From Candidatus Babeliaceae bacterium (lineage in GTDB: Bacteria > Babelota > Babeliae > Babelales > Babelaceae), in assembly GCA_007116155.1 (NCBI GenBank), contig SKJC01000002.1:1-64000 (forward strand): a DNA stretch of 64,000 bases, written 5' to 3'. The notes under the pieces were generated by a model. That model was not told where the DNA came from, made no database searches, and saw only the letters and a program-made list of their open reading frames with translations. Shown piece by piece: positions 1-64,000 of this stretch. Position numbers and translations under genes: made by a program. The stretch's first letter is position 1; each line of letters begins with the position of its first letter.

Positions 1-2
1 TA

Positions 3-476
3 GTTGCAGCAACTAATATTTTCATACAAAATATGTCTGCAAAAAATTTTCGTTCAGCAAATTTAAGCCGGGGTAATCGAGAGTTCGTGGTGCCAAATAA
101 TGGTTGTTGGGAATATGTTGCCACGATAGATCGCCCAGTATTGCTATCATTCTTTGGTGCAAAAACTTTGCCTCCGGTAAAGATACCAATTATTAATACG
201 GAACATCGGCATGTTGATTTTTATGCTTGTGCTATTTTAGAAAATGGGCAATTAAAAGTATGGTTGGAACAAAATGATAAAGTAACTCATTTGACAGAGC
301 AGAGAAGAATAGTTGATGCAGCTGGAGGTAGTGTTTTTTTTGATCCTATAGTAATCAGCATTCATGATACAGAAACAAATCGTGATATAACAACAAAGTA
401 TCGAGTATCTGTTGAATGGGAGATAAATGGGGTTGGATACCACGATATCTGTTTTTCTGTTAAGGATATCTATTAA
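3..476 (+). CDS. Hypothetical protein, 5' end probably outside the window
   Basis: I do not recognise this protein. The reading frame is open from base 3 to a TAA at 474-476, so it may start before the window. The first ATG in the window is at 33 (147 residues from there) and has no Shine-Dalgarno sequence in front of it, which favours an upstream start. The product is rich in beta-branched and aromatic residues and has no obvious transmembrane segment in the visible part. It ends 22 bases before a hairpin shared with the convergent recombinase gene. Confidence 0.5.
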   Translation, partial: VAATNIFIQNMSAKNFRSANLSRGNREFVVPNNGCWEYVATIDRPVLLSFFGAKTLPPVKIPIINTEHRHVDFYACAILENGQLKVWLEQNDKVTHLTEQRRIVDAAGGSVFFDPIVISIHDTETNRDITTKYRVSVEWEINGVGYHDICFSVKDIY

Positions 477-497
477 GTAAGTAGTAAGTAAATTTTG

Positions 498-531
498 TCT
501 GAAGCGCTAGAAAAACTTCTAGCGCTTCAGA
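498..531. terminator. Hairpin between convergent genes, overlapping the recombinase stop codon
   Basis: A 13-bp perfect stem (498-510 with 519-531) encloses an 8-base loop. The minus-strand stop codon of the recombinase (519-521) is part of the stem. The position between two convergent genes suggests a bidirectional terminator, although the T-tracts on either side are weak. Confidence 0.55.
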
Positions 532-1502
532 AGGTGACTTATAAGATTTTCTGGCCCAGCTTCCATTCGTTTTTGTTTTTCAATATCACCAAGATAGACC
601 TCTGTAGTTGAAGGCGACATATGTCGCATTGCAAGTTGGACTTCATAGAGGGACGCGCCACCTTTTATTGCCATTACACCGAAGGTGTGACGCAAACTAT
701 GTGCAGTTATCCGACGACTTTGGATGCCGACTGTCCGTAAACGTTTTTTTATAAGGCGAGAGAGCGAGCAGACGGTTAACTGTTTTCCGAAATTTCTATC
801 GCTCACTGATGTAAAAAGTGGTTCACGTAGATTTTGTGGGCAGCGTTTTTCAAGATATTCCGCTATAGGAGCAAGGGCTTCAGGTGTTAAGACTAAAAAA
901 TCATCTTTTCCATCTCTGCCTTTACCTCGAATCCACATAATAGTTTTTTCGTCTTGTGTTTCGATATCTTCAAGGAGGGCTCTTTGGATTTCGATTAATC
1001 GAGCTCCTGTGCGAATTAGTAGATTAATAAGTGCAAAATCGCGAAATCCTTCAAGATTTTTGCGATCAATAGAGTTTAGACATTTAAAAATTTGATCGAT
1101 GGTTAAGGCGTCTTTTTGATGTGCTTTGGTAGGGCGTCGCGCACTTTTTACTCCTTTGGCAATATTAGGATACTGCTTTGTGCTTTCAGTCCATTCAAAA
1201 AACCGCCGAATTGCTACTAAATAACTAGCCTTGGTAAAAGTTCGGAGATTTTTTTTATCTAGCGCGTCTTTATAGCGGAGTATGGTTTCCCGATCGGGCC
1301 TTTCCCTCTCTTGTTGACTTGAGAGCCAAATGAAAAATTGCCGAAGTGCATTTTTATAGGTGATGCGTGAAGAGACAGTAACATCCTGTTGAAATATAAA
1401 TTGATTAATTTGAAATATAAATTGAGAAAAGTGGTCTTGTACGAGATTAGAAGTTGTATCTTGATTAATAGTTATAGGTATATCAGATTTTTTTTTCAGC
1501 AT
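519..1502 (-). CDS. Tyrosine recombinase / XerC-XerD-like integrase
   Basis: The 327-residue product is a site-specific tyrosine recombinase that cuts and rejoins DNA through a covalent 3'-phosphotyrosine. The N-terminal half (about residues 20-120) fits the SAM-like core-binding domain. The catalytic half shows the arginine in TGARLIEIQ, the lysine region GKGRDGK, the HSLRHTFG box, a second histidine in RHMS and the nucleophile in TEVYLGD. The ATG start has GGAG eight bases upstream. It could be a chromosome-dimer resolvase or the integrase of a mobile element. No tRNA or obvious dif or att site was found beside it, and the neighbouring genes look accessory. Confidence 0.85.
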   Translation of the reverse strand: MLKKKSDIPITINQDTTSNLVQDHFSQFIFQINQFIFQQDVTVSSRITYKNALRQFFIWLSSQQERERPDRETILRYKDALDKKNLRTFTKASYLVAIRRFFEWTESTKQYPNIAKGVKSARRPTKAHQKDALTIDQIFKCLNSIDRKNLEGFRDFALINLLIRTGARLIEIQRALLEDIETQDEKTIMWIRGKGRDGKDDFLVLTPEALAPIAEYLEKRCPQNLREPLFTSVSDRNFGKQLTVCSLSRLIKKRLRTVGIQSRRITAHSLRHTFGVMAIKGGASLYEVQLAMRHMSPSTTEVYLGDIEKQKRMEAGPENLISHLLKR

Positions 1503-1602
1503 TTACTCTCCTTTTTTTGCCGATGTAATACCGGCAAGTCTAAAACAGTTTAGCTTGATTCTCTTGGTCCTTACAACGAAAAACTTTTTGGATGATAAAG
1601 TC

Positions 1603-1632
1603 TTGAAAAAAGCAAACAAGATTTGTTATTCT
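1603..1632 (+). promoter_or_regulatory. Candidate sigma-70 promoter
   Basis: TTGAAA at 1603-1608 is followed after 18 bases by TATTCT at 1627-1632. Downstream at 1651 lies a perfect AGGAGG and then a four-codon open frame (ATG 1663 to TAA 1677). This could drive the small frame at 1682 and the interrupted gene from 1783. It is supported by sequence match only. Confidence 0.35.
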
Positions 1633-1681
1633 AATATAAATTATCAAAACAGGAGGATTGCTATGAATATCAAATAACACC

Positions 1682-1771
1682 ATGCAATCTCTGAAATCGG
1701 TAATTAACAAAATCGAAGTGCGCTGGTGGCTGCATAGCTTACTACACGATATTGAATTTACTATTAGCTAA
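1682..1771 (+). CDS. Possible 29-residue small protein behind a four-codon leader frame
   Basis: A 29-codon frame runs from ATG 1682 to TAA 1771 and contains a Trp-Trp pair followed by a hydrophobic stretch. The strong Shine-Dalgarno AGGAGG at 1651 serves a preceding mini-frame (ATG 1663, four codons, TAA 1677) that ends five bases before this ATG. Re-initiation or coupling is therefore conceivable. It may equally be a decayed gene remnant. No family is recognised. Confidence 0.25.
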   Translation: MQSLKSVINKIEVRWWLHSLLHDIEFTIS

Positions 1772-1782
1772 TACTGAGAGTC

Positions 1783-2010
1783 TTGAGAATGAGATATTCA
1801 TTTAGATTGATGGGTATATGTTTTATCTTTTTATTAGTTGGCACGTTGAGTGTGTGGCATAGAATTGGATATTCATTAGAGACTAAGATAAAAACTATAG
1901 ATGGAATTTCGCAAGAAATTACTCAAGCAAAAAACAGTCTGAAATTAGGATATGCTCGCTTTTCTGCGGATGAGCGAGCATATTTTGAAGAACAGGTTAA
2001 AGATGCATAG
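1783..2010 (+). CDS. N-terminal half of an interrupted membrane-anchored or exported protein
   Basis: This 75-residue frame starts at TTG 1783 (an ATG follows at 1789) and ends at TAG 2008-2010. Residues about 5-25 form one hydrophobic signal anchor, followed by a charged helical stretch. The same reading frame continues without another stop for 190 codons to 2580, so this is most likely the first part of one gene cut by a nonsense codon. The TAG lies in the loop of a 15-bp hairpin. No family is recognised. Confidence 0.45.
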   Translation: MRMRYSFRLMGICFIFLLVGTLSVWHRIGYSLETKIKTIDGISQEITQAKNSLKLGYARFSADERAYFEEQVKDA

Positions 2011-2025
2011 GCATCTTTAACCTGT
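1992..2025. repeat. 15-bp perfect hairpin with a TAG stop codon in its loop
   Basis: Arms 1992-2006 and 2011-2025 are perfectly complementary with the four-base loop ATAG, which holds the in-frame TAG at 2008-2010. No T-tract follows on the plus strand, so a classical rho-independent terminator is not clear. The reading frame continues open on the far side. Confidence 0.75.
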
Positions 2026-2580
2026 CAAATTTGGTTTATTAATACTACAAGAACTGAAACAGCCATTCGAGGTTCGGTTGCTGATGAGGTCGGAACTGAT
2101 TGGTACGATGAACCAAATCGATTAATTGGGTTAACAGAAAAGCCCATAGATTTTTTTATAAAGTCCCTACCTTTGTATGGTTCAGACAGGACGGTATTTG
2201 TAAACGAGTTACCATTTATGTTTCGATGTGCACATCCAGAATATGGACAAATTACTCATTTCCGTCGAGGTGGCATTGAATTTGCACTCGAAATGCCTGA
2301 TAAAAAAGAGTTTGTTTTGGAAGATGGGACCAAGTATATAGTTTTTTGGAATCAATCACCAAATAAAGCCGAGCATGTTTTTGATATTTTTATAAAACAA
2401 GTTGAAGAAGCACCAGAAAAAAAACACGCTTTAAAACGACCGTTTTTCATACAGAAAACAAATAATCAATGTTATTTATTAAAAGTTTTCCTTAGAGTTT
2501 CTGAAGTTGAAAAAGACGGAAAAAGAGCGTTATCAGTATTGCGAGAAAGAATGACTAATTTCTATGTCAAGAATTACTAA
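2011..2580 (+). pseudogene. In-frame C-terminal half of the interrupted gene, no start of its own
   Basis: These 189 sense codons follow the TAG at 2008-2010 in the same frame and end at TAA 2578-2580. The first possible start (TTG) is at 2173, with no ATG or GTG before it and no convincing ribosome binding site. The segment looks like real protein: charged, mixed alpha/beta, with no low-complexity sequence. Either the gene is a recent pseudogene by nonsense mutation, or translation reads through the TAG. A frame from TTG 2173 would give 135 residues. No family is recognised. Confidence 0.5.
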
Positions 2581-2600
2581 TTTCTTGACATAGAAATTAG
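2555..2600. terminator. 19-bp hairpin, bidirectional terminator candidate
   Basis: Arms 2555-2573 and 2582-2600 are perfectly complementary around an 8-base loop that contains the plus-strand TAA (2578-2580). The right arm also contains the minus-strand stop codon of the next gene (2597-2599). It sits exactly between convergent genes, as expected for a shared terminator. Confidence 0.65.
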
Positions 2601-3016
2601 GTAGATGGTTGATTTATTTTTTCTATAATTGGACACGCTGAATACATCATAACCATACCTAAAGATGTTTGAATAACGCCTTGCGTACGAGTTTCTTTTT
2701 TTGTTGTGTTATAAATTCCTAGCGCGGCAATAATGCCACCAGTCAGAGTGATAATATTTTTTTGTACGGTGTTGTTAAGGGGCGCTGCAGCATTTTGTAT
2801 AAGATTGGTTTCAAAATCGTTTACAGTTTTTTTAAAATAACTAGAAAAATTGTTTTTTAGTTGCTTTAAAAGGTCAGAAGAATCATTATATTTTCCACAC
2901 AGGAAGCTCCCTATACGTTCTAATGGCTCAGGGCTGCAAAAAGCAGAAGCTGGAACGCTAATAAAAAAAGATCCTATAAAAAATAGGATCTTTAAAAAAA
3001 AGTGCGAATATTTCAT
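2597..3016 (-). CDS. Small exported or membrane protein, member of a three-gene cluster
   Basis: The 139-residue product has a typical signal peptide (positive start, hydrophobic core, SASA-type cleavage region near residue 25). A helical charged middle part and a C-terminal hydrophobic segment (about residues 85-130) follow. It lies in the same orientation as two other small exported genes (3207-3626 and 3837-4277). All three share the layout of signal peptide, helical region, a KxxI/V...G/S-rich hydrophobic stretch and a final hydrophobic block. Function is unknown. Confidence 0.6.
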   Translation of the reverse strand: MKYSHFFLKILFFIGSFFISVPASAFCSPEPLERIGSFLCGKYNDSSDLLKQLKNNFSSYFKKTVNDFETNLIQNAAAPLNNTVQKNIITLTGGIIAALGIYNTTKKETRTQGVIQTSLGMVMMYSACPIIEKINQPST

Positions 3017-3206
3017 AATTGAACCACCTATTGATAGGAAGAAGAAAATTCCGAAGCAAAATATAACACAAGAACAAGCTGCCGCTTAAACTAAATAATA
3101 CCAGTTTCAAAGTACAATAGTTTTTCCCAATAATTCACTTTTTTTTAATAAACAAGCCTTATTTAAATTCGAAGATACATCAGATTATTATTTGATTATA
3201 CCGTAT

Positions 3207-3626
3207 TTAGTAATATAAAAAACTTGGTTCCCATTCATTAGTAGAATTTTCCCAAGTACTTGTTTTTTGGAAATTTAAATTTACTACAGCTGGTTGTTTT
3301 ATTTTCCACCTTGGAGGAAATAAAAAACCAAAGCCTAACAACATTTTAGTTGATGAAAATATAAGGTTTTGACGTAAATTAGTAGGACTTTTTAAAGCTG
3401 ATGCGATTAAGTAGGCGCCTAATGTTTTTATCGTAACATTTTTTATTATTGTCTCAATTAATGAAGTCGAATTTTCAGTCAAAAACTTTTTTGTTTCAGC
3501 CTTTGCTCCTTCTGCCGCTTTATTCCCCATGTATTCAAAAAGTGCATGATAAGAGTTTTTAATAAAATTTGATTGGATAGATTTCAATAAAAAGAGCCCA
3601 CAAAAGAAAATGATTAAACGTTTCAT
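3207..3626 (-). CDS. Small exported or membrane protein, second of three
   Basis: The 139-residue product begins with a hydrophobic signal (MKRLIIFFCGLFLL). An Ala/Lys/Glu-rich helix follows (about residues 35-55) and then hydrophobic stretches around 63-105. Its organisation matches the flanking genes at 2597 and 3837. Its promoter region is clearly related in sequence to that of the 3837-4277 gene, which suggests duplication of the whole unit. It has no recognised domain. Confidence 0.55.
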   Translation of the reverse strand: MKRLIIFFCGLFLLKSIQSNFIKNSYHALFEYMGNKAAEGAKAETKKFLTENSTSLIETIIKNVTIKTLGAYLIASALKSPTNLRQNLIFSSTKMLLGFGFLFPPRWKIKQPAVVNLNFQKTSTWENSTNEWEPSFLYY

Positions 3627-3665
3627 AAGACATGCTTTCTAAAATGGTTTTTAATATATTCAATA

Positions 3666-3694
3666 AGCATACTAAAAACAATAAATCTTGTAAA
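3666..3694 (-). promoter_or_regulatory. Sigma-70-like promoter of the 3207-3626 gene
   Basis: On the minus strand TTTACA (3694-3689) is followed after 17 bases by TATGCT (3671-3666), about 40 bases before the ATG. The sequence just upstream (3695-3712) is nearly the same as that upstream of the promoter at 4319-4346, with a shared CATAATAGAAT block on the plus strand. Confidence 0.55.
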
Positions 3695-3836
3695 GTTTTT
3701 CATAATAGAATTTTTATAAATGCGAGCTTTTGGAGGACTGACACGACATAGATCTCTCAAAATCTATTGGGCGCAACTAAAATCTTCAACCAAATCCCTC
3801 ATTCTATTTGCCGCCACCATTCAACTTTTTAGGATA

Positions 3837-4277
3837 TTATGAATTTTCGGACAAGCTCTTATTTACTCTGTTTTCTTTTTTAAATTTTTCCTTTATTAGA
3901 GTGATACTTTTTTGGGGGAGATTCGTTGATAGAATAAAAGCAGCAGCAGCACCCAACATTTCGCGTTTTCCTTGTTGTTTTATTTTAGGGTTACTAGCTG
4001 AAACACCGCTAGAAAAAACTTTATTTCCGTGGATAAAAACACTGCCTGAGACAATTTTCACAACTGTTTTTGAGACAAAACTATTAAGTTTTTTTTCAAA
4101 ATCATTTGTTAAAAGCTTGGTTTGAACACCTTCAACAATTCCAACACCAATATGATGACCAAATTTTTTCTCCAGCCAATTTGAAAAGGAAAATAACCTT
4201 GAGGTTTCTCCCATACCATGCAATATAGGAGTAGCTAGAAAAAATGTAATTGAAAAAAACAACGGAAAAATCTTCAT
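3837..4277 (-). CDS. Small exported protein, third of three
   Basis: The 146-residue product carries a signal peptide (MKIFPLFFSITFFLATPILHG). A helical segment with a TNDFEKKL motif follows, comparable to NDFETNL in the 2597 gene. A KTVVKIVSGS-type hydrophobic stretch and an Ala-rich hydrophobic block near residue 110 come next. It ends in a lysine-rich tail. The protein is probably periplasmic or membrane-attached; function is unknown. Confidence 0.55.
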   Translation of the reverse strand: MKIFPLFFSITFFLATPILHGMGETSRLFSFSNWLEKKFGHHIGVGIVEGVQTKLLTNDFEKKLNSFVSKTVVKIVSGSVFIHGNKVFSSGVSASNPKIKQQGKREMLGAAAAFILSTNLPQKSITLIKEKFKKENRVNKSLSENS

Positions 4278-4318
4278 AACTAAAACCTTCTATAAAAATT
4301 ATTTGTAAACTAATGTTT

Positions 4319-4346
4319 AGTATAATAAAAACAAACTTCTTGTAAA
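4319..4346 (-). promoter_or_regulatory. Sigma-70-like promoter of the 3837-4277 gene
   Basis: On the minus strand TTTACA (4346-4341) and TATACT (4324-4319) are separated by 16 bases. An 11-bp inverted repeat (AAAGATTTGCA type, about 4344-4376) overlaps the -35 region and could be a terminator of the gene upstream or an operator. Confidence 0.55.
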
Positions 4347-4391
4347 GATTTGCATAATAGAATATTGTGCAAATCTTTTTTAAGAGCGCTG

Positions 4392-5312
4392 CTATACGCT
4401 ATAATATCCTTGATGTAACTCTTCTGAGTAAAAAATGAATAAGCCCAAACTAAAAAGCGCTAAGGCAAAAAAACTAGCGACAGGAATAGTTTCTTCTAAA
4501 AATAAAACACCCAAGAGCGCAACAAACATAGGGCATAAAAAACCAGCAAAAGACAGAAGTGTTGCGGTAAAAAAACGTAAAAGATAGGAATACAAATTAG
4601 TAAAACCAATATTTACAAAAACTAATGCTGCACCCGTATAACCAATAAAAGGGAGATACTTACTAACCGGAACGGGATTCCATAGCGCATATTCTGATAA
4701 ATAAGATGTTCCAAGTGCCAGGATACCTGCAATGGTCATGCTAATACCCTGCACCCAGGCAATAGGCAGATTTTCTCGCTGCACAAGTTCTCGTACTAAA
4801 ATCCATCCATATGCACCTAAAATTACCGCGGCCGATAAAACTAAAAAAGGAAGTGTTAGTAAAGTCTGTATAGAAAACGAAGGTATTGCACCTACAAATA
4901 GAATTCCTGCAATCATCCCTAATCCGATTCCAAGGAATTTTCTCCGAGTCAATTTTTCAGCAAACCACCACCACGAAAGCAGTGCGGTCACAAACGGAGT
5001 AAAGGTAAAAATAAATGCCGATTCGGTGCTAGAGAAAAACTGCAACGACCAGAGATCGCATACAAACATTCCATAAGTCCCAAGAAGAGCAAGCTGAACA
5101 ATTAGCCCCCATGAACGTAAAGAAGCCCTCGAAGGCATACGCCAATGATTTTGCTGTAAAAACCAAAGAAGTAATATCAAGCCTGCTACAAAAAGCCTAA
5201 CTCCTGCAAAAAAGAACGGCGTAGTAACGCCAAGAGCACCTTTTGCAAGGGTAAAACCACTCGCGCACAAAAGGTATAACAACAAAATCGGAGAAAGGAA
5301 CCACATATTCAA
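4392..5312 (-). CDS. EamA/DMT-family transporter
   Basis: The 306-residue product is strongly hydrophobic with about ten predicted membrane helices in two five-helix halves, the architecture of the EamA (drug/metabolite transporter) family. The first half contains the family-typical stretch around STESAFIFTFTPFVTALLSW before a basic loop (EKLTRRKF). The second half repeats the pattern and ends in LFLEETIPVASF. The substrate cannot be inferred. It lies 8 bases downstream of ymdB and is probably the last gene of that run. Confidence 0.85.
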   Translation of the reverse strand: MNMWFLSPILLLYLLCASGFTLAKGALGVTTPFFFAGVRLFVAGLILLLWFLQQNHWRMPSRASLRSWGLIVQLALLGTYGMFVCDLWSLQFFSSTESAFIFTFTPFVTALLSWWWFAEKLTRRKFLGIGLGMIAGILFVGAIPSFSIQTLLTLPFLVLSAAVILGAYGWILVRELVQRENLPIAWVQGISMTIAGILALGTSYLSEYALWNPVPVSKYLPFIGYTGAALVFVNIGFTNLYSYLLRFFTATLLSFAGFLCPMFVALLGVLFLEETIPVASFFALALFSLGLFIFYSEELHQGYYSV

Positions 5313-5320
5313 AACCTCGA

Positions 5321-6130
5321 TTACTGTTGATATGTTTTAAAGATGCGTTCAATTGCAACGGTTTTGCCCGATGTTTTTTCTATTGTAAAAACAATACCAC
5401 TTATAACAAACGGAGGTTCCGTATCAACTTCAAATTTTACTGGTAACTGAGTACGCATATTATGAATGATGGGGTCCTTTTTCATGCCAATCATTGAGTT
5501 TAATGCCCCGATCATGCCAATATCGGTAATGAATCCAGTCCCGTTTGGAAGTATTCGTTCATCGGCTGTTTGAACGTGGGTATGAGTTCCGAAAATTGCA
5601 CTTACCCGTCCATCGGCAAAATAGGCAAATCCCGCTTTTTCCGACGTTGCTTCAGCGTGAAAATCCACAATAATTATATTAGTTTGACTACGAACAAATG
5701 TTAAAATCGAATCAAGCGCCTTAAAAGGACATTCAAGCTGCTGTCTCGAAAAAATTCGCCCTTGTAAATTTATGACACCAATTTTATGTCCATTTGGTAG
5801 AGAAACAAAACCGACGCCTCTCCCTGGACAACCTGCTGGAAAATTGGCCGGCCGAAGCAATGGAAAATCTAGGTTAGAAAGAGTTTCATAAACCTCTCGT
5901 TGATCAAAACTATGATTCCCGCCAGTTATAAAGTCTGCGCCTGAACGAAGTAATTCATTTGCTGCTAAACTAGTAATTCCTCTTCCATTAACAGCACTGT
6001 TTTCTCCATTAACTATTGTTGCATCAATAGAAAACTCTTTTTTGAGAGCAGAAATATGCTTAGAAAATAATATAAGCCCAGGACTTCCGATTACATCACC
6101 AACACAAAGTATTTTTACAAGCTCATTCAT
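5321..6130 (-). CDS. ymdB: YmdB-like metallophosphoesterase (TIGR00282 family)
   Basis: The 269-residue product matches the YmdB family, whose Bacillus member hydrolyses 2',3'-cyclic nucleotides and affects RNA turnover. Metal-site motifs are visible: GDVIG near the start, NGEN, GGNHSFD, VDFHAE and GTHTHVQTAD. The ATG overlaps the stop of rny in an ATGA arrangement, the same rny-ymdB pairing known in Firmicutes. This points to a joint role in RNA metabolism. Confidence 0.9.
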   Translation of the reverse strand: MNELVKILCVGDVIGSPGLILFSKHISALKKEFSIDATIVNGENSAVNGRGITSLAANELLRSGADFITGGNHSFDQREVYETLSNLDFPLLRPANFPAGCPGRGVGFVSLPNGHKIGVINLQGRIFSRQQLECPFKALDSILTFVRSQTNIIIVDFHAEATSEKAGFAYFADGRVSAIFGTHTHVQTADERILPNGTGFITDIGMIGALNSMIGMKKDPIIHNMRTQLPVKFEVDTEPPFVISGIVFTIEKTSGKTVAIERIFKTYQQ

Positions 6131-7701
6131 TGTTTTACCTCTTTAGAACCAGATGTAAGGAGCGTTGTGCGAACTTCCCTAATTACATTAACTTTAATTG
6201 GACCAGGGAAATTTTTTACTTCTTGTTCAACTCGACGAGCAACATCATAGGCTAGTTGTGACGATTCTGGATCACCCATCCGATCTTCTTCAACAATAAT
6301 TCGTATTTCACGACCAGCTTGCAAAGCAAAAGCACGTTTAACACCAACAAATTCGTTTGCAATACCTTCTAATTTTTCTAATCGCTTTAAATATGCTGCC
6401 AAGGTTTCTCGACGAGCTCCTGGTCGCGACGCAGAGATAGTATCTGCAATCATTACTAAAATATCATACGGCGTTTTGAACGGTACCTCTTCGTGATGTG
6501 CTGCTATAGCTTGAACTACAAGAGAATCTTCCCCACATCGTTGAGCAATTTCTGCACCAACTTGAGCGTGGGGTCCTTCATGCTCAGCCGAAACAGCTTT
6601 ACCGATGTCGTGAAACAACCCTGCTCGAGCAGCTAAATCTGGACGTTCCAGTCCTAATTCTTCTGCAAGCATACGCGCCATGGCTGAAACTTCTATACTA
6701 TGGACCAAAACATCCTGAGAGAAACTTGTGCGAAAGTGTAATTCTCCTAACAGATTAACAATCTCTGGTGCTACGGAATGAATATTAGCTCGCTGTAGCG
6801 CGTCTTTTCCTTTTTCTGCAATAATTTCTTGAACTTCGCGCTCAACTAAAGATACAGTCTCTTCAATGCGTGATGGATTAATACGTCCATCGAAGATAAG
6901 TTTTTCAATACTTCTGCGCGCAACTTCCCTGCGTACAGGATTAAAGGAAGAAAGCGTAATAATTTCAGGTGTATCATCAATAATGATATCAACTCCGGTT
7001 GACATCTCAAGAACCTTTATATTGCGTCCCTCTTTGCCAATAATCCTTCCCTTCATATCATCATTAGGCAATTGAATAATACAAGAAGTTGCTCCAGCAA
7101 CACAGTCTGATGTATATCGTTGCATTGTATCAATCAAAATTCGTGAAGCACGCTCTTTGGCGGTCAAGTGAACTTCTTCTTCTACTTTCTGCAACCAACG
7201 ATCATGTGAAATGCGAACTTCTTTTTCTAGCGCTTCAAATAAAGCTTTTCGAGCTTCTTCTTGACTCATTAATGCTACAGATTCAAGCTTTGAAGATAAA
7301 TCAAAACTTTGTATTCTTAGCTGTTCTTGTAAATTTTTTGCTTGATCTAACAACCGAAGATATTCTTTTTCGCTTTCTTGGAGCTCAACCCGTGCTGCGC
7401 GCAAACGATCCTCTTTTTCTTGTAGCGCCTCTTGTTGCAAGTGAAGTTTATTGGTAGCTTTCTCTATTTCAAGTTGTTCTCGCTTGAGTTCATTTTTAAA
7501 ATCAATGCGTCTCTTATTAAGCTCATCTTTCAATTTGAAAATAGCTTCACGACGTTCTGCAGCCAATTCTTTTTCAAACAAAACACGATCCATTTTAGTT
7601 TTATACAAAAGTTGTTGAGCCTGCGATCGTAAATTAAGAACATAAAAAAATAGTCCAATAGAACCAACAAATAGAAGTGTAAGTAGAAATTCAAAAACCA
7701 T
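6127..7701 (-). CDS. rny: Ribonuclease Y
   Basis: The 524-residue product is the membrane-anchored endoribonuclease that starts mRNA decay. It shows an N-terminal membrane helix (residues 3-22), a long charged coiled coil (about 30-170), a KH domain with GRIIGKEGRN (about 210-260), and an HD domain with LFHDIGKA and AAHHEEVP (about 335-430). Length and order match the family. The ATG is preceded by a GAAG ribosome binding site. It is translationally coupled to ymdB downstream. Confidence 0.95.
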   Translation of the reverse strand: MVFEFLLTLLFVGSIGLFFYVLNLRSQAQQLLYKTKMDRVLFEKELAAERREAIFKLKDELNKRRIDFKNELKREQLEIEKATNKLHLQQEALQEKEDRLRAARVELQESEKEYLRLLDQAKNLQEQLRIQSFDLSSKLESVALMSQEEARKALFEALEKEVRISHDRWLQKVEEEVHLTAKERASRILIDTMQRYTSDCVAGATSCIIQLPNDDMKGRIIGKEGRNIKVLEMSTGVDIIIDDTPEIITLSSFNPVRREVARRSIEKLIFDGRINPSRIEETVSLVEREVQEIIAEKGKDALQRANIHSVAPEIVNLLGELHFRTSFSQDVLVHSIEVSAMARMLAEELGLERPDLAARAGLFHDIGKAVSAEHEGPHAQVGAEIAQRCGEDSLVVQAIAAHHEEVPFKTPYDILVMIADTISASRPGARRETLAAYLKRLEKLEGIANEFVGVKRAFALQAGREIRIIVEEDRMGDPESSQLAYDVARRVEQEVKNFPGPIKVNVIREVRTTLLTSGSKEVKQ

Positions 7702-7773
7702 AGCTTCTTCCCATTTTAATGTTGTTTTAAAAATGGAAGCAAAACCGATTCCTGAAAAAAATCTCGCTATCTT

Positions 7774-8052
7774 TTACACAAGCTCACAATCAATGCGTTT
7801 TATAAGCGAAAGAGCTTTTTCACTAAATACTTCACATTGATTTTCATTTTTGCAACATGCATGAGCAAATTGAACAGCAACGAGAATAGCTATTCGCCTT
7901 GAATCAACATTTTTAACACTGTTTGTCAGTTGCCGCATCGCCAAATCAACCGCGTTCGCTGCCCTCTCAACAAGTTCAATGCTTTCGTCACTAGCCAATG
8001 TAAAATATTCATCAAAAATAGATACACGTATATTGGTTTCCTGATCAATCAT
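7774..8052 (-). CDS. zapA: ZapA-like cell division protein
   Basis: The 92-residue product resembles ZapA, which cross-links FtsZ filaments. It has an N-terminal strand region (residues 5-20), the conserved LVERAANAVDLAMRQL helix, and a second helix ending in FSEKALSLIKRI. Its start overlaps the stop of the preceding coiled-coil gene by one base (TAATG), so the two are likely coupled. Identification is by pattern, not search. Confidence 0.75.
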   Translation of the reverse strand: MIDQETNIRVSIFDEYFTLASDESIELVERAANAVDLAMRQLTNSVKNVDSRRIAILVAVQFAHACCKNENQCEVFSEKALSLIKRIDCELV

Positions 8053-8324
8053 TATGAAAGCTCTTGTTCCAAGATTGTATCGATATTCTGGATTAACTCA
8101 TCAACAGCCATACGTGCAATTTCGCGCTCTTCAGCAAACTCTTCATCTTTGTTATCCCGCAATAAGAGCGCTTCCTCAAGTCTTTGTTTCTCTTCAAGGA
8201 AGCGCTCTTGTTGACTTTCAAGAGTCTGTATCTGAGCTCTCAACTGTGTGATCTTTTCAAGATCTTCTTTTCTTTTCTGGATAAGCTGCGCAATTTTCTC
8301 TTCAAGAACTTGTAACACTTCCAT
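8052..8324 (-). CDS. Short coiled-coil protein encoded with zapA
   Basis: The 90-residue product is almost entirely a charged heptad-type helix (about residues 1-60, rich in Glu, Lys, Gln and Leu) followed by a second acidic helix. The overlap with zapA and the size suggest a ZapB-like or ZapA-associated division factor, but coiled coils alone do not prove this. It follows rplT in the same direction. Confidence 0.65.
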   Translation of the reverse strand: MEVLQVLEEKIAQLIQKRKEDLEKITQLRAQIQTLESQQERFLEEKQRLEEALLLRDNKDEEFAEEREIARMAVDELIQNIDTILEQELS

Positions 8325-8391
8325 CGCCTGCCCCTTTTTCGATCCGCCCCATATATTTTCAGCTGATCTTACTCAGAAGCACAATTACATG

Positions 8392-8742
8392 TCAAGCAAG
8401 TTTAGCGGTGCGAACAACCTCAGAAAAAGCCAAGCCGTCAAGGCAAGCTAATTGACTTAACATTTTACGATTTATTTGAATGTTGGCTACTTTTAAACCA
8501 TGTATTAAGCGACTATACGACGTCCCATGGTTTTTTGCTGCAGCTGAAATACGTGTAATAAATAAAGCCCGCATATCGCGCTTTTTAAGTTTTCGCCCTT
8601 TAGTTGCGAACGCTAATGCGCGGTATACCGTTTCTCGAGCTCTTTGCAAAATGTTCTTACGCTGTCCCCAAAAACCTTCAGCCCGCTTAAGTATTTTTTT
8701 ATGGCGTTTTTTAGTCATAACACCGCGTTTTACTCTTGTCAT
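8392..8742 (-). CDS. rplT: 50S ribosomal protein L20
   Basis: The 116-residue product is L20, a 23S rRNA-binding assembly protein. The basic N-terminus (TRVKRGVMTKKRHKKILK) and the block RDMRALFITRISAAAKNHG are diagnostic, and the length is normal. It lies in the conserved infC-rpmI-rplT order. The ribosome binding site AAAAGGA precedes the ATG. Confidence 0.97.
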   Translation of the reverse strand: MTRVKRGVMTKKRHKKILKRAEGFWGQRKNILQRARETVYRALAFATKGRKLKKRDMRALFITRISAAAKNHGTSYSRLIHGLKVANIQINRKMLSQLACLDGLAFSEVVRTAKLA

Positions 8743-8761
8743 TGCAATTCCTTTTTATTAT

Positions 8762-8953
8762 TTAAATTAAATTACGAACGTGCCCAATATCTGCTGCAGA
8801 TACATAAGAACCTTGGCGCAAATTGCGCTTTCTTTTAGCTGATTTATCGGTTAATAAGTGCCTATGGTATGCCTTGGCGCGTTTAATTAAACCGGATTTT
8901 AATTTTTTAAAACGCTTGCGCGAACCAGAATGGGTTTTTAATTTATATGCCAT
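8762..8953 (-). CDS. rpmI: 50S ribosomal protein L35
   Basis: The 63-residue basic product begins [16 protein letters not shown] and contains the [15 protein letters not shown] segment typical of L35. It lies 19 bases upstream of rplT and 15 bases downstream of infC, the usual operon. Confidence 0.96.
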
Positions 8954-8968
8954 GAAAACTCTCTTAGT

Positions 8969-9517
8969 TTATTTACGTAATACATACACACGGGACCATA
9001 ACGTGCCCGCCTGAGAATCACTTTCTTGTGCCACAGTCTTACCATTGTAATCGCCCGCAGAAAGAACGTCCATTATTCTTTGGAAGAACTCTTTTCCAAC
9101 TTCGTCTTTCATTGTGGCTTCACGCCCACGAAAAACGAGGGTAACTTTTACATGTTTTCCGCCCTGCAGAAAACCAATAGCTTGATTCATTTTTGTTAAA
9201 AAATCATGATCGGCAATCTTTGGACGCAATTTTACTTCTTTAACTTGTACAATATGCTGTTTTTTCTTAGCCTCGGTTGACTGCTTTTTTTTCTCATAAA
9301 GCATTTTTCCTAAGTCCATTACTTTAACAACCGGAACACCCATGCCTCCGCGCTCAGAGATAAACACTAGATCAAGCTGCGCGCTACGTGCTATAGCCAA
9401 CGCTTCACTTCGCCCAACAATGCCTCGGTTTTCTCCATTGTGGTCTATAAGCTGCATTTTATCAATCCGAATGCGTTCGTTTGCTAAAGGCAAATCACGT
9501 TTTTCTTTTACATTCAT
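8969..9517 (-). CDS. infC: Translation initiation factor IF-3
   Basis: The 182-residue product is IF-3, which keeps the 30S subunit free and checks start-codon pairing. The N-terminal domain begins at [13 protein letters not shown] and the C-terminal domain carries [15 protein letters not shown] and [11 protein letters not shown]. The start is ATG, unlike the rare AUU used in E. coli, and overlaps the recA stop (ATGA). It heads the infC-rpmI-rplT set. Confidence 0.96.
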
Positions 9518-10608
9518 TCTACGGATTCCTCTTCTGAATCATAAGTTTCAGTTTCTTTAGAAGGTTTATTTTCTAAAACAAGCTCTTTAGATTTGTTTAG
9601 TACTAAGCTTTTCACCTTAGCAAAAAGCTCGTTATCAGAACGGAGTCTCTCTGCTGCACCTTCACGCCCTTGAGCAAGTTTTTCATTTTCAAAAGAAAAC
9701 CATGCACCAGATTTTTTTATAACACCTTTTTCTATTGCCGCGTCCAAAAGATCATTTTCAGCAACAATACCTTTACCAAAAATAAGATCGATGCGAACAA
9801 CTTTAAAAGGAGGAGCAACCTTGTTTTTTGCTATTTTAATTTGTACCTTGTTGCCAATGTCCGAACCACCTTCTCGGTTCTTTATGCCTTCTACGCGACG
9901 CACATCTAAACGAAGAGAGGCGTAAAACTTCAATGCCTTGCCACCGGTTGTTGTTTCTTTAGGTGCAAATGCCATCGCTGAAATATTTTGTCGAACCTGA
10001 TTGATAAAAATCAATACGGTTTTCGATTTATGAACAATTGGTGTTAGTTTACGCAAAGCTTGCGACATTAACCTAGCCTGTAATCCTACATGCTGATCAC
10101 CCATGTCGCCCTCAAGTTCCGTCTTTGGAACAAGCGCAGCCACAGAATCGATAACTACAACATCCACAGCACCAGAACGAACAAGCATTTCAACAATATC
10201 AAGCGCTTGCTCACCGTAATCAGGTTGAGAAATAACAAGATCTTCAATTACAATGCCAAGGGCCGCTGCATACTGAGGATCAAGAGCGTGCTCAGCGTCA
10301 ATAAAAGCGCAAACACCGCCTTTGGATTGAGCTTGTGCTAAAACCTGCAAAGCTATTGTTGTTTTACCAGAGGCTTCTGGGCCATAAATCTCGACAATTC
10401 TTCCGCGAGGGAATCCTCCAACACCAAGAGCTTCATCAATAAGCAAGGACCCTGTTGAAACAACATCAACAGCTATATTGGGCGCTTGACCAAGTAACAT
10501 TATTGAGCCTCGGCCATACTGCTTATCAATATGCGCGAACACAGCATCGAGCGCCTTGCGCCGCTCTGTTGTGATATTTTTTATTGAAAGTGCTTTTTCT
10601 TGTGTCAC
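9514..10608 (-). CDS. recA: Recombinase RecA
   Basis: The product is RecA, the ATP-dependent strand-exchange protein that also triggers LexA-type cleavage where present. It shows the Walker A motif GPEASGKTT, the [10 protein letters not shown] Walker B region, the INQVRQ loop and an acidic C-terminus. I place the start at GTG 10608 (364 residues) because an AGAG sequence lies eight bases upstream; TTG 10614 is an alternative. No SOS-box-like site was seen upstream. It lies between the PpiD-like gene and infC. Confidence 0.96.
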
Positions 10609-10618
10609 GTACAATACT

Positions 10619-12277
10619 CTAATCTAAAAATTTTGAAAAATCTGTCGTATCAGTTTCATCTTTATACTGTTTTATTGTAACAGATTCTTTAAGCGTGGCC
10701 AAGACATCTTTTTCTGTAGCTATTTCAAGTAAGTTTCTTTCATTGATAAAAAGAGATTCTTGATCATTAAGCTCGAACGCTACATCCTTTAAAACCACAA
10801 TATAAGCGTGCTCTTGATCTTTTGAAATCGTAGCGGTCGCAAATCCTGGATGTCCCATTTTTTGCATGCTTTCTACGGGATAGCCACTTGTACTTAGTTT
10901 TTCCCACTGAGTTTTATCTGATGATTGAATACCAGTAATTACCCTGCTAGAAGCTTGATACTGTTTAAGAAGTTTTGCAGATTCCCCATCTAATGAATAT
11001 GGCATTCCAGCTAAAACGCTGTCTATTATTTTGCTCATTGTCGCTTGTGTTTCTTGAGCTATCCAATCACGCTCTACTTCTGTTTTTACGTTGTTAAAAT
11101 CTTGCTCTGAGCTGGGAATAAGGTCTTGAAGCTCCACAATAATACCATTGCCATTTTCATCAACAAAAAAAGAACGTGCGCCAATTGAAGGGACTGCAAA
11201 AAGAGATTTTTCTGTACGATCTTTGGCAGCATTATTAGAAACACGTTTAATTGTAGTTTTTTTAGCATTTTTCATTGTTTGATAATCTAAAAAGCCCTCT
11301 GCGGTTGCCGATAAAAAATTTCTAGCTTCTATAGCAAATAATCTCTTAAATTGATCTTTTATTAGACGGTTTTGTATATTATTTTTTACAGAATCAAATG
11401 TTTTACCTTTAAATTCTGAAGACGCGTTTTCTGCAAAATAACGACGAGCAGCAACATCCGAAACTGTTATGCCGTACTTCTCAGGAGAAAAAATAAACGC
11501 AACACCATTTCGCTGTTCCGGTTTCCAGTATCGCCGACTTTTATTTTCTTGCGCAAAAAATGATTGTATAAGCGCATCATTCATGCGCGCAGCAACGTTT
11601 TTTTTAATAATGTTTTTTGAGATATCAAATATTTCAAATGAACGCCTGCAAGAACTCATTTTATTTTGCCACAATATACTTTGCCGAGGTACGTATGCCA
11701 ACCCTCGAACGGTGGAAATAAATAGATCACTTCGTAAAACGTTTTCGTAGGCAGCATCAAAACGTTCTGCAGCCTGCGGTGAGCGAGCAAAAAAAATTTT
11801 TAATGTTTCCTCATCAATTCGACCCAGCTCTCTAAATAGATGCATTGGCAAGAGCTGACTAGCATGTGCAAGTAGAAAATCTTGATCATTAAGCCTTTCT
11901 GCCCCATATATTGGCGAAATACTTTTAAATCCAGAATTTAAAGCTCCGGAAGTTTTAACCGCCTCAGAAACAAGCGCGTCAAGGGCTAGGACCTTCGGAT
12001 TTCCAAGCAAACCGTTATAATGCAAAATAAAATCTGCGTGTTCGCCTGCTTGAGAACGAATAACACGAGTCAATTCTTGAATTTCTTCTGTTTTTAAGAA
12101 TAAATCAGTGCTTGATATACCAATTCCCCCGACTGAGGCAATAAGATTTTGTGATTTTCTACCAAATACCTGATAAAAAACTCCTAAGAAGGATGTTCCT
12201 GCAAGTGAAAACAACAGTAACCAGAGAATTGTTTTCCATACCCGCTTACCAAGCCGCTGACGCATTGCTGATTCCAT
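10619..12277 (-). CDS. PpiD/SurA-N-like membrane-anchored periplasmic chaperone
   Basis: The 552-residue product has one N-terminal membrane helix (about residues 14-34). A SurA/PpiD-type helical domain follows, including the region after [12 protein letters not shown], and then a long hydrophilic periplasmic part. This architecture matches PpiD, which assists folding of secreted proteins at the Sec exit. The parvulin catalytic core is not clearly recognisable in the middle, so it may act only as a chaperone. The stop lies 10 bases upstream of the recA start. Confidence 0.7.
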
Positions 12278-12316
12278 ATCTTTCTCCGCAAAATTTAAAA
12301 TAAGTATTCCTCGGGC

Positions 12317-12604
12317 CTATGATTGGGATACCCCGTCATCAATAGCTTCATCTACAATACCTGAATCTGTGTCAAAATCTTCAGTAAAAAGATCGTCACT
12401 ATATAATTCAAGTGGATTTCGCGCATAACTTTTAAGCGAATTTTTTAATTCGTCGGCAAAGCTATACTGATTTCTTTTCCTCTCCCAATACATGCCCCAC
12501 AAGTATCCTGTAAAAAACAGCAACAAACCAATAGCAAAAAAAAGCACTAGTCCAGTAATTACTTGCTGCTCAGAAAGACTTAAAAAAGATTCATTTTTTT
12601 TCAC
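12317..12604 (-). CDS. Small single-pass membrane protein
   Basis: The 95-residue product has one membrane helix (about residues 14-36, VITGLVLFFAIGLLLFFTGY), a basic juxtamembrane stretch (WERKRNQ) and an acidic C-terminal tail. It sits between miaA and the PpiD-like gene in the same direction, 7 bases after miaA. Function is unknown. Confidence 0.65.
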   Translation of the reverse strand: MKKNESFLSLSEQQVITGLVLFFAIGLLLFFTGYLWGMYWERKRNQYSFADELKNSLKSYARNPLELYSDDLFTEDFDTDSGIVDEAIDDGVSQS

Positions 12605-12611
12605 TATCTTC

Positions 12612-13568
12612 CTATCGATACTGCGAGCAGAAATGGACTATCTGCTCTATATATAAATCATGGCTAGACAATGTCAAGTCACATTCTACCGTCTCTATCA
12701 ACTTATTAACGGCAAGCATTCGCGCAAAACGCCTAAAAAAGGTTTCTTGCCGTTTTGCATAATTTCGCGTCTGCTGTGAAATTATAGTAACCAGAGCTTG
12801 TGGAAAGCTTTCAAGATCCTGGGTCTTATTTAAATCCAACCAATCAATGATTTCAGAATATCCTATTAATCCTTTTTTCTTCGCAAAGTGGCGCCATTCT
12901 TCTGACAAGCTTGCGACCTCATTAATCCAACCAGAAGCTAGCATCTCCTTTGCCCTTCTATTAATGTCGTTACATAAAACATCTCTTGGTCGTGTTAAAA
13001 AAACAACTAAGCCCTTTTGGGTAAGAGGGGAAAAGGTCGTAGAATATGTAGAAGGCTTATTGCCGGTTGCGAACCAAATCGTAAGTGCGCGCTCAAGCCG
13101 ATATCGATCTTGAAAGTGAATCTGCATAGCCCTTACCGAATCAACTTGATAAAGCATATTCCACAATTCTTGATTTGAAAGCGAGCTATGTTGAGAACTC
13201 GAAAAACACCTCGTTGGCAATTCTGGTAATTGGAAGAAAAGAGACTGTTGATACAATGTAGAGCCGCCCACAAAGACTGGAATGCGCCCCTCTGCCCAAA
13301 TTTTTTGACATATTTTTTCCGCAAGGGCTCGATATTCTACAACTGAAAAATCTTTAGGTTGGTCTAAGAAAGAAAAAAGATGGTGCGGGCAACTCGCTTT
13401 CTCCTTAGCAGACGGTTGCGCAACCCCGACAGAATAAGGCGCATACATCTGCCCTAAATCAATATTAACAACCGATATGGGCATTTCCTTGGCCAACTGG
13501 AGAACAAATGCTGTCTTCCCACACCCTGTTGGACCTGCAATAGAAATAAACGACTCTGAAAACACCAA
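12612..13568 (-). CDS. miaA: tRNA dimethylallyltransferase MiaA
   Basis: The 318-residue product adds the dimethylallyl group to A37 of tRNAs that read codons starting with U. It has the P-loop GPTGCGKT at residues 12-19, the substrate motif DLGQMY, the GGSTLY motif and the RDVLCNDINRR region. All are typical of MiaA, and the length is normal. It lies in the minus-strand run after carD. Confidence 0.93.
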   Translation of the reverse strand: MVFSESFISIAGPTGCGKTAFVLQLAKEMPISVVNIDLGQMYAPYSVGVAQPSAKEKASCPHHLFSFLDQPKDFSVVEYRALAEKICQKIWAEGRIPVFVGGSTLYQQSLFFQLPELPTRCFSSSQHSSLSNQELWNMLYQVDSVRAMQIHFQDRYRLERALTIWFATGNKPSTYSTTFSPLTQKGLVVFLTRPRDVLCNDINRRAKEMLASGWINEVASLSEEWRHFAKKKGLIGYSEIIDWLDLNKTQDLESFPQALVTIISQQTRNYAKRQETFFRRFARMLAVNKLIETVECDLTLSSHDLYIEQIVHFCSQYR

Positions 13569-13596
13569 GTAAAACCCTTATTAATAGATAGTGCTG

Positions 13597-14085
13597 TTAT
13601 TTCGAACGCAGTTGCTCTCGAACTATTTCTCTATCAATATTTTGCACAATTGAAATCTCTTCTGCAAGAAGGTCTTCTGTTTGCATTAACAAATGTCGCT
13701 CCCCAAAGGACAACGCTTTGTCTTTTGCAGTATTCTGCAGCTCTTTATAAATTTCTGTTAAATGGACAATGCTACCTGTTCGCAATTTAGCTTGGAAGTT
13801 CTTGCTGCGCTTATTCCAGCTTAAAGCATGCCCTGCATATCCAATTTTTTTAGGCGATTCTTCTGAGAGCATAGAAAAAACGTTGACTATATCCAAAATC
13901 GAGCTTAGCGAGCGAATTCCTATTCCGTTTGCATTACTAACAGGAACAAGTACCGTTACCTCCTTGTGAAGAAACACGAGTTCGTAAAACTGAGTATTTT
14001 CGCCCCCAATAGTTTTTTCAATAATCTGATTAATAAAAGCTACTCCGTGACCGGGATATACGACTTTTTCATTACAATGGAACAT
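13597..14085 (-). CDS. carD: CarD-family transcriptional regulator
   Basis: The 162-residue product begins with the CarD/TRCF RNA-polymerase-binding module (KVVYPGHGVAFINQI, then YELVFLHKEVTVLVPV). An alpha-helical C-terminal domain follows. CarD proteins bind the RNA polymerase beta subunit and stabilise open complexes. The ATG follows an AAGGAG ribosome binding site. It lies at the head of the run leading to miaA and recA. Confidence 0.88.
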   Translation of the reverse strand: MFHCNEKVVYPGHGVAFINQIIEKTIGGENTQFYELVFLHKEVTVLVPVSNANGIGIRSLSSILDIVNVFSMLSEESPKKIGYAGHALSWNKRSKNFQAKLRTGSIVHLTEIYKELQNTAKDKALSFGERHLLMQTEDLLAEEISIVQNIDREIVREQLRSK

Positions 14086-14142
14086 TGCAATCTCTCCTTT
14101 TACAAAGCAAAAACGCCCTGCACTAGCGCAGCTTCACCCTTT

Positions 14143-14835
14143 TTATGAGCCTAGCATTTTTTTAAAAAAACAACAGAGAGAATTATTTGTATGATTAGTA
14201 AGGAGTAAAGGCGCAGGTAAATAATATGACGCGGCTTTCTTTTTTGTTTTTTTCCATGTATGTATTGACCACCATGTTGTTATCAAAAAAATTGTTGGCA
14301 ACCACCAATTTTCTGCAAGCCAAGAAGTTATTTGTGCTGGGTGCTGATAAGGAAAATTGTAGCAAAGTAAGATTTCTTTATAGGCTATAAGACATCGATC
14401 TAGTAAGGATAAAAGCTCCGGAATAGGCAGCGATGCAAGCTTTGTATAAACGGAAACAAGGTCAAATAGCAAAAAACGCTGATTTGATTTTATATGTTTA
14501 TCTTGATGTGCTATAAAAATATTCTGATAAAGCGCAACAAGAAGAGCCGAAAATTCACGCTTATAAATGTTATCAGATAAAATATCTTGTTGCCGCTCTT
14601 TCCAAAATGAAAAAATTATTCTAATTTTCTTCTGTTTTTGAATTTCAAATACCAAATCTCTTATTTTCTTTACCGAAAAATGCAGAGGGATTGAATATGA
14701 AATTAAAAGCATTGGAGGTAACGCAGCAAGGGCTTGTACATGTTTTTCAAAAGATAAAGCAAGAGTGTTCTCTGCTGTTGTACTAGCGCAGGTAAATGAT
14801 CCTAAAAACAAAAAAAAATATAAAAATTTAGCCAT
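14143..14835 (-). CDS. Exported protein with a C-terminal membrane helix, unknown
   Basis: The 230-residue product starts with a signal peptide (FLYFFLFLGSFTCAST, cleavage near residue 20). It is helical in the middle and has a membrane helix around residues 178-197 (WLPTIFLITTWW) followed by a lysine-rich stretch and a hydrophobic tail. This suggests a periplasmic domain anchored by a C-terminal helix, or two membrane segments. GGGGAGAG precedes the ATG. No family is recognised. Confidence 0.6.
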   Translation of the reverse strand: MAKFLYFFLFLGSFTCASTTAENTLALSFEKHVQALAALPPMLLISYSIPLHFSVKKIRDLVFEIQKQKKIRIIFSFWKERQQDILSDNIYKREFSALLVALYQNIFIAHQDKHIKSNQRFLLFDLVSVYTKLASLPIPELLSLLDRCLIAYKEILLCYNFPYQHPAQITSWLAENWWLPTIFLITTWWSIHTWKKTKKKAASYYLPAPLLLTNHTNNSLCCFFKKMLGS

Positions 14836-14862
14836 ATTCTCTCCCCTGATTTAAAACACACA

Positions 14863-14960
14863 AGACAAGCCATCCTATGTGGCTCTTCGAAGTTTAGCGG
14901 GAGGTGGCAAGAGAAAACAACAGAGTTAAGCAAAAACCTTCCACATAGGATGGCTTGTCT
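14863..14960. ncRNA. 98-nt structured element with 20-bp perfect terminal stem, candidate ncRNA or leader
   Basis: Arms 14863-14882 and 14941-14960 are perfect reverse complements of 20 bases enclosing a 58-base centre. The centre can form a further CTCTT/AAGAG helix directly stacked on the left arm. It lies between divergent genes, 60 bases before the dnaK promoter and upstream of both neighbours, so it is not a normal gene-end terminator. I could not match it to SRP RNA, 6S RNA or tmRNA motifs. It may be a small RNA or a miniature mobile element. Confidence 0.45.
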
Positions 14961-15018
14961 AATTATTTCTTATGTAAAAACCTTAGCCGCAAAGACTCAA
15001 ATTTTTTAAGCTTGTTAA

Positions 15019-15047
15019 TTGACATCTAAATTGCAGAGACATATATT
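15019..15047 (+). promoter_or_regulatory. Sigma-70 promoter of dnaK
   Basis: TTGACA at 15019-15024 and TATATT at 15042-15047 are separated by exactly 17 bases, which is near consensus. Transcription would start near 15054, some 45 bases before the dnaK ATG. No CIRCE element or complete HAIR (HspR) site is visible around it. Confidence 0.8.
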
Positions 15048-15099
15048 GAAAAAAGCAATTATAAGACAACAAAGGCTCAAAAACAGAGAGGGAAAAAAC

Positions 15100-16983
15100 A
15101 TGGCAAAGATAATCGGTATTGACCTAGGTACAACAAACTCCGTTGTTTCTGTTGTTGAGGGTGGAAAGACAGGCGTTATCAGAAACAAGGAAGGTCAAAA
15201 CACAACACCTTCAATTGTGGCATATACAAAAGATGGAGAGCGTTTAGTCGGTGTTGTTGCAAAGAGACAGGCAATAACAAATCCTGAAAACACTATTTCT
15301 TCTGCGAAACGCTTCATTGGTCAAAATTACAATGATATTAAAAATGAAGTAGATCGGTATCCATATAAAATCGTCAAACAAGGCAATGGCAGTGTTGCAA
15401 TTGTTGCCCAAGGAAAAGAATACACACCCCAAGAAATTTCAGCTGCTATCTTAACTTCTTTGAAGCAAGCAGCTGAAGATTATTTAGGTCAAACTGTTCG
15501 TGAAGCCGTGATAACGGTACCTGCATATTTTAATGATGCACAACGACAAGCAACTAAAGATGCTGGCAGAATTGCCGGGCTTGATGTTAAGCGTATTATT
15601 AATGAACCAACTGCCGCTGCACTTGCCTACGGTGTTGATAAAAAAAAGAATGGTATTGTAGCCGTCTTTGACTTTGGTGGTGGAACATTCGATATATCTA
15701 TTCTTGAAATTCATGATGGTGTCATTGAAGTACGTTCAACAAATGGCGACACCAATTTAGGTGGTGATGATGTTGATCAAATTATTATTGATTATTTAAT
15801 CGATCTCTTTAAAAAAGAACAGGGTATTGATATTCGGGCCGATAAAATGGCTTTGCAACGACTCAAAGAAGCTGCCGAAAAAGCTAAAATTGAGCTATCA
15901 AGCACGCAAGAAACTGAAATTAATTTGCCATATATCACTGCTGATGCAACGGGCCCAAAGCACTTAGTAACCAAGCTTTCACGAAGCAAACTTGAATCAC
16001 TCTGCTCAGGAATCTTTAAACGACTCCTCGAGCCATGTAAAAAAGCTGTAGCAGACGCAAAGCTTTCCACAAATGAAATTGATGAAGTTTTACTCGTTGG
16101 TGGTTCAACCCGAATTCCTAGAGTGCAAGATCTGGTTAAAGAGTATTTTGGAAAAGAGCCTAATAAATCCGTTAACCCAGACGAAGTTGTTGCCGTTGGT
16201 GCCGCAATACAAGGGTCTATTCTTTCCGGCGAAACAACCGATGTCTTACTGCTGGACGTTACACCTCTTTCATTAGGTATCGAAACACTCGGGGGCGTTA
16301 CCACACGCTTAATTGAACGAAACACTACTATTCCAACACGCAAATCACAAGTTTTTAGCACGGCAGAAGATAATCAAACCGCCGTAGACATCAAGGTTGT
16401 CCAGGGTGAGCGTGAAATGGCTAATGACAATAAACTCCTCGGTCAATTTCGACTAGAGGGAATACCAACGGCCCCTCGTGGTGTTCCCCAAGTGGAAGTC
16501 ACCTTTGATATTGATGCGAACGGCATTGTTCATGTTTCAGCAAAAGATAAAGGCACCGGTAAAGAACAGAAAATTACCATTTCTGGCGGAAGCGGTCTCA
16601 GCAAAGAAGAAATTGAGCGCATGGTACATGAAGCCAAAGAACATGAAGCTGATGACAAGAAAAAGAGAGAAGTAGTAGAAAAACGCAACAGACTAGATGG
16701 CGCCATTACTGAACTTGAAAAAAATCTTAGTGAACATGGCTCAAAAATCAACGAGGACGAGCGCAATACTCTTTCTTCAGCTATTGAACAAGCGAAAACA
16801 ACACTAAAAGAGAAGGCTGAAGATGCTGAACAGCTAGAAAAAAGCTTCAATGATCTTATGAGTGCATCACACAAACTTGCTGAAGCAATGTATACAGAGC
16901 AAAAAACATCTGATGCTCAAGAAAAAGCTGACGACAAAAATAATCAGGATGGTCCTATTGATACAGATGCCGAAGAAAAATAG
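15100..16983 (+). CDS. dnaK: Chaperone DnaK (Hsp70)
   Basis: The 627-residue product is DnaK, the ATP-dependent Hsp70. It shows [11 protein letters not shown], the phosphate loops [14 protein letters not shown] and [13 protein letters not shown], the linker [16 protein letters not shown], a normal substrate-binding domain and a charged C-terminal tail. The frame is open to TTG 15019, but that lies inside the promoter. ATG 15100 follows a GAGAGGG ribosome binding site and gives the standard N-terminus. No grpE or dnaJ is adjacent. Confidence 0.98.
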
Positions 16984-17033
16984 GTATATTAATTTCATAA
17001 ATATTAGTACGTTCGTACATATTTAGTATGGTA

Positions 17034-17069
17034 GATACTAGGGTGAGTAATTCGCCCTAGTATCTTTTT
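17034..17069 (+). terminator. Rho-independent terminator after dnaK
   Basis: A 10-bp stem (17034-17043 with 17055-17064) and an 11-base loop are followed by five T residues. It lies 50 bases after the dnaK stop and before ychF. Confidence 0.85.
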
Positions 17070-17105
17070 AATAGTAAGTTCCCTTTATCATAAGGAATAT
17101 CCAGC

Positions 17106-18218
17106 ATGAGTATCGCGGCCGGATTGGTTGGCCTGCCGAATGTCGGCAAATCGACCCTTTTCAACGCACTAACGCGTTCTACTATTCCCGCAGAAAATTA
17201 TCCTTTTTGTACGATTGATCCCCATAAAGCATGTACATTAGTTTTTGATCCGCGCATAGAAAAACTACAGCAATTTTTTGGTTCAAAAAAAACACTTCCC
17301 GCATATACCCAATTTGTTGATATCGCAGGATTAGTAAAAGGAGCCGCTGAAGGAGCTGGGCTAGGAAATCAATTTTTAAGCCACATACGTGAAGTACATG
17401 TAATTATACATGTATTGCGTGCATTTCAAGATGAACATATTACTCATACTGAAAGCCAGATTGATCCAATTGCAGATTATGAAACTATAATGATTGAGCT
17501 CAGCCTTAAAGATATTGAATCAATAGAAAAGCGATTACAAAAGATTGAACAACTCCTAAAAGCTTCAAAGCAAAATCAACAACAAACAAAAGAACTTATA
17601 GAAGAAAAAGCTCTATTGGAAGTAATAAGAAAAGAAATTGATACTCAGTCATTTGACACCATTACACAAATTTTGCACGAAACTTCTGTTGAAACAATTC
17701 CACTACTATGTGCGAAAAAGAAACTCATTGTAGCTAATGTTGGCGAAGAAGAAGTTGCCACTGAAACATATCTTCAAAATCCTCACTACCAAGACCTCGT
17801 AAAAAAATTTGGCAAGGAAGCGGTTATACCAGTTTGCGCAAAATTTGAACATGAAATGACATTATTAACCGCTGAAGAAGCGACAATGTTGCAACAAGAA
17901 TTAGCTATAGCAAAAACAGGATTGCAAAAGATTATCGAAAAGACATATGAAACGCTCGGTTTAATAACATTTTTCACCTGTGGCCCACAAGAAATTCACG
18001 CATGGCCCATTGCAAAAGGCATGACAATTCGCGAAGCCGCCGGTGAAATACACTCAGACCTTCAAAAAGGTTTTATTTGTGCCGACGTGTATAATACTGC
18101 CGATCTATTTGCTGCTGGCTCTCCAACTAAGCTAAAAGACTTAGGCAAAATTCGAACAGAAGGACAACACTACATTGTTCAAGATGGAGATATTGTTTTA
18201 ATTAAATTTAATGTATAA
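17106..18218 (+). CDS. ychF: Redox-regulated ATPase/GTPase YchF
   Basis: The 370-residue product is the universal Obg-type P-loop protein YchF (OLA1), which binds ribosomes. It shows GLPNVGKST at residues 8-16, DPHKA, VDIAGLVKGAAEGAGLGNQFL, a helical insertion and the C-terminal TGS-like domain. That domain carries FTCGPQEIHAWPI and YIVQDGDIVLIKFNV. The length is typical. AAGGA precedes the ATG. Confidence 0.96.
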   Translation: MSIAAGLVGLPNVGKSTLFNALTRSTIPAENYPFCTIDPHKACTLVFDPRIEKLQQFFGSKKTLPAYTQFVDIAGLVKGAAEGAGLGNQFLSHIREVHVIIHVLRAFQDEHITHTESQIDPIADYETIMIELSLKDIESIEKRLQKIEQLLKASKQNQQQTKELIEEKALLEVIRKEIDTQSFDTITQILHETSVETIPLLCAKKKLIVANVGEEEVATETYLQNPHYQDLVKKFGKEAVIPVCAKFEHEMTLLTAEEATMLQQELAIAKTGLQKIIEKTYETLGLITFFTCGPQEIHAWPIAKGMTIREAAGEIHSDLQKGFICADVYNTADLFAAGSPTKLKDLGKIRTEGQHYIVQDGDIVLIKFNV

Positions 18219-18223
18219 CGAAT

Positions 18224-18853
18224 CTATAGTAGCGCTAAAATATCTTTTAATACCTTAGTATCAGTACACGAACTAATGGCGCGGGAAATTGCTTGCTCAA
18301 AAAACAGTTTTATCCGCGCCAATTTTGCTTCGCAATCAGCTAAAATCTCTCGATAATCAGACGGTTCTTCATACTGATTTAATAAAAAAACATCTTGCGC
18401 CTCAATAAAAGAGGCATTATCAGAAAACGTAGCTTCTTCGTAGACAAAAAACGGTTCTAACGCAACAGTTCGATACTTTTTGCAAAGTGCTTTTCCAGCA
18501 CTACAGACTTCCGCCAACAATCTCCGATAAATAGCTCTGGATGTCTCTTGAATATATTGAGCATTTTTTTCTTGTTGAGCACGCTCTTGTTGTAATTCCT
18601 GCCGCGCTTCTTCAGCAACAGCCTTAATATATTGCTCTTCAAAAGCAGCAAAATCAACATCTACCCCATCTATTAGCCACATTTCGGTAATACATCCCTG
18701 TATGATTTTTGCTCTATGAAGGAATAGCTGCCCATTAATACGCTCCTGTTTTTCTGTAATTGATCTAATCTGCGGATAATCACGCCCAAGACATTTTACA
18801 GCAGATAGTATTAAAAAAAACAACATCCCTACCACACCAATACCCTTTGACAT
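18224..18853 (-). CDS. Exported protein of unknown function
   Basis: I start this at ATG 18853 (209 residues), which has GGAG ten bases upstream; the frame is open further to 18928. The N-terminus is a signal peptide (GIGVVGMLFFLILSAVKC) and the rest is helical and rich in Glu, Gln and Ala, with several cysteines. It is convergent with ychF (6-base gap) and divergent from the HspR-type gene. No family is recognised. Confidence 0.6.
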   Translation of the reverse strand: MSKGIGVVGMLFFLILSAVKCLGRDYPQIRSITEKQERINGQLFLHRAKIIQGCITEMWLIDGVDVDFAAFEEQYIKAVAEEARQELQQERAQQEKNAQYIQETSRAIYRRLLAEVCSAGKALCKKYRTVALEPFFVYEEATFSDNASFIEAQDVFLLNQYEEPSDYREILADCEAKLARIKLFFEQAISRAISSCTDTKVLKDILALL

Positions 18854-18956
18854 TGTACATCTCCTTGCAACTTTGAGTTTATACCTATACCAGAGTATAC
18901 TAGTACTAGACAGATGATACATCCACAAAGAGGAGACACCCCTAGGTGTTATAGAT

Positions 18957-19394
18957 ATGAAGAAGAAAAAGGGACATTTTTCGATCTCTGCCGTTGCAGA
19001 AATGTTTTCAGTTCATCAGCAAACAATACGGTTATACGAACGGGAAGGGCTTATTTGTCCTCGTCGCTCGGAGGGCAATACGCGTCTTTTTTCCGAAAGT
19101 GACATTGAACGCCTCGAAGAAATAATCTACTTAACTCATAAACTCGGCATTAATCTTGCCGGTGTTGATATGATTTTAAAACAACAAAGAAAAATAGAAA
19201 AACTACAAAAAGAAATCAACACCCTGTTTACCAAAGTACAAAAAGAATTATCACGAGAAAAAGAAGTTATTAACGAAGATGTTATTAAGACTATGCGACA
19301 CATATCCTCTCTGCAATGCAAAGACGCATCAAAAACACCCACTAGCGCACAAAAAAAAATAGAAGCCTCAAAGGACCCAAATGAATCAGAATGA
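18957..19394 (+). CDS. hspR: MerR-family regulator, HspR type
   Basis: The 145-residue product has an N-terminal winged-helix domain with the HspR pattern: ISAVAEMFSVHQQTIRLYEREG, then PRRSEGNTRLFSE (described here in pieces), DIERLEEI and LGINLAGVDMIL. A coiled coil (about 80-120) and a lysine-rich tail follow. HspR represses dnaK-type heat-shock operons in actinobacteria. Here dnaK lies 2 kb away and not in the same operon. Other MerR relatives are possible. Confidence 0.78.
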   Translation: MKKKKGHFSISAVAEMFSVHQQTIRLYEREGLICPRRSEGNTRLFSESDIERLEEIIYLTHKLGINLAGVDMILKQQRKIEKLQKEINTLFTKVQKELSREKEVINEDVIKTMRHISSLQCKDASKTPTSAQKKIEASKDPNESE

Positions 19395-19848
19395 TCTTTT
19401 TGATGCTGCTCAAACAGTTATCTCTGCCGAATTATTGGCAACGCTCGAATGGCTAGTTGTACAAGAAACTTCGTTATTCCAAGAAGTTCTTGAGCAAGCC
19501 TTTCAGAATGGATTACAAGAAAAACTGCAAGAAATACAACAACAACCTTCTTCAGAAACTACCGATTTACTAGGCAGCATGACACTTTTTTTAGATCACG
19601 TTGAAGATCTACTTAATAAATTATCCATGCAAAATCAGCCCATAACTTTGGATAAAAAGACACCGTCTAGCGTTGCAAAAGCCATTGAAACTATTGATTG
19701 CAGCACATGTGACGCATCAGTTATTTCTGACTCTATCGCAAAAACAAATCGAGCTCTCCAGCGCAACAGTAAAGAAAATGCTAGAAAACTTTTTTTTAAA
19801 GAGTTTTTAAAAAATTGGAAACCGAAAAAAAAGAACCCTATTCAATAG
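19381..19848 (+). CDS. Hypothetical helical protein coupled to the HspR-type gene
   Basis: The 155-residue product is predicted to be mostly alpha-helical and rich in Gln, Leu and Glu, with a basic C-terminus (NWKPKKKNPIQ). Its ATG lies 14 bases inside the regulator gene, so the two are very likely translated together and may act together. No signal peptide or known domain is seen. Confidence 0.65.
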   Translation: MNQNDLFDAAQTVISAELLATLEWLVVQETSLFQEVLEQAFQNGLQEKLQEIQQQPSSETTDLLGSMTLFLDHVEDLLNKLSMQNQPITLDKKTPSSVAKAIETIDCSTCDASVISDSIAKTNRALQRNSKENARKLFFKEFLKNWKPKKKNPIQ

Positions 19849-19878
19849 AAAAGGGGTCAGTCTCTTCTGACCCCTTTT
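19849..19878. terminator. Bidirectional terminator between convergent genes
   Basis: A 12-bp perfect stem (19849-19860 with 19867-19878) with a 6-base loop begins right after the TAG of the upstream gene and ends in TTTT. The opposite strand also ends in a run of T. It separates the 19381 gene from trxB. Confidence 0.85.
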
Positions 19879-19881
19879 ACT

Positions 19882-21375
19882 CTATCTATGATTATCTAAT
19901 AATTCTAAGATTTTTTGATAAGAAGCAAATCCTTGTAGACGCTCAACCAATCGACCATCGACAAACAACGCGACCGTTGGAACTTTGGTAATATTAAAAC
20001 GTGTACGCAGTTCATTAAGTGCAAAAATGTTTATCTTTGCCATCGCAACATGCTCACGTGCAAACGCGGCAAGCTCTAATACAGGAAGTAGCTGAACACA
20101 GGCTGGACACATTTCACTAAAGAAATCAATGCAAACAATGCGTTTTTGTTGTAAAAGTTGATCAAACTCTTTTACTGAAGTCAACTCAGGTAATGCTTTT
20201 CTCTGCTGTCCTCCATCCGGAATGAACAAAGAACCCTCTATGTTTGAAAATATACTTTTTTGCACTCCTTGCATTGCTAAAAAATCCAATGCATCAAGGC
20301 CTGCTCGAACACCTGCACCAGCAGCAACGCCCGCCTGGCGATAACGAGCATCAGCAACATCTCCAGCCCCATAAATACCAAGAACTGTTGTTTTCTGGCT
20401 ATTTCCCTCTAAAACAAGTACACCATCAGCATCACGCTGTATAACCTTCGGCAAGAATGCACTATTTGGAGTATGGCCAATAGCCAGAAAAAGACCCTGT
20501 ATTCCAAGTAAACGCTTTTCACCGTTGTTATCAACACGCAAACCTGTAACCTGAACTCCGTTACCAACCACCTCTTCCGGCTTCGTTTGTAATAACACTT
20601 CAATTTGTGGATATGCTTTAATTCGCTCCTGCATAGTTTGAGAAGCTCTCATCTTAGGACCACGGACAATAAGATAAATATGTTGAGCATACGCCGAGAG
20701 CTGCATTGCCTCTTCAAGTGCAGAATCACCACCACCTATTACAGCAATATCTGCGCCTTTAAAAAAGGGTGCATCACACGTTGCGCAAGCAGAAACACCT
20801 TTAGCCCAATACTCCTGTTCACCAGGTATCCCTAGCCGTTTCGGCTCGGAACCAGTTGCCACAATGATAGTTAACGCAGATAGCTCCTTCCCGCTCGCCA
20901 ACGAGACCGTATACGGCCAAGTATTGGTTCCAATTTCTACTACGCGATCTGATAAAAAGAGCGTTCCAAATTCTTGTGCCTGTTCACGAGCATTTTTCAT
21001 TAGATCAGGTCCAAGCATTTTTTTCATACCCGGCCAATTCTCCACCCAGCTCGTTCCCATCAATTGTCCACCCGGCTGTGAACCTTCAACAACAACCGTA
21101 TGCATACCCCCACGAGCAGTATACATTGCCGCGGCAAGCCCAGCTGGACCTGACCCAACAACCAAAACAGGGACTATGTTTTTTGCTGTTTTTATTGCTG
21201 AAAGATCAAATTGGACTCTTGTTAAACTCGCTGAACGAAAATAACGGGTATATACTACAAATCCAGCCAGCATTAGCCCTATAGCAACAAGTGCGCTTAT
21301 AATAGTCTTAGGTCCAATATAGAGATGTTTACCCCTGGAAAAACGTCCCGAACGAGAAAAATTGTTACGCTTCAT
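19882..21375 (-). CDS. trxB: Membrane-anchored thioredoxin reductase fused to a thioredoxin domain
   Basis: The 497-residue product (start ATG 21375 with AAGGAT upstream; the frame opens at TTG 21393) combines three parts. First is a basic N-terminus and membrane helix (about residues 24-44). Second is a complete NADPH-dependent thioredoxin reductase with GSGPAGLAAAMY, the redox motif CATC, GGGDSALEEA and GIYGAGDVAD. Third is a C-terminal thioredoxin-like domain (about 395-495) with CPAC in place of CGPC and a KVPTVALF cis-proline segment. It probably supplies reducing power at the membrane. Confidence 0.9.
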   Translation of the reverse strand: MKRNNFSRSGRFSRGKHLYIGPKTIISALVAIGLMLAGFVVYTRYFRSASLTRVQFDLSAIKTAKNIVPVLVVGSGPAGLAAAMYTARGGMHTVVVEGSQPGGQLMGTSWVENWPGMKKMLGPDLMKNAREQAQEFGTLFLSDRVVEIGTNTWPYTVSLASGKELSALTIIVATGSEPKRLGIPGEQEYWAKGVSACATCDAPFFKGADIAVIGGGDSALEEAMQLSAYAQHIYLIVRGPKMRASQTMQERIKAYPQIEVLLQTKPEEVVGNGVQVTGLRVDNNGEKRLLGIQGLFLAIGHTPNSAFLPKVIQRDADGVLVLEGNSQKTTVLGIYGAGDVADARYRQAGVAAGAGVRAGLDALDFLAMQGVQKSIFSNIEGSLFIPDGGQQRKALPELTSVKEFDQLLQQKRIVCIDFFSEMCPACVQLLPVLELAAFAREHVAMAKINIFALNELRTRFNITKVPTVALFVDGRLVERLQGFASYQKILELLDNHR

Positions 21376-21542
21376 AGATATTATCCTTATCAAAAAACCT
21401 CTATCTGAACCTCTAGTGTATCGTAGCTAGTAATAAGCCTCAACCAATCTTGCCGATTAAAAGAGACATTGTCTTATCATATATTTCCTTTAAAATGAGA
21501 ATATTCTCCCCCTTTCTATAATTGATATCATAGGAGTTTTTA

Positions 21543-23843
21543 GTGAACCTTTTTTTTCGTACATGTACTCAAATATTGTTCTCCGTTGTTTTTATAGCGG
21601 CATATGCCACAAATCTTCCGGGCGGCAATACTGAAACAGAATTAGAGTGCGTAGAGGCAAAAAAAATTGAATCTTTTCAAGACAGTGAACCAGCCATAGA
21701 TTCACCCTCCTTAGAAAATCAAGCGGAACTTACTGAATGCTATAATGTTTTGCAGAATCAATTACGTTTTTTTGCTGTATTAATTGAACATCTTGCAACT
21801 ATTGTCAGCACAACAAACACTGTTGCATCAAAAAATAAAACTTTAGCTTGGCTCCAGCAGTTGCGGAAAACTACCGAAAAGCTCTCCCAAAAACAATTCA
21901 CCCGATTGGATGAGCAACAACTTGCTCATCCAATTGCAATCTTTTCAAAAGCAACATTAATCCTTGAAACAACTGCGACAAACAACTTTAAAACACTTCC
22001 AAGCATCAAAAACAACCTCAAGCAAAAAAAAGGGGGTGCCTTTTTGTCTCTAGAAGAATTAGAACAATTACTTATGCGGACAAGCCAATCACTACAGAGA
22101 ATAGAAGGGATCGCCAACAAAAATGGCCTCTCCTCTTTTAATATATTTTACCGGCGATTGTCACAAAAGTTTTTGGAATATCAAGTGCCAACACTGTTGT
22201 TTTCAAGTCTTATTGGTAGCGGTGTCGGTGTATATATTTTCTCACAGCTTGATAAGAAATATATACCCAACGAATCACTCAGCAAGATACAAGATATGAT
22301 CCATGATTTTGGTAGCTCAAATGAAAAGACATTAAAAAATCTTCGAGATTTTACGAAAACAACTATCTCGCTGAGCATGCTCAATAAAGAATTTAATCTA
22401 GCCAACCTTATAAAAAAAAGTTATCAAGCCATTGACACAAAACTACGCGGCCAAGAACTTTTATACAGCCAAAAGAAAAAAGAATACGTTGGCGATATCT
22501 CGCTCGATGATCCATGTTTTAATTATATTCGCCCGCTCCTCTATCCTTTTTATCGTATAGCAGAATTTTTGCAACACCCTGAGCAATTCTCTTTTACCGG
22601 ATTAAAAAACTGTCAGGCACTTCTTTTAATCGCACCCCCCGGTTATGGTAAAAGCTTTGTCGCACGTGCAGCCGCAGGACTTTTCAACAAAGCCGCCGGA
22701 AGAACTGCGTTTATTCCTGTAAATTCAATGGATTTAATCAAAAAAGCACAAAGCCAAGAATCCATTTTAAATAGCATTATAGAAGACGCAAAAGCTAACG
22801 CTCCATGTATTCTTTGGATTGATGAATTGCATCTACTTATGGGCGGCCTGCAAATTGAAAAAAACAGTATTATGCTTGATGACATCTTACGCGCTCTCGA
22901 CACACTTAATCAAAGCGCCGATCCTGAACGAATGGTCTTTATTATTGGCGCAACCAATCGCCCCGATCTACTGGATGAAGCACTATTACGGCACGGTCGC
23001 TTTTCTCAGATCATTTCGCTCCCACAACCTAATAAAGATAACCGCAAAGAACTACTTGAAGCCTTTTGCGAGCAGGTTGCTGTGAACCCTGAAAATATCG
23101 ACATTGAAAAAATAGCTGCTATTACACAAGGATCAAGTCCAAGCTCCCTTAAATCAGTATTCGAGCAAGGGCATTTTCTGGCAAAGCGAGAAAATCGATG
23201 CTTAGAAACAAAAGATCTGTACTCCGCCGTAAATACTGTTATTCGAAATATTCAGCCATATGCCCCATATACAAAAGAAGAAAAAACTGAAATTGCAACA
23301 CGTATTGCCGGAGCAACACTCTATCTAATGCTTTCTGATCAACACGCTATCCTTGACGCCGTGACCATAAGGCCAATACGCAAAGAGATTCAAGAAGTCT
23401 ATGACTGGATGACAAAAACACCCAATGCTCCAAGCAAACGGGCACAAATGTTTGATATCCAAAAAGGCGACCTTTTCTTTTCTTGCGACTCAAGTTTTTA
23501 TACAACACCGTTATATTACGAACTTCTGATTGCACAATATGTCAGCTTAGAATTATTTGAAGACGCTCCTAATAACAGCAAAGAAATAAAACAGATTAAA
23601 AACAGTGCGTTTGCAAAATTGGTAGAAAAACAGAGTGGGGGCATTTCACTTGATCAACTAGCAAAAAAGAACGTTGAACATATTAAAGAACAGGCTTTTA
23701 CAGAACTACAATCCTTAGAAGATCGTATACGAAAAATAATAAACGAAAAAAAAGAACAGTTGAAAAACCTTCAGAACATGTTACAAGAAAAAGAGTTCCT
23801 AGCCTATAAAGAAATAAACCAAGCACTAAATGCACAAGACTAA
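21543..23843 (+). CDS. FtsH-like AAA ATPase with a degenerate protease domain
   Basis: The 766-residue product starts at GTG 21543. It has FtsH-type topology: a membrane or signal segment (5-25), a roughly 190-residue helical domain, a second membrane helix (about 217-237) and an AAA module. That module has PPGYGKS, CILWIDELH and GATNRPDLLDEALLRHGRF. Where FtsH has its zinc motif HEAGH, this protein aligns as TRIAGATLY followed by AVTIRP, with no HExxH anywhere after the AAA part. The GGRxAE region is also missing. It probably unfolds or remodels proteins without cutting them. Confidence 0.75.
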   Translation: MNLFFRTCTQILFSVVFIAAYATNLPGGNTETELECVEAKKIESFQDSEPAIDSPSLENQAELTECYNVLQNQLRFFAVLIEHLATIVSTTNTVASKNKTLAWLQQLRKTTEKLSQKQFTRLDEQQLAHPIAIFSKATLILETTATNNFKTLPSIKNNLKQKKGGAFLSLEELEQLLMRTSQSLQRIEGIANKNGLSSFNIFYRRLSQKFLEYQVPTLLFSSLIGSGVGVYIFSQLDKKYIPNESLSKIQDMIHDFGSSNEKTLKNLRDFTKTTISLSMLNKEFNLANLIKKSYQAIDTKLRGQELLYSQKKKEYVGDISLDDPCFNYIRPLLYPFYRIAEFLQHPEQFSFTGLKNCQALLLIAPPGYGKSFVARAAAGLFNKAAGRTAFIPVNSMDLIKKAQSQESILNSIIEDAKANAPCILWIDELHLLMGGLQIEKNSIMLDDILRALDTLNQSADPERMVFIIGATNRPDLLDEALLRHGRFSQIISLPQPNKDNRKELLEAFCEQVAVNPENIDIEKIAAITQGSSPSSLKSVFEQGHFLAKRENRCLETKDLYSAVNTVIRNIQPYAPYTKEEKTEIATRIAGATLYLMLSDQHAILDAVTIRPIRKEIQEVYDWMTKTPNAPSKRAQMFDIQKGDLFFSCDSSFYTTPLYYELLIAQYVSLELFEDAPNNSKEIKQIKNSAFAKLVEKQSGGISLDQLAKKNVEHIKEQAFTELQSLEDRIRKIINEKKEQLKNLQNMLQEKEFLAYKEINQALNAQD

Positions 23844-23888
23844 ATTATACAGACAAACCAAAGATTTTTTACTGAATAAAGGACGTTG

Positions 23889-24599
23889 ATGAAAAGATAT
23901 CTACTTACCGGACTTTTATGCACCCTATTAGTTAATGCAGCAAACGAAAATCCAGAAAATACGACTACTCAAAAAGAACAAAACTCAACACCCTCATCTG
24001 AGAAAACAGTACAGCAACCACCCAAGACAGATTCCCAAATACAACCCTCTTTTGGTTCCAACCTATTGGCTCAAGTAGGCCTCCCTGAAGACTTTTTCAA
24101 AAAAGGATTAGTTGTTTCTACTAAAGCAGCGCCTTATCTTGTTGCCGCAATCTGTCTTATTCGCAGCAATGAAACGAAAGATCTGTTGCCAGGGCTTGGA
24201 TGGCTTAAGAAGAACCTTATTGGCGGAACGACTAAAACTAAGCGTTTTGGTGTAACAATACATGACAAAATTCTAGTTAAACAAAAAGATGGTTCATACA
24301 CAGAGGTCGCAATTAGCACCATCTATCAAGCATGGAAAAAAACAAATCAAGACAAAACACCGCAAGATTTTGCAAAATACTTTGAAAAAAAATACCCAGA
24401 ATACAAACTGATATTCGAAGTATATGAACAACAATCAGATGTTCTACTTGATAAAGCATTAAAGCACCAGAAAAAATTAGGCCTGAATTTTGATTTTTCA
24501 GGAGATATCTTTAAAAAAGCAGTCATTACCATTTCAGCCGCAGCAATTGTTAATGACTGCAAAAATATCTGGCAACAATTCTTAGATTCCATCCAATAA
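23889..24599 (+). CDS. Exported protein of unknown function downstream of the FtsH-like gene
   Basis: The 236-residue product begins at ATG 23889 with AAGGA upstream. It has a signal peptide (YLLTGLLCTLLVNA), a Thr/Gln/Pro-rich linker (about residues 20-55), a hydrophobic helix near 80-95, a compact domain (about 110-200) and a C-terminal hydrophobic stretch. It follows the FtsH-like gene by 45 bases and is probably co-transcribed, so it may be a partner. Two segments of the type FKKAVITISAAAI recall the small exported proteins at 2.6-4.3 kb. Confidence 0.6.
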   Translation: MKRYLLTGLLCTLLVNAANENPENTTTQKEQNSTPSSEKTVQQPPKTDSQIQPSFGSNLLAQVGLPEDFFKKGLVVSTKAAPYLVAAICLIRSNETKDLLPGLGWLKKNLIGGTTKTKRFGVTIHDKILVKQKDGSYTEVAISTIYQAWKKTNQDKTPQDFAKYFEKKYPEYKLIFEVYEQQSDVLLDKALKHQKKLGLNFDFSGDIFKKAVITISAAAIVNDCKNIWQQFLDSIQ

Positions 24600-24601
24600 A
24601 A

Positions 24602-24655
24602 AAAATACGATTCGGTTCAATGAATATTTTTTTTCATTGAACCGAATCGTATTTT
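24602..24655. terminator. 23-bp hairpin, bidirectional terminator
   Basis: Arms 24602-24624 and 24633-24655 are perfect complements with an 8-base T-rich loop. The hairpin lies directly after the TAA of the exported protein and runs into the stop codon of rpiB on the other strand. Confidence 0.85.
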
Positions 24656-25076
24656 AATCAATCTGCTCAAGTCGATCTTTATAACGACCCTCTTTAGGTG
24701 TAGCGGTCGCCCATCCCTGTAATATCTCAGCAACATCATCAATTGTAATAAAAGCAGTTGGTATAACCAATACATTACACCAGTCATCTTCGCGCACCTG
24801 TCTTGCAACACAAGCATTCCAAGCAACAGCTGCATAAATTCCTGGGTTCCTGTTTGCAGCAATAGCCATACCGGCACCACTAGCACAACACAAAATACCC
24901 CCGTGAACATCTCCGCTTAATACAGCATCACAGACTGCTTTAGCATATATTGGATAATCAGTTCGATCTTCCGAAAAGGTTCCGTAATCAAAAAAAACAA
25001 AATCAGCAAATCCTTTAATATATTCCTTTGTCTCATATCCCCGATGATCTGCGCCTAGCGCGATTTTATGCAACAC
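24654..25076 (-). CDS. rpiB: Ribose-5-phosphate isomerase B
   Basis: The product interconverts ribose 5-phosphate and ribulose 5-phosphate. It has the RpiB core KIALGADHRGYETK, the catalytic loop ILCCASGAGMAIAANR with its cysteine, and the ARQVREDD helix. I prefer GTG 25076 (140 residues) because GGAAGGA lies eight bases upstream; an ATG at 25118 without a ribosome binding site would add 14 residues. The start overlaps the 3' end of the lipoprotein gene. Confidence 0.9.
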   Translation of the reverse strand: MLHKIALGADHRGYETKEYIKGFADFVFFDYGTFSEDRTDYPIYAKAVCDAVLSGDVHGGILCCASGAGMAIAANRNPGIYAAVAWNACVARQVREDDWCNVLVIPTAFITIDDVAEILQGWATATPKEGRYKDRLEQID

Positions 25077-25620
25077 AATCAATGTCCTTCCAATCAATTG
25101 TTTGTCGATATGTTCCATTAGAATAACTTATTGAAAAAGGCTTTTGCAGATTTTCTACAGGAAACACAATTTCATATACATTACGCTTATAGCGCATTAT
25201 TTTTTTACCAAATAAGGTACTATATGGTGCCGTTAAAGAAAAAACTTGGTATTCCGTTGGCCGATAGATTGTATCTTGAACCGTAAGCGCAAAATTCCAC
25301 ATATCCTTTTCACCATCCATAAGAACAATAAATCGAGCAACCTTTGAATCTTTTGGCGAACGTCCAACATCAGTCTTAACCTCAGAAAGTGCTTGTAATG
25401 TAGCCTCTACAAATGGATTAACCCATAAAATATGCAATGTAGTAATGGTGTTAAAATAATCATAGACGGGACCACTGAGAATAGCCGCGCGCGCTTGAGA
25501 TAAATCTACTTCCGAAACTACTTCGGCTTGACGAAATGTCTGCTTAAGCGAACAAATATATGACTCACATCCGCAAAGGCAAAGGAGTAAAATAGCATTA
25601 GCAAGGAACATTTTCTTCAT
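25066..25620 (-). CDS. Predicted lipoprotein of unknown function
   Basis: I start this at ATG 25620 (184 residues). The N-terminus MKKMFLANAILLLCLCGC has a lipobox-like LCGC, so Cys18 would be lipidated. The mature part is mixed alpha/beta with no recognised domain. The frame is open far upstream, but only this start gives an export signal. The gene is divergent from the LolC/E-like permease gene at 25689 and its 3' end overlaps the rpiB start by 11 bases. Confidence 0.7.
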   Translation of the reverse strand: MKKMFLANAILLLCLCGCESYICSLKQTFRQAEVVSEVDLSQARAAILSGPVYDYFNTITTLHILWVNPFVEATLQALSEVKTDVGRSPKDSKVARFIVLMDGEKDMWNFALTVQDTIYRPTEYQVFSLTAPYSTLFGKKIMRYKRNVYEIVFPVENLQKPFSISYSNGTYRQTIDWKDIDCVA

Positions 25621-25688
25621 AACTACGCAACCTTCTTTTATACTAAAAACCAGTTCATTTTTCCCAAGCTTGTTAGGATTGTATACTG

Positions 25689-26888
25689 ATGCTATCGCTT
25701 CTGCTAGCAAAAAAACTTTTTTTTTCTCCCGCTGCCTTAAAAAAGTGGCAAGCTTTTGTCCTGTTAGCCTGGGGCACATTAACAGCAGCAATAACCCTGT
25801 TGAGTCTTGCAAGCGCCATCCTTGACGCCTTTCACGAAGAGACAATGCTTACATTTAAAAATATTCAAGGAGATTTCTTTGTACTTATTCCTGAATCTTT
25901 TTCTGAATCGACCAAAAATACCGCTATTACGCATCTGCAAAACAAAGGATTCAAAACTGAATTGTTCTACGAAATTCCTGCCATGCTTACCAATCCAGAT
26001 AAAAAAACATTTGCTTCTGCAATCGTACAAACAAGAAAGCTTGCAGAACATCCACAAGCAAAATCTACCAAAAAAATTTCCGAAGCTGCTCTTGATCCCA
26101 AGGATGGCATAATTTTAGGTGTGGACTTAGCAAAAACATTAAAAGTCCACATCGGTGATGAAATTACCCTCCTAACCTCTGATCTCTTTCTACTTGAAAC
26201 TGCAGACGATATTGCAGATCTTGCTCTTTCTCTCTACGTAACTAGCATAATAACAACAGGAATCGAAGAGCTGGACCAAGGATTAGCACTCTGCGACGAA
26301 CAAACTATCTCCTCAATCAATAAAGACCTGCAACAACAAATACATATTCATCTACCTCCAACCATGCATAAAAAACTAACAAAAGCGGTTATTGAATCTA
26401 TACTCCCACTTTCTGTTCATCATTGGTTAGAACAATATCCGACGCTTTCTAGCATTTTATCAATGGAAAAAAAGCTATTCTTTGCTGTTGTTTTGCTTAT
26501 TTTAACGCTTATACTTCTCTTTTTTCCCAATCTCTTCTTATTGCTCATCGAACAAAAACAAGCAACCATAACAACCTTGATAATCTCTGGAATACCGCTC
26601 AAAATAATACAACAGAGCATCTATCTTTTTGGCTTTTTCTTTATCTTGAGCGCTAATGGCATTGGTATTGCACTTGCCGCAACAATCTGTTATTTCAACA
26701 ATTGGCTTAAGCTAATACCTCTTCCAACAAATTATTATCGAGATATTCTTATACTTACTGTTTCTTGGACTACCGTACTCCTTCTTATTTTTACTTCACT
26801 TGCTATCGGAAGCATACTAATCTGGTACACTATTCGTACCATTACGTATAAAAAAGTTAGTAATTTCGTCAAAAAAGGCCTTGCATGA
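25689..26888 (+). CDS. LolC/LolE-like ABC transporter permease
   Basis: The 399-residue product has the FtsX/MacB permease layout: one N-terminal membrane helix (about 20-45), a large extracytoplasmic domain (50-250), and three more helices (about 265-290, 310-345, 355-385). This matches LolC/LolE, which extracts lipoproteins from the inner membrane. The ATPase partner LolD is not next to it. Its stop overlaps the pgk start (ATGA). Confidence 0.8.
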   Translation: MLSLLLAKKLFFSPAALKKWQAFVLLAWGTLTAAITLLSLASAILDAFHEETMLTFKNIQGDFFVLIPESFSESTKNTAITHLQNKGFKTELFYEIPAMLTNPDKKTFASAIVQTRKLAEHPQAKSTKKISEAALDPKDGIILGVDLAKTLKVHIGDEITLLTSDLFLLETADDIADLALSLYVTSIITTGIEELDQGLALCDEQTISSINKDLQQQIHIHLPPTMHKKLTKAVIESILPLSVHHWLEQYPTLSSILSMEKKLFFAVVLLILTLILLFFPNLFLLLIEQKQATITTLIISGIPLKIIQQSIYLFGFFFILSANGIGIALAATICYFNNWLKLIPLPTNYYRDILILTVSWTTVLLLIFTSLAIGSILIWYTIRTITYKKVSNFVKKGLA

Positions 26889-28015
26889 AAAAACCATTTT
26901 TTACTAAATGGCACCTCGCCAAACAACACGTACTTGTCCGTATTGACGGTAATATACCTATCGCTAACGAAAGCATTCAGAACGATTTTCGCTTGCAAGC
27001 AGCACTGCCAACCATTACGTATCTTTGTGAAAAAGGGGCATTTGTAACCTTAATAACTCATCTTGGCAGCCCACGCGGCTATGACCCAAGTGTTTCCACC
27101 CGTCCAATTGCCTATTGGTTTAGTGAACGAAAACTCCCCGTTATTCTTCTGGAAAATATTCGTTTTGATCCCGGGGAAAAACGAGGTGATCACAAATTTG
27201 CAAAAACCTTGGCACATGGTCACGACTTTTTTATTAATGATGCGTGGGGCACCATGCACCGCAATGATGCTTCAATTGTCGCGCTTCCTGGATGCTTTCC
27301 CCCTGAAAAGCGCAGCTTTGGGTTTTTAGTAGAAAAAGAATTTACTCATTTAGCACCACTTAAAAATGCAACAAAAAAACCGTATACGCTCTTTTTAGGC
27401 GGAGGAAAAACCGCTGATAAAATTCGATACCTTCCAAGTCTTATACAAAGAAGCGCACCCACTACGCTCGTTATTTTGCCTGGTATTGCACATACATTTT
27501 TAGCAGCCGCAGGAAATAAGCAAGGGAAATCTCCCGTTCACCAAGATCTCTTCCCCCTCTGCAATGAAATTATAAAGCTCTGCAAAATCCATGGGGTAAC
27601 GTTAATACTTCCTTCTGATCTGCTTGTCGGCAAAGGCTCATGGCAGGGAGAAAAAGTAGTACGTAAAATCAGCGATCTCGATGAAGATGATATTGGTATT
27701 AGCAGCGGACCCAATTCCATGGAACAATACCAAAACATTATTAACGCATCAAAAACTATCTTTTTTAATGGGATCATGGGCGATTTACGACATCCAACGT
27801 CGCTTGAAATTAGCCAAAAAATCTTGAACAGCATTGCCCTCAGTTCTTCATATAGCGTTATTGGAGGAGGCGACACTGTATCATTAGCCCAAAAGCTTGA
27901 ACTGCTCAACTTTTTTTCGTTTGCATCATCTGGCGGAGGTTCAACATTAGCCTACATTTCAGGCGCAACGCTTCCGGGAATTGCCGCTCTTGAAAAAAAC
28001 GCAACGCCGTATTAA
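26885..28015 (+). CDS. pgk: Phosphoglycerate kinase
   Basis: The 376-residue product catalyses the ATP-forming step of glycolysis. Motifs are VRIDGNIPI (normally VRVDFNVP), THLGSPRG, the LGGGKTADKI lysine segment, FNGIMGD (normally FNGPMG), GGGDT and the SSGGGSTL loop. It is shorter than the usual 390-420 residues and several conserved positions differ, so it is a divergent but plausibly active enzyme. Translation is coupled to the permease gene upstream. Confidence 0.9.
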   Translation: MKKPFFTKWHLAKQHVLVRIDGNIPIANESIQNDFRLQAALPTITYLCEKGAFVTLITHLGSPRGYDPSVSTRPIAYWFSERKLPVILLENIRFDPGEKRGDHKFAKTLAHGHDFFINDAWGTMHRNDASIVALPGCFPPEKRSFGFLVEKEFTHLAPLKNATKKPYTLFLGGGKTADKIRYLPSLIQRSAPTTLVILPGIAHTFLAAAGNKQGKSPVHQDLFPLCNEIIKLCKIHGVTLILPSDLLVGKGSWQGEKVVRKISDLDEDDIGISSGPNSMEQYQNIINASKTIFFNGIMGDLRHPTSLEISQKILNSIALSSSYSVIGGGDTVSLAQKLELLNFFSFASSGGGSTLAYISGATLPGIAALEKNATPY

Positions 28016-28542
28016 GCAAGTGGACAAAAGGCGAGAAGTGAACAGGCATCTTCCCAGAAAGATTCTAATTCAACAATGTCTTCGGTCGGTTTTTCGAAAA
28101 TAACAAATCCTTTGTTATCATACGGCATGTCAAAAAATGTTACTGCTGGAACACGAATATCAAGGACTTGAGCTAATTCTGCTAACGCATATGCACGATC
28201 AGATGTACGATGTATACTCGCGGGCAATAGCGATCGAACATGTGTATGAAATGAAGAACATTGCATACGTGCACCAAACGCATCTTTTTCAATCCAGCAA
28301 TTCTCAAGAACTCCATCATGATCAGAAGAATCATAACCGGCAATGCCTCGAGCACAGTCAAAATCAGGATTGTCCACAAAATATGCTGCACGAGAAACAT
28401 TAAAGCAGTCAATATGACAGAGTTCACCTAGAACCAATTCTGCAGGATTTTCATACTCTCCCGTATATAACAGTTGTCGAGGTATACGCGTAAGCCGTTG
28501 CACTACTGCAATTTGTCGCTTTGAAAGATTATATACGTTCAT
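28012..28542 (-). CDS. Hypothetical cytoplasmic protein
   Basis: This 176-residue product is given from ATG 28542, which has GAGGTGGG just upstream; ATG 28554 is the alternative. It has no signal peptide or membrane helix. It is acidic with many aromatics and histidines (for example SSFHTHVRSLLP). Its stop codon overlaps the pgk stop from the opposite strand by four bases. No family is recognised. Confidence 0.6.
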   Translation of the reverse strand: MNVYNLSKRQIAVVQRLTRIPRQLLYTGEYENPAELVLGELCHIDCFNVSRAAYFVDNPDFDCARGIAGYDSSDHDGVLENCWIEKDAFGARMQCSSFHTHVRSLLPASIHRTSDRAYALAELAQVLDIRVPAVTFFDMPYDNKGFVIFEKPTEDIVELESFWEDACSLLAFCPLA

Positions 28543-28684
28543 TACCCACCTCATCCTTTGGTTACCGTCATTACGAGTATATACGCGACCATCCTAGCAA
28601 AAATACTCTTTAAAAAGCAATCGAACAAAAGAGATTCATTTACAAAATATATTCCCATTGGTACTGATAAAAAAAAGGAGTTCT

Positions 28685-29743
28685 ATGCGATACACAAGGT
28701 TATTCTTTTTTACGGTAGCAATGCTTACACCCCTCATCATACATGTACGAAGTCGTTGGCAAGTACAAGAACCATCCCCAACCCTCACCATCTGTTGGCA
28801 AGACAAACCTGAAAAGATATACCGCCTTCAACACAATCGCCTAGAAAAATGGGCTATATTTGACCGAATTCAAAATGCCAATGTAAAAAACTACCAACTA
28901 CCTACTGATTTCATTTCCCTTGATCCACATGCAGAAAAAATAGCTACCCAAACAATACACGCTCTTTGTGAAGATTTTTTACTAGAACTTATGCGCAATA
29001 AACATCATAAAAAACCTTTTTCAACCGTCGATATCTTGAAAGATACCGACTTTAATTATCAACATACCTATGGAACAATTATTGTTAAATTCAAAACGCT
29101 CCCTCTCGTTCTAAAATTATTCTGCGAAACACCCAATTCGTTTGTACGACCATTTTCAAAGGGAACGGTTCCTTCTTTTCTTTTCAGCATGGGAGGCGGC
29201 ATTAATCGATTTTTAGCAGGGTTCACACGAATCCCCAACCTTGAAGCCATTCGCTTATTTCTCGAACAAAATCAGACTTGGAAAAAACGCATCTCTCTTC
29301 CAAGAAAGTGGTATTGGATTCCAAAACATACTCAGTATCTTTCTATTACCGGGAACCATTTTTCTCAAAACCCTGATCAGTCTTACCATCTTACACTGCC
29401 AGCAACCTATGGTATTATTGCTGATTTTATTCCCGTTGCACGTCCTTTTTCTATAAAAAATGCTGCCGATCGAAATCTGGCAATCGAATTACAACACTTA
29501 TTTGAAAATCGAATAGACCCTTATTTGTGCAACTTTTTTTATACAAAATCGGGCACTATTGCGCTCATAGACACTGAACATTTTGCTTCAATACTAGGAC
29601 TTGATAACAATGATCAATTTTCTAATTACACAAATTTAGTACTGGGTATAGCTAAACGATGTATTCGTAGAAATTTTTTAACAACAAAATCAGAACGAAA
29701 AAAACGTTGTTGGCGAGAAACGCCTGCCTGCTTGACTCTTTGA
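28685..29743 (+). CDS. Exported or membrane-anchored protein, unknown
   Basis: The 352-residue product starts at ATG 28685 after AAGGAG (the frame is open to 28658). A hydrophobic N-terminal segment (about residues 6-20) suggests a signal anchor. The body is globular and basic. The segment TIALIDTEHF near residue 305 resembles the metal-binding aspartate strand of kinase-like folds, but no complete kinase motif set is visible. It is convergent with dnaA with only 7 bases between. Confidence 0.55.
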   Translation: MRYTRLFFFTVAMLTPLIIHVRSRWQVQEPSPTLTICWQDKPEKIYRLQHNRLEKWAIFDRIQNANVKNYQLPTDFISLDPHAEKIATQTIHALCEDFLLELMRNKHHKKPFSTVDILKDTDFNYQHTYGTIIVKFKTLPLVLKLFCETPNSFVRPFSKGTVPSFLFSMGGGINRFLAGFTRIPNLEAIRLFLEQNQTWKKRISLPRKWYWIPKHTQYLSITGNHFSQNPDQSYHLTLPATYGIIADFIPVARPFSIKNAADRNLAIELQHLFENRIDPYLCNFFYTKSGTIALIDTEHFASILGLDNNDQFSNYTNLVLGIAKRCIRRNFLTTKSERKKRCWRETPACLTL

Positions 29744-29750
29744 TGCATAC

Positions 29751-31235
29751 TTACACTGATTGTGGCTTTTGTGTGCCAGAACGCACATCATACGACACAA
29801 AATCTTCTTCAATCTGCGCAAGCTGCTCTGCAAAATCAGCATCTTTTTTACATCGATCTTCAATATTGTGAATCGCATTGATAACGGTTGTATGATCTTT
29901 TCGTTCAAAAAACAGACCAATATCACGAAGAGAAAACGATGTCCGCTGTTTCATGAGATACATTGCAACATGGCGCGCAATCACCAAATCTTTATTGCGC
30001 CGTGCAGAACGAAAATCCCTAACCGTATAGTTAAACTTTTTCGCAATAAACCGAGCAATGCCGGCAAGCCCCGTCGAACACTCTTTACGTGTATCTTTCA
30101 ATTGAGATAAGGCTTTACCCGCAATACCCACCGTCAACGGCTGCTTCATAAGCGCTGCAAATGCAACAACACGTATTAGCAAGCCCTCAAGCTCACGAAC
30201 GCTCGAACAAGGAGTAGAGGCAATAAAATATGCAACATCATCCTCTAAGACATAATTTTGCATTTCTGCTTTTTTCTGTAAAATAGCAATCTTAGTCTCT
30301 AAACTCGGCACCTGAATATCAGCGATCAATCCACCTTCTAGGCGTGATCGCACGCGCTCAGCCAGTCCTACAATATCACACGGCAAAGAATCAGCCGTAA
30401 AGACAATCTGTTTTCCAGCCTGATGCAAAAGGTTAAAAACCCGAAAAAATGCTTCCTGCGTCTGTTCTTTTTTTGAAATGAACTGTACATCATCCATTAA
30501 CAAAACATCGACTGCTCGATAACACTGTTCAAATTCTGCAACCTTATTTTTTCGTATCGCTCCAATAAATTCATTCACAAACTGATCAGCGGATTGATAG
30601 ACAATACGGGCACGAGACCCAGCTTGCTTTACCGTGTTACCAATTGCATGGAGTAGGTGGGTTTTTCCAAGCCCAGAGCCCCCATAAATAAAAAGCGGAT
30701 TATACAACGATCCAACATGTTCTGTAACTGCTTGCGCTGCAGAAAAGGCTAATGTATTACTTGGACCATCAACAAACGTATCAAACCGAAATCGCTCAAC
30801 AAGATCTTCCTGAAAAAAATCGTTCTTATCACGTACCGTCAGTTGCGCCGATGAAGGTGCCACTTTTGTGCTGCGCCGACGTTTTGGTTCAAGTAAACTT
30901 GGATACACACCACTAGTTAATGCCCGAGCTGGAGTAAGCGTTATAATATCTTTTGCTGAATGATCATTAGACGACGCTGCAACACTCTGCTCTTCGATAA
31001 GCACATGCAATGACTGTTCACTCAGTAACCGTGCAAACTGCGCACGTAAAAAATCGTTGTAATGACTTGTTACCCATTTTTTTACAAACGTATTTGGCGC
31101 CCGCAATAAAAATGTCAATTTGCGACTATCCCAAGAAACTGGCTGCATCGCCCGAAACCAAGTATCCACAACTCGGCTTCCTAGCTCTTCCTGAGCAATG
31201 CGAAGAAAATTTTGCCACAATTCATCGGTCGACAC
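29751..31235 (-). CDS. dnaA: Chromosomal replication initiator DnaA
   Basis: The 494-residue product is DnaA. Domain I is at the N-terminus (ELWQNFLRIAQEEL), domain II is a variable linker (about 90-140), and domain III has Walker A GGSGLGKTHL and Walker B VLLMDDVQF. Domain IV carries the DNA-binding signature KDHTTVINAI. Several imperfect DnaA-box-like 9-mers lie within and upstream of its 5' end. dnaN is not adjacent, and the following genes do not look like an origin locus. Confidence 0.96.
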   Translation of the reverse strand: MSTDELWQNFLRIAQEELGSRVVDTWFRAMQPVSWDSRKLTFLLRAPNTFVKKWVTSHYNDFLRAQFARLLSEQSLHVLIEEQSVAASSNDHSAKDIITLTPARALTSGVYPSLLEPKRRRSTKVAPSSAQLTVRDKNDFFQEDLVERFRFDTFVDGPSNTLAFSAAQAVTEHVGSLYNPLFIYGGSGLGKTHLLHAIGNTVKQAGSRARIVYQSADQFVNEFIGAIRKNKVAEFEQCYRAVDVLLMDDVQFISKKEQTQEAFFRVFNLLHQAGKQIVFTADSLPCDIVGLAERVRSRLEGGLIADIQVPSLETKIAILQKKAEMQNYVLEDDVAYFIASTPCSSVRELEGLLIRVVAFAALMKQPLTVGIAGKALSQLKDTRKECSTGLAGIARFIAKKFNYTVRDFRSARRNKDLVIARHVAMYLMKQRTSFSLRDIGLFFERKDHTTVINAIHNIEDRCKKDADFAEQLAQIEEDFVSYDVRSGTQKPQSV

Positions 31236-31415
31236 AAATAGTCCTTACTACCAAGCAATTTTTCCATAATCAGTTTATATAAGTATCCACTGTAACATAA
31301 GGAGTTCGAGCTTTCTACTCGTTTATCAAACATTCCTGGATACCCAGGTCTGTGGGCAAAACGAATAAAAAACAGGCTCTTCATCCGAGATACAAAAAAA
31401 CCATACGTTAAAAAG

Positions 31416-33476
31416 CTACGGGCCAATCCCAGGAACTCTTTTTAAAAGAGGTAGATAGCTTCGTAAGCTCTTAAAAGACAAGGCTTGTAGTTTCGATTGA
31501 TCAAAAATCATAGGCGCTTGGGGCGGTTGTGCATCCAACGACAACGGATTTTTTTGCTTTGATACACCGATATCCCCTTGATCCAGCCCCAATGGGAATA
31601 ACGGTTTAATCAAACCCTCTATTTCTTTATCCAAATTGCCACTCAGTCCCAGTTGCTGAATTTGCTGAGAAGTAAAGTTTTTCGCTCGCAATTGTGCAAT
31701 AAGAAGATTTTTTGCATCAGATTCGGACACCATTTCTGATGATCCGTCAGAAAAGGAAATCTTCTTATTTTTACCCGTCTCTCCCTTATCAGAAATTTCT
31801 TCAATAGAAACAATCGTTTTTATTGGAGCTGTTATGCTTTCAGCCAGACCTTTTAGGCGATTTTCCTGAGATTGCAATTGCGCAGTTAGCTTCTTATTAC
31901 GCTCTTCCAATGAAGTTACCCTTGATCCATCTACTTGAGCATCCAAAGCATTCTGCTGCTCTAATTCCAAATCCGACCTTAGCCCCTCATTCGCTAATTT
32001 CAATGAAGCAACTTCTTGCTCCAAGCTGCTAATACGCTCGACTTGTTTTTTTAACCCATCGATAGTTACTTTTTGTGAAGTCTGCAAACCTGCTAATTCT
32101 TGATTTTTAGCTTCTAACTGACCTCGCACTTCACGCTCTTTTTCTAAATTAGCTTGCACCTGAGAAAGCTCATTATCTTTTTTCTGCAACTGTTCATCTT
32201 TCTCGCGTATCGTCTTTTGCAGCTGTTCAACCGTAGCATCAAGAGTCTGCTTTGCTTCCTGATTAGCTTGAACCTTTTTTTCTAACTCACCAATTTTTCT
32301 TCGCAATGATTCAACTTCTGTTGCTGAAGCACCTAACGCCGCAATCTGCACTCTGGCTGCAACTAATTCATTTGTGAGCGTTTCATTAGTTTTACGAAGT
32401 GCTTCTTGCGCTTTATTCTGATCTTCCAAACGTTTTTCTATTGCCAATTTTTCTTCCTGTAGCTGACTTTTCTCGCTCGTTATTTTTTTTATAGCTTCTT
32501 CCATTGAAGATACCTGTTGCACTTTCTCACCAAGCTGTTTCAGCTGCGCATCTACATTCTTTTTTTCACTTTTCAATCTATTAATTTCTGTATTTTTTTC
32601 CTCTAAAAGCTTTCTTTGCTTTCGTTCTTGTAGCCTAATGCTCCCCAGCTCCTGCTGTAATTTTTTCAGTTCATTCTGCTGCTTACTCGACCCAGAAAGG
32701 CCTTGCTGTTTTTGTTGCTCTATACGTTCTCCTAATTTTTTATTCTGGTCAGCCAACTGTTTGACCTTAGTTTTTAAAGTAGCAAGCTCAAGCTTCTGTT
32801 GTTCTATTGTTGTTTCTAAGCGATTTTTTTCCATATCTAACTTAGTACTTAAATCATCCGGCTTCTTTTTATCTTTGTCAGCCAAGCGATCTCTATCCTG
32901 AGCTTCTAACTCCACCAGCCGTTTTTGTAATGCTTCAATCTGGTCTTTTGAATCAGCAAATAATTGATCATTTTGTTCTAGTTTATCCAAAAATTCTTGT
33001 AACTGTCCGAGCGGATCGCTCTCTTTCTGGGCAAAACGAATACCTTTGTTCTGTTCAAAAAAGTTCAACAATTTTCGTATCAACTCAATTGCAACGTTTA
33101 ATTCCCGCTCAATTTTTGCTAACCAAATACCTTTTGCTTTCGTCTTATCTATTTCATAGGGATATACACCCGTTATTTGTTTGAACAGATTTGTCCAAGT
33201 TTCATTGGTCGTATCAAATACCATCCCGGGTGTAAAATATCCATCTGCAAAACGACGCATCAATTCATTCCACGGAAAGCCCAGCTTATACTGCAAATTT
33301 GATAACGATTGACGCGCGCCTGCAATGTCAAAACGTGCTAATGCTGAACGCAAAGAAGCGGTTAACGTGGTAACATCAGGCCCGCGCTGCGGTACAGGAA
33401 ACAGATCTGCTGAAAAAGGAGCCTGAACCAACCCGGCACAGCTCAATATCAGCAATGCACTATATCGTAGTTTCAT
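31416..33476 (-). CDS. Long exported coiled-coil protein
   Basis: The 686-residue product has a signal peptide (YSALLILSCAGLVQA, cleavage near residue 19-22) and an N-terminal globular part (about 30-150). A very long coiled coil follows (about 150-560), rich in Gln, Glu, Lys and Leu. A C-terminal non-coiled domain ends in PLLKRVPGIGP. It is the third gene of a set with 33508-35541 and the barrel-like gene 35543-37111. A fibrous periplasmic or surface role is likely. SMC-like similarity would only reflect the coiled coil. Confidence 0.75.
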   Translation of the reverse strand: MKLRYSALLILSCAGLVQAPFSADLFPVPQRGPDVTTLTASLRSALARFDIAGARQSLSNLQYKLGFPWNELMRRFADGYFTPGMVFDTTNETWTNLFKQITGVYPYEIDKTKAKGIWLAKIERELNVAIELIRKLLNFFEQNKGIRFAQKESDPLGQLQEFLDKLEQNDQLFADSKDQIEALQKRLVELEAQDRDRLADKDKKKPDDLSTKLDMEKNRLETTIEQQKLELATLKTKVKQLADQNKKLGERIEQQKQQGLSGSSKQQNELKKLQQELGSIRLQERKQRKLLEEKNTEINRLKSEKKNVDAQLKQLGEKVQQVSSMEEAIKKITSEKSQLQEEKLAIEKRLEDQNKAQEALRKTNETLTNELVAARVQIAALGASATEVESLRRKIGELEKKVQANQEAKQTLDATVEQLQKTIREKDEQLQKKDNELSQVQANLEKEREVRGQLEAKNQELAGLQTSQKVTIDGLKKQVERISSLEQEVASLKLANEGLRSDLELEQQNALDAQVDGSRVTSLEERNKKLTAQLQSQENRLKGLAESITAPIKTIVSIEEISDKGETGKNKKISFSDGSSEMVSESDAKNLLIAQLRAKNFTSQQIQQLGLSGNLDKEIEGLIKPLFPLGLDQGDIGVSKQKNPLSLDAQPPQAPMIFDQSKLQALSFKSLRSYLPLLKRVPGIGP

Positions 33477-33507
33477 ACAACTCCTTTTTGCAAAATCTAT
33501 CGCCTTA

Positions 33508-35541
33508 CTACTTTAATTTCTTTGCTGCTTCTGCGGCAAATCCAAGGGCCTGGTTCCCCCAACCATAACTTGCGGATGGGAAAGGAGACGAGTATTGCCC
33601 CCCAAAAGAATTTGTGCCTAAAACCGTGCCTCCTCGATTAGTAAAATCATCGGGATTTATCCCCTGCTGCAATTTATTAGACCTACCCAAAGAGTCAGAG
33701 CTATCCTTTTCTAAAGGTTTTCCCATAGGTGGTATTTTTACGTGACCATCTGTTTGAAAAAACTTTCCCAACCCTAATATATTATTCCCACCTGAAAGAT
33801 CAAACTGCTCTCCAGACTTCTCATTCCACTTTGTCTTTGGCAAATTTTGCACTTTTGGCATTGGTTGTTGCACCTGCCGCACTAATTTTTCAAGCTGCAA
33901 ATCTCGCTCTGTAATAATGTTCTTCTGCGCTTCTAATGTTTTTTCTTTTTCTTTCAACTCTTTCTGAATTTTTTCAAATGACGCGGTACTGTCTTTTAAT
34001 CGATTCTCAAGAGCGCTATATTTCTTCTGATTTTGCTCTAATTGTTTTTGCAACGCTTCTTTTTCACGTGTGGCTGCAGCAATCCTCTCTAATTGTGCAC
34101 TATTGGCATTCTCTATGTTTTTCAAGGAAGCTTCTAGCGACTGTACTTGAGAATTCAATTTATTTTTTTCTTCTTCTATAACTGTTTTCTGATTAGCAAT
34201 TGTTTGATTTTGCTCTCGAACAGCATTCAGCCTTTCCTGCATCTGTTGTTTTTCTTGTTCAATGCCGCTCAATTGTCCTTTAACCTGAGCAAGCTCCTGC
34301 GCTCGCTGTTCTAATTGGGCAACTTGTTTGTTCGTTTCCTGTGCTTTTTGCTCCAATGCTACTTTCTCGGCCTGCAACCTACCTACTTGATCAACTATTT
34401 CTTGCTGTTTCTTATTCAGCAATTCTTTGTCTGCTTTTTCTTTTTGCAACTGCTCTTGCAACGTTCTTATCTCTTTTTGAACTGCCTCACGCGCAGCTAT
34501 TGCGTCTTTCGCTTGCTGTGCCATTGGCTCAAGCTTTTTCTGAATCTCAGCAAACTTATCAGTTACTTCTTTCTTTTCTTGTTCAAGCTTTTGTACTTGC
34601 CCACGCAATTGTGTTTCAGTTTCATCTTTCTTGTTTGCTGCTTCAATCAACTCTTTTTTCTCTCGAACACTTTCAGCGATCTGCGAAACTTTTTCCTGAT
34701 TAATTTTTTCAAGCTGCTCGTTTTTCTTTAATAGTTCTTGGTTTTGTTTGTGCAATAATTCAACCTGTTCTTGCGCGAGCTTCTTTTCTTGTTCAAGTTT
34801 TTTATTTATTTCTACCGCTTGTTTATTCTGAGCTTCTAATTTCTTTATTACTTCTTGCACCTTACTACTTGCTTCGCTTGCCGATTTTTCTTGTTGAGCT
34901 AGCTTTTTATTAACCTCTTCGATTGCCTTCTTCTTTTCCATTAACTCGTTTTGAACCTTCTTAAGACTTTCTTTTGTTGAATTTAACTCTGATATTCGTC
35001 CCGCCATTTCATTACGATCTTTATCTATTTGCTCTATTCTTGCTTTGTGTTGAGCTACTTGCTCTTCCGCCTGTTTCTTTTCTTGTTCAAACTTTTTATT
35101 TGTTTCTTCAGTTTGTTTTTTCTGAACCTCAAGTTCAGCCTTATACTTCTCTTCTAAAGTTTTTTTTGTAGCCTCTGCTTCTTTACGCGCCTTTTCAACC
35201 GCGCTCTCTTGTTTTTTTAGTTGCGCTTGTAATTCAGCATTTTTTGCTTCCATAGCAGTCTTATTTTCAGCTATAGCTTTTTGCGCTAATGCGACGAACT
35301 CTGTTTTCCAATCTTCTTTTTCAATGGCTGTTTTAAATTCCGTCAATTGCTCAGGTAATGTTAAAGTTTTAAACTGAGCAACGTTATATAGTTGCGCTGT
35401 TCCCAACAACTCGCGAGTTTTGTTAATTACTTGCTCAATAATTGTTAATGGATCATTTTTCGCAAAAGCACCGGCAAAAAACGGCCTAGGCACCAGTACT
35501 ACAACAACCAATCCAATCCATAACCCCCATATTTTTTTCAT
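33508..35541 (-). CDS. Long exported coiled-coil protein, partner of the next gene
   Basis: The 677-residue product has a signal peptide (WIGLVVVVLVPRPFFAGA) and a short N-terminal domain (30-90). A coiled coil of about 450 residues with many Lys-Lys-Gln and Glu repeats follows. The C-terminal tail (about 560-677) is glycine-, serine- and asparagine-rich and ends in an Ala/Lys helix. It begins one base after the barrel-like gene ends and is 31 bases upstream of the second coiled-coil gene. The three are probably one operon. Confidence 0.75.
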   Translation of the reverse strand: MKKIWGLWIGLVVVVLVPRPFFAGAFAKNDPLTIIEQVINKTRELLGTAQLYNVAQFKTLTLPEQLTEFKTAIEKEDWKTEFVALAQKAIAENKTAMEAKNAELQAQLKKQESAVEKARKEAEATKKTLEEKYKAELEVQKKQTEETNKKFEQEKKQAEEQVAQHKARIEQIDKDRNEMAGRISELNSTKESLKKVQNELMEKKKAIEEVNKKLAQQEKSASEASSKVQEVIKKLEAQNKQAVEINKKLEQEKKLAQEQVELLHKQNQELLKKNEQLEKINQEKVSQIAESVREKKELIEAANKKDETETQLRGQVQKLEQEKKEVTDKFAEIQKKLEPMAQQAKDAIAAREAVQKEIRTLQEQLQKEKADKELLNKKQQEIVDQVGRLQAEKVALEQKAQETNKQVAQLEQRAQELAQVKGQLSGIEQEKQQMQERLNAVREQNQTIANQKTVIEEEKNKLNSQVQSLEASLKNIENANSAQLERIAAATREKEALQKQLEQNQKKYSALENRLKDSTASFEKIQKELKEKEKTLEAQKNIITERDLQLEKLVRQVQQPMPKVQNLPKTKWNEKSGEQFDLSGGNNILGLGKFFQTDGHVKIPPMGKPLEKDSSDSLGRSNKLQQGINPDDFTNRGGTVLGTNSFGGQYSSPFPSASYGWGNQALGFAAEAAKKLK

Positions 35542-35542
35542 A

Positions 35543-37111
35543 TCACCACCCTACGCTCAAAGAACAGACAAAACCCCATTTTTCAGAAGCTCTATTGCCA
35601 AATAATCCATCCAACAACAACCCAGCCATACAATTAACCGGTCGATCACGCATATGCCCCGTATGACGCATCATAAAAAATGCACCAACATCAAAAGACG
35701 GCTCCATCAGACCACTTTGCCAATCAACAGCATTAACACCAATTGATACACTATCCCATCGATCAAGCGGCAAATCGGCTTCAAAAAACGTGTCTCTAAT
35801 TGTCCGTGCGGCACTAAGCCGCTTAGCATTATTAACCATAGAACTTTTTATTGCGCCATCGAAAGAACAAGGCACAATTAATCGCTCACCGCCTGAATGC
35901 ACTCCCTGCAGACCAAAGACAAAATTGCCCCGCTCAGCTGCAAACTCAAGCGCAAGCATTGTGTGCGCAACTACACCTGGAAGTATTTTTACGCACCGCG
36001 TACAATGATTAACTCCCGAAACACCGCCACCACTTGCAGTTGAATAAGATGCCGCCTGATCTTGCGAAGCAAAAAAACCCATATACCGACTCCAAGGCTT
36101 TCCTTGAAGATCAAAGGAGCGATATTGTTGCCGAGAAAAAAAATACTGCGCATCAGCAGCAGCATGAACTGTACACCCAACATACTCATTATCAAGCACG
36201 GGACATGAGCAACCAGCCCCGGCAAACAGACCAGTATGCCCCCCATTGCCTAATAGCGGTTGATACACCCATTCGGCAGTCTGCGATGAATCACCCGGCA
36301 AAACAGCCCCGCCAAATAGATGTGCCTGAATTCCCTCACATAATGATGAAGAATAACCAAGTGTACACTCAATATCACCTACTCCTGATGCATCAAGAAA
36401 CGACGGTGCACTCGCACACCCATTAATTTTCCCAAATCGCCAATTAGATTGACAAAACGCATCAGTTGCAGACGCAACAAACGGAGCCCCATCTAATCCT
36501 CGCTCACCGCTAGCTGCTTGTACTGATTCCGAGACTCCCGTTTCATGCACATTCATACGATTTTTACGAATTCCAATGGGAAGAGAAACCGACACCCATA
36601 AATCACCAGATTCAAAACAATATACCGGCAAAAAACAAGCCGCATGCACTCCCCAAAAACTTGTCTCGGGCATAAAAAAGACCGTACTACGAAACTCATC
36701 ACCAGTAGTGTTAATATTAAGATGGATTGCTTGTACATCAGCCCCAGGCCCCAACAACCCATATGCTGCCGCATTTGGATCCATTTTATTAGAAATATGA
36801 ATCCCATCCGTACAGATTCCATTGCCAGCAATACCAAATCGACGAGCAACTTGACGCGATCCTCGTGAAGTTCCGCTAAACGCAAATGGCATAAACGTTA
36901 TTGCCGGACAACCTTCCTCCAATAGCACATCACGCGAAAACCAAGTTAATGGACTGGCAACAGAAAAAACATCATAGGTATCTAAAAAGACTGATTTTGA
37001 AGGATTTGCGCCCTGTTTACAACACGCACTAGCGCCATAAGAACTTTCCGAAAAGATATATGCACTTTGCAAAAGCGCAAAAAGCAGAAACGTGCTCAAT
37101 AGATTTTTCAT
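35543..37111 (-). CDS. Cysteine-rich outer-membrane beta-barrel-like protein
   Basis: The 522-residue product starts at ATG 37111 behind GAGGCGG (the frame opens at 37129). After a signal peptide (LLSTFLLFALLQSAYIFS) it shows alternating aromatic/hydrophobic strands, many glycines and about 18 cysteines. A terminal strand ends in aromatic Trp (CSLSVGW), as in outer-membrane barrels. It heads the three-gene set with two exported coiled-coil proteins. Composition resembles the 50449 protein, suggesting one broad family of disulfide-rich surface barrels. Confidence 0.65.
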   Translation of the reverse strand: MKNLLSTFLLFALLQSAYIFSESSYGASACCKQGANPSKSVFLDTYDVFSVASPLTWFSRDVLLEEGCPAITFMPFAFSGTSRGSRQVARRFGIAGNGICTDGIHISNKMDPNAAAYGLLGPGADVQAIHLNINTTGDEFRSTVFFMPETSFWGVHAACFLPVYCFESGDLWVSVSLPIGIRKNRMNVHETGVSESVQAASGERGLDGAPFVASATDAFCQSNWRFGKINGCASAPSFLDASGVGDIECTLGYSSSLCEGIQAHLFGGAVLPGDSSQTAEWVYQPLLGNGGHTGLFAGAGCSCPVLDNEYVGCTVHAAADAQYFFSRQQYRSFDLQGKPWSRYMGFFASQDQAASYSTASGGGVSGVNHCTRCVKILPGVVAHTMLALEFAAERGNFVFGLQGVHSGGERLIVPCSFDGAIKSSMVNNAKRLSAARTIRDTFFEADLPLDRWDSVSIGVNAVDWQSGLMEPSFDVGAFFMMRHTGHMRDRPVNCMAGLLLDGLFGNRASEKWGFVCSLSVGW

Positions 37112-37188
37112 ACGCCGCCTCATGTACAAGAGATGTTTAGAGAAACCGTAACATAAAAAGTCTAAGGAAAAAAAGAATTTGCTAGTTT

Positions 37189-37265
37189 TGGTGCGCCTGG
37201 CGGGAATCGAACCTGCGACCTACAGATTAGGAATCTGTCGCTCTATCCTACTGAGCTACAGGCGC
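37189..37265 (-). tRNA. tRNA-Arg (anticodon CCT)
   Basis: The minus strand folds into a full cloverleaf. The acceptor stem is GCGCCTG/CAGGCGC, the D-arm is standard, the anticodon stem ACAGA/TCTGT has loop TTCCTAA (anticodon CCT, reading AGG), and the T-loop is GGTTCGATTCC. The 3' CCA is encoded. It lies 13 bases downstream of a second tRNA-Arg. Confidence 0.95.
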
Positions 37266-37278
37266 TCGAGGAACTACT

Positions 37279-37355
37279 TGGTGTGCCCGACAGGAGTCGA
37301 ACCTGCGACCTACGGATCCGGAATCCGTCGCTCTATCCAGCTGAGCTACGGGCAC
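37279..37355 (-). tRNA. tRNA-Arg (anticodon CCG)
   Basis: The minus strand folds into a cloverleaf with acceptor stem GTGCCCG/CGGGCAC, anticodon stem ACGGA/TCCGT and loop TTCCGGA (anticodon CCG, reading CGG). The T-loop is GGTTCGACTCC and the 3' CCA is encoded. Much of the D-arm and T-arm is shared with the neighbouring tRNA-Arg, which suggests tandem duplication. Confidence 0.95.
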
Positions 37356-37401
37356 ATATAATTAGCATAGTAGCATATATTCGTAGACAATACCAACATG
37401 G

Positions 37402-40400
37402 CTACATCGAAAGTTTCATTTCAAGAACTTCAGTATGCGCTTGAATATATTCGACAAATGCAGTATCACACAATATTTTTTGTCGCGGAACGTGGCGCAA
37501 ATCAGATCCATTTTCTGAAAACAATAACTGTAATGCCGTTTTTCCCGGGGCTATACGACCAGCCAATTCTTGCAACCGATCCTTATGCAGCTGCTCACCC
37601 GAAAGACGTACCGTAATCTGCTTAATCAATTCTGAATGTTGTTGAAACAACTCCAGCATAGGGATCATCCAAGTAACTTTAACTTTACAACTGCTTGCAG
37701 CAGCATCTAATTCCCCACCAAACAACATGATAGTACCAGAAGACAAAAATGAACTAACCCGCGTAAAAACTTTTGGAAAAACAACCAATTCTGCAGAACT
37801 GCTCGTATCCTCAGCCTGAACAAAAGCCATTCGATCACCTTTTTTTGTCACGATTTCTCGTACACTTTTTATCTGACAACAGCCCATCATCGTTTTAACA
37901 TGCTGTTCATGCGCAGACAAAAAGTTCTGAGTATGCAACCAACGCATAATCGAACGATATTGGTCCAATGGTCGAGCACTTAAATACAACCCCAGCAGCT
38001 CCTTTTCCTGCTCAAGTTTTTGTGCCATCGGCAAATCATCACGTGGTTCATACACATATACCTCGCTTGAAGCCTCACCTGAGGCCGGCAACCCTGAACC
38101 AAAAAGACCAATCTGCCCCGTCGCCTGCGCTTCTTTTTTTTCAATAGATCGATCAATAATACGCGACAATTCAGCCAGCTTTTGCGCCCGATTACCGGGA
38201 AGTGTATCAAACGCACCTGCGCTAATTAAACTCTCAATAAACCGCGTATTACAAACTCGCAAATCCACACGCGTACAAAAATCTAACAGATCATTATACG
38301 GTCCCTTTTTTTCACGCTCAGCTAAGCACGATGCAATACCGGTCTCACCTACATTTTTAATACCTACAAGACCAAACCGTATCTGATTATCGACACCGCT
38401 AAAATCATGATCTGAACAATTAATATCCGGCGACAAAACTGCAATACCTTGATCACGCGCCTCCTGTACGTATTCTGCCATTTTTTCAGGATCACCAGCT
38501 TCAAGCGAAATAAGACACGCCAAAAACTCAACCGGATAATGCGCTTTCAAATACGCCGTCTGATAGGCAATCATTCCATATGCCGCAGAATGAGATTTAT
38601 TGAAACCGTACCCTGCAAAATAGGCCATCAAATCAAATAATTCACCAGCCTTTTTAGTATCAAATCCAGCATCAGTCGCGCGAGTAACAAATATTGCTCG
38701 CTGCTCCTGCATGACCTCAACTTTTTTCTTACCCATAGCGCGGCGTAAAATATCAGCTTCACCAAGTGAATAGGTACCAATAGCCGATGCAATACGCATA
38801 ACCTGCTCTTGATAAACAATAACACCGTATGTCTCACGTAAAACTGGCTCTAAATCTGGAAAAAGATAACTAATCTTCTGTTTGCCGTGGCGCCGCTCAA
38901 TAAAATCATCGACCATGCCTGAACCGAGTGGTCCTGGGCGATATAATGCGTTAGCAGCAATGATATCCTCAATGCCTTCAGGCCTTAACCGTCGCAACAT
39001 GTCACGAATACCGCTTCCTTCAAACTGAAACACACCCGTTGTATCACCACGTGCAAAAAGATCAAACGTTTTGGCATCATCAAGCGGTAAGAACGCTGGA
39101 TCAATTACCACCCCATGATTTTTTGCTATTAAATCAACGACCCGCTTAATCAGTGTTAAATTTTTTAGACCGAGGAAGTCCATCTTCAAAAAGCCAAGTT
39201 TTTCCAGCTCCGTCATAGCATACTGAGTTACCAGATCATTAGTTCTGGGCGGCACATATAACGGCAACATTTCACTAATAGGCTCAGGTGTAATGACAAT
39301 ACCTGCCGCATGCTTTGATGCATGACGCGTCAATCCTTCCAGCGTAAGTGCTACATCAAACATTTTTTTAATCGTTGGATTTGAATTAGCCAAAGCACCA
39401 AGTCGCGGCTCCTGATCCATGGCCTCCTTAAGCGTAATCTTTAATTGATCCGGCACTAAATCAGTAAGTGCATTTGCTTCTTCAAACGGAATAGATAGCG
39501 CACGTGAAACATCTTTGATAACTCCCTTGGCCATCATAGTACCAAAGGTAATAATCTGACAGACCTTATCATGCCCATAGCGATCTTTTACATACTCAAT
39601 AACGCGCTCTCGACCAAAAATGCAAAAATCGATATCAATATCTGGCATCGAAACACGCTCAGGATTTAAAAATCGTTCAAAGAGCAAGTTATAGCGTAAC
39701 GGATCAATATCAGTAATACCCATAGCCCAAGCCACCAAGGCGCCTGCAGCAGATCCACGGCCAGTTCCAACAGGGACACCATTCTGTTTTGCCCACTGAA
39801 TAAAATCGCCCACTACCAAAAAATAGGTTACAAAACCCATCTGGATAATAAGATTCACCTCTCGCTCAAGCCGCTCCCAATATACCGCTGGTTGTTCCGT
39901 CATAATACGCTTTTGGTCAAAAAGCCGTTGCAACCCTTTAGTACACAATAATCTGAAATACTCTTCTGGTGTTTCTTCGATAGGAACCGCAAATTCTGGA
40001 AAAAACAACTTCCCAAGCTGGAATTCAAAATTACACCGATCAGCAATCTCGCCCGTCCGATATACTGCATCTTCATTACCCGGAAATAATGCAAGCATCT
40101 CGCCAGGTGAATGCATGTGCGCTTTTAAATCACCAAATGTCATCCGGTCAGAATCGATCATCTTATGCTTTGTTTGAGTCGCCAATAGCACTTCATGCGC
40201 ATATTTATCTTCAGCTTTATAATAATGACAGTCGGCTGTCGTTATTAACGGCAAACTTAATTCCTGAGATAACGCAACAATCTGCTGATTAACCAAAACC
40301 TGCTCTTGCTGGTACTCAGGTTGAATTTCAAGCAAATACCGATCTTCACCAAACATATTGCGCATCATTGAAATATGCGCTCGCGCTTCAGGCATACGCT

Positions 40401-40842
40401 CCTGCAATAACAATTGCGGCAGGTGCCCTCCTAAGCACGCGCTAGAAGCTATTAATCCTTCTGAGTGTTCTTTCAAAAATGCATAATCAATACGTGGTTT
40501 AAAATAGAAGCCTTTAGTATAGGCAAAATGAAGTAATCGACAGAGGTTTTTATACCCAATTTCATTTTCTACCAGCAACAGCAAATGATAGTAGCGCTCT
40601 CTATTATCGCGTACCCCAACATCCGGCGTAACATATGCTTCAATACCTAAGACCGGCTTTACACCGCGCTTTTTTGCTTGCTGAAAAAATTTTACTGCAC
40701 CAAAAATATTCCCATGATCCGAGATAGCAATGGATGGTATGGTATAGGTTGAGCAATACTCCATCAAGTTATCAAGAGTAATTGCTCCATCAAGCAATGA
40801 AAATTCTGTATGCAAATGCAAATGTGTAAAATAACGCCCCAT
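37402..40842 (-). CDS. dnaE: DNA polymerase III alpha subunit
   Basis: The 1146-residue product is the replicative DnaE polymerase. It opens with a PHP domain (HLHLHTEFSLLDGA, SDHGN). The palm has GTGRGSAAGALVAW and the catalytic PDIDIDF, followed by RHASKHAAGIVI, GVFQFEGSGIRDML and GFNKSHSAAYG. An OB-fold region comes after residue 980. I start at ATG 40842 rather than TTG 40857. It lies just upstream of the two tRNA genes on the same strand is not the case; the tRNAs follow its 3' end. Confidence 0.97.
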   Translation of the reverse strand: MGRYFTHLHLHTEFSLLDGAITLDNLMEYCSTYTIPSIAISDHGNIFGAVKFFQQAKKRGVKPVLGIEAYVTPDVGVRDNRERYYHLLLLVENEIGYKNLCRLLHFAYTKGFYFKPRIDYAFLKEHSEGLIASSACLGGHLPQLLLQERMPEARAHISMMRNMFGEDRYLLEIQPEYQQEQVLVNQQIVALSQELSLPLITTADCHYYKAEDKYAHEVLLATQTKHKMIDSDRMTFGDLKAHMHSPGEMLALFPGNEDAVYRTGEIADRCNFEFQLGKLFFPEFAVPIEETPEEYFRLLCTKGLQRLFDQKRIMTEQPAVYWERLEREVNLIIQMGFVTYFLVVGDFIQWAKQNGVPVGTGRGSAAGALVAWAMGITDIDPLRYNLLFERFLNPERVSMPDIDIDFCIFGRERVIEYVKDRYGHDKVCQIITFGTMMAKGVIKDVSRALSIPFEEANALTDLVPDQLKITLKEAMDQEPRLGALANSNPTIKKMFDVALTLEGLTRHASKHAAGIVITPEPISEMLPLYVPPRTNDLVTQYAMTELEKLGFLKMDFLGLKNLTLIKRVVDLIAKNHGVVIDPAFLPLDDAKTFDLFARGDTTGVFQFEGSGIRDMLRRLRPEGIEDIIAANALYRPGPLGSGMVDDFIERRHGKQKISYLFPDLEPVLRETYGVIVYQEQVMRIASAIGTYSLGEADILRRAMGKKKVEVMQEQRAIFVTRATDAGFDTKKAGELFDLMAYFAGYGFNKSHSAAYGMIAYQTAYLKAHYPVEFLACLISLEAGDPEKMAEYVQEARDQGIAVLSPDINCSDHDFSGVDNQIRFGLVGIKNVGETGIASCLAEREKKGPYNDLLDFCTRVDLRVCNTRFIESLISAGAFDTLPGNRAQKLAELSRIIDRSIEKKEAQATGQIGLFGSGLPASGEASSEVYVYEPRDDLPMAQKLEQEKELLGLYLSARPLDQYRSIMRWLHTQNFLSAHEQHVKTMMGCCQIKSVREIVTKKGDRMAFVQAEDTSSSAELVVFPKVFTRVSSFLSSGTIMLFGGELDAAASSCKVKVTWMIPMLELFQQHSELIKQITVRLSGEQLHKDRLQELAGRIAPGKTALQLLFSENGSDLRHVPRQKILCDTAFVEYIQAHTEVLEMKLSM

Positions 40843-40869
40843 ACCCCAAACAACCAATTATTAAAAATG

Positions 40870-41784
40870 TTATACTAAATTTTGAACCTGTTCCCGAATT
40901 TTTTCTAACTCAACTTTCGTATTAATTACCAAGCTTGCGAGCAATCCGTCCCCACCTTTTGCTCCAATAGTATTGGTTTCACGAAACATCTCTTGCGTTG
41001 TAAAATCAAGCCGTTTACCTTTTTCAAGAACGTCAGTCATTAAAATAGATCGAGCATTTGCGCTGTGTGTCTCCAAACGCACAATTTCTTCATGTACATC
41101 CAGTTTATCAAGTTGAGAAAACGCATGCTGCACTTGCGCATCGACTGTTTCATCTAAAGAACCTATTTGACTAATAAATTCTTTTAGGTTTTCAATAATA
41201 CGCTCACGTTTTTGCGCGACAACTTCTTTTGCACGAACAACAACCTGCGCAACTAATTCATCAATACGGTCCAATCGGCTCGCAATATCAACAGCTAATG
41301 CTAAACCTTCACGCTCGCGCTCCCCTGTCAAGCGGCTAACAGCTTGATCAAAATACGTAACAATTTGATCGGCTATCGCTGCATCAACCGGATCTTCAAC
41401 AAATTCAACAACATGAGGAAGGCCAACAAAAGCAACTGGGTCAACCACACCATCATCCTTACCTTCAAGCCGCTTTTGCACATTTTTCATCGCTTCGATA
41501 TACCCCTCGATAGCAACTGAAGAAACCATTGGCCTACTCGTAAGCGCAAATAACGTCCCTATATGAATCGTACAATAGACGGTTCCCCGAACCAACACAT
41601 CGCGCAACCGTTTAACCAGTATAGGCTCAAGATGGGCAAGCGCATGAGGTAAACGAAACGTCGGCTCAAAAAACCGACCATTGACAACTTTTATGTTAAT
41701 TGTTGCTGAAACAAGCCCTTCGCGACACGGCAATTCAAATGTATGCGAAGCATATCCGGTCATACTTGATGCGGTATACGTCAT
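40870..41784 (-). CDS. yicC: YicC/YloC-family endoribonuclease
   Basis: The 304-residue product shows the YicC pattern: SSMTGYASHTFE at the start, VKVVNGRFFEPTFRLP-type core, and the C-terminal signature LDFTTQEMFRETNTIGAKG followed by VELEKIREQVQNLV. YicC proteins are RNases linked to stationary-phase mRNA turnover. AGGTTG precedes the ATG. It lies between yebC and dnaE. Confidence 0.9.
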   Translation of the reverse strand: MTYTASSMTGYASHTFELPCREGLVSATINIKVVNGRFFEPTFRLPHALAHLEPILVKRLRDVLVRGTVYCTIHIGTLFALTSRPMVSSVAIEGYIEAMKNVQKRLEGKDDGVVDPVAFVGLPHVVEFVEDPVDAAIADQIVTYFDQAVSRLTGEREREGLALAVDIASRLDRIDELVAQVVVRAKEVVAQKRERIIENLKEFISQIGSLDETVDAQVQHAFSQLDKLDVHEEIVRLETHSANARSILMTDVLEKGKRLDFTTQEMFRETNTIGAKGGDGLLASLVINTKVELEKIREQVQNLV

Positions 41785-41785
41785 A

Positions 41786-42499
41786 TCAACCTACATTCGC
41801 ATAAACGTTTTGTACGTCATCTAGCTCTTCTACGGCTTCTAAAAACTCATACGCAGCTTCTTGGTGTGCTTCAGATAATGGAACCGTATTATCCGGTATT
41901 AACGCAACTTCTGAATCTTCAATAACTAACCCCTGCGCTTCTACTATTTTTTTTACCGAGTCAACAACGTGGGGGTCACAGACAATAGTCCAAACATCTT
42001 CATCACAAGAAATATCAGCGACTTCAACATCAAGCAACGCTTCCAATAGATGCTCTTCGGTAGCACTCCCCTTAGCTGTTACAACGCCGCGCCTATGAAA
42101 CATCCATCCAACAGCTCCAGCTTCTGCAAGAGACCCACCTTTTCGCGTAAAGAGTGCTCGCAAATCCGCAACTGCACGGTTTTTATTATCCGTAAGCACC
42201 TCGGCTATAACCGCAATGCCATGGGGGCCATACCCTTCATAAGTATGCGATTCATACTGCACACCAGGCAATTCGCCTGTACCCTTTTTAACGGCACGAA
42301 CAGCATTATCCTGAGGCATATTTAATTTTTTTGCTTTTTCTAACAACGATCGCAAATTAGCGTTATGTGCTGGATCACCACCACCAGATCGCGCCGAAAC
42401 GGTAATTTCTTTAATCAACTTTGTAAAAAGTTTAGAACGCTGTGCATCTGCAGCAGCTTTTTTATGTTTTATTGTCTTCCATTTTGAATGTCCAGACAT
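41786..42499 (-). CDS. yebC: YebC/PmpR family protein
   Basis: The 237-residue product begins MSGHSKWKTIKHKKAAAD, the YebC signature, and carries YEGYGPHGIAVIAEVLTDNKNR (cited here as a region around residues 85-105). I start at ATG 42499, behind GAGGGG, although the frame is open to 42670 inside ruvB. Members were described as DNA-binding regulators and more recently as ribosome-associated factors easing stalls. It lies downstream of ruvB, a common arrangement with the Holliday-junction genes. Confidence 0.93.
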   Translation of the reverse strand: MSGHSKWKTIKHKKAAADAQRSKLFTKLIKEITVSARSGGGDPAHNANLRSLLEKAKKLNMPQDNAVRAVKKGTGELPGVQYESHTYEGYGPHGIAVIAEVLTDNKNRAVADLRALFTRKGGSLAEAGAVGWMFHRRGVVTAKGSATEEHLLEALLDVEVADISCDEDVWTIVCDPHVVDSVKKIVEAQGLVIEDSEVALIPDNTVPLSEAHQEAAYEFLEAVEELDDVQNVYANVG

Positions 42500-42647
42500 T
42501 GGCCCCTCATAATCAAATAAAACAGGGTTATTAACGGTAGTATATCCATCAAAAAATGCAGTTCTTATCCAAGATATCGAATCGAGAAAGGCTTGTCTAA
42601 TGCAGAATCTGCAACGTTTCTTTTCAGTATTATCAGCTAGATCAAAC

Positions 42648-43634
42648 TTAAATATGCAACTGATTTGCAAGAACTGAACGAGGAATTTGCCGTCCTCGTG
42701 GCGTTTTTTCTAAAAGTCCTTGACGCAGAAGAAATGGCTCATAGACATCTTCCAGAGTCTGAGCATCTTCACCAAGCATCGATGCAAGCGTTTCAATACC
42801 TACCGGCCCACCGCCAAAATGATTTGCTATAATATCTAAAAGACGATGATCTAACTTCATAAGACCATTTTCATCCACACCTAAAAAAGAAAACGCGCGC
42901 GTTACAACAGAGGAAGTAATCTCATCTTTATTCTCAACTTGTGCAACATCTCGTACTCGACGAAACAACTTTTTAGCAACACGAGGTGTACCTCGCGCTG
43001 CACGCGCGATTGAACACGCTGCATCGCTGGAAATGCTAACCTTAGTATGTAACGCATTTTGTAATACTATATCAGTCAAATCAGAAGTACTATAAAAATC
43101 AAAACGTTCGGTGATACCAAAACGACTTCTCAACGGAGCTGATATCATCCCTGCCTTAGTTGTTGCACCAATAAGCGTAAACGGCTGTAGCGGGATGCGA
43201 ATTGATTTTGCACCAGCACCCTGACCAATAATCACATCAACATAAAACTGTTCCATCGCGGTATACAAAATTTCTTCTACCGCAGCCGGAACACGATGAA
43301 TTTCATCAATAAATAAAATATCTCGCTCACCCAAGCTCGATAAAATTGCTACTAAATCACCGGTACGCTCAAGCGTTGGACCGCTACAAACCCGGATAGC
43401 AACCTGCATAACTTGTGCCATAATAGTTGCCAACGTAGTTTTACCTAAACCAGGAGGCCCAAAGAGTAATAGATGATCCAGAGGCTCATTACGCATTTTC
43501 GCCGCTTGCACATAAATAGACAACTTTTCTTTTAATTCTTTTTGACCGCAATAATCAGAAAAACTTTTTGGCTGAAACTCAAATTCAACCGTCTCTAAAG
43601 GCGTAGAAAGCGAAAAAAACGGTGATTGTTCCAT
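42648..43634 (-). CDS. ruvB: Holliday junction helicase RuvB
   Basis: The 328-residue product is the RuvB motor that drives branch migration. It shows Walker A GPPGLGKTT, DILFIDEIHRVP, GATTKAGMISAPLRSRFG (sensor 1 and arginine finger) and the winged-helix C-terminus with TPRGRQ. ruvA and ruvC are not in this stretch. Start ATG with AGGA upstream. Confidence 0.96.
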   Translation of the reverse strand: MEQSPFFSLSTPLETVEFEFQPKSFSDYCGQKELKEKLSIYVQAAKMRNEPLDHLLLFGPPGLGKTTLATIMAQVMQVAIRVCSGPTLERTGDLVAILSSLGERDILFIDEIHRVPAAVEEILYTAMEQFYVDVIIGQGAGAKSIRIPLQPFTLIGATTKAGMISAPLRSRFGITERFDFYSTSDLTDIVLQNALHTKVSISSDAACSIARAARGTPRVAKKLFRRVRDVAQVENKDEITSSVVTRAFSFLGVDENGLMKLDHRLLDIIANHFGGGPVGIETLASMLGEDAQTLEDVYEPFLLRQGLLEKTPRGRQIPRSVLANQLHI

Positions 43635-43653
43635 AGTTCCTACATCCTACCGA

Positions 43654-44769
43654 TTAACTAATCCATGGCCCACGAGCGACAATATTGTTGTACCAGCCCA
43701 TACTAGCAAAGTCAATGAACAGATGGGTCAATCCATACGTTACAAAGGGTAGTGGTATACCAACAATCGGCACAAGCCCCAGAACCATCGCCATATTAAT
43801 ACATGCAGAAAAAATCGTTGGCAATACCATGCCAAGGGCCAACAATTGTAACAATCGATCAGACAACGCACTAATTCGACGCAACGACTGAAGAAAGAGC
43901 AATAAAAAGAGTGCAACAACTACTATAGAACCCAAAAAACCAAATTCTTCACACAATACCGCAAAAATAAAGTCTGTATGATTTTCCGGTAAAAATTTAA
44001 GACGACTCTGGGTGCCACGCAAATAACCTTTTCCGCAACAACCACCAGATCCGACAGCTATGCGCGATTGTTCAATCTGATATCGCTCCTTAATTTTGCT
44101 TCCACCGCCCAAAAACACAGTAACACGCTGTTTTTGATAGGGTTTTAAATATCTCCAGGCGATAGGAGCTGTCGCTAAAGACAACAGCACACCGCCAATA
44201 AACATTCGCTTGCCCAGACCAGCAACCCAGAGCAGCACAATACCTGCAAAAAGCACAATTAAGGCCGTTCCTAAATCAGGCTGTTTCATAATAAGAAATA
44301 CACTAATACAGAGAAACGCCAAACAAAGCAATAATCGTCCTTTGCGCACCATAACCGTTGCACCAAAATCTAGTAGACGAATAAACATTGCAGGAAAAAA
44401 CAATTTAGCCAACTCAGAAGGTTGAAACTTAAAAAATCCGAGTGAAATCCATCGTTGAGCACCCATACCAACAGAACCACGCACAAGCGTAAAGAGCAAT
44501 AGAGCAACAGTAACCAGATAGAGAGTACTGCCCCACCAGACTAACGCCTTGCGATTGATACAAAAAAACGCAAGGTACAACAACCAGCCAATAAAAACAC
44601 CAGCTGCTTGCTTTATAAAAAGTGGAGAGATTGGAGTTTCATGACGATACGTTGCGCTAAAAATACCGAGCAACCCGATACTTGAAAGCAAGAAAACAAA
44701 AAATATATTCCACCAGTCAATACGAAACCAGAGGCGCGCATCAACATCTAAATCAAGATACTTTTGCAC
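43654..44769 (-). CDS. rodA: Rod-shape protein RodA (SEDS peptidoglycan glycosyltransferase)
   Basis: The 371-residue product has about ten membrane helices and the SEDS motifs FQPSELAKL, KQPDLGTALIV, GKGYLRGTQSRLKFLPE and NHTDFIFAVL. It polymerises lipid II during wall elongation. The start is GTG 44769 behind AAAAGG, inside the rsmH 3' end (17-base overlap). The usual terminal SYGGS motif is changed to TYGLTH, an odd feature for the family. Confidence 0.9.
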   Translation of the reverse strand: MQKYLDLDVDARLWFRIDWWNIFFVFLLSSIGLLGIFSATYRHETPISPLFIKQAAGVFIGWLLYLAFFCINRKALVWWGSTLYLVTVALLLFTLVRGSVGMGAQRWISLGFFKFQPSELAKLFFPAMFIRLLDFGATVMVRKGRLLLCLAFLCISVFLIMKQPDLGTALIVLFAGIVLLWVAGLGKRMFIGGVLLSLATAPIAWRYLKPYQKQRVTVFLGGGSKIKERYQIEQSRIAVGSGGCCGKGYLRGTQSRLKFLPENHTDFIFAVLCEEFGFLGSIVVVALFLLLFLQSLRRISALSDRLLQLLALGMVLPTIFSACINMAMVLGLVPIVGIPLPFVTYGLTHLFIDFASMGWYNNIVARGPWIS

Positions 44770-45670
44770 TATCGACCTTTTCCGCTACGCGCAATTTTGC
44801 AGAACGTGATGACGGATTGCGAGATAATTCTGCAGCATCTGCCACAACAACTTTCTTAGTTATTGCCTTCCATTCAGCCGGATGCTCTCGAATATAGGTT
44901 TTTACCAAGCGATCTTCCAGCGAATGAAAACTAATACACGCTAAACGTCCCCCAGGAAATAAGAGACTCGCCGCGGTTTTTAATAACGTTTCAATATTTT
45001 CCAACTCACGATTAACGACGATGCGCAATGCTTGAAAGGTCTTAGTTGCCGGATGAATACCTTTTCCTCGACGTGGAATAATCCGCTCAATTAACGCAGC
45101 CAATTGCACGGTTGATGTAATGCGCTTATGTTTGCGCGCAAGACAAATTTCACGTGCGATTTTACGCGATGCGTGATCTTCGCCGTATCGATAGATAATA
45201 TCAGCCAACTCACGCTCAGAGGTAAAATTAACCAACTCATATGCGGTTAATTCACCATGCGAAGTAGACATACGCATATCCAATTCACGATCTTCGCGAA
45301 ATGAAAAACCAGCCTTGTGTGCAATCTGATACTGCGAGGTCCCAAAATCAGCTAAAATACCATCAACAGGGCCAATCCCTTTATCCTTTAATAAATACGA
45401 TAAATGAGAAAAGTTTCCCCAGACTGTATCTAATCGACCGGGAAATTGTTCTTGAACCATCGAAACATTTATTGCTAACGCATCCTTATCCCAATCGCAG
45501 GCAATAACGCGACAAGTTGGATCAGCCGCAAGCAACGCTTTAGTATGCCCGCCGCCACCAAATGTAGCATCGACATACAACCCTCCCGGTTTATGTAATA
45601 ACAACTCAACCACCGGTGCCACAAGCACACTCGTATGTTGAAAAATTACGGTTGATTCGGCATCTGACAT
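44753..45670 (-). CDS. rsmH: 16S rRNA m4C1402 methyltransferase RsmH
   Basis: The 305-residue product methylates N4 of C1402 in 16S rRNA. It has HTSVLVAPVVELL, the SAM motif VDATFGGGGHTKALL, GILADFGTSQYQ, TFQALRIVVNRELE and SFHSLEDRLVK, all typical. It sits between murF and rodA as part of a division/cell-wall cluster. AGGAAA precedes the ATG. Confidence 0.95.
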   Translation of the reverse strand: MSDAESTVIFQHTSVLVAPVVELLLHKPGGLYVDATFGGGGHTKALLAADPTCRVIACDWDKDALAINVSMVQEQFPGRLDTVWGNFSHLSYLLKDKGIGPVDGILADFGTSQYQIAHKAGFSFREDRELDMRMSTSHGELTAYELVNFTSERELADIIYRYGEDHASRKIAREICLARKHKRITSTVQLAALIERIIPRRGKGIHPATKTFQALRIVVNRELENIETLLKTAASLLFPGGRLACISFHSLEDRLVKTYIREHPAEWKAITKKVVVADAAELSRNPSSRSAKLRVAEKVDSAKVS

Positions 45671-45683
45671 GCAGTTTCCTATG

Positions 45684-47075
45684 TTATGATAAAAGTGGAG
45701 CTAAATTCATTAATCCAACCGCATTAGAACCTTTAAGTAAAACATCGATTGGACCTTCATCGGCCAAAGATGCCAATACATCCGGAACATCCTGCCAACA
45801 CTCTACAATAGAACAACGAATTACGTGTGGCATAGTTTTAGCTGCGGCAGCCATGCGGGGCCCAACTAATATAGCATGTGTAACACTTTTTGTCGTTCTA
45901 AAAGTGCGGCCAATTTGACGATGCCAATACAAACTCCGCTCACCCAAGGCACCCATATCCCCAAGAATTGCAACCTTCTTTCCTGCCGTTTGCATACGAT
46001 GGAAAGCCAATAACGCTTCACGCATACTTTCAGGATTGGCGTTATATGCATCATTAATCAACAACCCATATCGACCATTTTTAAGGGCAAATCGACCATC
46101 AATACGGATAAAATCTTCAACCGCTTCTATAACCATCTGATCATCTACTTCCAGCATCTGGCAAACCGAAAGAACAGCAAGCACTGAATTTAAAAATCCT
46201 GCATGGGGAATTGGCAAATTCAAGGTAAAGCGATTTCCAAAACACTGAATAATCGCGCGCAATGAACCGTGCATGAAGGTGATCTTGCGTGCATTAACCT
46301 GATTTTGCTTGCGCAATCCAAATCGAACGACCGGATGATGATATACTGCCTGGTGCAATAATGGCACATCGCCATTAATAAAACCGATCCCATCAGACGG
46401 CATACAAGAAAAAATTTGGCGCTTTTCACGTGCCACTGCAGCAAGATTTTCCAAGCAATCCATGTGTTGGTGCGCAATTGTTGTTATCAAAGCCATAGTT
46501 GGCCGAACTAACGCAGCCAATTGTGCCATTTCACCAGCTTGTGATATGCCCATCTCGCAAATAGCAACCGTATGGTTAGCTGTAAGACGTAACAATGTTA
46601 CTGCTAAACCGATGCGCGTATTAAAGTTCCCTGGCGAGACCAGGCAGGTATGCCCAGCACGATGCAACACAAACGCCAACAATTCCTTTGTGGTTGTTTT
46701 ACCAATTGAACCAGTAACACCAATAACCGGAATAGAAAATTGTGCGCGCCAAGCAGCTGCAAGAGCTATTAATGCCTCTGTTGTATCAGATACCAAAATA
46801 ATGGTTCCACCATCAACCAAGAACGATTCTAAACTTTTTGCTAATGAATCATACCGATTATGCGCCAAAACCAATATCTTTGCACCACGGCCTATCGCAT
46901 CATCAATAAAATCGTGCCCATCAGCAACCGATCCTGCAAGTGCAAAAAATGTGCCCCCAGAAACAACATTTCGCGAATCATGTGCCGCCATATGCGCGGT
47001 TAGATCAAACATCCTATTGCCTAAAATACTACTATCAGGCAAAACTTGTTGAATAAAAATATAGTCTAATTTCAT
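45684..47075 (-). CDS. murF: UDP-N-acetylmuramoyl-tripeptide-D-alanyl-D-alanine ligase MurF
   Basis: The 463-residue product adds D-Ala-D-Ala to the peptidoglycan precursor. The ATP loop is GVTGSIGKTTTKE; other Mur-ligase motifs are VSPGNFNTRIGLA, CEMGISQAGEM, INDAYNANPESM and ILGDMGALGE. I start at ATG 47075, since the longer frame to 47123 has no better signal. It lies upstream of rsmH. UppP, RodA and FtsK nearby point to a wall and division region. Confidence 0.94.
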   Translation of the reverse strand: MKLDYIFIQQVLPDSSILGNRMFDLTAHMAAHDSRNVVSGGTFFALAGSVADGHDFIDDAIGRGAKILVLAHNRYDSLAKSLESFLVDGGTIILVSDTTEALIALAAAWRAQFSIPVIGVTGSIGKTTTKELLAFVLHRAGHTCLVSPGNFNTRIGLAVTLLRLTANHTVAICEMGISQAGEMAQLAALVRPTMALITTIAHQHMDCLENLAAVAREKRQIFSCMPSDGIGFINGDVPLLHQAVYHHPVVRFGLRKQNQVNARKITFMHGSLRAIIQCFGNRFTLNLPIPHAGFLNSVLAVLSVCQMLEVDDQMVIEAVEDFIRIDGRFALKNGRYGLLINDAYNANPESMREALLAFHRMQTAGKKVAILGDMGALGERSLYWHRQIGRTFRTTKSVTHAILVGPRMAAAAKTMPHVIRCSIVECWQDVPDVLASLADEGPIDVLLKGSNAVGLMNLAPLLS

Positions 47076-47201
47076 ACCTAAACATCCCGTTTTTAACTCG
47101 TATCCTTTATAAACGTGTCGCACGGAACGCTTTTGTCAAGAAATTACGACATAAAAGAACCATACCGCAAACTCATAGTATAATTCTATATTGGCAATTT
47201 A

Positions 47202-64000: not shown

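Follow-up and report, generated by a model that had tools for sequence, protein, structure and literature searches.

An operon-like set of a predicted outer-membrane barrel and two exported coiled-coil proteins in Candidatus Dependentiae

Introduction

What could three adjacent genes, one for a barrel-like protein and two for long exported coiled coils, build at the surface of a bacterium? Dependentiae are widespread and are nearly all uncultured parasites of protists; in the literature that we searched, none of their outer-membrane proteins was found with a described function. The three genes lie in a stretch of 64,000 nucleotides (hereafter the window; positions 1 to 64,000 of contig SKJC01000002.1, assembly GCA_007116155.1). 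The window belongs to a 0.75 Mb genome of Candidatus Dependentiae (Babelota), whose closest named relative is the MAG Candidatus Dependentiae UBA12474. A first-pass annotation had suggested that the three products build a surface fibre, tether or envelope spacer that is not a known secretion or pilus system. Here, we weigh this suggestion against the predicted structure of the proteins, the recurrence of the gene pairing in related genomes and the composition of the proteins involved.

Results

The open reading frames bore out the genes, order, positions and spacings first described. Head to tail on the minus strand, the barrel gene (35543..37111; 522 aa from the ATG chosen in the first-pass annotation, 528 aa from an alternative upstream start) is followed by the genes for P0002 (33508..35541, minus strand; 677 aa) and P0001 (31416..33476, minus strand; 686 aa), at spacings of 1 and 31 nt. 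A single base stands between the stop codon of the barrel and the start codon of P0002 (tga t atg), and AGGAG, a likely ribosome-binding site, precedes P0001 (33481..33485, minus strand). Because of the one-base spacing and the good ribosome-binding site before the third gene, a single transcript is likely, and the set, rightly called operon-like, is probably one operon. A promoter scan at the locus gave fewer sites than in shuffled sequences. Two tRNA-Arg genes lie upstream and dnaA downstream. Searches of the three proteins against Pfam, NCBIfam and PADLOC gave no real match, to known periplasmic proteins or otherwise, and returned coiled-coil noise only (SMC, Rad50, JetC).

P0001 and P0002 both have a signal peptide, as called by a heuristic; P0002 has no cysteine and P0001 none after its signal peptide. 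Coiled coils were located by COILS-type scoring, calibrated on shuffles, and by power at period 3.5. The rods span residues 157-551 of P0001 (31824..33008, minus strand) and 83-559 of P0002 (33865..35295, minus strand). The COILS-type coiled length was 394 residues in P0001 (shuffle maximum 149) and 477 in P0002 (shuffle maximum 313), and power at period 3.5 reached 9.9 against 2.4 and 12.2 against 2.8, respectively. Both proteins are thus true heptad coiled coils, well beyond chance. The earlier picture of two exported coiled coils of about 680 residues, with a glycine-rich C-terminus in P0002 and non-coiled ends in P0001, is therefore sound; the lengths were right, and only the word giant was loose, given a 1504-aa version in a sister species.

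In that sister species, which is of the same genus, a single 1504-aa gene occupies the slot after the barrel. The head of its product is 40% identical to P0001 over 75 residues, the matching part of P0001 being its N-terminal domain (residues 25-83; 33228..33404, minus strand). The homologous rod has about 395 residues in P0001 versus 1254 (about 1250) in the sister species, that is, about 59 nm versus about 186 nm if straight. Such three-fold growth between sister species makes a fixed-length radial spacer unlikely. Of the fibre, tether or spacer first suggested, what stands is the association of a barrel with exported coiled coils, and a spacer of constant length is what loses ground. The AlphaFold model of P0001 is mostly of low confidence (pLDDT 61, pTM 0.31); it is helical throughout, with breaks at residues 201-206, 259-263, 381-384 and 514-519. 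In view of these breaks, a rod folded back on itself as a hairpin is possible in such a model, as is a straight rod. In the C-termini inspected by eye, no hydrophobic anchor of membrane length was seen. The sister species also has a second exported coiled-coil gene near the locus, on the opposite strand (L024:17511-18911, plus strand; 466 aa), adjoining a gene for a 621-aa exported protein that contains cysteine.

The window barrel, the founding member of its family in this analysis, appears from sequence comparison to represent an order-wide Dependentiae family, which was found in 98 of the 104 genomes searched, mostly in several copies each. Named relatives are nearly all Dependentiae, TM6 or Babeliales, the others being MAGs labelled only 'bacterium'. 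Several family barrels also occur on a MAG contig labelled Gammaproteobacteria (L086, JARLJO010000067.1), which is probably mis-binned. The window barrel matched nothing in Pfam or NCBIfam, other members gave at most scattered weak Pfam matches, and a family profile found nothing among PDB sequences.

The AlphaFold model of the barrel, built with 64 aligned sequences, has a mean pLDDT of 86 and a pTM of 0.84, and 12 main strands were counted from its DSSP string. The protein is thus predicted with good confidence to be a 12-stranded barrel, putatively plugged, and it presumably sits in the outer membrane. A helix at residues 54-65 (36917..36952, minus strand) comes just before strand 1 (residues 72-82) in the model and is a candidate pore plug. 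At the end of strand 5, 54 of the 64 family members read PTG, and the window barrel reads PGD (residues 272-274; 36290..36298, minus strand). The last strand (residues 517-522; 35546..35563, minus strand) ends in an aromatic residue; a lysine stands five residues before it in 52 of 64 members, with serine at this place in the window barrel. Across the family, the terminal Lys (or Arg) tends to go with an acidic residue in the region of the candidate plug (two-by-two counts 41/2/12/8; Fisher p 9e-4, uncorrected for kinship). The window barrel lacks both residues, as does that of the sister species, which likewise reads PGD for PTG. With both residues lost and PGD in place of PTG, the window barrel looks like a derived copy. 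In the same genome, a paralogue (L025:6751-8421, plus strand) keeps the PTG and the terminal lysine that the operon barrel has lost.

When the model was searched against the PDB with Foldseek, FapF chains came first (E 7.9e-9, TM 0.68 by target), followed by the COG4313 channel 4rl8 (TM up to 0.72) and then by autotransporter barrels. A search of viral folds in BFVD gave generic barrels only. FapF is an amyloid secretion channel (PMC5557850, PMC6173800) and COG4313 an uptake channel (PMC4493636). Since the COG4313 channel shares both fold and PTG, the direction of transport, export or uptake, cannot be read from the fold. At the sequence level, homology to FapF was not detected by the family profile against PDB sequences or by Pfam. 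The COG4313-related Pfam family Phenol_MetA_deg (PF13557) matched only 1 of 64 barrel-family members (E 0.0046) and nothing in the window genome. An hhalign comparison with one COG4313-like sequence was not significant, and a plasmid search for further COG4313-like sequences found none.

The conservation of the pairing was surveyed in regions from 59 genomes of 15 families, with a mechanical ORF caller and the signal-peptide heuristic. For barrels shorter than 590 aa, the next gene on the same strand encoded an exported coiled coil 27 times out of 64, compared with 33 times out of 558 for other genes (p 6.5e-14); in another sampling, which overlapped in part with the first, the counts were 25/64 for barrels and 28/431 for other genes. 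An exported gene of any kind directly follows a barrel in 49-50 of the 59 genomes and in 12 of the 15 families (one of the 50 cases was a mis-called galE). The pairing is therefore not local but recurs across nearly the whole order, and the gene order is kept far beyond the genus. Spacing between barrel and partner stays tight while partner sequences change; the partners share little sequence and range from 95 to 1504 aa. A search for an N-terminal domain common to all partners failed, as a profile of eight partners matched few further proteins and neither P0001 nor P0002. Fusion of barrel and coiled coil in one chain was seen as one weak case only among all barrels. Among barrels of at least 590 aa, one sampling gave an exported coiled-coil partner for 0 of 10 and another for 2 of 6. 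Directly downstream of a barrel, L032:1350-2294 (minus strand) encodes an exported protein that resembles a ubiquitin carboxyl-terminal hydrolase, and L114:8665-9267 has ankyrin repeats in the corresponding position.

Cysteine sets the partners apart. It makes up 0.21% of their residues versus 1.22% in the remaining soluble exported proteins encoded in these regions, an approximately six-fold depletion. The value is lower in 39 of 43 genomes and was reached in none of 5000 within-genome permutations. Partners with a coiled coil (p 3e-8) and those without one (p 4e-5) are both depleted, and the effect persists when the family of the window is left out. Phe, Tyr and His are about halved as well.

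The barrels go the other way, with a mean of 2.8% cysteine versus 1.3% in other proteins. The 18 cysteines reported for the window barrel were counted again; the weight that the title of the first-pass annotation gave them is not warranted, as few of their positions are common even to the sister species. Members carry 2 to 54 cysteines, and the richest belong to a longer subtype (600-700 aa), which occurs in tandem arrays. Cysteine richness is thus, by sequence comparison, a loose family trait and no fixed feature of the window barrel. Such arrays, with four to seven barrels that mostly belong to the long subtype and carry at most 54 cysteines each, were seen at L070, L073, L083 and L101. The window itself holds a second family barrel of this long subtype (50449-52308, plus strand; 619 aa, 22 cysteines, cysteine-rich N-terminus), which is followed by an AAA-type ATPase-like gene and no coiled coil.

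Regarding the envelope, BamA is present in the window genome. LpxC, an enzyme of LPS synthesis, is absent from it and from 26 of 29 genomes, which agrees with the report that Chromulinavorax has no LPS genes (PMC6561590). Transpeptidases, which are peptidoglycan enzymes, are present, and most genomes have a single OmpA/Pal-type domain. SLH domains were found in 0 of the 50 genomes searched, with a positive Thermotoga control. DsbB is absent in 29 genomes; VKOR is absent in the window genome and present only in some relatives. Two genomes more than 90% complete, G003 and G018, gave no PF00905 transpeptidase; G003 keeps a barrel with a helical partner, and G018 has no barrel match.

Discussion

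We tentatively favor a reading in which the barrel of the operon would be a plugged channel of 12 strands in the outer membrane and would export or anchor the cysteine-free, rod-like partners encoded with it, in the manner of FapF. Partners of the P0001/P0002 type would reach the periplasm by Sec and remain there in an unfolded or a not yet paired state; from there they would go through the barrel or dock in it, as with FapF, and form fibres on the surface of a cell that lacks LpxC; the passage through the barrel and the formation of fibres are the steps that we infer. The fold match, the helix before strand 1, the PTG motif, the spacing of the terminal lysine and its co-occurrence with the acidic residue all point in this direction. 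So do the conserved gene order, the presence of BamA with the absence of LpxC, and the cysteine depletion of the partners. The latter is to be expected if a protein is threaded through a barrel before folding, as segments that contain disulfide bonds pass autotransporter barrels poorly (PMC5802855). Against this, sequence homology to FapF or COG4313 was not detected, and fold, plug and PTG are common to an uptake channel. Moreover, the window barrel has PGD for PTG and serine for lysine, fibrous proteins tend to be cysteine-poor anyway, and neither a FapF-type in-chain coiled coil nor a FapD-type peptidase was seen. Extended to the whole order, as a two-component route in which FapF-like plugged barrels secrete dedicated, fast-evolving, cysteine-free fibrous proteins encoded next to them, the proposal is more doubtful. 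If true, barrel-mediated secretion would gain a new branch, in intracellular bacteria of which most have no LpxC.

Somewhat unlikely, and next in rank, is an envelope scaffold. The barrel would then be one of the main proteins of the outer membrane, and the coiled coils, bound to it as rods or as a mesh in the periplasm, would make the envelope stiffer or set its spacing, in the way of Thermotoga Omp-alpha and Omp-beta. Rod and barrel genes are indeed paired in the secG-tyrS-ompA-ompB cluster of Thermotogales (PMC3387000), the partners have signal peptides and no recognised signal for export across the outer membrane, and the peptidoglycan enzymes mean that there is something to bind. However, SLH domains and an evident C-terminal anchor are missing, and rod length varies three-fold between sister species, with an even wider range of partner sizes elsewhere. 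The cysteine depletion is also specific to the partners in comparison with other exported proteins, which residence in the periplasm alone does not explain.

Mere co-expression is less likely still: the barrel would be a COG4313-type uptake channel for hydrophobic molecules, and the helical proteins co-regulated surface or host-interaction proteins that get to their place by a different path, for example type II secretion. In fold, COG4313 is no more distant than FapF, and it also has PTG; the ubiquitin hydrolase and ankyrin proteins occupy the same slot in other genomes, and Babela is reported to have a type II system (PMC4378268). Nevertheless, the recurrence of the pairing in 12 of 15 families, with closely spaced genes and changing partner sequences, and the specific compositional bias of the partners speak against it.

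In chlamydiae outside the host cell, disulfides cross-link the major outer-membrane protein into a stiff outer coat. A similar coat of cross-linked barrels with accessory coiled coils is very improbable here: the enrichment of barrels in cysteine and the long paralogues with up to 54 would suit it, but the 18 positions are mostly unconserved even in the genus, members range from 2 to 54 cysteines, and DsbB and, in the window genome, VKOR are absent.

Our ranking is thus a FapF-like channel, then a Thermotoga-like scaffold, then co-expression. The earlier observation stands and is more general than it first appeared. The barrel family with its cysteine-poor fibrous partners provides a first concrete hypothesis for the Dependentiae surface, and the pairing suggests that fibres or a skeleton may be built at the surface of bacteria in a way not yet described. 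If true, barrel-mediated secretion or the building of an envelope from rods and barrels would extend to another phylum.

Comparison with known systems

The first-pass annotation held that the set is not a known secretion or pilus system. No sign of a pilus system was found at the locus; as to secretion, the predicted fold, the candidate plug and the PTG motif of the barrel family resemble the FapF channel, so that this part of the claim needs tempering. In FapF, a plug helix of 13 residues, PTG at the foot of loop 5-6 and a Glu98-Lys401 bridge belong to a 12-stranded barrel whose chain ends at F406 (PMC5557850, PMC6173800). The Dependentiae barrels are predicted to have 12 strands and a helix before strand 1 as well, and most of the family, though not the window barrel, has PTG at strand 5; a second such motif, as in FapF, was not seen. 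The terminal lysine of most of the family is spaced as K401 is to F406, and as in the Fap operon of Pseudomonas the neighbors encode exported, fibrous proteins. In contrast, the in-chain N-terminal trimeric coiled coil of FapF is absent from the window barrel by coiled-coil scoring, no FapD-type peptidase was seen among the downstream genes scanned, and the partners are helical and mostly cysteine-free rather than amyloid repeats. The COG4313 channels (PF13557) agree with the predicted fold and, for most of the family but not the window barrel, in PTG, and perhaps also in their inserted N-terminus with an acidic residue, but Dependentiae barrels are about twice as long, have large loop insertions and are paired with exported helical proteins.

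Other systems combine rods with barrels. Omp-alpha and Omp-beta of Thermotoga are likewise products of adjacent genes, one for a long exported rod of coiled coil and one for a barrel; these genes keep their synteny throughout an order, and the partner is replaceable. Unlike them, Dependentiae rods carry no SLH domain or evident C-terminal anchor, their genes follow the barrel gene instead of preceding it, and the barrel model has 12 strands rather than the 22 predicted for Omp-beta (PMC9388160). SlpA/OmpM of Deinococcus, Thermus and others also combine a coiled-coil rod with an outer-membrane barrel, but in one chain with an SLH domain, whereas the Dependentiae genes are separate and lack this domain. 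Within the phylum, seven secreted proteins of Babela massiliensis with a cysteine-rich N-terminus and a 'beta-barrel' were likened to LDL receptors (PMC4378268). Compared by description only, they fit the long cysteine-rich paralogues of the barrel family; the text consulted describes no coiled-coil partners. In its possible mode of action, the Dependentiae pair resembles both Fap and the toga proteins, but by the features that define each of these systems it falls outside both.
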